A stretch of DNA of 52,666 nt from Natrialba hulunbeirensis JCM 10989. GTDB lineage: Archaea > Halobacteriota > Halobacteria > Halobacteriales > Natrialbaceae. The position numbers and the translations under genes were made by a program. The DNA lies in NCBI RefSeq assembly GCF_000337575.1, contig NZ_AOIM01000041.1, positions 200,441-253,106 of the forward strand, read 5' to 3'. Below are positions 1 through 52,666 of this stretch, one piece after another (positions within the stretch are counted from its first letter, which is position 1; each line of letters begins with the position of its first letter). The notes below the pieces were generated by a model. It was given only the letters and a program-made list of their open reading frames with translations, made no database searches and was not told the DNA's origin.

Positions 1-37
1 CAAGCTCATGGCCCGGGTTCAAATCCCGGTCCGCGCA
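1..37 (+). tRNA. tRNA 3' half, probably tRNA-Gly, cut by contig start
   Basis: The sequence reads as the 3' part of a class I tRNA. It has the anticodon-stem 3' strand GCTCA (4-8), a short variable loop, and a T arm with CCGGG (13-17), loop TTCAAAT (18-24) and CCCGG (25-29). The acceptor 3' strand TCCGCGC is at 30-36 with discriminator A at 37. If base 1 is the third anticodon base, the pattern CC-AA-GCTCA fits a glycine tRNA, and haloarchaeal tRNA-Gly species usually begin GCG, matching this acceptor strand. The identity is inferred because the anticodon lies outside the contig. A hairpin follows directly at 38-71. Confidence 0.8.
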
Positions 38-71
38 TTGCTGTCGCGAACAAATTCGTGAGCGACAGCAA
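38..71. repeat. 10-bp hairpin directly after the tRNA
   Basis: TTGCTGTCGC (38-47) and GCGACAGCAA (62-71) form a perfect 10-bp inverted repeat around a 14-nt loop of the form GAAC...GTGA. A smaller copy of the same layout lies at 105-125 (CGTCC, GAAC, aga, GTGA, GGACG). It could act as a processing or termination hairpin for the tRNA transcript, or be a miniature mobile repeat. Confidence 0.6.
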
Positions 72-138
72 TCGTACGAGGGATTTGAAGCACGCGAGTC
101 GCAGCGTCCGAACAGAGTGAGGACGACCGTCTCGCAGT

Positions 139-161
139 CGGGTTCAAATCCCGGTCCGCGC
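139..161 (+). repeat. Duplicate of tRNA 3' end (att-like)
   Basis: Twenty-three bases are identical to the T arm and acceptor strand of the tRNA at 14-36, but there is no tRNA body upstream, so this is not a functional tRNA. Such isolated 3'-end copies are typical scars of integrases that use a tRNA 3' end as attachment site. No integrase gene is visible in the window. Confidence 0.6.
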
Positions 162-260
162 CTTTCTACTGTGACCACACGGTGAGCAGCAGCAGTTGTC
201 TACGGAAGTTGAAGTAGAGGTGACAGAGCCCGTGCAGTGGGCAAAACGAACGAGTAGGAT

Positions 261-296
261 CGTCTCGCAGTCGGGTTCAAATCTCGATCCCCGCGT
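261..296 (+). repeat. Third, degraded tRNA-3'-end-like copy
   Basis: Positions 261-283 match 128-150 exactly over 23 bases (from cgtctcgcag through the T loop). The acceptor-like part then diverges (ctcgatccccgcg). It is therefore a copy of the second unit rather than of the tRNA, consistent with repeated insertion or duplication at the same site followed by decay. Confidence 0.5.
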
Positions 297-394
297 TCTT
301 CAACCCACACCCCCACACACAGTTCTTCAAACTGCCTTGCACCCTTGCACATCCGCGCATCGACACTACCGACACCACTGCCCAGTACTCGAGT

Positions 395-1008
395 ATGCCC
401 GACGCAGCTACCAGATACGAAGCGGGCGACATCTCGCGACGCCGGACGGCCGCGGTGTCGTTGCAGCGGTGCTGACGAGCGAGTTCGAGTTTCCGACGGG
501 TGAGGGAGAGGGTGACGAAAACGTCACCGCTGTCGATGCCAGCAACGACCAGCCTGCGTACGTCGTGGGCCTCGGTCCCGAGACAGTCGGTTCGGCAGTG
601 TATCGCGCTTCGGTACTCGAGACCAGCGGTCTGGAGGGCGACGATGCGACGGAGTCGACTGTTGGCGATGGTGACGACAATAGTGACCGCGACAGTGACG
701 ATGACGGCAGCGGGGAGACGCTCACACCGATCATCAACGAAGACGTGAACGGCCTCGACGACCTGCCCGAGGGCTGGGACAGAGACAGTGTCCTCGAGTT
801 CTGGTCATCGATGGGCGGCTCCTGGGACGCGTGTGTCGAGGAGATGGCGGACGAACTCGTGCTCGAGGCGGTTGGCGACGGCGAACTGTTCGGCGATGAA
901 AAACGAAGTGGTGCGGACGCAGCGGTGGCGGAATCGCTTCTGAAAGGTGTCAGGTGGCGCTCTCTCAGTCTTCGAGCGGCGTCTCGGCACGCTCCGGGTG
1001 GAGGTTAG
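395..1008 (+). pseudogene. Conserved haloarchaeal ORF, probably frameshifted
   Basis: A plausible start at 395 opens a frame reading MPDAATRYEAGDISRRR that stops at 473-475. From about 460 the neighbouring frame carries a well-biased acidic protein as far as 1008. Its C-terminal part holds GWDRDSVLEFWSSMGGSWDACVEEM, which I recall as a pattern in small haloarchaeal proteins of unknown function. The simplest reading is one gene with a frameshift near 455-475. The upstream part of the long open frame (from 196) crosses the tRNA-like repeats and is not convincing coding sequence. The stop overlaps the convergent membrane gene by 44 nt, so the C-terminus may also be altered. Function unknown. Confidence 0.45.
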
Positions 1009-1516
1009 TGACTAGGGCGAAGACGATGCCGAGCACCGTTCCAAACAGGAGGTGGCCAACCATGCTCTCGACCGCTGCGGTGGGGAAGTCGGCTGCCGCC
1101 TCGGTGCCGATCGCTTCGATCCAGACCGGCAGAACGATCACCGGCAGGACTGCCCAGATCGCCAGTCCGAAGACGAAACCGGCGGCGACGACGCGCAGGG
1201 TGATCCCAGTTCGTGAGAGCGACTCGGTCTCGGGGTTCATCTGGAGGGTCCCGAGAATCGGCTCGCGAGTGACGAGGAAGCCAAAGATCAATCCGAGACC
1301 GATCCCGTGGACGAGGTGGATTCCCCAGCCGACGACGCCGACTGGATCAAGTCCGTAGATGCCCGGAATCGCCGCGGAGACGACCTCGGGATCGAACAGC
1401 CAGATGAGGGCACCGAAGGCGAGTGCGCCGACTGCACCGCCGACGGCACCGCCGACCGGCCAGCCAATCGAGGTCTCGACACCGACTGTCGACTGTGTAT
1501 CGGACTCTGCGCTCAT
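965..1516 (-). CDS. Small multi-pass membrane protein, unknown function
   Basis: The protein is 183 aa from the ATG at 1516; an upstream in-frame start would only add an atypical Arg/Trp-rich leader. About four hydrophobic segments follow an acidic N-terminus. The first contains a Gly-rich GGAVGGAVGALAFGALIW stretch. The second and last carry a histidine inside the helix (HLVHGIGLGLIFGFLV and GHLLFGTVLGIVFALV), which suggests two related halves. I do not recognise a named family. It is convergent with the damaged ORF upstream and divergent from the acetyltransferase. Confidence 0.75.
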   Translation of the reverse strand: MSAESDTQSTVGVETSIGWPVGGAVGGAVGALAFGALIWLFDPEVVSAAIPGIYGLDPVGVVGWGIHLVHGIGLGLIFGFLVTREPILGTLQMNPETESLSRTGITLRVVAAGFVFGLAIWAVLPVIVLPVWIEAIGTEAAADFPTAAVESMVGHLLFGTVLGIVFALVTNLHPERAETPLED

Positions 1517-1690
1517 AGTGGGGCCAGTGTACCACAACGGGCGCCATAATGGTTTGTCCGGCATGTGTCACGTCCGCCAGGTCAATCACGACACGTACGC
1601 AGTACGGTGGCCACTCGAGTTCGCTTGCCACCTGCCGTCGCCGGGTGGACGACGGCTATTAGTTTCTCTCCGACCAACCGACCGCAACTC

Positions 1691-2245
1691 GTGTCTCAGG
1701 AACTCACGTACGAACTGCTCGGGTGGCCACCCGACGGTCCGAAACTGCCACTCGACCACGAACGGTTCAGCTACGCCGGCAAGTTCGTCATGACGAACAC
1801 CGGGAAGGCAGTCGCCCGTGACGGTGAAACCATCGTCGCAGCCATCGCGTTCAACGAGGATCGCACCGACGAGCACACGCTCTGGCTCCGATACATCACT
1901 GTCGCCCACGACCGGCGCGGCGAGGGGATCGGCCCCGAACTCGTCTCGCTCGTTCGCGATCACGCCGCCGAGCGCGGCTACGAACGCATCCGAATCGCGG
2001 TCAACAACCCATTCGCCTACGAGGCGCTCTACCGCGCCGGGTTCACCTACACTGGCAAGACGACGGGAATCGCCGAACTGGTACTCGAGTACCAGCCGTC
2101 CACAGCCGATGAGAGCAACAGTACGAGCGAGCGCGAACCAGACATGTATCAGGACGGACTCGACGAGTTTCGGGACCGTGACCTCTCCACAGAGGAGACA
2201 GACTTTCTCGAGTCGCGAGTCGGATGCGATCCGCCTGACCAGTAG
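1691..2245 (+). CDS. GNAT-family N-acetyltransferase
   Basis: The protein is 184 aa if it starts at the GTG at 1691 (VSQELTYELLGWPPDGP), preceded by an A/T-rich ctattagttt near 1654; a start at 1565 would add a non-acidic leader untypical of halophile proteins. The acetyl-CoA-binding core is visible as LRYITVAHDRRGEGIGPELVSLV (motif A, R/Q-x-x-G-x-G/A) followed by motif B, in which AYEALYRAGFTYTGK is typical. An acidic tail of about 45 residues follows. The substrate cannot be told from sequence. It lies 69 nt before the FEN-1 gene on the same strand. Confidence 0.85.
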   Translation: MSQELTYELLGWPPDGPKLPLDHERFSYAGKFVMTNTGKAVARDGETIVAAIAFNEDRTDEHTLWLRYITVAHDRRGEGIGPELVSLVRDHAAERGYERIRIAVNNPFAYEALYRAGFTYTGKTTGIAELVLEYQPSTADESNSTSEREPDMYQDGLDEFRDRDLSTEETDFLESRVGCDPPDQ

Positions 2246-2314
2246 CGGCCGACAGTTGCCGACTGCGAATCGAGAGGGGATAATTCAAATCCCAGACCCA
2301 CCACTAGTGGCCTA

Positions 2315-3292
2315 ATGGGAAACGCTGCTTTACGCGACATCGCCGTCATCGAAGAGGTTCCGTTCTCCGAAATCGAGGGTGTCGTCGCCGTTGACGCGCA
2401 CAACTGGCTCTACCGGTACCTGACGACGACCGTCAAGTGGACCAGCAGTTCGAAGTATACGACCGCAGACGGCACCGAGGTTGCCAACCTGCTCGGCATC
2501 GTTCAGGGACTCCCCAAGTTCTTCGAGAACGACGTGACGCCGGTGATGGTCTTCGATGGCGGTCCCTCCGAGCTCAAGGAGGACGAGATCGAATCTCGCC
2601 GCGAGCAGCGCCAGACGTACGAGGAGCAACTCGAGACCGCCCGCGAGGAAGGCGACGAGGTGGCCATCGCCCAACTCGAGTCGCGTACGCAGCGACTGAC
2701 GCCGACGATCCAGGAGACCAGCCGCGAACTCCTCCGATTGCTCGACGTGCCGATCGTCGAAGCGCCCGCTGAGGGCGAGGCACAGGCCGCCCATATGGTC
2801 CGGCGTGGCGACGCAGACTACGTCGGCTCCGAGGACTACGACGCACTGCTGTTCGGTTCGCCATACACCCTTCGACAGCTCACGAGCAAGGGCGATCCCG
2901 AACTGATGGATCTCGAGGCCACACTGGCCCACCACGACCTCACGCTCGAGCAACTCATCGACGCGGCCATCCTCATCGGGACGGACTTCAACGAGGGTAT
3001 CTCGGGCATCGGCCCGAAAACCGCGCTGTCGGCAATCTCCGAGCACGGTGACCTCTGGAGCGTCCTCGAAGCACGCGGCGAGACACTCGAGTACGGCGAC
3101 CGCGTGCGAGCGCTCTTTCGGGAGCCGAACGTGACTGACGAGTACGAGTTCGAGACGACGCTGGATCCGGATATAGCGGCGGCGCGAGAGTACGTGACCG
3201 AGGAGTGGGAGGTGGATGCTGACGAGGTCGAGCGCGGGTTCGAGCGGATCGAGGAGAGTGTGACACAGACCGGACTGGACCGCTGGACGTGA
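2315..3292 (+). CDS. fen: Flap endonuclease 1
   Basis: This is the structure-specific 5' nuclease that removes RNA primers and flaps at Okazaki-fragment junctions and in repair. Its 325 aa is normal for archaeal FEN-1. The metal-binding acids are present: D27 (VDAHNWLYR), D81 ([10 protein letters not shown]), E153/E155 (EGEAQAAHM), D174/D176 ([10 protein letters not shown]) and D224 (IGTDFNEG). The helix-hairpin-helix segment [11 protein letters not shown] follows at 228-238. The C-terminus ends in QTGLDRWT, a PCNA-interacting (PIP) box of the form Q-x-x-L-x-x-W, so docking on the sliding clamp is expected. The ATG at 2315 has an A/T-rich element about 30 nt upstream (near 2280). Confidence 0.97.
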
Positions 3293-3474
3293 GTAGGGTT
3301 CGGTGACGGCGACGGATTGTTGCGTGAATCGAACGGTTTTCTGGGTGGCGAAACACCTTCTGTGGGGAAACGAGACGGTAGTGACGACGCTTTGAGCGGT
3401 TAGTGTGGAGTCGGTGCTTAGCTGACCTATAATAATCCGGTCGTCGCTGGTCGTCGTGATCGGGGTGACCGCTC

Positions 3475-3804
3475 ATGTCCCAACACGAACGCACCCGGTC
3501 CGACTCGGCGGCAGACACGGACGCTCCCGCACGGGAGCAACAGCCGCCGCCGGACCAGCGACGAGGTTCGCGGTTCGACATCGGCGCATGGCTGCTGTCG
3601 ACCGCGGTCCAGACGATCGTCGTGCTCGTTGGCCTCGCGGTCGTGCTGTTCGCCCTTGGCCAGGCAACCGGCGTCGATCTGCTCGGTGCAGTCGGCGGCG
3701 CGTTGCTGACCCACACCGGCCAGTGGCTCGCGGTAGCGTTCATCGCGCTACTCGTGCTCGGCATGGCACTCAGAGCCATGCGGTACACACGACCGCGCTG
3801 GTAA
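3475..3804 (+). CDS. Small two-helix membrane protein
   Basis: The protein is 109 aa. A hydrophilic, Gln/Pro-rich N-terminus of about 35 residues is followed by two transmembrane helices (about 42-62 and 80-98) and a short basic tail (RAMRYTRPRW). A TATA-like cctataataat lies at about 3426-3436. Codon use fits the genome, so it is probably real. No family is recognised. Confidence 0.65.
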   Translation: MSQHERTRSDSAADTDAPAREQQPPPDQRRGSRFDIGAWLLSTAVQTIVVLVGLAVVLFALGQATGVDLLGAVGGALLTHTGQWLAVAFIALLVLGMALRAMRYTRPRW

Positions 3805-4161
3805 CACTGTGTTGCAAGTGACGCCGTCTTGCGGTTTGTGGTCTTGCGGTCTTGCAGGGTCGAACCAACGTGCGGTGTCGGCGATGCAGTCACACCAACC
3901 ACAACACCACACCATTCCACCATCCCCACCGCAGCGTACCACCACGCACCCCATCCACCAACATGACCCCACGTGACGGATTCCGCCCGAACCGGACGAT
4001 CACAACTGGCGTCCGGCACGTGAGACGTGACATCTGACACCTGACGTTCGGCCCGCACGTGCACGTCGACCCACGCCACCGAATCGGACCGGCGATCGAA
4101 CCGAGAAGGCACCACCCCGTCTCGTTTCGCTTCGGTCCACACTCTTTCGTACGTCGACCAC
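3805..4161. other. Gene-free stretch, strongly C/A-biased strand
   Basis: There is no convincing ORF, tRNA or repeat array in these 357 bases. The middle (about 3880-3965) is poor in G on the plus strand and made of cac/cca/acc runs. The two flanking genes are convergent, so this is probably only the shared 3' region. Short frames here lack the codon bias of real genes. Confidence 0.5.
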
Positions 4162-5385
4162 CTACGGGTCGCGATCGAATTCGAACGGCAGTCGGCGACC
4201 GACTTCCTCGCGTGCAAGCACCGCTGCCCGATCAGCCGCGCCGATTGCAGCGAGATACCGGAGCCTGACACCGGTCTTGAGCAGTCGCGCCCCGCGACCG
4301 GTGAGCACGTTCGACCCAACCTGTGCGACCGCCTCGTCACCCACGCTGACGACCCAGCCAGGTGAGTCAAACGCGAAGTTCGCGGACACCGAAGCCGACA
4401 CCGACTCCGTTCCACGACTCTGGGCGTGCTCATCGCTCACGTCACGTTCGTCGCTCACGAGACGAGCAATCGTCGGGGCGAGCGCCCGCGCTGCCTGCAT
4501 CGCACTCTGGGCACTCGCCGGAACCGCCTCACCCTCTGCATCAGTTACCCGCGCCGCATCGCCGAGCACAAACGTCCGCTCGTCGAGTTCTAACGCCGGT
4601 CCCACCGGCGGCCGTTCTCGATCGAGGGCGTCCGTCCCCCGAATCCCACCCGTCCAGACGACACACTCCGCCGGGAGTTCCTCACCGGACTCGAGTCCCA
4701 CCGCCGACGGCGTCACTCGAGTAACGGCTGTCCCGGTCCGGACTGTGACGCCGGCGGACTCGAGTGTGTCTGTCACCGCACGCTGGAAGGAAGAATCGAA
4801 CTGTGGGGCGACTGTGTCGAATTGTTCGATAAGAGTGATAGATAGCGTAGCGTCTGCGTTCGATCCGTGACCCTCACGAGCGAGTGCGGCAAGTTCACCG
4901 GCGACCTGGATGCCCGAGAGACCGGCCCCACAGACGACAAAGGGTGTCTCAGTATCATCGTGCTCGCGCAGCGCCTCCCGCGCTCGAGCACGGACGGCAA
5001 ACGCATCGGCGAGTCGTTTGAACGGGGTCGCGTGTTTGCGGACGCCCGCTATTCCGTGGGTGGCAGTCCGTGCGCCGAGACAGACGGCCGCGATATCGTA
5101 GGGGAGCGTACCATCGGAGAGTCTGACGGTCCGGCGTTCACGGTCGATGGCCTCGACGCGCGCTACGCGGACGGTTGCCCGGTCGAGGACGGCCGGGAGC
5201 GAGACGGTGATCGCGTTCGCCAGTTCGGGCCGGCGGAGCACGCGGTGGAGTTCGTGCTGGACGAGGTGGTCCGGCGAGTCGTTGACCAGGGTGAGTTCGA
5301 TGTCCGCATCTGTGGGCACTCGCTTCTCGAGTTCGCGGGTTAGCGTCAGGCCCGCGTAGCCGCCACCGAGGACGACGACGTGCAT
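4162..5385 (-). CDS. NADH dehydrogenase (type II)-like FAD/NAD(P) oxidoreductase
   Basis: The protein is 407 aa from the ATG at 5385 (MHVVVLGGGYAGL). A two-dinucleotide-fold flavoprotein is evident: the FAD motif VVLGGGYAGLTLTREL at the N-terminus, the NAD(P) motif VVCGAGLSGIQVAGEL near residue 145, and the C-terminal FAD contact FVLGDAARVTD. A C-terminal domain of about 100 residues follows, as in NDH-2 and sulfide:quinone reductase relatives. It lacks the paired redox cysteines of sulfide:quinone reductases, so NDH-2-like electron transfer to menaquinone is the better guess. This could provide NADH oxidation that the Nuo complex in this window cannot do. The exact donor and acceptor are inference. 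Confidence 0.8.
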   Translation of the reverse strand: MHVVVLGGGYAGLTLTRELEKRVPTDADIELTLVNDSPDHLVQHELHRVLRRPELANAITVSLPAVLDRATVRVARVEAIDRERRTVRLSDGTLPYDIAAVCLGARTATHGIAGVRKHATPFKRLADAFAVRARAREALREHDDTETPFVVCGAGLSGIQVAGELAALAREGHGSNADATLSITLIEQFDTVAPQFDSSFQRAVTDTLESAGVTVRTGTAVTRVTPSAVGLESGEELPAECVVWTGGIRGTDALDRERPPVGPALELDERTFVLGDAARVTDAEGEAVPASAQSAMQAARALAPTIARLVSDERDVSDEHAQSRGTESVSASVSANFAFDSPGWVVSVGDEAVAQVGSNVLTGRGARLLKTGVRLRYLAAIGAADRAAVLAREEVGRRLPFEFDRDP

Positions 5386-5515
5386 ACTCGATGTAGGTCC
5401 TGCGGGCCCAAATACTGGGGACCAAACGAACGCGTTCACGGACACGAATACGAACACAGACGCCAACACGAGCGCCGTGTGAGTCGCTCAAATAATTCTT
5501 TCACCTTCCATCATA

Positions 5516-5527
5516 TCTTTATAAACT
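5516..5527 (+). promoter_or_regulatory. TATA box of lipoprotein gene
   Basis: TTTATAAA at 5518-5525 lies about 24 nt before the ATG at 5546, the spacing expected for a leaderless haloarchaeal transcript. It favours 5546 over the in-frame GTG at 5534. Confidence 0.6.
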
Positions 5528-5545
5528 GATACTGTGACGTTCAGT

Positions 5546-6145
5546 ATGCATCGCCGCCGCGTTCTCGCACACGTCGGGACTGGGGCCGTCCTCGGTAGCG
5601 TTGGCTGTCTCAGCGCCCCCCTCCCCACTGGCGATTCGGAACAACCTTCCGACTCACCAGAATCCGGAGACGGCACGGACCCTCAAATCCCAGATACCAA
5701 GACACAGCCGTGTCCACCGTACGAAACTGACCGTGAGAGTGTCGTCTGCTCTCATACTGTCGATCCGGCTTCAGCCGCGGTGTCTCTCGAGTCACGTCCG
5801 AAACGCAGTACCGTGGCCGATGGGATCCCCGAAACGGAAATCTCTCTGACGCTTCGTAATAACTCTGCCAGCGAACTAACGTTCAATCCGTACAGTTGGC
5901 ACATTCGCACCAATACGGGAGCGGACTGGCACGATATTCAGCAGGACCGAGCCGGAAACGGTACCCTGACTGTCCCTGCTGGCGAGACGCAGACGTGGTC
6001 GCTCGTCGACGCAGTCACTGCCGTTCGAGACGATCCCGAACTTGAACCGGGACTGTACGCGGCAGAGCTGACCGTTCCTGCACCGACGCGAGAGGATGAC
6101 AGCATCGCGTGCATCGCGCTCGTCCGACTCGATGCAGCGTCGTGA
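5546..6145 (+). CDS. Tat-type lipoprotein, unknown function
   Basis: The protein is 199 aa. The N-terminus has MHRRRVL, a short hydrophobic segment and a lipobox ending GSVGC (Cys about residue 22), so a lipid-anchored protein exported by the Tat route is expected. A Ser/Pro/Asp-rich linker follows. A beta-rich domain with paired Cys positions (CPPYETDRESVVC) resembles immunoglobulin-like haloarchaeal surface proteins (LRNNSASELTFNPYSWHI). A late Cys is at SIACIAL. Ligand and role are unknown. Confidence 0.75.
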   Translation: MHRRRVLAHVGTGAVLGSVGCLSAPLPTGDSEQPSDSPESGDGTDPQIPDTKTQPCPPYETDRESVVCSHTVDPASAAVSLESRPKRSTVADGIPETEISLTLRNNSASELTFNPYSWHIRTNTGADWHDIQQDRAGNGTLTVPAGETQTWSLVDAVTAVRDDPELEPGLYAAELTVPAPTREDDSIACIALVRLDAAS

Positions 6146-6242
6146 CCTGGGTCTGGTGTTGAGACCAACTGTTGTCCCGCTACGCCGCTAATTCGGGACG
6201 ACACAGGACAACGACCGGCCTCGAAAAATCGCAAAACCGCTC

Positions 6243-7226
6243 TCAGAACAGGTGCTCGTCCTCGTCGAGCAAGCGAGCGGGGCCGCCGACGTCCCAGATC
6301 GTCGTCGAGACACCGCAGTCGGCGATCTCCTCTTCGACGAACTCGGCGTGCTCCTCGGTCGTGTTAACGTAGACGCTCGCGCCCGTGTCCGTCGAGAAGT
6401 AGACCGGAATGTCCTCTTCCTCGCGGAGTTCACGTACGCGGTTGAAGATCGCGAGCGTGGCTGGCTGCCAGTAGACCCAGCCCTCGGGACCGGTCATCGT
6501 CGTCGCCGCGAGCGAGAGCGAGTCGTGCTCGGCGAGTTCGAACACGTCATCGAACTCGTCGTTACGGAGCGCGTCGCGCATCTCGGCGATCTGGCCGTGG
6601 ATGTGGGCGTTGCGGGCCTGGAACATGTGGCTGTCCTCGGCCTCGTTGTGCGCGTCCTCGGTCTCCTTGTGGTAGGGAACGAGCCCGACGATGATTTTCA
6701 GATCCTCGTGGAGGTTACTCGGCAGTCGCTCGGAGCGACAGTCCTCGTCGTTCAGCCCGGTGTTGAGTTGCGAGAACGCACCCGTCACCGCACGAGCGGC
6801 CGAAGCCGAGCCGACGCGTGCGATCGTGGAGACGGTTGGTCGGTCGGCATCGAGTTCGGCCGCCTCGGCCAGCGCCATCGCCGCCGCGGCAAAGCCCGAG
6901 GACGAGGAGCCAAGGCCGACGTTCGTCGGGAAGCTGTTCTCGCTCTCGAGTCGGACCGGGTAGACCGTGTGTGCCGCATCGGACATGTCTCGGGCCTTCT
7001 CGACGACGGCGTCGACGCGCTCGGCCGCGCGGCCCTCGAGTTCCTCGCCGTCGACGACGTAGGTGTCCTCGTCGTAGTCCATCGAGAACTCGACGGTAGT
7101 GCGGGTGTGACTCGGGGCCGTACAGACGCTGATGCTGTCGTGATACGGGAGTCGCTCGATATCGTCGCGCATCCCGTGATATTTGACCAGCCCCTGGATG
7201 GGGTGGGCCATCGCGGTCGCCTTCAT
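6243..7226 (-). CDS. mvaD: Phosphomevalonate/diphosphomevalonate decarboxylase (GHMP family)
   Basis: The protein is 327 aa from the ATG at 7226 (MKATAMAHPIQGLVKYHG). The GHMP-kinase phosphate-binding motif is VGLGSSSSGFAAAAMAL, preceded by NSFPTN. ARAVTGAFSQL and DSLSLAATTMTGPEGWVYW are family signatures. The homologue in Haloferax volcanii has been reported to decarboxylate phosphomevalonate rather than its diphosphate, in the archaeal mevalonate route that feeds isoprenoid lipids; by relationship this protein probably does the same. An isoprenyl diphosphate synthase lies 7 kb downstream. The gene is divergent from endonuclease III, with 115 nt between the starts. Confidence 0.92.
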   Translation of the reverse strand: MKATAMAHPIQGLVKYHGMRDDIERLPYHDSISVCTAPSHTRTTVEFSMDYDEDTYVVDGEELEGRAAERVDAVVEKARDMSDAAHTVYPVRLESENSFPTNVGLGSSSSGFAAAAMALAEAAELDADRPTVSTIARVGSASAARAVTGAFSQLNTGLNDEDCRSERLPSNLHEDLKIIVGLVPYHKETEDAHNEAEDSHMFQARNAHIHGQIAEMRDALRNDEFDDVFELAEHDSLSLAATTMTGPEGWVYWQPATLAIFNRVRELREEEDIPVYFSTDTGASVYVNTTEEHAEFVEEEIADCGVSTTIWDVGGPARLLDEDEHLF

Positions 7227-7341
7227 ACCCTCACAGGGGCGTGACGGTCGCTTAAAGGTCACGGCATCTAACCGAACGGGCGAGCGACACCGCCAGCGCC
7301 AACCGAACACCTCAAATGGCCGCTCTCGCAAGCACTCTGCC

Positions 7342-8025
7342 ATGGGAACGCCGCGTGACAGCCGCACGAAACAGGCCGAGGAAATCGTCGACCGACTCGA
7401 GGAGGCCTACCCCGACTCGACGATCTCGCTTCGGTACTCGAACCGACTCGAGTTACTGATCGCCGTCATCCTCTCGGCGCAGTGTACCGACGAGCGGGTG
7501 AACAAGGAAACGAAGCACCTCTTCGAGAAGTACGACGGGCCGGAAGAGTACGCCAACGCACCCGAGGAGGAACTCGCCGAGGATCTGAACTCGATCACCT
7601 ACTACAACAGCAAGGCCGGCTACATCAAGGACTCCTGTGAGATAATTCTCGAGGAGCACGACGGCGAGGTGCCCGATACGATGGACGAACTCACCGAACT
7701 GTCCGGCGTCGGCCGCAAGACGGCGAACGTGGTGCTTCAGCACGGTCACGACGTGGTCGAGGGAATCGTCGTGGACACGCATGTTCAGCGCCTTTCGCGT
7801 CGCCTCGGACTAACTGAAGAGGAGTACCCCGAGCCGATCGAACAGGAACTGATGGAGCTCGTCCCCGACGGGTACTGGCAGCAGTTTACCCACCTCTGTA
7901 TCGACCACGGACGGGCGACCTGTACGGCCCGCAATCCGGACTGTAGCGACTGCGTGCTTGCGGATATCTGCCCCTCGGAGAAGGGTGACAGCGAGATCGA
8001 TCTGGCGTCAGGCGAGCCCTGGTAG
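7342..8025 (+). CDS. nth: Endonuclease III (DNA glycosylase/AP lyase)
   Basis: The enzyme removes oxidised pyrimidines and cleaves at abasic sites. It is 227 aa. The helix-hairpin-helix is LSGVGRKTANVVL with the catalytic Lys at 126; the catalytic Asp is D145 in VVDTHVQRLSRRLG. The [4Fe-4S] cluster ligands are C194, C201, C204 and C210 (C-x6-C-x2-C-x5-C). All key residues are present. The ATG at 7342 is the first in-frame start after the divergent promoter region. Confidence 0.97.
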   Translation: MGTPRDSRTKQAEEIVDRLEEAYPDSTISLRYSNRLELLIAVILSAQCTDERVNKETKHLFEKYDGPEEYANAPEEELAEDLNSITYYNSKAGYIKDSCEIILEEHDGEVPDTMDELTELSGVGRKTANVVLQHGHDVVEGIVVDTHVQRLSRRLGLTEEEYPEPIEQELMELVPDGYWQQFTHLCIDHGRATCTARNPDCSDCVLADICPSEKGDSEIDLASGEPW

Positions 8026-8144
8026 GATCCAAGGTGGCGGTGAACCGACTGCACTGGCCTCGACACGACTGATCCGGATCCGACACGACCCACGCAAGCC
8101 AAACACCTTTTCAGTGAGACGTGTTAGCTCTTGATGCGATCACT

Positions 8145-8420
8145 ATGGTTGATGACCCAGACGAAACCGGCCAGACCGACAGGACCGGAAAAGACGAGCA
8201 CGGGCGGGACGTCGAACTGGAACACGAAGACACCGACAACAACGACGACGCAGACGCAGCGGAAGAAGAACTCACTGAGGAAGAAAAAGAGGCTCGAGAG
8301 CGTCGCGACGAGGAGGAGCGCCGACAGGATATCGAGCACAAATCCGACGAGCGCGAGGCGGAGGCACTCGGAAACACGAATCCCAATAATCACCGGGACG
8401 AAGAGCCGCACAACAGCTAG
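8145..8420 (+). CDS. Very acidic coiled-coil small protein
   Basis: The protein is 91 aa from the ATG at 8145 (MVDDPDETG). It is almost entirely charged: a disordered Asp/Thr-rich first half, then an alpha-helical Glu/Arg stretch (EEEKEARERRDEEERRQD, about 47-64) that should form a coiled coil, and an Asn/His-rich tail. Such small acidic proteins are common in haloarchaea. No function is recognised. Confidence 0.6.
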   Translation: MVDDPDETGQTDRTGKDEHGRDVELEHEDTDNNDDADAAEEELTEEEKEARERRDEEERRQDIEHKSDEREAEALGNTNPNNHRDEEPHNS

Positions 8421-8772
8421 ACAGTTGTCGCCGTCACGTGCCAGTCGCGGCGACTGTAAGTAGCGGTAAGAGGCAGTCACGGCAACTGTAGTGTAAATCG
8501 CTCACGCACGGAACACGACCTGGCTGCATTCGGGCGAGTGCAGCGGGCGGGCGACCTCGCGTTCCGTGCTCCCGGGCCGACCGATCGACCGGATGCACCG
8601 ACCACAGCACAGGGCCAGCGCAATTCCCGGCGGATCGTACACGTTTCGGTTCGTTCCGCAGTTTTTCAATCTGATACCCTCTCATACCCTCATACTCTCG
8701 TACTGTCCCTGTCTGTGTCCCTGCCCTGTTCACTCTGCAGTACACAGTCTGTGCGACGCCCCATAACCCAGT
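8421..8772. other. Gene-free stretch between convergent genes
   Basis: No convincing ORF is seen. An imperfect hairpin gtcgccg ... cggcgac lies at about 8427-8453, just after the acidic-protein stop. A pyrimidine-rich tract (ctcatacc/ctcatactctcg and ctgtccctgtctgtgtccctg) runs through about 8670-8730. The hairpin and the tract could serve transcription termination. Confidence 0.4.
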
Positions 8773-9630
8773 TCACAGAGGAATCTCAGGCACGCACAGA
8801 ATCGACACCAGCCCCACCACCGACATCATAATTGGAGCCCCAATTGCAACGTGACTCACCGACTGGTCGTCCGCGATCAGCGCCACTGGCTGCTCGTCCC
8901 GGTCGACCGTCAACACGACCTCGTCCGGCGGAAGGACCCACTGCCGAGAACTCGTCGAAAACGGACTGATCGGAACCACGGACACAGCATCGACCACGGG
9001 CGAGAGCCGCGGGGACTCGAGTGCACTCGCGTAGCCGTGCGTCCCGAGCGCTGTCGCGACGACGATGCCGTCCGCGCGGACGGAGCCGACCGATTCCCCC
9101 CGACTTCGAACCGAAAATTCGGAGATTGCGGCGGGTTCGGCGGCGGCGAGCGTAAGGTCAAACAGCGCTCGAACGGTCGTCTCGGAGCCGTCGGCCAGTG
9201 TGGCGGTGCACTCGAGTACCGGTCGCTCACAGTGCGTGGCTTCACCTTCTCCTGCCAGGACAGCTGCGAGCGCGTCGGGGAGGCTTTCCGCGGCGACGGT
9301 GCTGAGGCCGGGAATCGAGCCGACCGGCAGAATTGGCGGCTGCCCATCGCTCGTAACGCTCTCGCGTGCGCTCTCCGCGAGGGCCGTCTCACCGACTGCA
9401 ACGACGACCACCGGATCGGCGTCCAGAACGGAGGTGGCCTCGGTGTCGACTACTAGTGTGGCGTCGTGTGTAGAGAGGGTGGACTCGAGTGCACTAACAT
9501 CGAGACCATCGTCAACCAGCTCGCGTGTGTCATCGTCCGCTGATGATATCGAAACCGCGTCGGTGGGATCGACGACGCCGACGACTGGCTCGTCGTGGTC
9601 GGGTTGGGTGCCGTCGTCCCCGTCGCTCAT
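8773..9630 (-). CDS. NAD kinase-like protein with degenerate catalytic motif
   Basis: The protein is 285 aa from the ATG at 9630. The C-terminal half is recognisable as the ATP-NAD kinase fold: RADGIVVATALGTHGYASALESPRLSP and VSVVPISPF correspond to the nucleotide-binding and beta-sandwich region. The expected N-terminal GGDGT motif is replaced by VGETA at about 79-83 (DPVVVVAVGETALAESA), so the catalytic Asp is missing. A hydrophobic C-terminal segment (IGAPIMMSVVGLVSIL) is unusual for the family. It is probably a non-catalytic or regulatory paralogue. The motif alignment was made by eye. Confidence 0.7.
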   Translation of the reverse strand: MSDGDDGTQPDHDEPVVGVVDPTDAVSISSADDDTRELVDDGLDVSALESTLSTHDATLVVDTEATSVLDADPVVVVAVGETALAESARESVTSDGQPPILPVGSIPGLSTVAAESLPDALAAVLAGEGEATHCERPVLECTATLADGSETTVRALFDLTLAAAEPAAISEFSVRSRGESVGSVRADGIVVATALGTHGYASALESPRLSPVVDAVSVVPISPFSTSSRQWVLPPDEVVLTVDRDEQPVALIADDQSVSHVAIGAPIMMSVVGLVSILCVPEIPL

Positions 9631-9732
9631 GCCATCTCGTTCGCGCGGCGGGTGCAAAAGCGTAAGGTCCGAAGGGGCGGCCGGGCGTCCGGCACGATCA
9701 GTCGCTCGCGGCCGCGACGACACGTCCGACGA

Positions 9733-11010
9733 TCACGAGATTGCAAACAGCGTCCCGTCGCGCCCGACGGTGAGCCACAGATCGTCGGCCAACGCGCAGC
9801 CACTCCCGAGTCCCCATTCCATTTCGTCGGTGTTGAGACGCCACTTGACGGAGCCGTCGGTTATATCGAGAGCGGCCGTCATCCCGCCGTCGTGGGCGGT
9901 GTAGACGGTATCCTCGTCGCTCGCCCAGAAGATCGCGCCGAAACTGTCGTCCCAGATCTCGGTGGCCCAGAGACGCTCACCCGTGTCCCGGTCCAGCCCG
10001 ACGAATCCGGGGCCGCGGAAATCGTCGATGACGACGACGGAGCCGACGACGCTGGCCCATCCACCCCCAATTGAACGGTCGTCTGGACGGTACTCCCAAC
10101 GGTTCTCCATCGTTTCCCAGTCGTATGAGACGAGACCGCCGTCGTCGGAGCCATAGTACTCGCCGTCTCGAAGGACGGGATAGTTGACCGGTGTCGATAG
10201 TTCTGCGCCCGGTTCGCCCGAGCGAAGATCTCTGAAGGACGCAGCGTTCGGATACAGGACGCCACTATCGGTGATGAGTGGTAGGCGTGGCTCATTCCCG
10301 CCGCTCGCGCCAGCGCTGTCCCAGCGTACGTCCCCTGACTCGGCGTCGAGGACGTACAGCTGCGGGAGGGGCTCGAAATCCCCATCCGAGTAGTCGTACA
10401 GTTCCGTATCGGAGAGGACGACGATCGCGTCCCCGACTCGCCGAACCGAGGAGAGTCCGCTGCTCAGCTTGTCACTCCGCCAGCGTTCGGTTCCGTCGGC
10501 GAGGTCGTACGCTCGAACGGACGTCCCGACGGCGGCGTAAACGGTATCGTCGACGATCGTCGGACGCCAGATACGGTGCTCCGCCTCGAAAATCGGCTCA
10601 AATTCGCCGGTGTCGGGATCGACAGCGACGAATGTTCGGTGTTCGTTCTCACTGGTATCGCTCGTTTCCGCTCGTTCGATAGTAGTGTACACCGTGCCAT
10701 CGACGATCAGCGGATGGCGGCGAGGGTGGCCACTGGTCTCTTCGCCAGTGCTATCGTTGAGCGTCCACTGGACGCTCGGATCGTCAGAGGGACCATCCGC
10801 GTGGGGATTGTGGAACGTGTTTCCAGTGTCGTGGCCGAGCATTCGCCAGTTGGGGTCGTCGGTGTACGTGGTGTCTCCTCGGAGGTCGAGTTCCGTCCAG
10901 TGAGCGGGTTCGCTTCTCACTTGACAGCCGGCGATACCGAGCAATCCAGTCGTGGCAACCGTCTGCAGAACAAAACGACGGCTCGTGGAGGGGGACCGTT
11001 CGGGGGACAT
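9733..11010 (-). CDS. PQQ-like beta-propeller lipoprotein
   Basis: The protein is 425 aa from the ATG at 11010. The N-terminus has twin arginines (TSRRFVLQTVATTGLLGIAGC), giving a Tat signal and lipobox Cys, so it is expected on the outer membrane face. The rest is a series of about seven beta-propeller blades of the PQQ/pyrrolo-quinoline type, each ending in a D/T-G-x-x-x-W-like turn (DTGEFEP, DGTERWRSD, SGDVRWD, TGERLWA, DGSVKWR). There is no enzyme motif. Possibly a scaffold or binding protein. Confidence 0.82.
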   Translation of the reverse strand: MSPERSPSTSRRFVLQTVATTGLLGIAGCQVRSEPAHWTELDLRGDTTYTDDPNWRMLGHDTGNTFHNPHADGPSDDPSVQWTLNDSTGEETSGHPRRHPLIVDGTVYTTIERAETSDTSENEHRTFVAVDPDTGEFEPIFEAEHRIWRPTIVDDTVYAAVGTSVRAYDLADGTERWRSDKLSSGLSSVRRVGDAIVVLSDTELYDYSDGDFEPLPQLYVLDAESGDVRWDSAGASGGNEPRLPLITDSGVLYPNAASFRDLRSGEPGAELSTPVNYPVLRDGEYYGSDDGGLVSYDWETMENRWEYRPDDRSIGGGWASVVGSVVVIDDFRGPGFVGLDRDTGERLWATEIWDDSFGAIFWASDEDTVYTAHDGGMTAALDITDGSVKWRLNTDEMEWGLGSGCALADDLWLTVGRDGTLFAIS

Positions 11011-11027
11011 CAGGGGAAATGACGGCC

Positions 11028-11040
11028 CATATATAAATAA
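11028..11040 (-). promoter_or_regulatory. TATA box of beta-propeller gene
   Basis: On the minus strand TTATTTATATATG lies about 20-30 nt before the ATG at 11010, so the transcript is probably leaderless. The element also supports 11010 over the upstream frame extension. Confidence 0.6.
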
Positions 11041-11082
11041 AACATTCGGATGTAATAAGTTCAATGGAGACAGAGGTGGTCG

Positions 11083-12354
11083 TTATACTTCTACGCCAAG
11101 TTCGTCTTCGATTACTTCCATGATTGTACCCCAAGTATTTTCGTCTGCATCAGACCAACTATGTACTCCCATGATAAGGTCGAAAGGGGTGGGACTTACT
11201 GAAGAGGTATTGCGAACGTAGTACGGGCCACCAGAGTCTCCCTGTTGAACTGAATCGTGTGGGATATCGGTCTGGAACGCGTTGTCGTTCACCTTTTCGA
11301 TCCCATATCCACGCTCTTCTCCAGTTCTCGCACCCTGGTGATAGGTCATCTCATCGTCCCAAGTTCCGTCGTCTTCGATGTCCTTGATTCGTTCTCGCGA
11401 GAGGGTCCCGATTATGTCACCAGATGTCGTGCCGTGATTCGTGGCGAACTCATATTCGAGAGCGTTTCCTGACGTATTGTGCATCGTGCCTGCGTCAAGA
11501 ACATTTTTCCGTTCGTCGTCGTCAAATACAACTTCATCTTCCAAAAAATGGTAAGGGCTATCATCTTCGAGCCATACCAAGCCCAAACTGGGGTTGATAA
11601 GTTCGCCATCGACACTCATTTCACTGAGGTTGTGACCTGCAGTGAGCATTTTCTTCACGTCGCCGTCATCTACTGGAACGCAGGTTGTTCCTACTCCACC
11701 TTGTCCGTCCGCGTCGGCGAAGAAACATGCTGCTCCAGCAGGAATATTGTCCCAGTCACTTGCATAGTAGTAATCATCAGGGAATTCTTGATCGGACTCC
11801 AACGATACTGGGTTCTGTGGCTCGGATTTAATATTGATCCGTTCAACGGCGACAGGAATACCTTCAACAGCGCTTTCTGCTTCTGTTCCTCGGCCAGCTA
11901 CACCGGTGATGGATCCAGGTGTAGTACCTTCGACTGCTTCAACATCTTTGCGACTGAGAGATCCATCATCGTACACCTCAACATCGATACGTTTCTCGTC
12001 GTTCGAATTGGTCGTTACCCAGACTTTGATATCGTCGAACCGGCCGTCGAGTTGCTGTTCGACTTGCTGTCGCGCGTCGTGGGCACTTTCAATGCGAACC
12101 CATTGTTCTCGAGAAATAGTGTAGTATAACGCCTCTCTGTCAGGAGAAGCACCATTCTTCACTGCCTCGTGATCTGTATGGACATATCCCAGGACACGTG
12201 GCACCTCCTTTTTTGGATCATCCACGAGATCAGCCATCGCTTCTTGACTTAACCCGCTGATCGCCGCAGTGGAGACACCGAGCCCAGCAAGCGCATTCAC
12301 GAATCGTCGACGACCCATCTTCGACAGTCTCTGTGTTGTATGCCTTCGTGGCAT
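11083..12354 (-). CDS. Tat-exported chymotrypsin-fold serine protease
   Basis: The protein is 423 aa. The N-terminus has a twin-arginine signal (MGRRRFVNALAGLGVSTAAISG, from about residue 13). After a pro-region of about 180 residues the protease domain shows the catalytic His in LTAGHN, a likely catalytic Asp in NVLDAGTMH, and the Ser in QQGDSGGPYYV. Two nearby Cys (AACFFADADGQGGVGTTC) could form a disulfide. The codons are much richer in A and T than those of all neighbours, as is the 280-nt upstream region, suggesting recent acquisition. The pro-region (DGSLSRKDVEAVEG... DIKVWVTT) may be an inhibitory propeptide. Substrate unknown. Confidence 0.85.
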   Translation of the reverse strand: MPRRHTTQRLSKMGRRRFVNALAGLGVSTAAISGLSQEAMADLVDDPKKEVPRVLGYVHTDHEAVKNGASPDREALYYTISREQWVRIESAHDARQQVEQQLDGRFDDIKVWVTTNSNDEKRIDVEVYDDGSLSRKDVEAVEGTTPGSITGVAGRGTEAESAVEGIPVAVERINIKSEPQNPVSLESDQEFPDDYYYASDWDNIPAGAACFFADADGQGGVGTTCVPVDDGDVKKMLTAGHNLSEMSVDGELINPSLGLVWLEDDSPYHFLEDEVVFDDDERKNVLDAGTMHNTSGNALEYEFATNHGTTSGDIIGTLSRERIKDIEDDGTWDDEMTYHQGARTGEERGYGIEKVNDNAFQTDIPHDSVQQGDSGGPYYVRNTSSVSPTPFDLIMGVHSWSDADENTWGTIMEVIEDELGVEV

Positions 12355-12373
12355 ATTACCTACTATATCGAGT

Positions 12374-12384
12374 CAATAAATAAG
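12374..12384 (-). promoter_or_regulatory. TATA box of serine protease gene
   Basis: On the minus strand CTTATTTATTG lies about 20-30 nt before the ATG at 12354. It supports use of this first ATG rather than the internal one at 12318. Confidence 0.55.
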
Positions 12385-12634
12385 AGTTTTCTAGAACATA
12401 TTATAAATTATGTATAATATATCCAAAACTAGAATAATTTGGAGGATTAGTAGCCCCAATATAAAACTAGTAATTATGAATTCCGATATGGATTAGTACA
12501 CATATTTTTATTTGCGTATATATCTCCATTAAGAGTGATTAATCGCTAATATATTAGCAGTGCGTTCGTAGTCGCGGCACTAAGTTTGGATATTGTGAAA
12601 ACTATCGGAAGGGACACAACACTAACTACGCCAA
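12385..12634. other. AT-rich intergenic region with palindromes
   Basis: This stretch is far richer in A/T than the genome average. It contains a perfect 8-bp hairpin, ATATTATA at 12398-12405 and TATAATAT at 12413-12420. It also contains a perfect 14-base palindrome, GCTAATATATTAGC at 12545-12558. Either could be a regulator-binding site upstream of the protease gene. No gene is visible. Confidence 0.5.
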
Positions 12635-13945
12635 CTAATTCTTGTACAACCAATCACCAGTAATCTTCATTCCCTCGGCGAGATCCTGGGCCTCGAGATC
12701 GGCGGCGATTTCCTCTGGCTCGCGGTGCTCGATCGTCTGCTCCTCGCGTGCGAGGTCGACGGTCAGATCCGTGAGGAGGATGGCCTGCTCGCGCAGCGTG
12801 CGCTTCTCTATTTTCTCCAGCGTGTCGGCGAAGGTGTGCCCCCAGCCGCGACCGACCTCGTCCGAGGTCGACATCACGTGGTAGCCTGGCACCCCCCACT
12901 GAACGAACGGCCAGTGGTCGCTGTGCGGGCCGAGCTGTGGCACCGTCTCGATCGGGTGCCCGTGGCGCTCTGCGACCTCCTCTGCGGCGGCCTCGAGTTC
13001 GGGGAAGCCGTGGGTCGTCAGCGAGAGCGTGCGCCCGCGGACGACGCCGTCGTTGTTGACAATCGCCTTGATCGAATCGTGATCCGCCTGCTCGGCGTGG
13101 TAGCCGGAGCCGACCAGGCCGACCTCCTCCGCACCGTAGGCGACGAACTCGACGCGCGTCTCGAGTTCGTCCTCACGCGCAGCGAGTGCGTTCGCGAGTT
13201 CGACGACCATCGCGGTGCCGGCGCCGTTGTCGAGGGCTCCCTCTGCGATGTCGTGGGCGTCGACGTGGCTCGTCACGAGCACGCGTTCGTCCGTCTCGGG
13301 GCCGAGTTCGGCGTGGACGTTCTGGCTCGTCGCCTCGGAGATGTCCGCCTCGACGGAGACGGAGATTTCCTCGCCGTCGTACCGCCGGCCCAGTCGCGCG
13401 CCAACCTCACTCGAGACGCCGACCGCCGGAATATCGCCGATCGGGTCGTCCTCGGTGCCGACACTGCCCGTCGGTGGGAGACAGCCCTCGACGTGATTGC
13501 GGTAGACGAAGCCGACGGCACCCTGATCGACCGCGTGGTAGTACTTCTCCCGGCGGTGGATGTAGCGCTCGTAGTACTCTGGAATGTCGCTACGGACCAT
13601 CGCGATTTTACCCTCGAGGGCTGCTTCTTCGAAGTCCTCCGGCAGCCCGTAGCCGAGGTCGACGAGTTCCGCCGTCGCCTCGTCGCTCGGGCTTCGCGGG
13701 AGCGCGATGCACTCGAGTTCCTCGTTGGCAGTGACGACCGCACTGTCGCCGCGCGCCCAGCCCTGAATGTCGTACGACTCGAGGCGGGCGTTTCGTGCGC
13801 CGGCCTCGGCGAGGGCGTCGCGGGTCAGTTCCGCGGCCTCGCGTTCGCCGTCGCTGCCGGCCATTCGGTTGCCGATGTCGACCAGATGTTCGAGATGCGT
13901 CCAGCCAACGTCGCTGGTGAACACATCACTGATCCAGGTAGTCAT
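12635..13945 (-). CDS. M28-family metallo-aminopeptidase
   Basis: The protein is 436 aa from the ATG at 13945. The N-terminal half carries an inserted PA-like domain (DIPAVGVSSEVGARLGRRYDG). The catalytic half has the co-catalytic zinc ligands typical of M28: His and Asp in TSHVDAHDIAEGALDNGAG, the Glu pair in AYGAEEVGLVGS, an Asp in VNNDGVVRG and a His in GRGWGHTFADT. There is no signal peptide, so it is probably a cytoplasmic aminopeptidase that trims peptides. It is not obviously linked to the neighbouring protease, given its ordinary high-GC codon use. Confidence 0.9.
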   Translation of the reverse strand: MTTWISDVFTSDVGWTHLEHLVDIGNRMAGSDGEREAAELTRDALAEAGARNARLESYDIQGWARGDSAVVTANEELECIALPRSPSDEATAELVDLGYGLPEDFEEAALEGKIAMVRSDIPEYYERYIHRREKYYHAVDQGAVGFVYRNHVEGCLPPTGSVGTEDDPIGDIPAVGVSSEVGARLGRRYDGEEISVSVEADISEATSQNVHAELGPETDERVLVTSHVDAHDIAEGALDNGAGTAMVVELANALAAREDELETRVEFVAYGAEEVGLVGSGYHAEQADHDSIKAIVNNDGVVRGRTLSLTTHGFPELEAAAEEVAERHGHPIETVPQLGPHSDHWPFVQWGVPGYHVMSTSDEVGRGWGHTFADTLEKIEKRTLREQAILLTDLTVDLAREEQTIEHREPEEIAADLEAQDLAEGMKITGDWLYKN

Positions 13946-14102
13946 GGATATGGGACAGGGGTCACACTGGGGGCGTGTAACTGTACCGTTCGGCGACGAC
14001 TGTGCCGGAACTTGGCGCTCTACTGTCGGCTATCTAACCCGAAAACCGGACGTTCAGTGCGAACTGAGAATCTTTTTTACCCCGCTCGCACTCGGGGCGT
14101 GT

Positions 14103-15167
14103 ATGCGGGAGACGCTTGCCGAGTGGCGGCCGGCCGTAGACGAGGCGATTGCCGACCTCGTGCCGCGGGAGATCGACACCGACTACCTCGAGTCGTTCTT
14201 CGGCGAGCCAACGTACGAGTACGATCCAGACGGCATCCAGCGGGCGCTGTCGGATCCGCTCTGGGACTTGCTCGACCGAGGTGGGAAACGATGGCGTGCG
14301 GTGCTCTTTCTGGTCTTTATCGAGGGCTTCGGTGAGGACCCGACCGAGTACATGCCCTACGCCTGTATTCCCGAAATTTTGCACAACGGGACCATCATCG
14401 TCGACGACGTCGAGGATCAGGCGGCAAAGCGCCGCGGGGAACCCGCCCTGCACCATATCTACGGGCGCGACGTCGCGCTGAACGCCGGCAACGCCCTCTA
14501 CTTCCTGCCGCTGAAGATTCTGCGGGAGAACCCCGGCGACCTGCCGGCCGAACAGCGACTGGCGGCCTACGAGATGCTGATGGACGAACTCAACCGGACC
14601 CACCTCGGGCAGGGGATGGACATCTGCTGGCACAACGAGCGCGAGGTCCGCATCACGCCGGCGCAGTACCTCGAGATGTGTGCCTGCAAGACCGGCTGTC
14701 TCGGCCGTATCGTCGCGCGACTCGCGGCGATCATCACCGACCAGCCCGCCCACGTCGAGGAGGCCGTCGCGACCTACGCCGAACTAACCGCGGTTGCGTT
14801 CCAGATCGGCGACGATATTCTGGACGTCGAGAACTCCCTCGGTCGCGCCGGCGAATTCGGCAAGGAGTTCGGCAACGACGTTCGTGAGGGGAAAAAGACC
14901 CTGCTCGTCATCCACGCAATCGAGGAGAGCGAGCCGGCACAGGCCACGCGACTCCAGGAAATCCTGGAAGCCGAGACGAACACCGACGAGGAAGTCCTCG
15001 AGGCGCTCTCGATTCTCGAGGATGCAGGGAGCATCGAGTACGCCCGCGAACAGGCCCTCGACCTTGCCGCCGAAGCCCGTGCAGAAATTGCTGGACTCGA
15101 GTTGGACGCGGAGACGACCGACCGGCTCAACACGTTTACGGAGTTCGTGGTGGATCGAGAGGAGTGA
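14103..15167 (+). CDS. idsA: Isoprenyl (polyprenyl) diphosphate synthase
   Basis: The enzyme condenses isopentenyl diphosphate with allylic diphosphates to build the isoprenoid chains of archaeal lipids, quinones or carotenoids. It is 354 aa from the ATG at 14103. The first Asp-rich motif is DDVED at 101-105 (IIVDDVEDQAAKRRGEP) and the second DDILD at 237-241 (FQIGDDILDVENS). The substrate site GGKRWR is near residue 60. Chain length cannot be set with confidence. Paralogues usually exist in haloarchaea, so the symbol is generic. Confidence 0.92.
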   Translation: MRETLAEWRPAVDEAIADLVPREIDTDYLESFFGEPTYEYDPDGIQRALSDPLWDLLDRGGKRWRAVLFLVFIEGFGEDPTEYMPYACIPEILHNGTIIVDDVEDQAAKRRGEPALHHIYGRDVALNAGNALYFLPLKILRENPGDLPAEQRLAAYEMLMDELNRTHLGQGMDICWHNEREVRITPAQYLEMCACKTGCLGRIVARLAAIITDQPAHVEEAVATYAELTAVAFQIGDDILDVENSLGRAGEFGKEFGNDVREGKKTLLVIHAIEESEPAQATRLQEILEAETNTDEEVLEALSILEDAGSIEYAREQALDLAAEARAEIAGLELDAETTDRLNTFTEFVVDREE

Positions 15168-15180
15168 TCGGTTGGGGGCC

Positions 15181-16164
15181 TTACTCCCCGTCCTTGGGGT
15201 CGGATTCGGTTTCTGTTTCCGTTTCCGTTTTTGCTTCCGCTTCTGTTTCTGTCTGTAACTCTGTTTCCGCCTCGACGTAGATCCGATCCGCAGTCGGCAC
15301 ACCGTCCTGAATTCTGGCCTCGATTACGTCGACGGTCTGCTCGATCGTGGCCGTCTCCAGGTCGGGATCGAACCGAACGTCACAGGCGACGAGCACCGAG
15401 TCGGGGCCGAGATGCATCGTTCTGAGATCGAGCAGTTCGGCGACGCCGTCGGCGGACTCGATGGCGTCGACGATCGCTCTGTGTTCCGTCCGGGTGACAC
15501 CCTCGCCGACGATGAGACTGCGATTTTCCCAGGCGAGTGCGAGTGCGAGCGCCATCAACAGCAGGCCGATGACGATGCTCGCCGTCGCGTCGTAGACCGG
15601 ATCACCAGTCTGTGACGTGAGGTAGACGCCCAGAATCGCCACGACGACGCCGATGACGGCGACGATATTCTCGGTGGCCGCGGTGAGCAACGGTGCGTCC
15701 TTCGAGTGGCGAAAGGTTGCAGTCAACGAGGTGAATCCCGCGGCTTCCCGCTCGGTCTGCAGGCCGTGATAGGAGGTGTAGAACGCGTAGGATTCGAAGA
15801 CGAGTGCGACGCCGAGAACGACGTAGTTGATCGTGACGTTGGTCCCACCGGCCGGCCCGTCGAGTGCAGCATACCCTTCCCGAACCGAGGCGAACCCAGC
15901 AATGCCGAACAGCAGAACGGTGACGACGAACGCGAAGAAGTACTGCTCCTTGCCGCGCCCGAACGGATGTTTCCGACTCTCGCCGGCCTCGCTGAGTCGA
16001 AAGCCGAGCAACAGCAACACCTGATTTGCAGCGTCGCTGACGGAGTAGTAGGTCTGGCTCAGCATACTGACGTTCCCGGTCGTCAGGTACGCGACGAACT
16101 TCGCGACCGCGATTGCCAGGCTCGCGCCGAACGAGACGAGCACGACGACCCGCGTCGAAACCAT
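15181..16164 (-). CDS. Cation diffusion facilitator (CDF) family transporter
   Basis: The protein is 327 aa. It has about six transmembrane helices followed by a cytosolic CDF domain (DLRTMHLGPDSVLVACDVRFD). In helix II the metal-site pattern is SVSDAANQVLLLLGF, where an Asn replaces the usual second Asp. In helix V it is TAATENIVAVIG, lacking the usual D. This places it in the divergent subgroup related to SLC30A9-type proteins, so the transported ion is uncertain. The C-terminal 30 residues are an (E/D)-T repeat encoded by an imperfect hexamer array. It ends 13 nt from the convergent synthase gene. Confidence 0.85.
   Translation of the reverse strand: MVSTRVVVLVSFGASLAIAVAKFVAYLTTGNVSMLSQTYYSVSDAANQVLLLLGFRLSEAGESRKHPFGRGKEQYFFAFVVTVLLFGIAGFASVREGYAALDGPAGGTNVTINYVVLGVALVFESYAFYTSYHGLQTEREAAGFTSLTATFRHSKDAPLLTAATENIVAVIGVVVAILGVYLTSQTGDPVYDATASIVIGLLLMALALALAWENRSLIVGEGVTRTEHRAIVDAIESADGVAELLDLRTMHLGPDSVLVACDVRFDPDLETATIEQTVDVIEARIQDGVPTADRIYVEAETELQTETEAEAKTETETETESDPKDGE
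15208..15270. repeat. Imperfect TTTCYG hexamer array coding an ETET tail
   Basis: Repeats of tttctg/tttccg/ttttgc with few interruptions, all inside the 3' end of the CDF transporter gene. On the minus strand they encode alternating Glu and Thr. Slippage-prone, so tail length may vary among strains. Confidence 0.7.
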
Positions 16165-16265
16165 CTACCCGAAACTCACACACCGGATGCCGTATAGGTT
16201 TGGCGCGGTTGCAACCGGGCGTATTCCGTACTCCGCTACTATTCCCCAGACGACAATCCTTACGC

Positions 16266-17072
16266 TTACTCCCCAGACTGCAACCGCTTCGTCGTCTGCA
16301 CCAGCGGATGGCGCGCGTAATCGACCACGTCGATATCCTGGAGCGACTCGAGTCCCTCCTTCGCAGCGGTCTCTGCCATCCCGAGGGCTATCTCGTCTTC
16401 GACGACGATTACGTAGGCGTCCATCGCGTCGATTCCCAGGCGGTGGGCCGCGAGCACGCGGTGGTGGCCGTCTGCCAGTAACAGCGTGCCGTCGTTGTCG
16501 ATGACGACCAGCGGCTCTGCCAGCCCGCGCTCGAGTTCGTACTTGCGTCCCTCGAGTTCGTCCGCGTAGACGCGCCCCTGCGTCGGTGTCAGTTGTTCGA
16601 TCGCGACGGTGCGTCGTTCTTGCTCCAGATTCACGCTGTGGATCTGCTCGAGCGTGCGGACCAGTTTGCCGACCTTCTCGGGCGTTGCACGTTCGATCTG
16701 GCTGCGGATCACGTCGGCGTTCGAGATGATGCCGACGAGGTTGCCCGCGTCGTCGACGACGGGGAGTTTCTGAATCCCAGAGCGGAGGATGACGCGGGCA
16801 GCGTCGTTTACCTTCATATCGGGGTGTGCAACCAGTAGATCGGTCGTCATCACTTTGAATATGGGGTCGTCGTCGCCGGCCAGCAACAGATCACGAGCGC
16901 TGATGAACCCCTCGACACGGCGGCGTTCACAGACTGGGAAACCGCTGTGTTCTTCACTCTCGGCGATGCGCTCGGCAACCGCGCCGACGGTCGAATCCGG
17001 CGAGACGGTCACCACGTCGCGAGTCATGTACTCTTTGACCTGGGGTTTGGTCCGTTCCGACGCGAGGTCCAT
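16266..17072 (-). CDS. CBS-domain pair fused to ParB-like nucleotide-binding domain
   Basis: The protein is 268 aa. Two CBS domains fill residues 1-135 (VKEYMTRDVVTVSPDSTVGAV and VMTTDLLVAHPDMKVNDAA), each ending with the G-x-I-S-x-x-D signature. The C-terminal part contains VAIEQLTPTQGRVYADELEGRK and GTLLLADGHHRVLAAHRLG, the ParB/sulfiredoxin-like GxHR motif. Family knowledge suggests CBS domains sense adenine nucleotides and this ParB-like fold binds or hydrolyses a nucleotide (as in free serine kinases). Here the combination suggests a regulated enzyme or DNA-binding factor; the role is inferred. Confidence 0.85.
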   Translation of the reverse strand: MDLASERTKPQVKEYMTRDVVTVSPDSTVGAVAERIAESEEHSGFPVCERRRVEGFISARDLLLAGDDDPIFKVMTTDLLVAHPDMKVNDAARVILRSGIQKLPVVDDAGNLVGIISNADVIRSQIERATPEKVGKLVRTLEQIHSVNLEQERRTVAIEQLTPTQGRVYADELEGRKYELERGLAEPLVVIDNDGTLLLADGHHRVLAAHRLGIDAMDAYVIVVEDEIALGMAETAAKEGLESLQDIDVVDYARHPLVQTTKRLQSGE

Positions 17073-17108
17073 ACGCAGAGCGTACCGCGCCCGTCCGCAA
17101 AAGTACTG

Positions 17109-18659
17109 TTACTGGTGGTCGTCGGCTCCGTTCTCGGCATCCCTCGCGTACGCCTGCCGTTCCGCAACGATCGACTCCCACTCGTCTTCTTCGGCGAACA
17201 GCCACTGGCTCGTCCGACTGTACGTCCCGACGGGAACTCCCGGTCGTGTCTGAATGGCCTCGAAGAACCGGTCTGTAATTACGTCCTCGGCGACACCGAC
17301 GATCGATTCGACCTCGTCCTCGTCGTCAAGCCGGCCGAGAATTCCGACCTCGAGTTGTGCGCCGGCCATATCGGCGTGTCCGCCCGCACTCCCGATCTGG
17401 TCGAACCCGTCCCGTAACGTCTCGCCGAGGTCGACATCGTTCGAACGCGACCGGGCGGAGAGAAACGCCATCTCGTTTCTGAACCCGAAGACGAGCGTCG
17501 TATCGATCCCCTCCATCGCGAGGAGTTGATCCGCCGCCTGCGGGAGCGCATCCCGGTTTCCGATCCGACCAACGCTCGCGACCGCGACCGAGTCGTGCTG
17601 GACACGATTCTTGATCGCACGGGCAATCGTCTCGAGTGTCTCACCCTCGACGGTCGGCTGTTCGATCTGTCGCAAGACCGCTGCATCGACGTGGGGATAC
17701 AGCGTCGAAGCGGCCTCGAAGTCCGCAGAGGAAACCTCACGCGTGAAATCGTTCGTATCGATCCGGATCCCGTAGAGGAGTGCGGTCGCCGTCGACGACT
17801 CGAACGAGAGGTTGAATCGGTCCATATACTCCGTCAGGATCGTACTCGTCGCGCCGGCTTGCTCGCGCAACTCGACGAAGTCACTCGGCACCGGGCCACG
17901 TGGCGGGTGGTGGTCGATGACGATATCGACGTGGCGATCCTCGTCGAGTTGATCGTTGACGCCGGGTCGCGAGTGATCGACCAGCGCAACCGACCCGTAG
18001 GTGTCGAGACGCTCTCCAGGCGAGAGATTCCGCAGCGAGAGATCGAGCAGGTTGACCATCGCCCGGTTCTCCTGGTGGGAGATATCTCCAAAGTAGCAGG
18101 CGTCGGCCGCAACACCGACCGACTCGGCAATCGCCGTGAGTGCCACCGCACTCGCAATCGCGTCCGGGTCCGGGTTGTCATGCATAACAACCGCGAGTGG
18201 GCCCTCGATCGTCAGCAACTGCTGATAGAGCCCGATCGCTCGCGAGGCCGGCGTCGTCCCCGTTTCCTCGAGTAGGTGCTCGGCAAACGCACTCGCCGCA
18301 TCGACGGTGTGGGCTGCGAGGTCGGTAAAGCGATTCCTGTCCGCCATCGTCGGATTGCCGCCCATGTAGGCCGTGATCGATGCATCGGGGAACGCAGCGG
18401 CAGCCAACTCGAGTGCCTGGCGGTTGACGTCGGTTCGGTCGCTGCCGACGAAGATGACGTCGGGTGTGTCGACGCCGTCGAGGGTTTCGGAGTCGGTCGG
18501 ATCGCCGCGGCGGGCGGGGATGCTTTCGTCGCGAAGGGTTTCGGCGACGCTCTCGTCGGCGGTGATGACGAGGAGTCGGCCGTCATCGTCGCGCTCCGTG
18601 AGTCCCTCGGCGACGGCGCGGCCGACGGTTCCGCACCCGAGGACGAGCCGGAAAACCAT
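17109..18659 (-). CDS. TrkA-N plus DHH/DHHA1 phosphoesterase
   Basis: The protein is 516 aa from the ATG at 18659 (MVFRLVLGCGTVGRAVAEGL). The N-terminal 130 residues form a Rossmann-like TrkA-N domain. The DHH domain has HDNPDPDAIASA (about 160-171, metal-binding Asps 164 and 166), VDHS (about 228), and IDHHPPR with the signature DHH at 249-251. The C-terminal DHHA1 part has GGHADMAGAQLEVG. The layout resembles archaeal RecJ-like/nanoRNase or cyclic-dinucleotide phosphodiesterases. A cyclic-dinucleotide or short-RNA substrate is plausible but not shown by sequence. The longer upstream frame is not convincing as protein. Confidence 0.88.
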   Translation of the reverse strand: MVFRLVLGCGTVGRAVAEGLTERDDDGRLLVITADESVAETLRDESIPARRGDPTDSETLDGVDTPDVIFVGSDRTDVNRQALELAAAAFPDASITAYMGGNPTMADRNRFTDLAAHTVDAASAFAEHLLEETGTTPASRAIGLYQQLLTIEGPLAVVMHDNPDPDAIASAVALTAIAESVGVAADACYFGDISHQENRAMVNLLDLSLRNLSPGERLDTYGSVALVDHSRPGVNDQLDEDRHVDIVIDHHPPRGPVPSDFVELREQAGATSTILTEYMDRFNLSFESSTATALLYGIRIDTNDFTREVSSADFEAASTLYPHVDAAVLRQIEQPTVEGETLETIARAIKNRVQHDSVAVASVGRIGNRDALPQAADQLLAMEGIDTTLVFGFRNEMAFLSARSRSNDVDLGETLRDGFDQIGSAGGHADMAGAQLEVGILGRLDDEDEVESIVGVAEDVITDRFFEAIQTRPGVPVGTYSRTSQWLFAEEDEWESIVAERQAYARDAENGADDHQ

Positions 18660-18861
18660 GTATCGCGGCTTGCAACCCAGAGGGGTAAAAACTACCGGGT
18701 CACGTCGGCGGTATGAGTGGGCTGTCGCTGGCGAATCGCTCGACTGTCCGACTCGGTGGGGTGGTGAACGAGGACGGAACGGGTCGGACGGATCAGAACA
18801 AGCAGAACAAGCAGAACAGGTCAAAACAGAAGAATTGCGTTCGTGCCGGCCAGCCGCGAGC

Positions 18862-20382
18862 TCAGGCGAGCATCGCAGTCGCCGCATCGACGGCCGTGTC
18901 GGCAACCGGGCCGAACAGCGGCAGCAGTGCGAGCGTCATGACGGCGGCGACGACGATTGCCGCGTAGAGGCCGACTGGCTGGGAGAGCCCATCGCGTTCG
19001 GTGACTGGCTCCTCGATCCAGACCGCCTTGACCAGCCGCGAGTAGTAGTACAGCGAGAGTGCGCTGTTGATCACCAGTGCGGCGGCGACGACGATCAGGC
19101 CGGCTTCGAGCGCGCCGGTGAACAGGAAGTACTTGCTCCAGAAGCCACCGAGCGGTGGAATCCCTGCGAGACTGAACATGAATATCGCGAGCGCGAAACA
19201 GGCGACCGGAGCGCGTCGGCCGAGCCCGTTGTAATCCTCGAAGGTGCGGCCAACGCCCCAGTACTCCGCGAGAGCGACGAACAGGAACGCACCGGTGTTC
19301 ATGAAGCCGTAGACGAACAGGTGCATCATCGCCGCACCCATGACGAGTTCGCCACCGCCGGCAGAGATGCCGGCGAGACCGATCAGCGCGTAGCCAGCGT
19401 GGCCGATCGAGGAGTACGCGAGCATCCGCTTGACGTTGTTCTGCGTCGCGGCGGCGAAGTTCCCGAGCGTCATCGTGACGATCGCGAGGATGATGAACGC
19501 AAGCGTCCAGTCGACGCCGATCGCGCTTGCGGTCTCAGCGACCGGGAACGCCTCCGTGAAGACGCGGAACGCAATCACGAAGCCGGCGGCCTTCGAAGCC
19601 GACGAAAGGAACGCCGAGATCGGTGCCGGCGCACCCTCGTAGGCTTCCGGTGCCCAGAAGTGGAACGGCACGCTTGCCGTCTTGAACGCGAAGCCACCGA
19701 TCAGCATGAGGATGCCGAGGCCGAGCAGACCACCGTACGGATCTGCCTCGCCAGCCTCGATGACGGCAGCGATGTTTTCGAGCTGCAAGTGGCCCGTCGC
19801 ACCGTACACCAGTGAGATCCCGTAGACGAAGATCGCCGACGACAGCGCACCGATCAGGAAGTACTTCAGCCCTCCCTCGACGCTGCCGCGGTTGTCCTTC
19901 AGGATCGACACCAGCGCGTAGGACGGCAGGCTCGCTAACTCGAGTGCGATGAAGATCGTCACCAGGCTGTTGGCGGCGGCCATGAACGACATGCCGGTCG
20001 CCGCGAGCAGGACGAGCGAGTAGTACTCGGCCTGGTAGGTGTGATCCTCCATGTAGTCGTAGCTCGCGACTGCCACGAGCGCCGTGACGACGGCGACGAT
20101 AATCATGAAGAACAGCGCGAGCTGGTCGACGACGAACTGGTCGCCGAGCACGTCGATGATGCCGCGACCGCCATCGACCGTCGGGGTGCCGACGCCGGCC
20201 AAGAGGTACCAGACCGCGACACCGAGCGAGGCGAGCGAACCGGCGGCCGTCGTCCCGGCGAGCAGTCCGCTGTTCTGTGCGTCCGGCGAGATGCTGTCGA
20301 TGATGAACAGCACCAGTGCCGTCAATGCGAGCAACAGCGCCGGCGCGAGTGTCGTCCAGGCAGGGAGTTCGAGCAGCGCCAT
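18862..20382 (-). CDS. nuoN: Respiratory complex I-like subunit N (antiporter-like)
   Basis: The protein is 506 aa and last in the operon. A 14-helix antiporter-like subunit, it carries the broken-helix Lys/Glu-rich segments typical of Mrp-like proteins (for example SLPSYALVSILKDNRGSVEGGLKYFLIGALSS and FHFWAPEAYEGAPAPISAFL). The ATG overlaps the nuoM stop as TAATG (base 20382 shared), so translation is coupled. It pumps protons or sodium, using energy from quinone reduction at the peripheral arm. Confidence 0.95.
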   Translation of the reverse strand: MALLELPAWTTLAPALLLALTALVLFIIDSISPDAQNSGLLAGTTAAGSLASLGVAVWYLLAGVGTPTVDGGRGIIDVLGDQFVVDQLALFFMIIVAVVTALVAVASYDYMEDHTYQAEYYSLVLLAATGMSFMAAANSLVTIFIALELASLPSYALVSILKDNRGSVEGGLKYFLIGALSSAIFVYGISLVYGATGHLQLENIAAVIEAGEADPYGGLLGLGILMLIGGFAFKTASVPFHFWAPEAYEGAPAPISAFLSSASKAAGFVIAFRVFTEAFPVAETASAIGVDWTLAFIILAIVTMTLGNFAAATQNNVKRMLAYSSIGHAGYALIGLAGISAGGGELVMGAAMMHLFVYGFMNTGAFLFVALAEYWGVGRTFEDYNGLGRRAPVACFALAIFMFSLAGIPPLGGFWSKYFLFTGALEAGLIVVAAALVINSALSLYYYSRLVKAVWIEEPVTERDGLSQPVGLYAAIVVAAVMTLALLPLFGPVADTAVDAATAMLA

Positions 20383-21911
20383 TACAGTTCACCTCCGGTC
20401 TCCAGGATCGGATCGACTGCGTCCGTAATCATCTCGAAGATCAGCTCCGGTGCGACGCCGAGCAGGATGATCAGGCCAAGCAGCACGAACATCGGTGCGA
20501 TGTCGTGCAGCGGGGCGCGGTCGACGTCGTAGTCAGTTTCCAGGTGGTACGGCCCGAAGACCGTCCGCTGGAGCGCAAAGAGCAGGTAGCCCGCCACGAT
20601 GACGATACCGAACATCGCGAGTGCAGTGAACACCTGCGAGTAGGCGAGTCCCTCGGCACCGAACGCGCCGAAGAAGATCGTGAACTCGCCGAAGAAGCCG
20701 CTCATCAACGGCAGTCCCATGTAGCCAAAGGCGCCGGCGACGAGGATGCCGACGGCGACCGGCATGCGGTCTGCCATCCCGGACATGTCCGTGACCATCC
20801 GGGTATGGGTGGCGTTGTAGATGACGCCGACTGCCATGAACATCAGTCCGGAGATCAGGCCGTGGCTGACCATCTGGAAGGTCGCGCCACCGACGCCGAA
20901 CTGCGTGTAGGCGATCAGACCGAGGATGACGTACCCCATCGACGAGACGGAGGAGTACGCAACGATCCGCTTCAGATCGGTCTGGGCCAGCGCGAGCATC
21001 GCGCCGTAGATGACGCTGATCACGGCGATGGCCGCGATCGGGATCACGAACGGCTCGATGACCTCGGTTGGGAACATCGTGAAGTTGAATCGCAGCAGTG
21101 CGTACGTCCCCATCTTCAGCAGGACGCCAGCCAGCAACACCGACGCGGGGGTCGGTGCCTCGACGTGGGCGTCCGGCAGCCACGTGTGGAACGGAACGAT
21201 CGGGACCTTCACCGCGAACCCGAGGAACATCGCGACGAAGACGAGCGAGGCGAGCGTCGTACCGCCGATGCCGAGGAAGCCGTCGGGGCCACCGTTGAGC
21301 ATCGCGGTCGTCACGTCCGGCAGCGCGAACGTCGTCACGTCACCGAGCCCGAAGACGAGCGCGATGAACGCACCGAACATCACGAGCGAGGCGACGTTCG
21401 TGTAGACGAAGAACTTGATCGCCGCATACTTCCGGCGCGGACCGCCCCAGATACCGATCAGTAGATACATCGGGATGAGGACAGCCTCCCAGAAGATGAA
21501 CCAGACGAAGAAGTCGAGCGCCGCGAAGACGCCGATCAGGTTCGCCTCGATGAACAGCACGAGTCCGTAGAACTGGGACTCACGCTCGTCGATCGGCGTC
21601 CACGAACTCACGATCGCGAGCGACGAGAGGATCGTCGTCAGGACGACGAGCGGCATGCTGATGCCGTCCAGGCCGACGAGCCACGAGATCGAGTACTCGC
21701 CGAACTGGATCCACTCGAACTCGGAGGCGAACGCGAGTTCGCCGTCGAGCAGCGCGTTGCCGCTCCCGTCGAACGCCGAGAACATCCACAGCGAGAGCCC
21801 TGCGGGAATCAGGCTGATAGCGAACGCCAGCTTCCCGGCGATGCGATTCGGTGCGACGAACGTTACGAACGCGCCGACCAGTGCGACTGCGATCAGTGCT
21901 TCGATCATCAT
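20382..21911 (-). CDS. nuoM: Respiratory complex I-like subunit M (antiporter-like)
   Basis: The protein is 509 aa from the ATG at 21911, which overlaps the nuoL stop as ATGA. A GTG at 21920 would only add three residues. The sequence has the conserved helix segments HTWLPDAHVEAPTPASVLLAGVLLKMG and SSVSSMGYVILGL characteristic of NuoM. The lysine in the trans-membrane MG segment and a glutamate upstream (FIFWEAVLIPMYLLIGIWGG) fit the proton-channel half-sites. Confidence 0.96.
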   Translation of the reverse strand: MMIEALIAVALVGAFVTFVAPNRIAGKLAFAISLIPAGLSLWMFSAFDGSGNALLDGELAFASEFEWIQFGEYSISWLVGLDGISMPLVVLTTILSSLAIVSSWTPIDERESQFYGLVLFIEANLIGVFAALDFFVWFIFWEAVLIPMYLLIGIWGGPRRKYAAIKFFVYTNVASLVMFGAFIALVFGLGDVTTFALPDVTTAMLNGGPDGFLGIGGTTLASLVFVAMFLGFAVKVPIVPFHTWLPDAHVEAPTPASVLLAGVLLKMGTYALLRFNFTMFPTEVIEPFVIPIAAIAVISVIYGAMLALAQTDLKRIVAYSSVSSMGYVILGLIAYTQFGVGGATFQMVSHGLISGLMFMAVGVIYNATHTRMVTDMSGMADRMPVAVGILVAGAFGYMGLPLMSGFFGEFTIFFGAFGAEGLAYSQVFTALAMFGIVIVAGYLLFALQRTVFGPYHLETDYDVDRAPLHDIAPMFVLLGLIILLGVAPELIFEMITDAVDPILETGGEL

Positions 21912-23944
21912 AGGAACCACCCTCCAACGTAGCCGAGAACCAGCAGTAAGCCGATGAAGCCGGCCACCAGCAGTGCTGCGTAGTTCGTCACGAGTCCCGT
22001 CTGAATCCGTTTCAGCCGGCTACTGCTGAACAGGCTGGCGGTCGAGACGCTGTTGACAACGCCGTCGATCACCGTCTGGTCGAACCGATCCGCAGCACGC
22101 GCAAGCGGCTGGGTGAATCCTTCGGCGAGCCAGACCTGGTACTCGTCCTGATAGTAGTTCGACTCGAGTGTCTGGCGTGCGCCGCCCAGGCGTTCTTTGT
22201 GTGCGACCGGCTCTGGAACGCTGTAGAGCTTCCAGGCCAGGCCCGCACCGGAGAACGCGAGCAGCAGGGAGACGCCGGCGGCGATCAGGACGGTGAGTTG
22301 CTCACCGCCGATGTAGGCGGTTTCGAACGCGAGCAACTCGCCGTAGGCGCTGTAGGTTAGCCCTTCGACGGCACCGTACTCGCCGTCGAGCCAGTGTTCT
22401 AAGAACGTGATGTCGATATGTGCGAGCTTCGCGACGGGTGCGAGGTTCGCAATCCCGGCGACGAGTGCGAGGACACCGAGCACGACCAGCGGGGCCTTGA
22501 TAGACCAGCCGATGTCGTGTGGGTCCTCGGCGGCCTCCGAGCGAGGTTCACCGTGGAAGGTCAAGAAGACCATCCGGAAGGTGTAGAAGCCGGTGAAGAA
22601 GACGGCGACGAGCGCCATCGCGTAGGCTGCGAGGATAACCGGCTCCTCCAGCCCAACGATGAGCGCGTCGTACAGAATCTCGTCCTTGGACCAGAAGCCC
22701 GAGAACGGGATGATGCCCGCGAGCGCGAGTGCGCCGGCGAGGAACGTGTAGTAGGTGATGGGTGCCTTGTCCTTGAGGCCGCCCATCTTCCACATGTCCT
22801 GTTCGTGGTGCATGAGGACGATGACGGCACCGGCACCGAGGAACAGCAGCGCCTTGAAGAAGGCGTGGTTCATCAGGTGGAAGACCCCGGCGACGTAGCC
22901 GCCGACACCGAGGCCGAGCATCATGTAGCCGTACTGGCTGATCGTCGAGTACGCCAGCACCTGCTTGATGTCGTCTTTGACGACGCCCATCGTCGCGGCA
23001 AAGAGCGCGGTGAAGCCACCGACGAACGCGATGATCGCGAGCGCGGTGGGCGACAGTGCGTAGTAGCCGAACATCCGGGCGACGAGGTAGACACCCGCTG
23101 CGACCATCGTCGCCGCGTGAATCAGCGCGGAGACGGTGGTTGGGCCCTCCATCGCGTCGGGCAGCCAGGTGTGGAGTGGGAACTGTGCGGACTTCCCGAT
23201 GACACCGCCCAGCACCAGGAGTGCCGTGATCGTCACCCAGGTTTCGGCACCGAAGCCGAACAGGGTGTCACCGTTGTCGATCGCCGATTCCGCAGCCGCG
23301 ACGAACGAGTTGTCGCCGGCGAAGGCGACCGTGCCAAACGTCGCGGCGATGGCGACGACCCCGAGCAGGAAGAAGTAGTCACCGAAGCGAGTGACGAGAA
23401 ACGCCTTCTTCGCGGCCGATGGGGCCGAGCGCGTGCGGAACCAGAAGCCGATCAGCAGGTACGAACAGAGGCCCACGAGCTCGAAGAACATGAACGCCAT
23501 CAACAGGTTGTCCGCGTAGACGAACGCGAGCATGCTGAACGTAAAGAGCCCGAGGCTGGCGTAGTACCGCGGCAGCCCGGTCTCGCCCTCGGCGTTCATA
23601 TAACCGAGGCTAAAGATGTGGACCAGGAACGCGATGAGCGAGACGATGACGAGCATTAACGCGGCGAGCGGATCGATCAGGATACCGAAGGTGAACTCGA
23701 TCCCGTCGGCACCGATCTCGCTCGCAGCATCGCCGATTGCCCACTGATACAGCGTCTCGTGATACACTTCACCGCTCGCGACGGCCACGAGCATCAGCAC
23801 GGAAAGCGCAAGCGAGCCTCCCGTTGCGATGATGCCCGCGAGCGCGCCCTTCTTCGGCATGTACTTGCCGAACGTCAGGGCGACGACGAACGCCACGAGT
23901 GGGAACAACGCGATCGCCGGCGCGTAGTTGAACACATCCTCCAT
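21908..23944 (-). CDS. nuoL: Respiratory complex I-like subunit L (antiporter-like)
   Basis: The protein is 678 aa. It shows the long NuoL architecture, with N-terminal helices, the conserved ELVGLCSYLLIGFW and HTWLPDAMEGPTTVSALIHAATMVAAGVYL motifs, and a C-terminal extension with further helices. The long lateral helix of NuoL-type subunits is expected in the last third. The stop overlaps the nuoM start. The start lies one nucleotide after the nuoK stop. Confidence 0.96.
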   Translation of the reverse strand: MEDVFNYAPAIALFPLVAFVVALTFGKYMPKKGALAGIIATGGSLALSVLMLVAVASGEVYHETLYQWAIGDAASEIGADGIEFTFGILIDPLAALMLVIVSLIAFLVHIFSLGYMNAEGETGLPRYYASLGLFTFSMLAFVYADNLLMAFMFFELVGLCSYLLIGFWFRTRSAPSAAKKAFLVTRFGDYFFLLGVVAIAATFGTVAFAGDNSFVAAAESAIDNGDTLFGFGAETWVTITALLVLGGVIGKSAQFPLHTWLPDAMEGPTTVSALIHAATMVAAGVYLVARMFGYYALSPTALAIIAFVGGFTALFAATMGVVKDDIKQVLAYSTISQYGYMMLGLGVGGYVAGVFHLMNHAFFKALLFLGAGAVIVLMHHEQDMWKMGGLKDKAPITYYTFLAGALALAGIIPFSGFWSKDEILYDALIVGLEEPVILAAYAMALVAVFFTGFYTFRMVFLTFHGEPRSEAAEDPHDIGWSIKAPLVVLGVLALVAGIANLAPVAKLAHIDITFLEHWLDGEYGAVEGLTYSAYGELLAFETAYIGGEQLTVLIAAGVSLLLAFSGAGLAWKLYSVPEPVAHKERLGGARQTLESNYYQDEYQVWLAEGFTQPLARAADRFDQTVIDGVVNSVSTASLFSSSRLKRIQTGLVTNYAALLVAGFIGLLLVLGYVGGWFL

Positions 23945-23945
23945 C

Positions 23946-24251
23946 TTACCACCTCATCGTCGTTGGAACCGTGACGTCGACGTCACGGAAGTTGCGGTAC
24001 AGCAGCAGGATGATCCCGAGTCCAACGGCGACCTCGGCGGCCGCGAGGGCCATCGTGAACAGGGCAAAGACCTGTCCCGAGAGATTGCCGTGGTAGAACG
24101 CGAACGCGATCAAGTTGATGTTGGCTGCGTTCAACATGAGCTCGACGGACATCAGGAACATCAGTGCGTTTCGACGCGTCAGGATACCAAACAGGCCGAT
24201 GGCGAACAGCGCCATCGACAGGAGGACGTAGTGTTCGACGCCGACTGTCAT
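23946..24251 (-). CDS. nuoK: Respiratory complex I-like subunit K
   Basis: The protein is 101 aa with three transmembrane helices. The conserved glutamates are visible in MSVELMLNAANINL and ALAAAEVAVGLGIILLLYRN. The ATG overlaps the nuoJ2 stop as ATGA. Confidence 0.96.
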   Translation of the reverse strand: MTVGVEHYVLLSMALFAIGLFGILTRRNALMFLMSVELMLNAANINLIAFAFYHGNLSGQVFALFTMALAAAEVAVGLGIILLLYRNFRDVDVTVPTTMRW

Positions 24252-24727
24252 CGGTCGTCACCTCCCGTTTCTGTCTCTGATTCGGTGTCGGTATCGTCCG
24301 TGCTGGCAGCTGACGTTTCAGCGCCAGTGTCGGACACACCGCCGTCAGTGGCGGCCGTCTGCTCGTCCTGGGCTGGTCCCGAAACCGATCCACCATCCTG
24401 GGGCAACGCCACGATCGGCTCGCCGTTCTCCTCGCGCTTTGCGAGGACGATCGCACCGTCGAGTGCGGCGTCAAGTGCAAGTGCGATCAGCAAGAACGCA
24501 GCGAGGAACGCTTCCGTGTTCGGGATCGATCCCGCTTCGGACTGAAGCGGGTCGAGATCGAACATCGCATAGCCCAGTTCGGACGTGATCGCAATACCAT
24601 CCGGGAAGCCCTGCCCGTCGCCAAAGCTCGTGTTGAGGACGATCAGCGCCATCAGCCCGAAGAGGGCAATCGCGAGCACACCCGGGATCAGCGTGCGGCC
24701 GAGTCGAAGCCGCGGTCTGGTCGTCAT
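24248..24727 (-). CDS. nuoJ2: Complex I-like subunit J, C-terminal half protein
   Basis: The protein is 159 aa. It holds the later helices of NuoJ (LGRTLIPGVLAIALFGLMALIVL and TEAFLAAFLLIALALDAALDGAIVLAKREE), which in bacteria are fused to the N-terminal helices. A Ser/Thr/Asp/Glu-rich tail of about 60 residues with ETET repeats ends it, a halophile-type extension. The nuoJ split into two genes is a usual haloarchaeal arrangement. It overlaps both neighbours by ATGA. Confidence 0.9.
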   Translation of the reverse strand: MTTRPRLRLGRTLIPGVLAIALFGLMALIVLNTSFGDGQGFPDGIAITSELGYAMFDLDPLQSEAGSIPNTEAFLAAFLLIALALDAALDGAIVLAKREENGEPIVALPQDGGSVSGPAQDEQTAATDGGVSDTGAETSAASTDDTDTESETETGGDDR

Positions 24728-25014
24728 GTCTGTACCACCTCATCCGCTTCCGTCTCCGTGTCGTCTGCTGCGTTCTTATGCTGAGTCAACATCACGGCGA
24801 ACGTGATGAGGATGAGCCCCCCGCCGACGTAGACGAGGACCTGCATCATGGCGACGAACTCGGCCGCCTGCATCACGAAGTGCACCGCGATGCTCATCAG
24901 CGCGACGCCAAGCATAAGCGCCGAGTGCCACGGGTCCTCGAGGAGGACCACACCCAGCCCGCTGGCGAGCGTGATGAACGCAAACAGCGCGAACGCGATC
25001 AGCTCGTATGTCAT
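24724..25014 (-). CDS. nuoJ1: Complex I-like subunit J, N-terminal half protein
   Basis: The protein is 96 aa with three helices. The conserved stretch is FVAMMQVLVYVGGGLILITFAVML (pi-bulge helix of NuoJ), followed by a short acidic tail. It is separated from nuoI by 45 nt, the largest gap in the operon. Its stop overlaps the nuoJ2 start. Confidence 0.93.
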   Translation of the reverse strand: MTYELIAFALFAFITLASGLGVVLLEDPWHSALMLGVALMSIAVHFVMQAAEFVAMMQVLVYVGGGLILITFAVMLTQHKNAADDTETEADEVVQT

Positions 25015-25059
25015 TATTTTGGTAAACTGCCCGTGCTCGGGGACGGGCGACCCAGACGG

Positions 25060-25521
25060 TTACTGGTAATCGACCTCCCCGTCTCCCTCGCCGATCCACG
25101 CGCCCCGGTCCGGTTCGCGCGACTCGAGCGGGTCGATATCCTTGTACCACGGTACCGATTTCAGCTGCTCCTTGTTGTAGACCAGATCGTGTTTCGTATC
25201 GCCGGTAAACTCGAAGTTCTGGGTGAGCAGGATGGCGTCGACGGGACAGACTTCCTCACAGAGCCGACAGTAAATACACTGTCCGATGTGGAGGTTGTAC
25301 TGTTCGCCGTTTCGCTTGTCGTCCATCACGATCTGAATCGTGTCGTTCGGACAGACGTTCTCACACTGGCGACACCAGATACAGCGCTCCTGGCTGAACT
25401 TGTGCACGCCGCGGAACCGCGGCGAGACATCCGGTGCTGTCGTTGGGTACTCGACCGTGAACGTCGAGCCGTCCAGTGCGTGTTTCATCGTCGTTGCCAT
25501 CGATTTGAGTACGCCGATCAT
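25060..25521 (-). CDS. nuoI: Complex I-like iron-sulfur subunit I
   Basis: The protein is 153 aa. Two [4Fe-4S] motifs are complete: C47/C50/C53/C57 (ERCIWCRQCENVCPND) and C82/C85/C88/C92 (GQCIYCRLCEEVCPVD). It relays electrons to NuoB. The ATG at 25521 overlaps the nuoH stop. The longer frame to 25644 lies inside nuoH and is rejected. With no NuoEFG in the operon, the electron entry site near this subunit must be served by another donor. Confidence 0.97.
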   Translation of the reverse strand: MIGVLKSMATTMKHALDGSTFTVEYPTTAPDVSPRFRGVHKFSQERCIWCRQCENVCPNDTIQIVMDDKRNGEQYNLHIGQCIYCRLCEEVCPVDAILLTQNFEFTGDTKHDLVYNKEQLKSVPWYKDIDPLESREPDRGAWIGEGDGEVDYQ

Positions 25522-26630
25522 GCAATCACCCCTACAATTGCCGCAGTGAGTCCGAGATTCGCAAAGGAGAGGACGAGTAGTCCCTTCCAGCCAATCTCGA
25601 TGAGCTGGTCGATCCGCACACGTGGCACCGCAGAGCGGAGCCACTGGGTCAGGAAGAATACACCCCAGATCTTGAGGGTGAACCAGAGAATACCGAGCTC
25701 GTCCGGTCCTGGCCCGGCGGGTCCACCGAGGAAGATCGTCGCGATGATCGCACCGCCGAGGAAGATGTGCAGGAACTCGCCCAGATAGACGAGCACGAAG
25801 TAGACTGAGGAGTACTCAGTCTGGTACCCCGCAATGAGTTCCGCCGGCGCTTCGGGCATGTCGAACGGATTTCGTCCGACTTCCGCAAAGTTCGCGATCA
25901 GGAACAGGACGAATGCGAACGGGTTCACCAGCGCGAACCACGCCGGCACCGCCCACTCGAGTCCGGGGATCGTGAACAGCGTCGTCTCGTTCTGGACGGC
26001 GACGATCTCGCTCATCTGTAGCGACCCCGCAAACAGGACGACCGACATCCCGGTCACGACGAGCGGAATCTCGTATGCGACGTTCTGTGCAACCGCGCGC
26101 AGTCCGCCGAGCAGCGAGTACTTGTTACCCGACGCATAGCCGGCCATCACCAGGCCGATCGAGGCGATGCCAGCGACGGCGAAGACGAACGCCAGGCCGA
26201 CCTCGGGGTCAGCGAGGTGGATTCCGCTGCCCATCGGGATGACGGCGAAGCCGAGCATGGCCGAGCCCGCGATCACGATCGGTGCGAGGTCGTAGGCCGG
26301 TCGGTCGACGTTCTCCGGAATGATGTTCTCCTTTGCAAGGAGACGAACCGCGTCAGCGATGATGATCCCGATCCCGCCGGGACCGAGGTGGTTGACCGCG
26401 ATTCGGTCCGTGAAGGAGGCGGTGATCTTTCGTTTCGCCCACGGCCCGGCAACGCCGGTCATCGCGAGGATGAAGTTCCCGACGATGAACGCGGCGACGA
26501 ACGTTGCGAGCAACTCGCCGGCGAGCCCGAACTGGCCTAAGCCGGTGAGTTCCGTGATGTGCTCGGGGAGCAACACCGGATCGCCGCCGTTTTGTAGCGG
26601 AAACAGGCTTGGAGTCGTCGCCCCGCTCAT
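25518..26630 (-). CDS. nuoH: Complex I-like membrane subunit H
   Basis: The protein is 370 aa with eight to nine helices. Conserved segments include NHLGPGGIGIIIADAVRLLAKE and RNPFDMPEAPAELIAGYQTEYSS, where the NuoH loop meets the quinone chamber. The start overlaps nuoCD by ATGA. Confidence 0.97.
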   Translation of the reverse strand: MSGATTPSLFPLQNGGDPVLLPEHITELTGLGQFGLAGELLATFVAAFIVGNFILAMTGVAGPWAKRKITASFTDRIAVNHLGPGGIGIIIADAVRLLAKENIIPENVDRPAYDLAPIVIAGSAMLGFAVIPMGSGIHLADPEVGLAFVFAVAGIASIGLVMAGYASGNKYSLLGGLRAVAQNVAYEIPLVVTGMSVVLFAGSLQMSEIVAVQNETTLFTIPGLEWAVPAWFALVNPFAFVLFLIANFAEVGRNPFDMPEAPAELIAGYQTEYSSVYFVLVYLGEFLHIFLGGAIIATIFLGGPAGPGPDELGILWFTLKIWGVFFLTQWLRSAVPRVRIDQLIEIGWKGLLVLSFANLGLTAAIVGVIA

Positions 26631-28309
26631 CGATCCACCTCTCCGAGAACGATGTCTAAGCTACCCAGCGAGGCGATCAGGTCAGGGATGTACTCCCCTT
26701 CGGACATCTCTTCTAAGGCCTGCAGGTTCGAGAAGCACGGACTCCGGATCTTGAATCGACCGGGCTTGTCCGAGCCGTCCGAGCGGATGTAGATGCCGAG
26801 TTCGCCCTTCGCTCCCTCGACGGCGCGGTAGATCTCCGTCCCGGCGTCTGGCTTCAGCGTGCGCGGGACGTTCGCCTGTACGTCGCGCTCGTCTTCCGGC
26901 CAGTCCTCGAGCAGATCGAGACACTGCTCGATGATCTTCGCGGATTCTTCGACCTCCTCCATTCGACAGAGGACGCGCGCGTAGTTGTCACAGCCGTCGC
27001 GCGTGATGACGTCCCAGTCGAGCTGTTCGTAGTAGCCGTACGGATCGTCGCGGCGCAGGTCGTAGTCGACGCCGGAGCCGCGTGCGACGGGGCCGGTACA
27101 ACCGTAGTCTTTTGCGACCTCGGGCTCCAGCACGCCGGTGTCGATACAGCGGGTCTGGAAGATTTCGTTGCCCGTGATGAGGTCGTTGTACTCGCCGACC
27201 TTCGCCGGGAGTTCATTGAGGAACTCGCGTGTCTGCTCGAAGAACTCCTCGCGCGGTTCGGGCAGGTCCCAGGCGACACCGCCGACACGGAAGTAGTTGA
27301 ACATCATCCGCTGGCCCGTCAGATCTTCCAGAATGTCCTGGATGACCTCCCGGTCGCGGAACGTGTACATGAACGTCGCGGTGAACTCGCCGTAGACGTC
27401 GAGTGCGAACGTCCCGAGCGCGAGCATGTGCGAGGCGATCCGGCACAGTTCCGCGCCCATCGTCCGGATGATCTGTGCGTACTCGGGAACCTCGATATCC
27501 GCGAGGTCCTCAATTGCACGCGCGTATGCCCACTCGTTCAGCAGGCCCGCCGAGACGTAGTCCCAGCGGTCCGGGTAGGGCATAATCTGGTGACGGTAGG
27601 TGCCCTGCTCGCACATCTGCTCCTCACAGCGGTGGAGGTAGCCGATGTCCGGCTCGACGTCGGCGACCGTCTCGCCGTCCAGGACTGTCTTGACGTGGAG
27701 CACGCCGTGGGTCGCCGGGTGGTGTGGCCCGATGTTCAGGAACATCGTATCCGACTCGTCGTCGTGATGGTCCGGCTGAATCGGGTTCTGGTGCTCCGTG
27801 AGCGTGACGAGCTGTGGCTTTTCCTGATCGTAGTCCTTCGAGAGGGGGTGGCCCTGCCACGTCTCCGGCAGGAGAATCCGGCGCAGATCAGGGTGGTCGT
27901 CGTACTCGACGCCGACCAGATCGTAGGCCTCCCGTTCGTGCCAGTCGGCCGTCCGGAACACCGGCTCGGCGCTCTGGCTCACCGGGTCGTCGACCGTCGT
28001 CGGAACGACGATGCTGACCTCGTCGGTCGGGTCAGCGAACTTCTTCATGTGGTAGATCGACTCGTATCGATCCTCGTACTGCTGGGCGGTAACACACGAG
28101 AGGTGGTCGTAACCGGCCTCGTCGCGCAGATCCGAGAGCACGTCCTGAACGTCGTTCGGGTTGATAACGAAGCCCGGCGCGTTCAGGTGATCGTCGCGCG
28201 CGATGGCGCGCTCACCGAGCAGGGACTCGAGTGCAGCCTCGGTAGTTTCGACCCCTGGCTCTGTGAGTTCTGCCTCGGGCTCTGTTTCGGGTTCGGTTCC
28301 CGTGCTCAT
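26627..28309 (-). CDS. nuoCD: Fused complex I-like subunits C and D
   Basis: The protein is 560 aa. Residues from about 30 to 165 match the 30-kDa NuoC domain (WHEREAYDLVGVEYDDHPDLRRILLPETWQGHPLSKD). A short linker leads to the 49-kDa NuoD domain (NIGPHHPATHGVLHVKTVLDGE), with TYRHQIMPYPDRWDYVSAG and the C-terminal KIRSPCFSNLQALEEM. The NuoD part forms the quinone site with NuoB. It starts 4 nt inside nuoB. Confidence 0.97.
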   Translation of the reverse strand: MSTGTEPETEPEAELTEPGVETTEAALESLLGERAIARDDHLNAPGFVINPNDVQDVLSDLRDEAGYDHLSCVTAQQYEDRYESIYHMKKFADPTDEVSIVVPTTVDDPVSQSAEPVFRTADWHEREAYDLVGVEYDDHPDLRRILLPETWQGHPLSKDYDQEKPQLVTLTEHQNPIQPDHHDDESDTMFLNIGPHHPATHGVLHVKTVLDGETVADVEPDIGYLHRCEEQMCEQGTYRHQIMPYPDRWDYVSAGLLNEWAYARAIEDLADIEVPEYAQIIRTMGAELCRIASHMLALGTFALDVYGEFTATFMYTFRDREVIQDILEDLTGQRMMFNYFRVGGVAWDLPEPREEFFEQTREFLNELPAKVGEYNDLITGNEIFQTRCIDTGVLEPEVAKDYGCTGPVARGSGVDYDLRRDDPYGYYEQLDWDVITRDGCDNYARVLCRMEEVEESAKIIEQCLDLLEDWPEDERDVQANVPRTLKPDAGTEIYRAVEGAKGELGIYIRSDGSDKPGRFKIRSPCFSNLQALEEMSEGEYIPDLIASLGSLDIVLGEVDR

Positions 28310-29013
28310 GGTGAATCAGCCCAGTTGTAGCGCATGACGAGGTCGTCCTCGTCGATCTCGCTTGCGAGTTTCTGTACGAGTTCGTCCTTCTGGAGGTCGC
28401 CGAACTCCTCGAGTTCGTACGGTTTGACGACGACGGCCGAGGACTCGCCGTTCTTGATTCGCTCCTGGAGTTTGAGGACCCCGTAGAGCAGCGCCTCCGG
28501 TCGCGGTGGGCAACCGGGGACGTGAATGTCGATAGGGATGATCTCTTCGGCACCCTTGACGACGTTGTACCCCTCCTGGAACGGGCCGCCGGAGATCGTA
28601 CAGGAGCCCATGCCGACGACGAACTTCGGTTCGGGCATCTGGTCGTAGACGCGCTTCATGCGCGGGCCGAACTTGGAGACGATCGTTCCGGGGACGATCA
28701 TCACGTCGGCTTGTCGCGGCGAGGCGCGGGGGACACCAGCCCCGAAGCGGTCCAGGTCGTGTTTGATCGCGTACGTGTGCATCATCTCGATGCTGCAGCA
28801 GGCGATCCCGAACTGGAGCATGAACATCGAGTTCCCGCGAACCCAGTTCATGAACTCGTCGAACTTCGTGAGGATGAACGGCGACGCGCCGAACGCCTCG
28901 CGAAGCTTGGAGTTGAAGCGGTCGTCGACACCCTCGCCGATTCGGGCGTCGCGGGTGTCCGTCGACGGCGCTGTGCTGTCGTAGATCGTTTGTTGTGGTT
29001 CGTCGCTACTCAT
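28306..29013 (-). CDS. nuoB: Complex I-like iron-sulfur subunit B
   Basis: The protein is 235 aa. The N2-type cluster ligands are seen as ACCSIEMMH, GSCTISGGPF and VPGCPPRPEAL. Relative to bacterial NuoB it has an acidic N-terminal extension of about 40 residues and a C-terminal extension, both usual in halophiles. Start and stop overlap the neighbours by ATGA. Confidence 0.97.
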   Translation of the reverse strand: MSSDEPQQTIYDSTAPSTDTRDARIGEGVDDRFNSKLREAFGASPFILTKFDEFMNWVRGNSMFMLQFGIACCSIEMMHTYAIKHDLDRFGAGVPRASPRQADVMIVPGTIVSKFGPRMKRVYDQMPEPKFVVGMGSCTISGGPFQEGYNVVKGAEEIIPIDIHVPGCPPRPEALLYGVLKLQERIKNGESSAVVVKPYELEEFGDLQKDELVQKLASEIDEDDLVMRYNWADSP

Positions 29014-29423
29014 GGTCGGTTATGCTCGGTTTCTACCTGACGAGGTGTCTGTGCCCACTGGACCGCACCCTTTCGCCACGCCCACGCGAGTCCGACGAGG
29101 AGGATCGTGACGAAAAGCACCATTGGGCCGAGAATCTCGAGCAGCGAAACGGCGTCTGATTCGACGGCATCCAGGTACACGACCGCCCACGGAAACAGGA
29201 GGACGGTTTCGATATCGAAGATGAGGAACAAAAGCGCAACCATGTAGTACTGGATGTTGAACCGGACACGCGTGTCGCCGGTCGGGATCTCGCCACTCTC
29301 GTAGGTGGCTCGTTTGCTCGTTTCGGGTACACTCGGGCGCAGAAGGTACGATACCGCCATCATACCGAGCGGTATCAGTACTCCCACGAGTGCAAGCGCC
29401 CCGATCGCTATCCAATCGTTCAT
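29010..29423 (-). CDS. nuoA: Complex I-like membrane subunit A, first gene of operon
   Basis: The protein is 137 aa from the ATG at 29423 (MNDWIAIGALALVGVLIP), with three helices. The conserved loop YESGEIPTGDTRVRFNIQYYMVAL and DIETVLLFPWA are diagnostic. Upstream frame starts (29459, 29453) are possible, but the usual family start is MNxWIAIG. TTTAAA at 29442-29447 is a candidate TATA box, slightly close to this start. The whole operon, nuoA to nuoN, reads leftward with almost no gaps. Confidence 0.93.
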   Translation of the reverse strand: MNDWIAIGALALVGVLIPLGMMAVSYLLRPSVPETSKRATYESGEIPTGDTRVRFNIQYYMVALLFLIFDIETVLLFPWAVVYLDAVESDAVSLLEILGPMVLFVTILLVGLAWAWRKGAVQWAQTPRQVETEHNRP

Positions 29424-29699
29424 CTCCGTAACGTTCGGGAGTTTAAACCGCATGCACATAAGGGTTGATTGTTCGTTTTCCGGCCCAACACGGGCCAAAT
29501 GGAGAGATCAGGCAGAAACTATCTCGCCGAATAATTGCCGTAGACTTGCCGTACGCGTTCCCGGCGGAACGTACCGCTATGCAGGAGTTCGATCGGGCGA
29601 GTAGATGGTGAAAAATAGTGATGGTCGCGTCGTGGGTTGTCCGGCTGCACGAGGGGAGCGGCCCGCCGGCACATCTGTGCGGCGGCATGACTCCGATTC

Positions 29700-30350
29700 C
29701 TACTCTGACTCCGACTCGTCGCGCTCACGGAAGGCCGGCGTTCCGTTGTCGTGTAACTCGCGCGAAACGGCACCGACGCCGTCACGCAGTTCCTCGTGGT
29801 AGGCAACGAGCCGGTCGCGGACCTCGTCGTGCTGGCGTGCAAGGATCTGTGCCGCCGAGAGCGCGGCGTTGAAAGATTTGCCGGCATCGACGGCGACCAG
29901 CGGCGCACCCGCCGGCATTCCGATCACGCTGTCGACGGACTTCTCCTGAACAGGGACGCCGATCACGGGGAGCGGGTACGCGATCGACGCCGTCATGTTC
30001 GGTAGGTCTGCAGACTTCCCGCCCGCACCCGCGATGATGACCTCCAGCCCGCGCTCTTCCGCCGTCTCCGCGTAGGCCGTCATCAAATCGGGCGTGCGGT
30101 GGGCCGAGGTGACGTACGTCTCGAAGGTGAATCGCTCGTTCGGTGGGCGCTCATAATCGGTCTGCTCTGCGAACTCGAGTTCGTCGACGAACGCGTCGTA
30201 CGCGCCGGGGCGCTTCCCGCCGGTCATCATCGTCTCGAGATCGGAATCGCTGCCCATTACGATTCCCACGTCCGGTGTTTCGGCGTCGGGCCGGTCCTGG
30301 TCGGCCTCGGCGTGTAGTCGATCGATCAGGTCGGAAACGGTCTCGCTCAT
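29700..30350 (-). CDS. purE: N5-carboxyaminoimidazole ribonucleotide mutase
   Basis: Purine synthesis: it converts N5-CAIR to CAIR. It is 216 aa from the ATG at 30350; a GTG at 30368 would overlap purK by GTGA and add six residues. The signature MGSDSDLETM is followed by a haloarchaeal insertion of about 30 residues (GGKRPGAYDAFVDELEFAEQ), then VTSAHRTP and GAGGKSADLPNMTAS. Cotranscribed after purK. Confidence 0.93.
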   Translation of the reverse strand: MSETVSDLIDRLHAEADQDRPDAETPDVGIVMGSDSDLETMMTGGKRPGAYDAFVDELEFAEQTDYERPPNERFTFETYVTSAHRTPDLMTAYAETAEERGLEVIIAGAGGKSADLPNMTASIAYPLPVIGVPVQEKSVDSVIGMPAGAPLVAVDAGKSFNAALSAAQILARQHDEVRDRLVAYHEELRDGVGAVSRELHDNGTPAFRERDESESE

Positions 30351-30364
30351 ACTCTCTCGTTTAC

Positions 30365-31579
30365 TCACTTCGACGTGAACGTGACGGACTCCTCGAGTTC
30401 CCGAGCGGCCGTCAACAACTCGGCGGTCGTCTCCTCGTCGCGACCCGACAGCGTAACGTGGCCCATCTTGCGCAGCGGACGCGCCTCGCGCTTGCCGTAC
30501 CAGTGGAGGTTCGCCCCGGGCGTCTCGAGAATCCGATCGACGTTCTGGAGCGCCGCTGACTGGGATTCCTCGACGTCACCGAGCAGGTTCACTGACACCG
30601 TCGGCGACCGAAGGTCCGTCGCCGCGAGCGGCCACCCGAGCACCGCGCGGGCGTGCTGTTCGAACTGCGAGCTCTGTGCGCCCTCGATCGTCCAGTGACC
30701 GGAGTTGTGCGGACGTGGCGCGATTTCGTTGAGCAGAATCTCCCCGTCCCACTCTCGCGGGCCCCCCTCGCTCGAATCTTCCGAGGCGCTACGCGTCTCG
30801 CTCGTCTCAAAGAGTTCGATTCCATAGACGCCGCGACCCTCCATTACCTCGAGGACATCCGCAGCGACCTCGCGGGCGCGCTTCTCGACAGCGTCGGCCG
30901 AGCCCGCCGGCACGACCGTCTCCCGCAGAATCTCGTCCTCGTGAATGTTCTCCCCGATCGGGAACGTCGCAATTTCGTCGTCACCCTTGACGGCGATCAC
31001 GGAAATCTCGCGCTCGAAGTCGACGAACGCCTCGACCATCGCCGGCCCGGCGACGGACTCGAGTGCATCCTCGGCTTCGTCGGCCGACTCGACGGGGACG
31101 TTGCCGCGGCCGTCGTAGCCACCCGTACGCGCCTTGAGCATTACCGGTGCGCCGTAGTCGTCGATCGCCGCCCGGATGTCGTCGGCGTCCTCGACCGCCC
31201 GGAACGGTGGGACCGGAACGCCGGCGGACTCGAGTTCACGTTTCTGGACCAGTTTGTCGTGGATCGTCTCGAGTGTCGCGGGTTTCGGGTGGACCGGCGT
31301 GCCGGAGTCTTCGCTGACGCGTTCTAACACGTCCTGATCTGCGAGTTCGATTTCGAAGGTGAGCACGTCGGCGCGAGCAGCGAGTTCGCGGATGCCCGCC
31401 TCGTCGTCGAAGCCGGCGACGATCTGGTCGCGGGCGACGGGAGCCGCGGGGCAGTCCGCCGTGGGGTCAAGGACGATGACCTCGACGCCGAGGGGCGCGG
31501 CTGCTTCGGCGAGCATGCGCCCGAGCTGTCCACCACCGACGACGCCGATCGTCGGACCTGGCGTCTGTAACGTCGTCAT
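30365..31579 (-). CDS. purK: N5-carboxyaminoimidazole ribonucleotide synthase
   Basis: An ATP-grasp enzyme of purine synthesis that makes N5-CAIR from AIR, bicarbonate and ATP. It is 404 aa. N-terminal IGVVGGGQLGRMLAEAA, ATP-grasp VMLKARTGGYDGRGN and NEIAPRPHNSGHWTIEGAQSSQFEQH are diagnostic. About residues 256-278 hold a non-conserved Ser/Glu/Arg insertion (SETRSASEDSSEGGPREW) encoded by a short repeat that also occurs in cobN. The ATG at 31579 has TTCTTAAG and a palindrome upstream. Confidence 0.94.
   Translation of the reverse strand: MTTLQTPGPTIGVVGGGQLGRMLAEAAAPLGVEVIVLDPTADCPAAPVARDQIVAGFDDEAGIRELAARADVLTFEIELADQDVLERVSEDSGTPVHPKPATLETIHDKLVQKRELESAGVPVPPFRAVEDADDIRAAIDDYGAPVMLKARTGGYDGRGNVPVESADEAEDALESVAGPAMVEAFVDFEREISVIAVKGDDEIATFPIGENIHEDEILRETVVPAGSADAVEKRAREVAADVLEVMEGRGVYGIELFETSETRSASEDSSEGGPREWDGEILLNEIAPRPHNSGHWTIEGAQSSQFEQHARAVLGWPLAATDLRSPTVSVNLLGDVEESQSAALQNVDRILETPGANLHWYGKREARPLRKMGHVTLSGRDEETTAELLTAARELEESVTFTSK
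30753..30808 (-). repeat. Short in-frame repeat insertion inside purK
   Basis: On the minus strand it contains GCGCCTCGGAA followed by TCGAG and CCCGCGAGA, the same blocks in the same order and reading frame as in cobN (49436-49500). It encodes S-E-x-x-R/S-A-S-E-x-S-S. The extra stretch is not part of the PurK fold. Confidence 0.6.
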
Positions 31580-31603
31580 TGCGCGCTCGTTATCGGCGGC
31601 TCC

Positions 31604-31638
31604 GCTTAAGAATTTGCAAATTTGCGCACACAGTGCGC
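31604..31638 (-). promoter_or_regulatory. purK promoter with palindromes
   Basis: TTCTTAAG (minus strand, about 31605-31612) lies about 25 nt before the purK ATG. A perfect 12-base palindrome, AATTTGCAAATT (31611-31622), and a GCGCAC/GTGCGC inverted repeat (31624-31629 and 31633-31638) sit just upstream, where an operator could block or assist TFB/TBP. Confidence 0.4.
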
Positions 31639-31741
31639 GTAGTTGACCTCCTCGATACGCACCGATGTGGATATGTCTGGCGTTGCACGGGACGTGTCGC
31701 CGACTCGCAGCACCGGGTCTGGGTTGCGGTGGGCTGCGCAG

Positions 31742-33013
31742 TTAGTTGCGCTCGTGTACCTCGAGTACCTTGCCCGCCGCAATCGTCTGGCCCATGTCCC
31801 GAATCGCGAAGCTACCCAGTTCGGGAATCTCGCCCGAGGGCTCGATGCTGAGTGGCTTCTGCGGGCGGATCGTCACGACCGCGGCGTCACCCGACTGGAT
31901 GTAGTCCGGGTCTTCGTCTGCGACCTCCCCACTCGAGGGATCCATCTTTCGGTCGATGGATTCGATCGTGCAGGCGACCTGTGCGGTGTGGGCGTGGAAG
32001 ACTGGCGTGTACCCTGCGGTGATGACCGATGGGTGTTGCATGACGACGATCTGGGCCTGGAACGTCTCGGCGACGCTCGGCGGATCGTCTGCCGGCCCGC
32101 AGACGTCACCGCGGCGGATGTCGTCCTTGCCGATGCCGCGGACGTTGAAGCCGACGTTGTCTCCGGGTCTGGCCTCCGGAACCTCCTCGTGGTGCATCTC
32201 GATCGTTTTCACCTCGCCGCCGACATCGCTCGGCTGGAACGAGACGGAGTCGCCGACGTTCATGATGCCGGTTTCGATGCGGCCGACGGGGACGGTGCCG
32301 ATACCCGAAATCGTGTAGACGTCCTGGATCGGGAGCCGAAGCGGCGCGTCAGTCGGCGGCTCGGGCTCTGGCAGGCCGTTCAGCGCCTCCAGAAGGATCT
32401 CGCCGTCGTACCAGTCCGTGTTCTCCGAGTGCTCGGCGACATTGTCCCCCTCGAACGCCGAAACGGGGATGAACGAGGCGTCTTCGGTGTTGAACTGGAC
32501 CTGGTTGAGTAGCTGGGTGACTTCTTCGACGACCTCGTCGTACGTCGATTCCTTGTAGTCGACGATGTCCATCTTGTTGACGGCGACGATGAGTTCGTCG
32601 ATGCCGAGGGTGCGCGCGAGGAACACGTGTTCCTGGGTCTGTGGTGCGACGCCGTCGTCCGCTGCGACGACGAGGACAGCGTGATCAGCCTGACTCGCGC
32701 CCGTGATCATGTTCTTCACGAAGTCGCGGTGGCCCGGCGTGTCGACGATGGTGAAGTCGTACGCGTCGGTCGAGAACTCCTGGTGGGCGATGTCGATGGT
32801 GACGCCGCGCTCGCGCTCCTCGGAGAGGTTGTCCATGACGTAGGCGAACTCGAAGCCGCCTTTCCCCTTCTCCTCGGCCTCTTCGCGGTGCTGTTCGATG
32901 ACGTGCTCGGGAACGCTCCCCGTCTCGTAGAGGAGTCGTCCGACGAGCGTGCTCTTGCCGTGGTCGACGTGGCCGATGATGGCCAGGTTCTGGTGTTGAC
33001 TGGTGTCACTCAT
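31742..33013 (-). CDS. tuf: Translation elongation factor 1-alpha (EF-Tu type)
   Basis: The GTPase that brings aminoacyl-tRNA to the ribosome. It is 423 aa from the ATG at 33013 ([13 protein letters not shown]). G motifs are present: GHVDHGKST (14-22), the switch region [24 protein letters not shown] and NKMD. Domains 2 and 3 are complete ([29 protein letters not shown]). In haloarchaea the main copy lies by rpsJ with ribosomal genes; here the neighbours are purK and ribH, so this may be a second copy or a relocated gene. Confidence 0.95.
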
Positions 33014-33217
33014 AGTGATGTGGTCCCCTAGCAATGGTACTCGGGTTTGCGCCTAAACCCTTGTTCTCCCTCGACTGAACCGTTCAGAATCCACAATTGT
33101 CGTTTGTTGTGATGCGTTCGTATGGTGGCCGCCGGTCGCCCTCGAGACAGCTTCCGTTCGACCGGTGTATTCGCCAATAACGGTACCTCTTTTAGGCGCG
33201 CTCACTTCGGCTCGCGT

Positions 33218-33649
33218 ATGACCACGCTCGGATTGGTGGTCGCGGAGTTCAATCGACCGATCACCGAGCAGATGGAGCAAGAGGCCAAAGCAACAGCACA
33301 GGCTGCGGGTGCGAGGATCTACGACACCGTCAGCGTCCCTGGTGTCTACGACGCCCCGCTCGCGGCGGACCGACTCGCCCGACGGTCGGACGTCGACGCC
33401 GTCGCTGTCATCGGCACCGTCATCACCGGCGATACCAACCACGATCAGGTTATCACCGATGCGACCGCCCAGCAACTCGCAGACGTCAGTCTCGAGCGTG
33501 ACACGCCGGTTACACTCGGCGTCACCGGCCCCGGCATGTCCGCGGCCGAAGCGCGCGAACGCATCGAGAACGCGGGCAAAGCCGTCGACGGCGCGATCGA
33601 TCTCGTCGACGAGCTGCCGGCTGCCGACCCGGATACGACAACCGACTAG
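33218..33649 (+). CDS. ribH: 6,7-dimethyl-8-ribityllumazine synthase
   Basis: Riboflavin pathway: it condenses the pyrimidine amine with 3,4-dihydroxybutanone phosphate. It is 143 aa from the ATG at 33218. Characteristic parts are VVAEFNRPITEQM, SVPGVYDAPLAADRLARR, AVIGTVITGDTNHDQVI and GVTGPGMSAAEARER. It is of the short archaeal type. A TATA-like cttttag lies at about 33188-33194, so it is probably leaderless. Divergent from the EF-1alpha gene. Confidence 0.93.
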   Translation: MTTLGLVVAEFNRPITEQMEQEAKATAQAAGARIYDTVSVPGVYDAPLAADRLARRSDVDAVAVIGTVITGDTNHDQVITDATAQQLADVSLERDTPVTLGVTGPGMSAAEARERIENAGKAVDGAIDLVDELPAADPDTTTD

Positions 33650-33713
33650 CGAGACACCCACACAACTCACGACTCGTCACCAGCCACCCACACCGACAAC
33701 AGTTCACCAACAC

Positions 33714-34862
33714 ATGACCATGGAATTCACCGACCGCGTAACCCGAGTCGAACCGTCAGCAACCCTCGCCATCTCCGCGCTCGCAACCGAACTCGAGCAG
33801 GACGGCGCAGACGTCGTCGACCTCTCCGTCGGCGAACCCGACTTCCCCACGCCACAGAACATCATCGACGCCGGCCAGGGGGCCATGGATGCCGGTCACA
33901 CCGGCTACACTACCTCTGCCGGCATCCTCGAACTCCGCGAGGCCATCTCCGAGAAACTCGCAGCCGACGGCCTCGACCACGGCCCAGCAGAGATCATCGT
34001 CACCCCTGGCGCAAAGCAGGCGCTCTACGAGATCATCCAGGCCCTGATTCAGGACGGCGACGAAGTCGCACTGCTCGACCCCGCCTGGGTTTCCTACGAG
34101 GCGATGGTCAAGATGGCCGGCGGCGACCTCACCCGCGTCGACCTCTCCGAGACCGACTTCCAGCTCGAGCCCGCACTTGACGACCTCGAAGCCGCCGTCT
34201 CCGACGAGACCGAACTGCTGATCGTCAACTCGCCGTCGAACCCAACCGGTGCCGTCTACACCGACGCCGCACTCGAGGGCGTCCGTGATCTCGCGGTCGA
34301 ACACGACATCACGGTCATCTCGGACGAGATCTACAAGGAGATTACCTACGGCGTCGAGCCGACGAGTCTCGGGACACTCGAGGGCATGACAGATCGCACG
34401 ATCACCGTCAACGGCTTCTCGAAGGCCTACTCGATGACCGGCTGGCGGCTCGGCTACTTCGCCGGCCCGGAAGACCTGATCGACCAGGCGGGCAAACTCC
34501 ACAGCCACTCGGTCTCCTCGGCCGTCAACTTCGTCCAGCACGCCGGCGTGGAGGCGCTGGAGAACACCAACGATGCAGTCGCCGACATGGTCGAAGCCTT
34601 CGGCGAGCGCCGCGAACTCGTCATCGACCTGCTCGACGACCACGGCGTCGACGTCGCGGTGCCGGACGGAGCGTTCTACATGATGCTCCCTGTTGCGGAC
34701 GACGATCAGGCGTGGTGTGAGGGTGCGATCGAGGACGCCCACGTCGCAACGGTTCCCGGCAGTGCGTTCGGAACCCCTGGCTACGCGCGAATCTCCTACG
34801 CCGCGAGCGAGGAGCGACTCGAGGAGGGTATCGAGCGGCTGGCTGAGGAAGGCTACCTGTAA
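33714..34862 (+). CDS. Class I/II pyridoxal-phosphate aminotransferase
   Basis: The protein is 382 aa from the ATG at 33714; an ATG at 33720 is equally usable. It is a fold-type I enzyme with N176 (SNPTGA), D204 and Y207 (SDEIYKEI), the PLP lysine K237 (SKAYSMTGWR) and the carboxylate-binding R245. The sequence is closest to archaeal aspartate/aromatic aminotransferases. Substrate choice is not readable. It lies 64 nt after ribH, on the same strand. Confidence 0.92.
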   Translation: MTMEFTDRVTRVEPSATLAISALATELEQDGADVVDLSVGEPDFPTPQNIIDAGQGAMDAGHTGYTTSAGILELREAISEKLAADGLDHGPAEIIVTPGAKQALYEIIQALIQDGDEVALLDPAWVSYEAMVKMAGGDLTRVDLSETDFQLEPALDDLEAAVSDETELLIVNSPSNPTGAVYTDAALEGVRDLAVEHDITVISDEIYKEITYGVEPTSLGTLEGMTDRTITVNGFSKAYSMTGWRLGYFAGPEDLIDQAGKLHSHSVSSAVNFVQHAGVEALENTNDAVADMVEAFGERRELVIDLLDDHGVDVAVPDGAFYMMLPVADDDQAWCEGAIEDAHVATVPGSAFGTPGYARISYAASEERLEEGIERLAEEGYL

Positions 34863-34926
34863 CGTACCGCTCACTGCTCGCGCCATTTGCTGCCGTTCGA
34901 ACACCGCATAGTGGTGGTTCCTCGAG

Positions 34927-34933
34927 TTTATAC
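34927..34933 (+). promoter_or_regulatory. TATA box of HNH gene
   Basis: TTTATAC ends 24 nt before the ATG at 34957, the usual spacing for a leaderless transcript. Confidence 0.6.
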
Positions 34934-34956
34934 GTGATAGCGCGGCCAAACGCGGC

Positions 34957-35706
34957 ATGGACTGCCCGACCTGCGGGAAATCGCTCAGTACCGAACAGGG
35001 AATGCGCCAGCACCATACGAAGGTACACAGCGAGCCACTCCCGAATCGAACCTGCACGGGGTGTGAGACGGATTTTTACGATCCGAAAGCGCGCAGATCG
35101 TACTGCGACGACTGCAATCCAAACGCCGGCTCGAACAACGGCAACTGGCGCGACGCGAAAGAGACGACGACGTGCACCCACTGTGACGCGGACTTTTCGT
35201 ACTACCCCTCCTCGAAGAAGGGCGTGTTCTGCCCCGACTGCGTCGCGGACGCAGACGGATTACTCCCGGAGAACTACGCCGAAACCGTCGACCGAGTGAC
35301 GGTTGCATGTCGCGCCTGTGATGCGCCCCTCTCAGTTCGACCCGCCGCACGCGAGTCGCAAGAACGTGGATTCTTCTGTACACTCGAGTGCTATGGCACG
35401 TGGCTCTCGGACAACGTCGTCGGGCCGGCTCATCACCAGTGGGAGGGTGGAACGATCACGTATGGACAGAAGTGGTGGGCGGTTCGCCGGCGTGCACTCG
35501 AGCGGGACGACTACACGTGTCAACACTGTGGTGTCGACGCGGACGAACTTGGTCGGAATCCAGACGTGCATCATCTGGAGCGGGTTCGATCGTTCGACGA
35601 GCCTGCGGAGGCGCATCGACTGGAGAACGTGGTGTCGCTCTGTCGACAATGCCACAGACACGCAGAGGAGGGGACGATCTCCGCAGGTCCTCGAGACGAA
35701 AAGTAA
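34957..35706 (+). CDS. Multi-zinc-finger HNH endonuclease
   Basis: The protein is 249 aa. An N-terminal C2H2 finger (C3, C6, H19/H20, H24) is followed by paired cysteines at 33/36, 50/53, 73/76, 92/95, 118/121 and 141/145, suggesting several treble-clef or ribbon zinc sites. The C-terminal HNH domain has C188/C191, HH at 205-206, an Asn at 224, and C229/C232 with H233 and H235 (ENVVSLCRQCHRH). DNA cleavage is expected from the family. The gene ends 42 nt before a tandem array derived from tRNA-Gln, a context seen for mobile or homing nucleases; biological role unknown. Confidence 0.88.
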   Translation: MDCPTCGKSLSTEQGMRQHHTKVHSEPLPNRTCTGCETDFYDPKARRSYCDDCNPNAGSNNGNWRDAKETTTCTHCDADFSYYPSSKKGVFCPDCVADADGLLPENYAETVDRVTVACRACDAPLSVRPAARESQERGFFCTLECYGTWLSDNVVGPAHHQWEGGTITYGQKWWAVRRRALERDDYTCQHCGVDADELGRNPDVHHLERVRSFDEPAEAHRLENVVSLCRQCHRHAEEGTISAGPRDEK

Positions 35707-35748
35707 CACTATTGTGTAACGGCGCGCTATCCAGCGAGTGACGTGAGG

Positions 35749-35813
35749 AGTCCCGTGGTGGTGAGCGGTTCCGAAGGAACCGCGATCCGCACGGGGCTTC
35801 GAACGGTGTGAGA
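35749..35813 (+). repeat. tRNA-Gln-5'-like 65-nt unit 1 (nested hairpin)
   Basis: The unit begins AGTCCCGTGGTGGTGAG, whose first 12 bases equal the tRNA-Gln 5' end. An outer stem AGTCCCGTG / CACGGGGCT (3' strand 35790-35798) encloses an inner hairpin, GCGGTTCC (35765-35772), loop GAA, GGAACCGC (35776-35783). The unit is exactly 65 nt from start to start of unit 2. Confidence 0.7.
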
Positions 35814-35878
35814 AGTCCCGTGGTGGTGAGCAGTTTCGAAGAAACTGCGAAGTACACGGGACGACAAGTGAACGACGG
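35814..35878 (+). repeat. tRNA-Gln-5'-like 65-nt unit 2 (nested hairpin)
   Basis: Same design as unit 1. The outer stem is GTCCCGTG / CACGGGAC (35815-35822 and 35855-35862). The inner hairpin is GCAGTTTC (35830-35837), loop GAA, GAAACTGC (35841-35848). Compared with unit 1 the inner stem has two base-pair exchanges (G-C to A-T, and C-G to T-A), each changed on both strands. The tRNA-Gln starts immediately after, again at 65 nt. Confidence 0.7.
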
Positions 35879-35982
35879 AGTCCCGTGGTGTAGTGGCCAA
35901 TCATATGGGCCTTTGGACGTGATCGGTTTCGGCCGTTTACGGAAGACAGCCCATGACGGCGGTTCGAATCCGCCCGGGACTA
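35879..35982 (+). tRNA. tRNA-Gln (TTG) with 31-nt intron
   Basis: The acceptor stem is AGTCCCG (35879-35885) with CGGGACT (35975-35981), discriminator A at 35982. The anticodon stem is TGGGC (35906-35910) with GCCCA (35949-35953). The loop C-T-TTG-G-A is split by an intron at 35917-35947, between positions 37 and 38, where the archaeal bulge-helix-bulge splicing endonuclease normally cuts. The T arm is GGCGG TTCGAAT CCGCC (35958-35974). Intron-bearing tRNA-Gln(UUG) is known in Haloferax. Confidence 0.93.
35917..35947 (+). other. Intron of tRNA-Gln
   Basis: These 31 bases interrupt the anticodon loop after position 37. The flanks can form a bulge-helix-bulge. Exact cut sites are set by comparing the anticodon stem pairing and could shift by a base or two. 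Confidence 0.8.
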
Positions 35983-36251
35983 CTTCTGCCGCGAGCAAAA
36001 CCGCGAGCGACGAATCCGTCTGGAACCGTGAATCGAAGGGGAGTCTCCCAACCGATAGTATAGACTCAAGCCGCGTTGGTGACTCTCACAAGATTACGAA
36101 GTAGTGCCACTCCCGGTTACCACTGATTCCGTTGCGCTGTTCCCCTCAATGCCATCATATGAACTCTGTTCAGTAACCGGAAACCGTGGCATTGTGCCTC
36201 GAATGTTCGGTTATGACACTCTGTACCCGAACACGACGAACCCCGTCTCGG

Positions 36252-37490
36252 CTACACAAAACGTGATCCAATACCAAGGGCGTACTCGCCGTGGACTCGC
36301 TGTTCGTCGTGATACTCGACCGGTTCTTCGATCACGGCGATCCGTTCGCTATCGATGGCCGCAGCCGTTGCGATACCCGTGACGTCCTGTTTGTCCTGCT
36401 CTCCGTTTTTGAGGTCGAACCAGCGGAGCGCGTGGGTCTCTGAATCACGAACGCGGAAGTTCTGGGCGCACGGAGCGACGATCGCGCGGTCACGTGCAGC
36501 GAGTTCGGTGACGAATCCCCGAACGGACGCATCCCACAACGGCTCGCCATCGATATCGAAGGCGGCGATACGGTGTTCGTTCGGATGCCGAGACGACGTT
36601 TCTCTGCTGTCAACAGCGTACGTATTCCCGGTGACGAACGCCACGTATCGGTCGTTTGCGTAGGCATGATTCGGGTACGCATACAGCGTTTCGCCGTCGA
36701 CGTCGGTCTCGACCGCGAGATCAACCGTCCACCGTTCGGTACCGCCCTCCTCGAGCAGGTAGCCACGCTTGTCGCCGTGGCTTGCAACGGCTAGGTGCTC
36801 GCCGGTAAACGAAACGTCGCCGACACGGCGGTCGCCATCCGTTACAGGGTCCCACATCCATTCAGGGTCACCTGTCTCCGAATCGAGGACACTGACACCG
36901 CAATCGTGCGTTCCCGTACAGCGGTTGTAACCGACAGCCAGGCGATCCCGGTCACTGTCGAGTGAGAGTGCGATGGGTGAGGCATCGGTCTCGTACCGCC
37001 ACCGAATCGCGCCGTCCGGCTCGATCCCGTAGACGGCGCTCTGCCAGCGGCGTTTGTCGCCATCGCGCTCGTAACGACGCGCGGCCGCATACAGGGAGTC
37101 CCCGTCGTCATCGGCCTCGATCGCGAGGACGTACGGCAGGGAGAACAGTCGGTCGCTCGTGGGCGTCCCGACGTGTGCTGCGGCGTCGACAGACCAGCGT
37201 CGCTCTCCCGACTCGAGGGCGTACCCCGCGATGACTCCGTCCTCGCCGCGCCCCCCGACGATGAGCGTGTCGTCGGTGACTGCTAGCGAGACGGCGCTCT
37301 CCGGATGGTCGACCTCCCAGCGAGGATCGAGTGACTCGCTGTCGAAGGCGGTGACTGTCCCGCCCCACCGTCCAGCAATGACAACGTCGTCGGCCAGCTC
37401 GACGCTCGAGCGCGTCCACATCTGCCGGCTCCCTGCACTGTCGATCTTGCCGAGCGGGCGTCGGTCGAACCGGTGTGTGCGTTCTGCCAT
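36252..37490 (-). CDS. PQQ-like beta-propeller protein at end of cobalamin operon
   Basis: The protein is 412 aa. It has no signal peptide, so it is probably cytoplasmic, unlike the propeller lipoprotein at 9733. Propeller repeats of the YALESGERRWSVD, LDSETGDPEWMWD and FDIDGEPLWDAS type are visible. It has two Cys in the middle (RCTGTHDCG) and one later (APCAQNF). It lies 6 nt after the DUF3209 gene as the last member of the cobalamin unit. A role in assembly or substrate holding is inferred only from position. Confidence 0.82.
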   Translation of the reverse strand: MAERTHRFDRRPLGKIDSAGSRQMWTRSSVELADDVVIAGRWGGTVTAFDSESLDPRWEVDHPESAVSLAVTDDTLIVGGRGEDGVIAGYALESGERRWSVDAAAHVGTPTSDRLFSLPYVLAIEADDDGDSLYAAARRYERDGDKRRWQSAVYGIEPDGAIRWRYETDASPIALSLDSDRDRLAVGYNRCTGTHDCGVSVLDSETGDPEWMWDPVTDGDRRVGDVSFTGEHLAVASHGDKRGYLLEEGGTERWTVDLAVETDVDGETLYAYPNHAYANDRYVAFVTGNTYAVDSRETSSRHPNEHRIAAFDIDGEPLWDASVRGFVTELAARDRAIVAPCAQNFRVRDSETHALRWFDLKNGEQDKQDVTGIATAAAIDSERIAVIEEPVEYHDEQRVHGEYALGIGSRFV

Positions 37491-37496
37491 TCGCGC

Positions 37497-37868
37497 TTAA
37501 TCCTCGACGGGAAAGGTTTCGTGGAGCAGATCGTGTGCCTCTCCGAGACCGTCGGTAATGCTTTTACCCTGTACCCGCAGCCGATGAACGGCGCGCTCGG
37601 CATCGCGAACGGCCAGCAATCGACCCCGAGTGTAATCGTACTCCGGATCGTCGGCATCCATCGAGGTAACGGTCTCTTCGAGGTCGACGAGCGCGGCGTC
37701 GAGATGGCGTTCGATCTCTGCCAGGCTCTCGGCCTCCGAGAGCCCTTCGATAGGGCCTTCGAGGTGTCCTTCGAGTTCTTTCTCCGCGTGGTCGCGGGCG
37801 TGTTGATCCTCGACGCCGAGGACGTTCATCAGTCCGAGTCGAAGTGCTTCGATTTCGTAGCAGCTCAT
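37497..37868 (-). CDS. DUF3209 family protein linked to cbiX
   Basis: The protein is 123 aa from the ATG at 37868 (MSCYEIEALRLGLMNVLG), helical and acidic with N-terminal C3. HARDHAEKELEGHLEG is rich in His and Glu. The family is of unknown function and is regularly found next to cbiX in cobalamin clusters. A cobalt-handling or chelatase-partner role is inference. It lies 70 nt after the cbiX stop. Confidence 0.8.
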   Translation of the reverse strand: MSCYEIEALRLGLMNVLGVEDQHARDHAEKELEGHLEGPIEGLSEAESLAEIERHLDAALVDLEETVTSMDADDPEYDYTRGRLLAVRDAERAVHRLRVQGKSITDGLGEAHDLLHETFPVED

Positions 37869-37938
37869 ACGTGTGTTGTGTTGGTTCGTCTTCGCTGTCT
37901 GTTTCGAGTGCGATGCAGTACTGATTCTGTGAACCGTT

Positions 37939-39171
37939 CTAGAGGATCTGTTCGACGAGATTACTGACGATGCGATCACTCTCTAGGTGATCGGTGACAA
38001 TTCGGTCGGCGTTTTCGGCCGCGACATCGCCGTACCAGATTCCGTCGGGATAGACCGCAACCATCGGTCCGTCGCCACAGCGACCCAGACACGACGAACG
38101 GGTGATACGGACGTCGCAGCGCTCGGAGTTGCGAGCCTCCTGCCGGATGCGTTCGAGCACCGCGGTCGATCCCGCGTCGGCGCAGGTTCGATTCGTACAG
38201 ACCGTAACGTGCTTTTGCGGTGCGTCGTGGCTGTGTGGTTCGTCGTCGATATCCTCCCGAGCAGCGTGAGCCTCCTGGTGGGCCAGTGCACGAAGCATGG
38301 CTCGTGCCCCGCCGACATCCTCCTCGTAGCCCTCGAGATCGACCTTGTACTTGCACGTGTCACAGGACATCTCGACACTCCCCGACCGCGCCTCCTGCCA
38401 GCGATCCGCGAAGACGTCGAGGAGCCGCGAGTCCGTGCCGAGCGGGTCACCGGCCAGCGCGCTGACGTAGGGGTAGTCGTCGTCGAAGTCGGCCGTCCAG
38501 TCCCGGACCCGCTGGGTGAGCACGCCGTCGCCGAGCATGTAGGGAAGCACGACGACCGCGTCCGGCCGGTGCTTCGAGAGGCCGTGGAGGGTATCCTCGA
38601 GCGTCGGCTCCGTGACGCCGATGAACGTCGCCTCGACGCGGTTGAAGTCGCGACCCTCGTAGAGCAGTCGCGCGAGCTTTTGCACGTCGCCGTTGGCGTC
38701 TGGGTCACTCGAGCCCCGGCCACAGAGGACGACGGCGACCCCGTCGTCCTCACGGTCAACGCCGAGTTCGGCTTCCACTTCGGCGGCGCGGTCGTCCAGC
38801 AGGTCGATGATCGCCGGGTGGATACCCAGATGCGCGCCGTTTTCGATCTCGAGGTCGTAGGCCGCGCGGGCTTGCTCGATCGCCAGCGGTACGTCGTTCT
38901 TGACGTGGCTCGCGGCGAACAGCGAGCAGTGGACGACCGTCACTCGCGAGACGACCGATTCGAACGTCGCGAACGCCTCGTCGATCGCCGGCTCCGCCAG
39001 TTCGAGAAACGCCGCGTCGACCGGAATCTCGAGCCGGGACTCGAGGCCGGCCGCCAGCTCGCGCACCTGTTCGTTGGACTTCTCGCGGCGGGAGCCGTGG
39101 CCGACCAGCAGGACGGCCTCGTCGTCGAAGGCAGCGGTCGTTACGGACGTGGATTCGTCGGGTGTGTTCAT
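37939..39171 (-). CDS. cbiX: Sirohydrochlorin cobaltochelatase with 2Fe-2S ferredoxin tail
   Basis: The enzyme inserts Co2+ into sirohydrochlorin. It is 410 aa. The first CbiX domain has H25 in LLVGHGSRR and H89 in LFAASHVKNDVP, the usual metal ligands. The second domain (about 144-260, VVLCGRGSSDPDANGDV) has lost the matching His. A Cys pair C270/C273 (MSCDTCKYKV) precedes a His-rich linker. The last 90 residues form a thioredoxin-like [2Fe-2S] domain with C325, C330, C361 and C365. The cluster may regulate or supply electrons; purpose unproven. Confidence 0.93.
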   Translation of the reverse strand: MNTPDESTSVTTAAFDDEAVLLVGHGSRREKSNEQVRELAAGLESRLEIPVDAAFLELAEPAIDEAFATFESVVSRVTVVHCSLFAASHVKNDVPLAIEQARAAYDLEIENGAHLGIHPAIIDLLDDRAAEVEAELGVDREDDGVAVVLCGRGSSDPDANGDVQKLARLLYEGRDFNRVEATFIGVTEPTLEDTLHGLSKHRPDAVVVLPYMLGDGVLTQRVRDWTADFDDDYPYVSALAGDPLGTDSRLLDVFADRWQEARSGSVEMSCDTCKYKVDLEGYEEDVGGARAMLRALAHQEAHAAREDIDDEPHSHDAPQKHVTVCTNRTCADAGSTAVLERIRQEARNSERCDVRITRSSCLGRCGDGPMVAVYPDGIWYGDVAAENADRIVTDHLESDRIVSNLVEQIL

Positions 39172-39192
39172 CGGATGGATGGGATCGCAGTG

Positions 39193-39930
39193 TTACTCGT
39201 CGTACGCTTTTGCCTGCTCGAGGCTGCGCTCAAGCTTCCGGCGGCGGCTCGGCGCGAAGAGACCGGTCTGCTCGCAGTCTTCGTAGAGCCACGTACCGAA
39301 CTCGAGTGCGACGGCGTCGTCGACGCCGAACCAGTAGCCGCCCGAAGACGTCTCCGAAAGCTCGTCGTAGGGAGTCTCAATCGGACAGTCGTCGATCAGT
39401 TCCTGAACGCACTCGAGTAGTGCCCGATCGTCGTGGACGAACGAGATGCCGACGGTGCCGCTCGAGGACTTGAAGCAGATCGTGCCACAGCCCTCGAGCA
39501 GGCCCCGGAGCAGTTCCCGGTCGTACTCGCTGAATGCGCCAAAGCGGTAGTTGCCGCGACCGTCGACGGGCAGGCCGAGCGCGCCGCTGCGGCCGAGCAG
39601 CCCTGACTCGTTACCGTTGTCGCTGTCGATCGTCAGCGTGTACTCGTCTTCCGTGCGGGTGATCGACGTGTCGTGGGCGTAGTCGCGGGTCGTCGTGTCG
39701 TGCTCGAGGTCGCCACCGGCGACCGCCGCGAGCACCTGCGCGGATTCCTCGTCGTTGGCAACGACTTCGATGCCGGCGTCCGAGACATCGCCGCTGCCGG
39801 CGACGTGGCCCCAGAAGTACGCCGACGCGGGGTGGCCCGCGAGCGGGTCGGTCGGGAGTTCGATTTCGGCCGGTGAGTCGGTGGCGTCGTCAGCGTCGGC
39901 CACCTCGGTTGGGGCGCCGGCGTCGCTCAT
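39193..39930 (-). CDS. Catalytically dead LAGLIDADG-like protein in cobalamin operon
   Basis: The protein is 245 aa from the ATG at 39930. Two halves each open with a LAGLIDADG-like helix: YFWGHVAGSG (about 38-47) and LLRGLLEGCG (140-149). The helix end that normally bears the catalytic acid (D in D-A-D-G) has Ser46 and Cys148 instead. The second half continues like a homing-endonuclease core (ICFKSSSGTVGISFVHDDRALLE). Five Cys (148, 152, 174, 182, 219) lie in the second half. It overlaps the ferredoxin gene (ATGA). The domain assignment is by eye, and a non-nuclease role such as substrate or RNA binding is inference. Confidence 0.7.
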   Translation of the reverse strand: MSDAGAPTEVADADDATDSPAEIELPTDPLAGHPASAYFWGHVAGSGDVSDAGIEVVANDEESAQVLAAVAGGDLEHDTTTRDYAHDTSITRTEDEYTLTIDSDNGNESGLLGRSGALGLPVDGRGNYRFGAFSEYDRELLRGLLEGCGTICFKSSSGTVGISFVHDDRALLECVQELIDDCPIETPYDELSETSSGGYWFGVDDAVALEFGTWLYEDCEQTGLFAPSRRRKLERSLEQAKAYDE

Positions 39931-40193
39931 TCGCCCACCTCCTCGACGACGATGGCATCGGTCGGACAGGCCGCCGCGGCCTGTTTGGCCTCGCCGATGC
40001 GGTCGTCGTCGAACGTCGCGACGACCCGGTGTTCGTTGTCGGTGACCTCGCCCTCGCAGTCGTAGACCGGATCCGCGCCGGGGTCGACCGTCGCGAGGCC
40101 GTCCTCGCCCTCGACGAAGCGCGGATCGCGGGTCAGACAGGCGAAGATGCCGTCGCAGGCGTCTTTCTCGATGGTGACTTCGTATCGTGGCAT
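39927..40193 (-). CDS. Small ferredoxin of cobalamin operon
   Basis: The protein is 88 aa. YEVTIEKDACDGIFACLTRDPRFVE and AAAACPTDAIVVEE mark an archaeal-type 3Fe-4S/4Fe-4S ferredoxin. Visible Cys are 13, 19, 45 and 76, so the classical CxxCxxC is reduced. It probably donates electrons for a reductive step in corrin synthesis, such as ring contraction or cobalt reduction; partner inferred from position. Confidence 0.85.
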   Translation of the reverse strand: MPRYEVTIEKDACDGIFACLTRDPRFVEGEDGLATVDPGADPVYDCEGEVTDNEHRVVATFDDDRIGEAKQAAAACPTDAIVVEEVGE

Positions 40194-40214
40194 TGTGGGT
40201 GGTGAAGCTGCTGC

Positions 40215-41252
40215 TCAGTAGTCGTACTTCGTCTCGTATCCGCGGGGCGTGACCATCCGGTCGTCCCAGACGTAGGTGTCCTCCGTGCCGACGACGATCG
40301 TCGTCGTCATGTCGATGATTTCGCTCTCGCCCAGTTCCTCGAGTTCGCCGAGCTCGGTGATCATCACCTGCTCGTCCTCGCGGCCGGCGCCGTGGACGAT
40401 GCCGACCGGCGTGTCGGGCTCGCGGTGCGTGAGGAGAATTTCGCAGCACTTCTCGAAATTATCGCGGCGCTTGCGGCTCCACGGGTTGTAGATCGTGATC
40501 GTGAAGTTCTCGCTGGCCACGGAGTGGAGTCGCGACTCGATTTCGGGCATCGGGACAAGGTGATCCGACAGCGAGACCGAGACGGTGTCGTTCACCAGCG
40601 GCGCACCCAGGCGGGAGGCGCAGGACTGGGCCGCCGGAACGCCCGGCACCACTTCGAAGTCGACCATCGACGCCGTCGCGCCCTTCGACTCGAGTATCTC
40701 CAGCGCCAGACCAGCGAGCGCGTAGACGTTGGGGTCGCCGCTGCCGACGATGGCGACGTCGTTGCCCGCGAGCGTGCGGTCGATCGATTCCTCGGTTCGG
40801 GAGACTTCGCCGCACATCGGCGTGTCGTAGATGTCGTCGGCCTGCTCGGTGATCTCGTCGGGGATGAGTTCGATGTAGGTCGTGTAGCCGACGATGTGAT
40901 CGGCCTCGAGCAGGGCGTCTTTCGCGCGCTGGGTCATCCCCTCCGGATGGCCGGGACCGAGTCCGACGGCGATCAGCTGGCCGGGCTCGGCATCGAAGTC
41001 CTCGATCGTCGCACCGACCTCCTGCTCGTTCGAGTCATCGTCCAAACTCGAGGAGGCTCCGCACTTGGACTCACTCGAGTCGTCCGAACTCGAAGAGGCG
41101 CCACACTTCGAACCCGAGGAGGCCTCGGATTCGGATGTGTCGCTCGAGGCCCCGCAGTTGGAGGCGCTCGAACTCTCGGTCTCGTCGGTGGTCGATGCGC
41201 CGCACTTGGAAGTCGATTCGCCGTCAGCGTCGGAGTTGGTGTCCGTGCTCAT
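40215..41252 (-). CDS. cbiH1: Cobalt-precorrin-3B C17-methyltransferase with Cys-repeat extension
   Basis: The protein is 345 aa. The tetrapyrrole methylase domain (from about residue 90) has AVGLGPGHPEGMTQRAKDALLEADH, GSGDPNVYALAGL and VVPGVPAAQSCASRLGAPL. It contracts the ring and methylates C17. The first 90 residues are a Ser/Asp/Glu-rich extension with four near-identical CGAS units (Cys 17, 33, 50, 64), absent from the catalytic fold. The next gene is a second member of the same family. Confidence 0.9.
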   Translation of the reverse strand: MSTDTNSDADGESTSKCGASTTDETESSSASNCGASSDTSESEASSGSKCGASSSSDDSSESKCGASSSLDDDSNEQEVGATIEDFDAEPGQLIAVGLGPGHPEGMTQRAKDALLEADHIVGYTTYIELIPDEITEQADDIYDTPMCGEVSRTEESIDRTLAGNDVAIVGSGDPNVYALAGLALEILESKGATASMVDFEVVPGVPAAQSCASRLGAPLVNDTVSVSLSDHLVPMPEIESRLHSVASENFTITIYNPWSRKRRDNFEKCCEILLTHREPDTPVGIVHGAGREDEQVMITELGELEELGESEIIDMTTTIVVGTEDTYVWDDRMVTPRGYETKYDY

Positions 41253-41261
41253 GGTCGGTAG

Positions 41262-42140
41262 TCAGAAGTCGTCGACGTCACGCCCGCCGCGCGGGGTAAC
41301 GAGGTACGTTCGATCGTCGTTGCGCCAGGTCTCAGTCTCGTGGTTCCCGATGATCAGCGAGGTGCCCATCCCCGAGACCTTGTCGTCGTGGTCGGCGGCC
41401 TCACCCAGCGTCGTGATGTGCTGGCTCTCGCCGTTTCGGCCGGCGTCCGCGCGGCCGGCGTCGTTGACGATCGCCACGAGGGCGTCGTCGGTCCGTTCCT
41501 CGCGGACGATCTCGACGGCCTGCTCGTAGTTGCGCCAGCAGTTGTAGAGGACGATCACGAAGTCCGAAATCGCGGCCGCCCGCAGCTTCTCCTCGATCTC
41601 GTCCCAGCCGCGCCACTTGTCCGACAGCGAGACGGTACAGAAGTCGTTACACAGCGGCGCGCCGACGTTGGCCGCGCCGCCAAGCGCCGCCGTCATCCCG
41701 GGGACGACCTCGATCGGGACGTCCGTCGCCGACTCTTCCTCGGCCATCTTGAAGATGAGGTCGGACTTGCCGTAGACGGAGGGATCGCCGCCCGAGACGT
41801 GGGCCACGTCTTTCCCCTCGCGGACGTAGTCGAAGGCCGCGCGGGCGAGTTCGATCTGGCGCCCCATCGACGAGCGGACGATCTCCTGTTCGAAGCCGTC
41901 CTCCCGGGTCGCGATGCCGTCCTCGTCGGTCCGCTCCTCCGACGGAATGGTCCCGTCGTCCCGCAGGAACTCCTGGTAGAGACTCGAGGCGATGACCACG
42001 TCCACGGACTCGATGACCTCCTTAGCCCGTTTGGTCATGTGGTCGGGCAGGCCGGGGCCGATACCGACCACGTAGAGGGTGCCGTGGTCGGCTGGGGTGC
42101 CTGCGGTCTCGGAACTCGCGTCTGCGTCGTCGACGCTCAT
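41262..42140 (-). CDS. cbiH2: Second CbiH/CobJ-type tetrapyrrole methyltransferase
   Basis: The protein is 292 aa. Methylase motifs are YVVGIGPGLPDHMTKRAKEVI, HVSGGDPSVYGKSDL, VVPGMTAALGGAANVGAPL and FVIVLYNCWR. It has the family fold and the C-terminal YLVTPRGGRDV shared with cbiH1. Haloarchaea commonly carry two such paralogues side by side; which does the C17 methylation, and what the other does, is not settled from sequence. It overlaps cbiG by ATGA. Confidence 0.88.
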   Translation of the reverse strand: MSVDDADASSETAGTPADHGTLYVVGIGPGLPDHMTKRAKEVIESVDVVIASSLYQEFLRDDGTIPSEERTDEDGIATREDGFEQEIVRSSMGRQIELARAAFDYVREGKDVAHVSGGDPSVYGKSDLIFKMAEEESATDVPIEVVPGMTAALGGAANVGAPLCNDFCTVSLSDKWRGWDEIEEKLRAAAISDFVIVLYNCWRNYEQAVEIVREERTDDALVAIVNDAGRADAGRNGESQHITTLGEAADHDDKVSGMGTSLIIGNHETETWRNDDRTYLVTPRGGRDVDDF

Positions 42141-43129
42141 TTGCCGATCGCCACCGTGACCTCGTCCTCGTAGCTGATCTTCTCGAGTACCAGTTCCTGC
42201 TCGCGGCCGCCGGCGATCGCCGAGGCCTCGGAGACGCCGGGCCAGCCGATCAGCTCCTTCGATTTGGAGGGCGTCGGCCCCTCGTGCTCGAGCAGCGTCT
42301 CCTTGTCGAAGGCGACGACGCCCAGATCGAGTTCTTGCGCGGCCTCGAGCAACCCTTCCTCGTCCTCTTTGCGGGTGGCGGTCCCGACGAATTCGACATC
42401 CGCGAGGTCGTGGGGGGTCTGGTCAAGCGCCTCCTCCCACGCGGCAATGAACGACTCCTTGCTCGCGCCGGAGACGCTGCCGGTACCGATGACGACGCCG
42501 TCGTCTTTGTTGCGCTTGAGGACGGTAACGTCGTCGCCGACCAGCACCGCTTTCGGCCCGACGAGTCGCTCGACGGGTCCGAGATTGTCGTCGAGCACGG
42601 CCAGGTTCGTCTTGACAGTCGAGTCGCCGTTGACGACATGGGTATCCATCGCCTTCGCGCGGGACTCGACGCCCTGTTTGCCCGCGGCCTCCGAGGCGGT
42701 GGTCATCGCCGGGACGGCACCCATCGTCGCCAGATCCTGCGCGACCTGATTCGCGCCGTGGTGGCCGCCCGTGATCGGGATCGCCCACGTCAACTCTTCG
42801 TCGACGACGCAGATCGCGGGATCGTCCCACTTGTCGTCGAGCAGGTGGGCCGTCTTGCGCATCGCGATCCCCGAGGCCATCAGGCCGACGAAACAGTCGT
42901 ACTCGCCCCAGTGCTCCTCGAAGACGTCGCCGTGGTACTCGATGATGTCGATCGTCTCGTACCGATCCGCGAGTTCGGCTTTGATCTCCTCGGCGGTCTC
43001 CATCTTGCGCTCGAAGGAGACGATTGCAATCTCCTCGGCGACCTCGCCGTCCGAATCCGGCGTGGAACAGTGACCGCCGTCCGATCCGTCGTCCGTCGCG
43101 TCGGTGTTGTCTGGGTTGTCCGTACTCAT
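42137..43129 (-). CDS. cbiG: Cobalt-precorrin-5A hydrolase
   Basis: The enzyme opens the delta-lactone and releases the two-carbon fragment in the anaerobic route. It is 330 aa. Signatures are VGLMASGIAMRKTAHLL, ITGGHHGANQVAQDLA and the C-terminal LIGWPGVSEASAIAGGREQEL. An acidic N-terminal extension carries H20-C21 (DGGHCST), a possible metal-binding feature shared in style with neighbours. Confidence 0.94.
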   Translation of the reverse strand: MSTDNPDNTDATDDGSDGGHCSTPDSDGEVAEEIAIVSFERKMETAEEIKAELADRYETIDIIEYHGDVFEEHWGEYDCFVGLMASGIAMRKTAHLLDDKWDDPAICVVDEELTWAIPITGGHHGANQVAQDLATMGAVPAMTTASEAAGKQGVESRAKAMDTHVVNGDSTVKTNLAVLDDNLGPVERLVGPKAVLVGDDVTVLKRNKDDGVVIGTGSVSGASKESFIAAWEEALDQTPHDLADVEFVGTATRKEDEEGLLEAAQELDLGVVAFDKETLLEHEGPTPSKSKELIGWPGVSEASAIAGGREQELVLEKISYEDEVTVAIGK

Positions 43130-43132
43130 GGG

Positions 43133-44023
43133 TCAGTCACTCTCGGCTTCGTCTGCGTCGTTCGGTCCGCGATTCGCCCAGTCGCCGTAGAGATAGGAGC
43201 GCTCGTAGCCCGCGCCCGTCACGGCGTCGCCGATGACGACCAGCGCCGAGGCGCGGTAGCCCGCCTCCTCGACCTTGTCCGCGATATCGCCGATCGAGCC
43301 GACAATCACGTCCTCGTCCGGCCAGGAGGCGTGATAGATCACCGCGACCGGCGTCTCGGGATCGTGGCCGTCCGCGAGCAGCCGATCCATCGTGTCGCGG
43401 ACGGCGTGGGTCCCGAGGTAGATACAGGTCGTCACGTCGCCCATTGCCACGAACTCGGAGATGTGGTCCTCCTCCGGCTCCAGGGTCTTGCCCTGCGGCC
43501 GGGTGAACGCGACGTGATTCGAGACCTCGTTGAGCGTCAGCTGAGTCCGCAGCGTCGCGCTCGCGGCGAACGCCGAGGTGACGCCCGGCACGAAGTACGT
43601 CGGCACGCCCTCATGCTCTAAGGCGTCCATCTGCTCCAGAGCGGCCCCGTAGATGGCGGGGTCACCGCTGTGGAGCCGAACGACGTTCCGGCCCTCCTCG
43701 TAGGCGTCTCGCATCAGCGGGATCAGCTCCTCGAGATCCTTCCCGACGGAGTTGACGAGTTCGGCGTGGTCGCAGTACTCCGCGAGCAGTTCGCTGTTGA
43801 CCAGCGACCCCGCGTGGACCACGAGGTCGGCCGACTCGAGTAGCTCCTTCCCCGCGACGGTCAGCAAGCGCGGGTTGCCGGGACCAGCGCCGACGAAGGG
43901 AATCCCCTCCTGCTCGTCGCCGGCGCTGTGTTCGAAAATCCGATCGTCGAGTTCCTCGTGGCGGCGCTCGCCTTGGGAGTCGATCGCGTCCTGAGGGTCG
44001 TCGCCGGTAGTATCGTCCGTCAT
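43133..44023 (-). CDS. cbiF: Cobalt-precorrin-4 C11-methyltransferase
   Basis: The protein is 296 aa. Methylase motifs: PFVGAGPGNPRLLTVAGKELLESADLVVHAGSLV, RLHSGDPAIYGAALEQM, FVPGVTSAFAASATL and TRPQGKTLEPEEDHISEF. It places the C11 methyl in cobalamin synthesis. It follows cbiL by 2 nt. An acidic N-terminus of about 40 residues precedes the catalytic domain. Confidence 0.94.
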   Translation of the reverse strand: MTDDTTGDDPQDAIDSQGERRHEELDDRIFEHSAGDEQEGIPFVGAGPGNPRLLTVAGKELLESADLVVHAGSLVNSELLAEYCDHAELVNSVGKDLEELIPLMRDAYEEGRNVVRLHSGDPAIYGAALEQMDALEHEGVPTYFVPGVTSAFAASATLRTQLTLNEVSNHVAFTRPQGKTLEPEEDHISEFVAMGDVTTCIYLGTHAVRDTMDRLLADGHDPETPVAVIYHASWPDEDVIVGSIGDIADKVEEAGYRASALVVIGDAVTGAGYERSYLYGDWANRGPNDADEAESD

Positions 44024-44025
44024 AC

Positions 44026-44853
44026 TCAGTGTCCTCCGCAGTCGCCGTGCGCACAGCCCTCGGCGATCTCTTCGCTGACTACCGCCCCGCCGTCCGCGAT
44101 GGGTTCACCGCTCGTCGACTCGCCGTCCGCGTCGCCATCGCTTGCCTCGTCCACCGACTCGTCGCTGTCTTCCAGAAACGCCGCCGTCGCCTGCTCAATC
44201 TCGAGATCCGCCTTCTCGGCGTAGGCGAGCGTGTAGTAGTCGCGCTCGTCGATCTCGGTTGGGTCGTCGGTGATGATCGTCTCGCCTTGCTCCATGAACA
44301 GGCGGCGGCCGTAGGTCACCTCGTAGCCGGCCGCGACGAGCCCCTCGTGGGTCGCCGGCGCGTCGGTGACCTTGAACAGGATCATCCGGTCCGCCCCCGT
44401 CGGGCTCGCCCCGTTGGCGGCCTCGCGCAGGGAGAGCCCCGCACCGGCCTCGATCTCGACCCCCATCGCGGTCGCGAAGGCCGTCACGGCGCTGACGCCG
44501 GGGATGATCTCCAGATCCACGTCGGGGTGGAACGCGTCGATCGTCCGCCGCAGGTGGCCGAACGTCGAGTAGACGTTCGGATCGCCCAGCGTGACGAAGG
44601 CGACGTCGCCCTCGCGGGCCTTGGGGGCGACCTCCGCGGCGGCCTCCTTCCACGCCGCTCGCAGCTTCTCCTCGTCTTTCGTCATCGGGAAGTCCAGATC
44701 CCCGATTTTCGACTCGTCGACGTGTTCGAGTGCGACTGAGCGGGAGAGCCGCCCCGGCGAGTAGACCACGTCGGCGGTCTCGAGAATCCGCTTGCCGCGG
44801 ACGGTGACGAGGTCGGCTTCGCCGGGACCGAGGCCGACGCCGTAGAGGGTCAT
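44026..44853 (-). CDS. cbiL: Cobalt-precorrin-2 C20-methyltransferase
   Basis: The protein is 275 aa. The start is LYGVGLGPGEADLVTVRGKRILETADVV; VTLGDPNVYSTFGHLRRTID and EIIPGVSAVTAFATAMG confirm CbiL. After the catalytic part an acidic linker leads to a C-terminal CAHGDCGGH (residues 267-275), a Cys/His cluster that could bind cobalt or another metal. It overlaps cbiT by ATGA. Confidence 0.94.
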   Translation of the reverse strand: MTLYGVGLGPGEADLVTVRGKRILETADVVYSPGRLSRSVALEHVDESKIGDLDFPMTKDEEKLRAAWKEAAAEVAPKAREGDVAFVTLGDPNVYSTFGHLRRTIDAFHPDVDLEIIPGVSAVTAFATAMGVEIEAGAGLSLREAANGASPTGADRMILFKVTDAPATHEGLVAAGYEVTYGRRLFMEQGETIITDDPTEIDERDYYTLAYAEKADLEIEQATAAFLEDSDESVDEASDGDADGESTSGEPIADGGAVVSEEIAEGCAHGDCGGH

Positions 44854-45467
44854 CGCTGCTCCCCTCCACGGCCGTCTGCAGCGACGGTTTTCCCGTCGTC
44901 GTCCTCACCGTCCGAATCTGGCGTCGCACTCCCGACCAGCATGTAGACCGGGTTATCGGAGTCGAAGCTCGTCGCGCCAGCGAGGTCATAGCCGTGGCTC
45001 ACTTGGAACTGAACGACCTCCTTCAGCAGGTTCCGCTCGCGGAACGCCTCGGTCGCCTGCCCGGCGACCTCGAGCCGCGAGACGTTCATCACCACGCGAT
45101 CGATTTCGGTCTCGACGGCGTAATCGAGCACGGCCTCGAAGTTCCGGCTCCCGCCCACGAATAGCGCGTCGGCGTCGTCGGGCAGCCCCTCCGGAGCTTC
45201 CGCGTTGCGCAACTCGACGTCGGCCACGATCGACTCCTCGTTGGCCACGAGGTTCTTCTCGGTCGTCTCGAGTCGGTCGGCTGTTCGCTCGAGGGCGGTC
45301 ACCCGCCCGGCCCGCTGTGCAGCCTCGATCGTGACGGCCCCCGTACAGGAGCCGACCTCCGCGAAGTGGTCGTCCGACTCGAGTGCAAGCTTCGAGCGGA
45401 CGACGGCGCGGACCTCTGATTTGGTCGGTCCGGCCTTCGCATCGTGTGGCAGCGCGATGGGTGGCAT
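44850..45467 (-). CDS. cbiT: Cobalt-precorrin-6B C15-methyltransferase (decarboxylating)
   Basis: The protein is 205 aa, from the ATG at 45467 (MPPIALPHDAKAGPTKSEV); a GTG at 45470 precedes it. The SAM-binding motif is FAEVGSCTGAVTIEAA (35-50), and a Rossmann fold continues through DALFVGGSRN. It methylates C15 and decarboxylates the acetate side chain at C12, with CbiE doing C5. First gene of the long unit. TTTTAG at 45493-45498 is a suitable TATA box. Confidence 0.92.
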   Translation of the reverse strand: MPPIALPHDAKAGPTKSEVRAVVRSKLALESDDHFAEVGSCTGAVTIEAAQRAGRVTALERTADRLETTEKNLVANEESIVADVELRNAEAPEGLPDDADALFVGGSRNFEAVLDYAVETEIDRVVMNVSRLEVAGQATEAFRERNLLKEVVQFQVSHGYDLAGATSFDSDNPVYMLVGSATPDSDGEDDDGKTVAADGRGGEQR

Positions 45468-45490
45468 CACCCGTGGATGACTGTCGCATC

Positions 45491-45500
45491 CACTAAAACA
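45491..45500 (-). promoter_or_regulatory. Promoter of cbiT-led cobalamin unit
   Basis: On the minus strand TGTTTTAGTG lies about 24-33 nt before the cbiT start, the spacing of a leaderless transcript that would carry the whole unit down to the beta-propeller gene. Confidence 0.5.
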
Positions 45501-45562
45501 ATTTTGGTTGAGTTAGAGCAAATTATATTGCTCATTCTGGGTTGGACCAGTGAAAGTGTCGT

Positions 45563-45781
45563 TTATTCAGTGCCGTCCTGGTCGACGAGCGCGGCGAACC
45601 AGATTCGAGTGCCAAACTGACTCGGAAGCCAGACCGCCGATCTGCGTTCGTCGTGTCCGATCGGCGAGTGGGAGACCGAAAAGGGGACACCGTCGGGAAA
45701 CTCGGCCCCATCGATGGTCAGACGAACGAAACGATCGGTGACCTCGAGAACGTCTGTGGTGAGTGGTCTACAAGTGAACAA
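45563..45781 (-). CDS. Hypothetical 72-residue protein
   Basis: The protein is 72 aa between cbiT and cbiE. Codons follow the genome bias (C/G in third position), so it is likely coding. The protein is beta-rich and has VWLPSQFGTRIWFAALV near the end. No family assigned. The rest of this interval, 45471-45562 and 45782-45848, holds the cbiT promoter and no other gene. Confidence 0.45.
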   Translation of the reverse strand: MFTCRPLTTDVLEVTDRFVRLTIDGAEFPDGVPFSVSHSPIGHDERRSAVWLPSQFGTRIWFAALVDQDGTE

Positions 45782-45848
45782 GGCGGTTCACAACGGCTGT
45801 GCGTTCAGCGTCGACCGGTTTTCAACGGGAAAGCAGAACCTGTCGCGA

Positions 45849-46655
45849 CTACACAGGCTGTCGGACCACGAGCACAACCAGATCCGAGAACGGCGTGTCC
45901 TCCCGGCCACCGCCGCCCGCGTGTTCCGACAGTTCGGCTAGCGTGAACCGGTGTATCCGCTCGTCCTCGTGGGTCAGCTTCTCGCAGACCAGCGCTTCGA
46001 GGTTGGGGTCGGCACCACGCTCGAGCAGCAACTCGGCGAGATCCCCTGGCATCTGATCGAACGGCCGCGGGAGCGCGAGCAAGTGGCGGTCGTCCTCGAC
46101 AACCGCCGCCGCGAGTCGGTCCACGTCGGCCCCAAGGTCGCCGCTCTTGTGGAGTGTGACGAACTCGGTATCCTCCATCGGAGTCCGAGCGCGGCTCGCG
46201 GCCACCTGTAACGAGGAGATGCCGGGGACGACGCGTACCGGCCGCGGCTCGACGTCTCGAGCGTCCGCTTCTCGTCTCACGGCGTCCTGAACCTTCCCAA
46301 CGAACTGGTAGCCCGAGTGGTTGGGGTCGCCCATCGCGACGGCAGTGCCCGACTCGCCGGCCGCGATACGCTCGGCGAATTCCGCGAGTGCCTCGGCCTC
46401 GTCCCTGTAGCCGCAGGTCAGCAGATCGGCGTCGGTCAGGTCCTCGACGAACTCTACGACGGTCGTGAAGCCGACGACGACGTCGGCCTCCTCGATCGCC
46501 CGCCGACCGCGCGGCGTGAGGAACTCCTGATTACCCGGACCGACGCCGACGGCGTAGACGGGATCGTCCGCCTCCTCGTCGATGGCCGACTCGGCCGCCG
46601 CAGCCGCAAACGTCGCCGGATCTGGCCCTGCATCGAGGTCGTACTCGCCGCTCAT
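45849..46655 (-). CDS. cbiE: Cobalt-precorrin-7 C5-methyltransferase
   Basis: The protein is 268 aa. Methylase motifs: AVGVGPGNQEFLTPRGRRAIEEADVVVGF, AMGDPNHSGYQFVGKV, VVPGISSLQVAASRA, FVTLHKSG. The order after a short acidic N-terminus is that of CbiE. The start overlaps cbiC as ATGA. The separate location of cbiT, in the other unit, means the two halves of the CobL reaction are not cotranscribed. Confidence 0.93.
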   Translation of the reverse strand: MSGEYDLDAGPDPATFAAAAAESAIDEEADDPVYAVGVGPGNQEFLTPRGRRAIEEADVVVGFTTVVEFVEDLTDADLLTCGYRDEAEALAEFAERIAAGESGTAVAMGDPNHSGYQFVGKVQDAVRREADARDVEPRPVRVVPGISSLQVAASRARTPMEDTEFVTLHKSGDLGADVDRLAAAVVEDDRHLLALPRPFDQMPGDLAELLLERGADPNLEALVCEKLTHEDERIHRFTLAELSEHAGGGGREDTPFSDLVVLVVRQPV

Positions 46656-47413
46656 TTGTCCTCGCTTGTGGCTCGGGTCGCACGCTCGTCCGCTGTACGC
46701 TCCAACTCGAGTTCGTCGGTGCGGATGTCCGTGGCGACGTGGATCAGTTCGTTCGTCAGCGCGGCGGCGAGACCGCTCCCGCCGCGGCGGCCGACGTGGG
46801 TAATTGCAGGGACGCCATACGCCTCGCTGACCTCGCGGATGCGCTGGCGGCTCTCCTCGGCCTTGACGAAGCCGACGGGGTTGGCGACCACGACCGCAGG
46901 CCGGGTCCCCTGTTCGATGCAGTCCGCGAGTGCGAGTGCGGCCGTCGGCGCGTTGCCGATCGCGACGATCGTGCCCTCGAAGGCGTCCTCCTTGTCGAGT
47001 TCGAGCACCGCCGCGGCGGTCCGAGTCATCCCTGTCTTCTTTGCGAGTTCCTTCCCGTTCCCGATGGCTTTGGAGACCTCGCAGTCGTGGCCTCGTCCCG
47101 TGATGCCGGCTTTGACCATCGTGATGTCCGTAATTACGTCGGTCGCCTCGAGCACTGCCCGCGCGCCTGCACGAACGGGCGCGTCCTCGTCGTCGCCGAG
47201 GTCGTCGCTGCCGGTAAAGCGGATCAGGTGCTGGAACTCGATGTCGCCCATCGAGTGGACTGACTTCTGTCGCAGCCGGTCGGCCAACGTCTCGTCGGGG
47301 ACGAACTGCCGGACGATGTCCATGCTCGTCTCGGCGATGTCCATCGCGTTCTGGGTCGTCGCACCGAGGTCGGCGTACTCTTCCTCGAACGTCTGGCTAT
47401 CACTGTTACTCAT
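46652..47413 (-). CDS. cbiC: Precorrin-8X methylmutase
   Basis: The enzyme moves the methyl from C11 to C12 to give (hydrogeno)cobyrinate. It is 253 aa. The catalytic His is H53 in RQKSVHSMGDIEF; VKAGITGRGHDCEV and AIGNAPTAALALADCI are diagnostic. The ATG overlaps the stop of the 20-codon ORF. Confidence 0.94.
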   Translation of the reverse strand: MSNSDSQTFEEEYADLGATTQNAMDIAETSMDIVRQFVPDETLADRLRQKSVHSMGDIEFQHLIRFTGSDDLGDDEDAPVRAGARAVLEATDVITDITMVKAGITGRGHDCEVSKAIGNGKELAKKTGMTRTAAAVLELDKEDAFEGTIVAIGNAPTAALALADCIEQGTRPAVVVANPVGFVKAEESRQRIREVSEAYGVPAITHVGRRGGSGLAAALTNELIHVATDIRTDELELERTADERATRATSEDK

Positions 47414-47472
47414 ACTGTCTCACTCTCGTCGGTTGTCGTCTCGATCGTCTGCCGAATAGGTTCGTCAGTCAT
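47410..47472 (-). CDS. 20-codon coupling ORF between cobN and cbiC
   Basis: It reads M-T-D-E-P-I-R-Q-T-I-E-T-T-T-D-E-S-E-T-V then TGA. Its ATG overlaps the end of cobN (ATGACTGA), and its stop overlaps the cbiC start (ATGA). It could couple translation of cobN to cbiC or be a small peptide. No RBS can be judged. It may also be chance. Confidence 0.35.
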   Translation of the reverse strand: MTDEPIRQTIETTTDESETV

Positions 47473-50400
47473 CGGTCGTTACCCCCGCGCCGACGGCCTC
47501 GTTGGTCGTCTGCGCCTCGAGATCACCCTCGACCTCGAGATTCAGATCGCGCAGGCGGTCGACGGTCTCCTCGTCGGCGTTCCAGAGGTCGCGCTCGATC
47601 GCTTCGAGCAGCGTGTCCGTGATGGATTCGAGTGCCCACGGGTTGACATCGCGCAGCCACTCCTGGCGCTCCTCGTCGAAGGCAAACTTCTCGGCGACCG
47701 CCTCCCAGAGCGTGTCGCTGACAACGCCGGTCGTCGCGTCCCAGCCCAGCGTCACGTCGACGGTCGTCGAGAGGTCGCCGGCGCCCTTGTAGCCGTGCTC
47801 CTCCATGGACTCGAGCCAGTCGGGATTCAGCACGCGAGAGCGCATCGCCTTGCGGACTTTCTCCTCGTTCGTGTAGACGTCGACGTTGTCGGGGTCCGAA
47901 GAGTCGCCGACGTAGGAGGCTGGCTCCTCACCCGAAATCTCGCTAACAGCCGAGATGAAGCCGCCGTGGAAGGCGTACCAGTCCGAGGAGTCGAACTCGT
48001 CCTGTTCCATCGTGTCTTCGATCTTCACAGTCGCGTCGACACTCGAGAGGCGCCGCTCGAAGGCGTCGTGGGCGTCCAAAACCCGTCCGCGAGAGCCCAT
48101 CGCGTAGCCGCCCCACTGGACGTAGACGCTCGCGAGGTCCGAGCGGTCGTCCCAGTTGCCCTCGTCGACGGCCTTGTTCGTCCCGGCGCCGTAGCCGCCG
48201 GGTTTGGTCGTGAACACGCGGTGTTTCGCGGCCTTGTGGGCGTCGGATTCGTCGAGGCCCTCCTCGTCCTGCAGTTCTTCGGCCTCCTCCTCGACGTGTT
48301 TCTTCACGTAGTTCATCTCGTGGGGTTCGTCGAGATCGACGACTGCGTCGACCGCGTCGTGGATGACCCCCGCCGCGGCCGGGAAGGCGTCGCGGAACAG
48401 ACCGGAGACGCGCGTGGTCACGTCGATCCGCGGTCGATCGAGTTCCTCGAGCGGAATCGGCTCGACATCGTCGATCCGCCCGGCGTCGGTCCACTGCGGT
48501 TCGACGCCCATCATGGCAAGCACCTGGGCGATGGTCTCCCCGCGCGTTCGTACGGTCGGAGTGCCCCAGGCGACGACGCCGATCTCCTCGGGGTACTCGT
48601 CGTTCTCGTCGTGGTGACGCTCGAGGACGCCCTCGGCGACTTCTCGACCCACCTGCCAGGCGGGCTTTGCGGGTACCTTGCGCGGATCGAGCGTGTAGAA
48701 GTTCCGCGCGGTCGGCAGCAGGTCGACGCCGCCGCGAGTCGGCGCACCCGATCCACCGGGCGGGACGTACTCGCCGGAGAGCGCGTCCGCAGTGCGCGGA
48801 ATCTCGTCCTCGGCTCCCTGCACGCGGGGCTGGGCCTCCTCGCAGATGTACGCCAGCGCCTTCCGGAGGTCGTCGTGGGCGCCCGATTTGGCCCGCGCGT
48901 CGCCGATCGTCTCGAGATCGACGACGAGCAGGTTCATGTTGACCTCAACGTCAGACTTCGTCTGACGAGCCTCGTCCTCGCGCTGCTCGGACGAGACGTC
49001 GTCGGACCCCATTTCACGCTCGGATTCCGGCACGTCGAAATCGTGTTCCGCCAGCGTCTCCACGAGGTCGAGACTGGTCTCGTGGACTACGTCGGCGGCT
49101 TCGGCATAGGTCATGCCCAGGTCCTCGTCGTACTCACCAGGCGCGTTCAGCATCGTCTCGTAGTCGACACCAAGCGCGCCGGCGACGCTCTCGCGCAGGC
49201 TCGGCGCGCCGGGGTTCTCGAGTCGGGTCAGCGCGACGAGGTACTCGACCAGCCGCTCGTCTTTCGGCGGCTCGGACATCGTGTGGAGGCCGAGTCGAAT
49301 CTGGGTCGTCTTGACGTCCGTGAGGTACTCGTGGACCCGTTCGACGAGTTCGTCAACGTCGACCTCGTCGCCGTCTACGTCTCCCTCGGCGAGTGTCGAA
49401 CCGGCTTCGTCGGGGCCACGAACGTCGGCTTTCTCGTCTCGCGGGTCACTTCGTTCCCCACTCGACTTTTCCGAGGCGCGTGGCGCCTCGCTCTCGTCGA
49501 TCTCGCCGGCGATTCCGAGTTCGACCGCGAGGTCCAGTTCCTCGACTTTCTCCCGGATGAGTTCCTCGAGGTGCTCGCCGTCGTCCGCGCGGGCGTCTTC
49601 CATGCCCGCTTCGCGGTACTGATTCGCGAGCTCCTCGAGTTCCGCGAGTTCGTCGTAGGTGCCCGCCGACCGCATGACCGGCGTGAGGTAGTCGACGATG
49701 GCGGCGTAGGAGCGCCGTTTCGCCTGGGTCCCCTCGCCGGGGTTGTTGACGATGTAGGGGTAGACGTTCGGGACATCGTCTATCAGTTGGTCGGGCGCGC
49801 TTTCCCCATCGAGGCCAACCGTCTTGCCGGGGAGCCACTCGAGACTCCCGTGCGTTCCCAGGTGGACGACCCCGTCGACCTCGAACTCGTTGCGCAGCCA
49901 GCCGTAGAACGCGTAGTAGTCGTGTGGCGGCTGGAGGTCCGAATCGTGGTAGACCTTCGAGGGGTCCATGCCGAATCCACGGGGCGGTTGCACCGTCACG
50001 AGCACGTTGCCGAACTCGACGCCCGGAATCGCGAACGGGCGGTCGGGCGCCTCGCCCCACTCCTCGACGACGTTCTCCTGGAACCCCTCGTCGGCGTCGC
50101 TGAACCACTCCTCGTAGGTGTCGGGGGAGACAACGTCGACGGAGAGGTCGCGAACGTCTTCGGGGGCGACCCAGCGGTCCTCGAGCGTGAGCTGCGAGGT
50201 CAGTTTCTCGACGAGCGTCTGGCCGTCGTCGGGCATCTCGCCGTCGAGGTTGTACCCCCGCTCGTCGAGTTCCCCCAGCAGATTCACAGTCGATTCGGGC
50301 GAGTCGAGCCCGAACGCGGTGCCGATCCCGTCGTCGCTCGGCGGGTAGTTGTGGAGGACGACGGCGATCTGTTTTTCCTCGTTGGGCGTGTGGCGCAGCT

Positions 50401-51562
50401 GTGCCCAGTTGACCGCCAACCGCGTCGCGTGGTCGATCCGGTCGTCGATCGGGAAGTGGTGTTTCGGCGCGGAGCCGATGCCGGCCTCGTCGTCGGTGCG
50501 CTCTTTGCCCGAGATGGGATGGGTGATGACGTTCCCGTCGAATTCGGGGAGGGCGACCGAGAGGGCGAGTTCGAACCCCATCACGCCGGTGTCGCTGGAC
50601 TCGTACCGCGAGCGCGAGCGCATCGTCGTGACCGTCTGGAGGACCGGGACGCCCAGTCGATCGAGGAAGACGTCCTCCGCGCTCTCGCCCTCGTCGTCGC
50701 CGGACTGCGTCCGGCTGCCAGAGGGATTCCATCCCTCCCCGCTGGCCGACCGGCCGCGCTCGTCCATCGACAGTGAGAACATGAACGACGACAGGACGGC
50801 GTCGACGACGGGCTGGCCACCGGCGGTTTCACCGCCTTCTCGAGGCGTCTCCGACACCTCGCCGTCTTCGTCCAGCAGCCAGTTGTCGGTGACCCACTCG
50901 GCGTCCTCCTGCTCGTCTGTGTCGGTCGCCGGGTTACAGAAGATCGGGAGGGCGTTGGCGCCCTGTTCCTCGAGTGCCCGGACCTGCCGATCGACGTACC
51001 GGGTGTTCTCGTGGGTCCAGTGGGATTCGTAGAACCAGATCGCGACCGTCGGCCGGTCGGAGTCGTGGGTTTCGAGCAGTTCTTCGTAGCCGACCCCCGG
51101 ATAGTCGGGGTGGTAAACCCCCTCCGTCGGCAGTTCCTGGGGCTCGTCGTACTCGAGAACCCGGTCCTCGTACTCGGCGACGAGGAACCGACACAGGTTG
51201 GCGACGTTGATCGTACCGCCTTTCTCCAGATACTCGTAGGCGAGGTCACGATGGTCGTCGGCGACCGTTGTGTCCTCGAACGCGAAGGCGTCGCCCGTCG
51301 CTTTGACGATCAGCGGAACGTTCGCCTCCTCGAGTGCCCCCGTCGCGTAATCGTAGCCCGGCATGCTGTCCTCAGCACCGTGCAGCCAGAAGATCGCTGC
51401 TCCGGCGTCGTGCAGTTCGTCGACGAACTCGTCGATCGCCGCCTCGTCGTCTAAGTCGCTCTCTGAGCGAACGACCAGTTCGACATCCTCGAGGCGCTCG
51501 GCCGCACGGCCGATCGATCCGAGTTCGTTCTCCGTCGCGGTGTAGATCCCGATATGTGCCAT
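47465..51562 (-). CDS. cobN: Cobaltochelatase subunit CobN
   Basis: The large catalytic subunit of the ATP-dependent cobalt chelatase, related to BchH/ChlH of Mg-chelatase. It is 1365 aa. Conserved regions include FNPP-type VTVQPPRGFGMDPSKVYHDSDLQPPHDYYAFYGWL, VHLGTHGSLEWLPGK, GVVAWGTPTVRTRGETIAQVL and YVQWGGYAMGSRGRV. An acidic Ser/Glu/Arg-rich insertion at about residues 687-710 comes from a short repeat shared with purK. It is divergent from the AAA+ subunit gene, with only 34 nt between starts. Confidence 0.96.
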   Translation of the reverse strand: MAHIGIYTATENELGSIGRAAERLEDVELVVRSESDLDDEAAIDEFVDELHDAGAAIFWLHGAEDSMPGYDYATGALEEANVPLIVKATGDAFAFEDTTVADDHRDLAYEYLEKGGTINVANLCRFLVAEYEDRVLEYDEPQELPTEGVYHPDYPGVGYEELLETHDSDRPTVAIWFYESHWTHENTRYVDRQVRALEEQGANALPIFCNPATDTDEQEDAEWVTDNWLLDEDGEVSETPREGGETAGGQPVVDAVLSSFMFSLSMDERGRSASGEGWNPSGSRTQSGDDEGESAEDVFLDRLGVPVLQTVTTMRSRSRYESSDTGVMGFELALSVALPEFDGNVITHPISGKERTDDEAGIGSAPKHHFPIDDRIDHATRLAVNWAQLRHTPNEEKQIAVVLHNYPPSDDGIGTAFGLDSPESTVNLLGELDERGYNLDGEMPDDGQTLVEKLTSQLTLEDRWVAPEDVRDLSVDVVSPDTYEEWFSDADEGFQENVVEEWGEAPDRPFAIPGVEFGNVLVTVQPPRGFGMDPSKVYHDSDLQPPHDYYAFYGWLRNEFEVDGVVHLGTHGSLEWLPGKTVGLDGESAPDQLIDDVPNVYPYIVNNPGEGTQAKRRSYAAIVDYLTPVMRSAGTYDELAELEELANQYREAGMEDARADDGEHLEELIREKVEELDLAVELGIAGEIDESEAPRASEKSSGERSDPRDEKADVRGPDEAGSTLAEGDVDGDEVDVDELVERVHEYLTDVKTTQIRLGLHTMSEPPKDERLVEYLVALTRLENPGAPSLRESVAGALGVDYETMLNAPGEYDEDLGMTYAEAADVVHETSLDLVETLAEHDFDVPESEREMGSDDVSSEQREDEARQTKSDVEVNMNLLVVDLETIGDARAKSGAHDDLRKALAYICEEAQPRVQGAEDEIPRTADALSGEYVPPGGSGAPTRGGVDLLPTARNFYTLDPRKVPAKPAWQVGREVAEGVLERHHDENDEYPEEIGVVAWGTPTVRTRGETIAQVLAMMGVEPQWTDAGRIDDVEPIPLEELDRPRIDVTTRVSGLFRDAFPAAAGVIHDAVDAVVDLDEPHEMNYVKKHVEEEAEELQDEEGLDESDAHKAAKHRVFTTKPGGYGAGTNKAVDEGNWDDRSDLASVYVQWGGYAMGSRGRVLDAHDAFERRLSSVDATVKIEDTMEQDEFDSSDWYAFHGGFISAVSEISGEEPASYVGDSSDPDNVDVYTNEEKVRKAMRSRVLNPDWLESMEEHGYKGAGDLSTTVDVTLGWDATTGVVSDTLWEAVAEKFAFDEERQEWLRDVNPWALESITDTLLEAIERDLWNADEETVDRLRDLNLEVEGDLEAQTTNEAVGAGVTTDD
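49436..49500 (-). repeat. Short in-frame repeat insertion inside cobN
   Basis: The minus strand carries GCGCCTCGGAA, TCGAG, GGGGAACGAAGTGACCC and CGCGAGA. The first and last blocks match purK (30753-30808). The middle GAACGAAGTGA core flanked by GGG/CCC resembles the GAAC...GTGA hairpins at 38-71 and 105-125. It encodes SEAPRASEKSSGERSDPRDE. Confidence 0.6.
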
Positions 51563-51596
51563 CGAATTTTTAAACCTCTATTGTATTAGCGCAACT
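51563..51596. promoter_or_regulatory. Overlapping divergent promoters cobN / chelatase subunit
   Basis: Only 34 nt separate the two ATGs. For the plus gene, TTTTTAAA near 51567-51574 is 23-30 nt before its ATG at 51597. For cobN, a minus-strand GCTAATAC near 51584-51591 is 22-29 nt before its ATG at 51562. Each TATA element lies in the other gene's start region. Confidence 0.5.
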
Positions 51597-52648
51597 ATGG
51601 TTGTAAACGCCGGGGGCAAAAACCTGTCGTCGATCCCCTTTCCGGCGATCGTCGGCCAACCGGAACTCAAGCGTGTGTTGCTGACGGTCGCCGTGAACGA
51701 TTCGCTCGACGGCGCGTTAATCGTCGGCGAGAAAGGCACCGCGAAATCGACCGCTGTTCGAGGGCTCGTCGATCTGTTGCCCGAACAGCGCGTCGTTGCG
51801 GAGTGTCGATTCAGTTGTGCACCCGACGATCCGAGCCGCCAGTGCCCGGATTGTCGAGAACGCGATGCTGACGAGTTCTCCGTCGAGACCCGTCCCGTCC
51901 CCCTCATCACGCTCCCGCTCGGAGCGACCCGTGATCGGGTCGTCGGAACGCTCTCGGTCGAAGACGCGCTGGCCGGCGAGGCCGAGTTCGATCCCGGCCT
52001 ACTCGCTCGCGCAAACCGCGGCGTCCTCTACGTCGACGAGGTCAATCTGCTCGACGACCACCTCGTCGATGTCCTTCTCGATGCGGCCGCGAGCGGCGTC
52101 AACACCGTCGAGCGTGACGGCGTCAGCGTCTCCCATCCGGCAAACTTCACGCTGATCGGGACGATGAACCCCGAGGAGGGCGATCTCCGGCCGCAGCTCC
52201 GGGATCGGTTCGCCCTTCGGGCAACCGTCGAGGGCTGTCGAGATATCGCGGACCGCGTCGAGATCATCGACCGAGCGATCGACCGCGGTACCGACCCGGA
52301 TCCAACCGAAGCCCACGACGCCGATGTCGAGCGACTCGTCGAGACGGTAACCGAGGCGCGCGAACGCCTGCCCCGCGTCAGCGTTCCCGACGAGTTCAAA
52401 GCCGAAATCGCCGAGCTGTGCCTCGATGCCGGCGTCGACGGCCACCGCGGCGACATCGCCACGGCGAGAACCGCCGCGACGCTGGCCGCACTCGAGCACC
52501 GAACGACCGTGATCGAGTCGGACGTTCGCGAGGCGGCCGCCTATACGCTGCCACACCGCCTCCGGAGTACACCGTTCGAAGACGAACCGGAGCTCGACGA
52601 CCTGCTCGAGGATCGGTTCGAGGAGGAATCGCGGGGGGAGGAGAAAGG
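51597..52648 (+). CDS. AAA+ chelatase subunit (ChlI/CobS-like), 3' end missing
   Basis: The ATPase partner of CobN. About 350 codons are present from the ATG at 51597. Walker A is GEKGTAKST (44-52); Walker B is VLYVDEVNLLDD (about 143-154), followed by TMNPEEGDLRPQLRDRF with sensor and Arg finger. A four-Cys group (C70, C74, C83, C86) in the insertion could bind zinc. The gene should continue, probably into a ChlD/VWA-type part, but the contig ends in adaptor sequence, so the frame after 52648 is not genomic. Confidence 0.93.
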
Positions 52649-52666
52649 CTGTCTCTTATACACATC
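52649..52666 (+). other. Sequencing adaptor (Tn5/Nextera mosaic end)
   Basis: These 18 bases, CTGTCTCTTATACACATC, equal the transposase adaptor used in tagmentation libraries. Translated on the other strand they give the well-known artefact MCIRDS. They are not part of the genome. Confidence 0.95.

Follow-up and report, generated by a model that had tools for sequence, protein, structure and literature searches.

We analyzed a 52,666-nucleotide stretch of the Natrialba hulunbeirensis JCM 10989 genome (hereafter the window), which carries a cobalamin (B12) operon on its minus strand. The gene order of the operon is CbiE, CbiT, CbiL, CbiF, CbiG, CbiH1, CbiH2, ferredoxin, LAG, CbiX, DUF3209 and PQQ-repeat protein (Table 1). 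LAG denotes the LAGLIDADG-fold protein family of the haloarchaeal B12 operon, and its member in the window is P0001. The LAG open reading frame runs from an ATG at 39930-39928 to a stop codon that ends at 39193. An earlier note, made from the letters of the window alone, gave no strand for this gene but placed it inside the cobalamin operon, translationally coupled to a ferredoxin gene and next to cbiX. All three observations hold: Cbi genes lie upstream and cbiX downstream, the ferredoxin stop codon overlaps the LAG start codon (ATGA, 39927-39930), and cbiX starts 21 bp past the LAG stop codon. The dN/dS of LAG is ~0.2 relative to its nearest relative, L031 (0.024/0.116), and 0.13-0.26 relative to L002, L003 and L029. 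Based on these values for near relatives and on orthologues in 145 genomes, the gene is beyond chance. It is under purifying selection.

The other genes at this end of the operon have features of their own. The ferredoxin has the Cys pattern CDGIFAC ... ACP, with Ile or Val at the usual fourth position. Since only three Cys are invariant, its cluster site is perhaps open, and the fourth-position residue fits a cluster of the [3Fe-4S] or open-site kind. Adjoining CbiH2, the protein is possibly a free-standing equivalent of the Fe-S portion of Bacillus megaterium CbiH60. A ferredoxin-LAGLIDADG fusion in G200 (L054) was ruled out by an in-frame TGA between the two. The DUF3209 protein, with invariant Cys3, His27, His55, His112 and His116, is a possible second metal-handling partner; in Thermus and Leptospira too (L113, L115), its gene adjoins one for a long [2Fe-2S] CbiX. 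After it lies the PQQ-repeat beta-propeller gene (36252-37490, minus strand), which is found in most, not all, of the operons checked and corresponds by order to HVO_B0052. Outside the B12 operon, an open reading frame at 34957-35706 (plus strand) has weak HNH and zinc-ribbon matches.

Table 1 Features of the cobalamin operon and of the LAG protein, in window positions
Feature	Position	Strand	Basis or remark
CbiH2, CbiH1, CbiG, CbiF, CbiL, CbiT, CbiE (upstream operon genes)	40215..46655	-	NCBIfam matches
Single-cluster ferredoxin (Fer4_15), three invariant Cys (C13, C19, C75)	39927..40193	-	ATGA overlap with LAG
LAG gene (P0001; position of HVO_B0055)	39193..39930	-	245-aa open reading frame, AF2, PDB matches, Pfam
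LAGLIDADG helix 1 (residues 34-46), ends in Ser46, former catalytic acid	39793..39831	-	Model and alignments
His86, 46/46	39673..39675	-	Alignment of relatives
LAGLIDADG helix 2 (residues 131-148), ends in Cys148, former catalytic acid	39487..39540	-	Model and alignments
Cys152, 47/47, first strand after helix 2	39475..39477	-	Alignment of relatives
His166, 45/47, aligned with I-DmoI N129 beside active-site K130	39433..39435	-	Alignments
CbiX cobaltochelatase, 410 aa, C-terminal thioredoxin-like [2Fe-2S] domain, not His-rich tail	37939..39171	-	
DUF3209 protein (start at MSCYEIEA), all-helical predicted fold, pLDDT 96	37497..37868	-	

The order CbiH2-ferredoxin-LAG-CbiX-DUF3209 recurs in nearly all loci with LAG, the upstream Cbi order is kept in nearly all of those whose span reaches these genes, and the position of LAG is fixed across the sampled haloarchaeal families. 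Among 292 haloarchaeal genomes, LAG was identified in 145 of the 150 that encode CbiG and in none of the 142 that do not (Fisher p 1.6e-78, relatedness ignored). These counts were made after removal of three chance hits (G060, G172 and G215), which were low-scoring N-terminal acidic stretches. The family thus accompanies CbiG in nearly every case and never occurs without it, the pattern taken here to mark a protein dedicated to the cobalt-early B12 operon. When the search was widened to 393 genomes of the phylum, all LAG matches fell within the same order. The distribution of DUF3209 is almost equal to that of LAG, with 147 genomes over the cut-off. A haloarchaea-specific family dedicated to the cobalt-early B12 operon is well supported by these genome comparisons. 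A literature search, with most subscription papers and all supplements out of reach, found no paper linking LAGLIDADG proteins to haloarchaeal cobalamin synthesis and none on DUF3209 or PF11483.

Fold and former catalytic site

An AlphaFold2 (AF2) model of LAG based on a 57-sequence alignment has a mean pLDDT of 89 and a pTM of 0.86. In this model the first half consists of helix 34-46, strands 47-50 and 53-58, helix 61-71, and strands 74-84 and 87-102. The second half consists of helix 131-148, strands 149-154 and 159-166, helix 169-180, strand 199-203 and further helices, and the LAGLIDADG helices meet at the interface. Beyond the core there is only a low-confidence N-terminus; the last core helix (227-244) ends the chain, and neither the model nor a Pfam scan revealed a helix-turn-helix (HTH). 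The best 50 PDB matches retrieved with Foldseek are all LAGLIDADG proteins, with I-Tsp061I on top (E 7e-7). Based on VIA, LAG aligns equally well with WhiA (Z 15.0, rmsd 3.3, 184 aligned) and with I-Tsp061I (Z 15.0, rmsd 3.9, 188 aligned). By sequence, neither a single nor a profile search found relatives in the PDB, and a PHROGs search returned insignificant matches only. The Pfam family LAGLIDADG_3 is matched by 29 of the 57 members at E up to 1 (best E 2.7e-5), the protein of the window on its own reaching E 0.091. The second half had been described as resembling a homing-endonuclease core. Based on the model and on the Foldseek and VIA matches this is correct for the second half but not for it alone, and an alpha-beta-beta-alpha-beta-beta LAGLIDADG core in both halves is well supported as a prediction. 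With such a core in each half and a one-to-one tie to the B12 operon, the proposed recruitment of a nuclease fold to corrin synthesis is borne out.

The two motifs read as previously quoted, GHVAGSG at residues 41-47 and GLLEGCG at residues 143-149, and they bring Ser46 and Cys148 to the ends of the two predicted LAGLIDADG helices. Profile alignment to I-DmoI (a query identical to PDB entry 1b24) places Ser46 on the catalytic D21 and Cys148 on E117. This local hhalign alignment is weak (E 0.025, from a single comparison), but it is consistent with the motif spacing and with where the helices end. FVHDDRALL of LAG is aligned on IWNKNKALL of I-DmoI, which puts His166 on N129, next to K130. The active-site lysine positions of I-DmoI, K43 and K130, are not preserved in LAG.

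Residue conservation was counted over 47 LAG relatives, 46 of which have letters at position 46. That position is occupied by Asp in 25 relatives, by Ser in 10, by Gly or Ala in eight and by Asn in three, with at least six changes on the LAG gene tree. At position 148, 46 of the 47 carry Cys and the other carries Thr. Near-fixed residues are Arg142 and Glu146 (47/47 each), Asp60 (44/47), and Cys152, His86 and His166 (Table 1). Since position 46 drifts and position 148 is almost always Cys, the alignment indicates that the first acid position is relaxed and that the second is re-fixed as Cys in a Cys-x3-Cys motif. The earlier note held that both catalytic acids are replaced and asked if Cys148 and the missing acids are invariant in homologues. 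Replacement of both applies to the protein of the window but not family-wide, given the frequent Asp at position 46, and near-invariance applies to Cys148 but not to position 46. Of the five Cys that it counted in the second half, C148 and C152 are conserved, and C174, C182 and C219 are not. None of the 47 relatives has the two acids that an active enzyme needs; each has at most one. Prediction and comparison thus show that the catalytic-acid pair is lost, and LAG is probably nuclease-dead.

Operons without LAG and a candidate cobalt step

Five genomes encode CbiG without LAG (G001, G007, G129, G268 and G052). In the first four (L105-L108) the operon comprises only CbiT-L-F-G-H1-H2-CbiX, with neither ferredoxin, LAG nor DUF3209, and CbiX is without the [2Fe-2S] domain. 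A tree built from four operon proteins places these genomes together on one side of a branch (support 78); the tree carries long-branch warnings. The fifth, G052, is a one-contig genome that has kept the ferredoxin, the [2Fe-2S]-CbiX and DUF3209. Precisely in the slot that LAG has elsewhere, between the ferredoxin and the normal CbiX, it encodes an additional CbiX whose tail is His-rich (L109:12206-13141, plus strand). A His-rich CbiX tail, with 12-16 His per 40-aa window, is present in 5/5 of the LAG-less genomes with CbiG; none of the 95 CbiX open reading frames in loci with LAG (near-duplicates included) has more than 6. In B. megaterium, a tail of this kind on CbiX-L has been proposed to store metal and to deliver it (PMC7689651).

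Two further genomes depart from the common arrangement. The operon of G014 is split: LAG has remained together with CbiX and DUF3209, and the ferredoxin is found with CbiG. G021 encodes the most divergent LAG homologue (33% identity), which is located outside the cbi operon and flanked on both sides by cation-efflux (CDF) genes (L077:3945-6954, minus strand); the ferredoxin of this genome is with CbiH2.

The best explanation, which we hold with somewhat less than even confidence, is that LAG is a domesticated, nuclease-dead LAGLIDADG protein that works with CbiX where cobalt is supplied or inserted. The evidence that points to the cobalt step is the complementarity of His-tailed CbiX and LAG, the exchange in the G052 slot, the linkage of LAG to CbiX in G014 and the cation-efflux neighbours in G021. 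We infer the step from about two independent evolutionary events, and the effect of LAG is isolated by G052 alone, because the four module-less operons also lack the ferredoxin, DUF3209 and the [2Fe-2S] domain of CbiX. Several findings argue against this role: the four module-less operons group on the same side of a branch, G052 is one genome only, Thermus and Leptospira clusters have the same long CbiX and DUF3209 with no LAG gene annotated, and H166 is replaced in 2 of the 47 relatives.

According to this explanation, LAG would work with the adjacent CbiX cobaltochelatase and would do the job of the His-rich CbiX tail found in LAG-less operons. The former nuclease metal site, rebuilt around Cys148, Cys152, His166 and perhaps His86 together with nearby acids, would bind Co(II) and either pass it to CbiX or keep it available under air. 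Cys148, Cys152, His166 and His86 as the Co(II) ligand set is a speculative hypothesis drawn from conservation. Of the functions suggested in the earlier note, that of a metal or substrate holder, by way of C148, C152 and two nearly invariant His, is the one we favor. That a LAGLIDADG fold has turned into a cobalt-handling partner of a tetrapyrrole chelatase, its Mg(II) site having become a cobalt site made of Cys and His, is put forward tentatively and is open to considerable doubt. Within the same step, LAG could equally activate the [2Fe-2S]-CbiX and carry no cobalt. This fits G052 just as well, since the slot there holds a complete chelatase domain and not a tail alone.

The distribution also offers a lead concerning oxygen. 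COX1 is missing in four of the 292 genomes (G001, G007, G093 and G129), and the three of these with CbiG (G001, G007 and G129) all lack LAG (Fisher p 2e-5). The link is a lead only, because G001 and G007 share a genus, G268 is without LAG yet has COX1, and independent events are few. Thermus and Leptospira, which are aerobes, likewise have the long [2Fe-2S] CbiX beside DUF3209. This suggests, again as a lead, that the CbiX/DUF3209 module may belong to cobalt-early synthesis in air and that LAG and the ferredoxin may be haloarchaeal additions.

Alternative explanations

The pathway itself has gaps that LAG might fill, as an enzyme or subunit for the missing CbiD (EC 2.1.1.195) or CbiJ (EC 1.3.1.106) step. 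Both proteins are absent in 59/59 haloarchaeal genomes in which controls were detected, and LAG follows the pathway as closely as CbiG does. Moreover, the main text of Pfeiffer and Dyall-Smith (2021, PMC8305020) lists HVO_B0055 in the cobalamin cluster as "function unassigned" and proposes it together with three unassigned neighbours as candidates for these gaps. However, CbiD and CbiJ are also absent genome-wide in the four genomes with module-less operons and in G052, where the B12 pathway is predicted from genes; LAG therefore does not generally stand in for them. All five LAG-less operons do encode the methyltransferase paralogue CbiH1. LAG matches neither the CbiD (PF01888) nor the CbiJ (PF02571) profile, and we know of no SAM or NAD(P)H site in the LAGLIDADG fold, which also counts against such a role. 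We regard it as unlikely; for the CbiD gap, the evidence points to CbiH1 and not to LAG. A redox or scaffold partnership with the ferredoxin in CbiH ring contraction, comparable to that of WhiA with the Fe-S protein WhiB, seems a little less improbable, if still not probable. LAG adjoins the ferredoxin in nearly all loci, the perhaps open cluster site of the ferredoxin would suit such a partnership, and the WhiA structure was solved together with WhiB. A special tie between the two, suggested by their coupling, stands as far as the ATGA overlap in the window goes but is weakened by their separation elsewhere: LAG is lost and the ferredoxin kept in G052, and the two lie apart in G014 and G021.

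The remaining alternatives keep LAG in nucleic-acid biology. A regulator or sensor of the operon that binds nucleic acid, like WhiA or a maturase, would accord with the structural comparison, in which WhiA, a degenerate LAGLIDADG transcription factor, ties for the best match. The core and its low-confidence N-terminus leave LAG with no HTH, though, and a regulator is not expected to be swapped for a chelatase, as in G052. The pI of LAG is 4.07 (I-DmoI, 9.99), similar to those of the neighbouring metabolic enzymes, and its predicted strands are net negative (average -5.6); charge is a weak argument against DNA binding here, because halophilic proteomes are acidic anyway. Together with the lost lysine positions, these features speak against the nucleic-acid sensor that had been suggested, and we find this explanation very unlikely. 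Least credible of all, to the point of being nearly dismissed, is a homing endonuclease that is still active or was so until recently, or the decaying relic of one. It has only the fold in its favor, and purifying selection, the fixed operon position and the limit of one catalytic acid per member stand against it. Active LAGLIDADG homing endonucleases have acids at both helix ends and are found in introns or inteins or are free-standing and mobile; LAG has no such acid pair and no intein or intron context, and the patterns used found no LAG relatives in viral contigs.

Comparison with known LAGLIDADG and cobalt-supply proteins

To our knowledge, the LAGLIDADG proteins characterised so far (nucleases, maturases and WhiA) all act on nucleic acid. 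A member bound one-to-one to a metabolic operon, with a fixed Cys/His set replacing the acids, would widen the known uses of the fold and, if the proposed role is true, would place it outside nucleic-acid biology. By gene order, HVO_B0055 of Haloferax volcanii occupies the place of LAG (cbiX1 is B0054 and cbiH2 is B0057), and relatives are annotated as 'cobalamin biosynthesis protein'. It would gain a specific candidate step, cobalt supply or insertion; the main text of PMC8305020 gives it no fold, residue pattern or mechanism.

The monomeric archaeal enzymes I-Tsp061I (2dch) and I-DmoI share with LAG the two-fold pseudo-symmetric core, and their motif spacing and helix ends align with it. In contrast, LAG keeps neither D21/E117 nor K43/K130 of I-DmoI, is very acidic and lies outside any intron or intein. 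Another structural match is WhiA/DUF199 (Streptomyces 8dy7, Thermotoga 3hyi), like LAG a domesticated host gene with a degenerate LAGLIDADG fold, which has lost the metal-binding and catalytic residues (PMC3781837). WhiA is a transcription factor of Gram-positive bacteria with a C-terminal HTH, whereas LAG has none, belongs to a biosynthetic operon and shows a conserved set of Cys and His. Thus a degenerate, domesticated LAGLIDADG protein is already known, and a family lacking the HTH and dedicated to cofactor synthesis is new. At the proposed step itself, the His-rich C-terminal tail of B. megaterium CbiX-L has been suggested to store and deliver cobalt (PMC7689651). Such a tail occurs where LAG is absent and is part of the chelatase, whereas LAG is a separate folded protein. 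CobW supplies cobalt to a B12 chelatase (PMC7689651), as proposed here for LAG, but it is a G3E GTPase of the late-insertion pathway with a fold unrelated to that of LAG.
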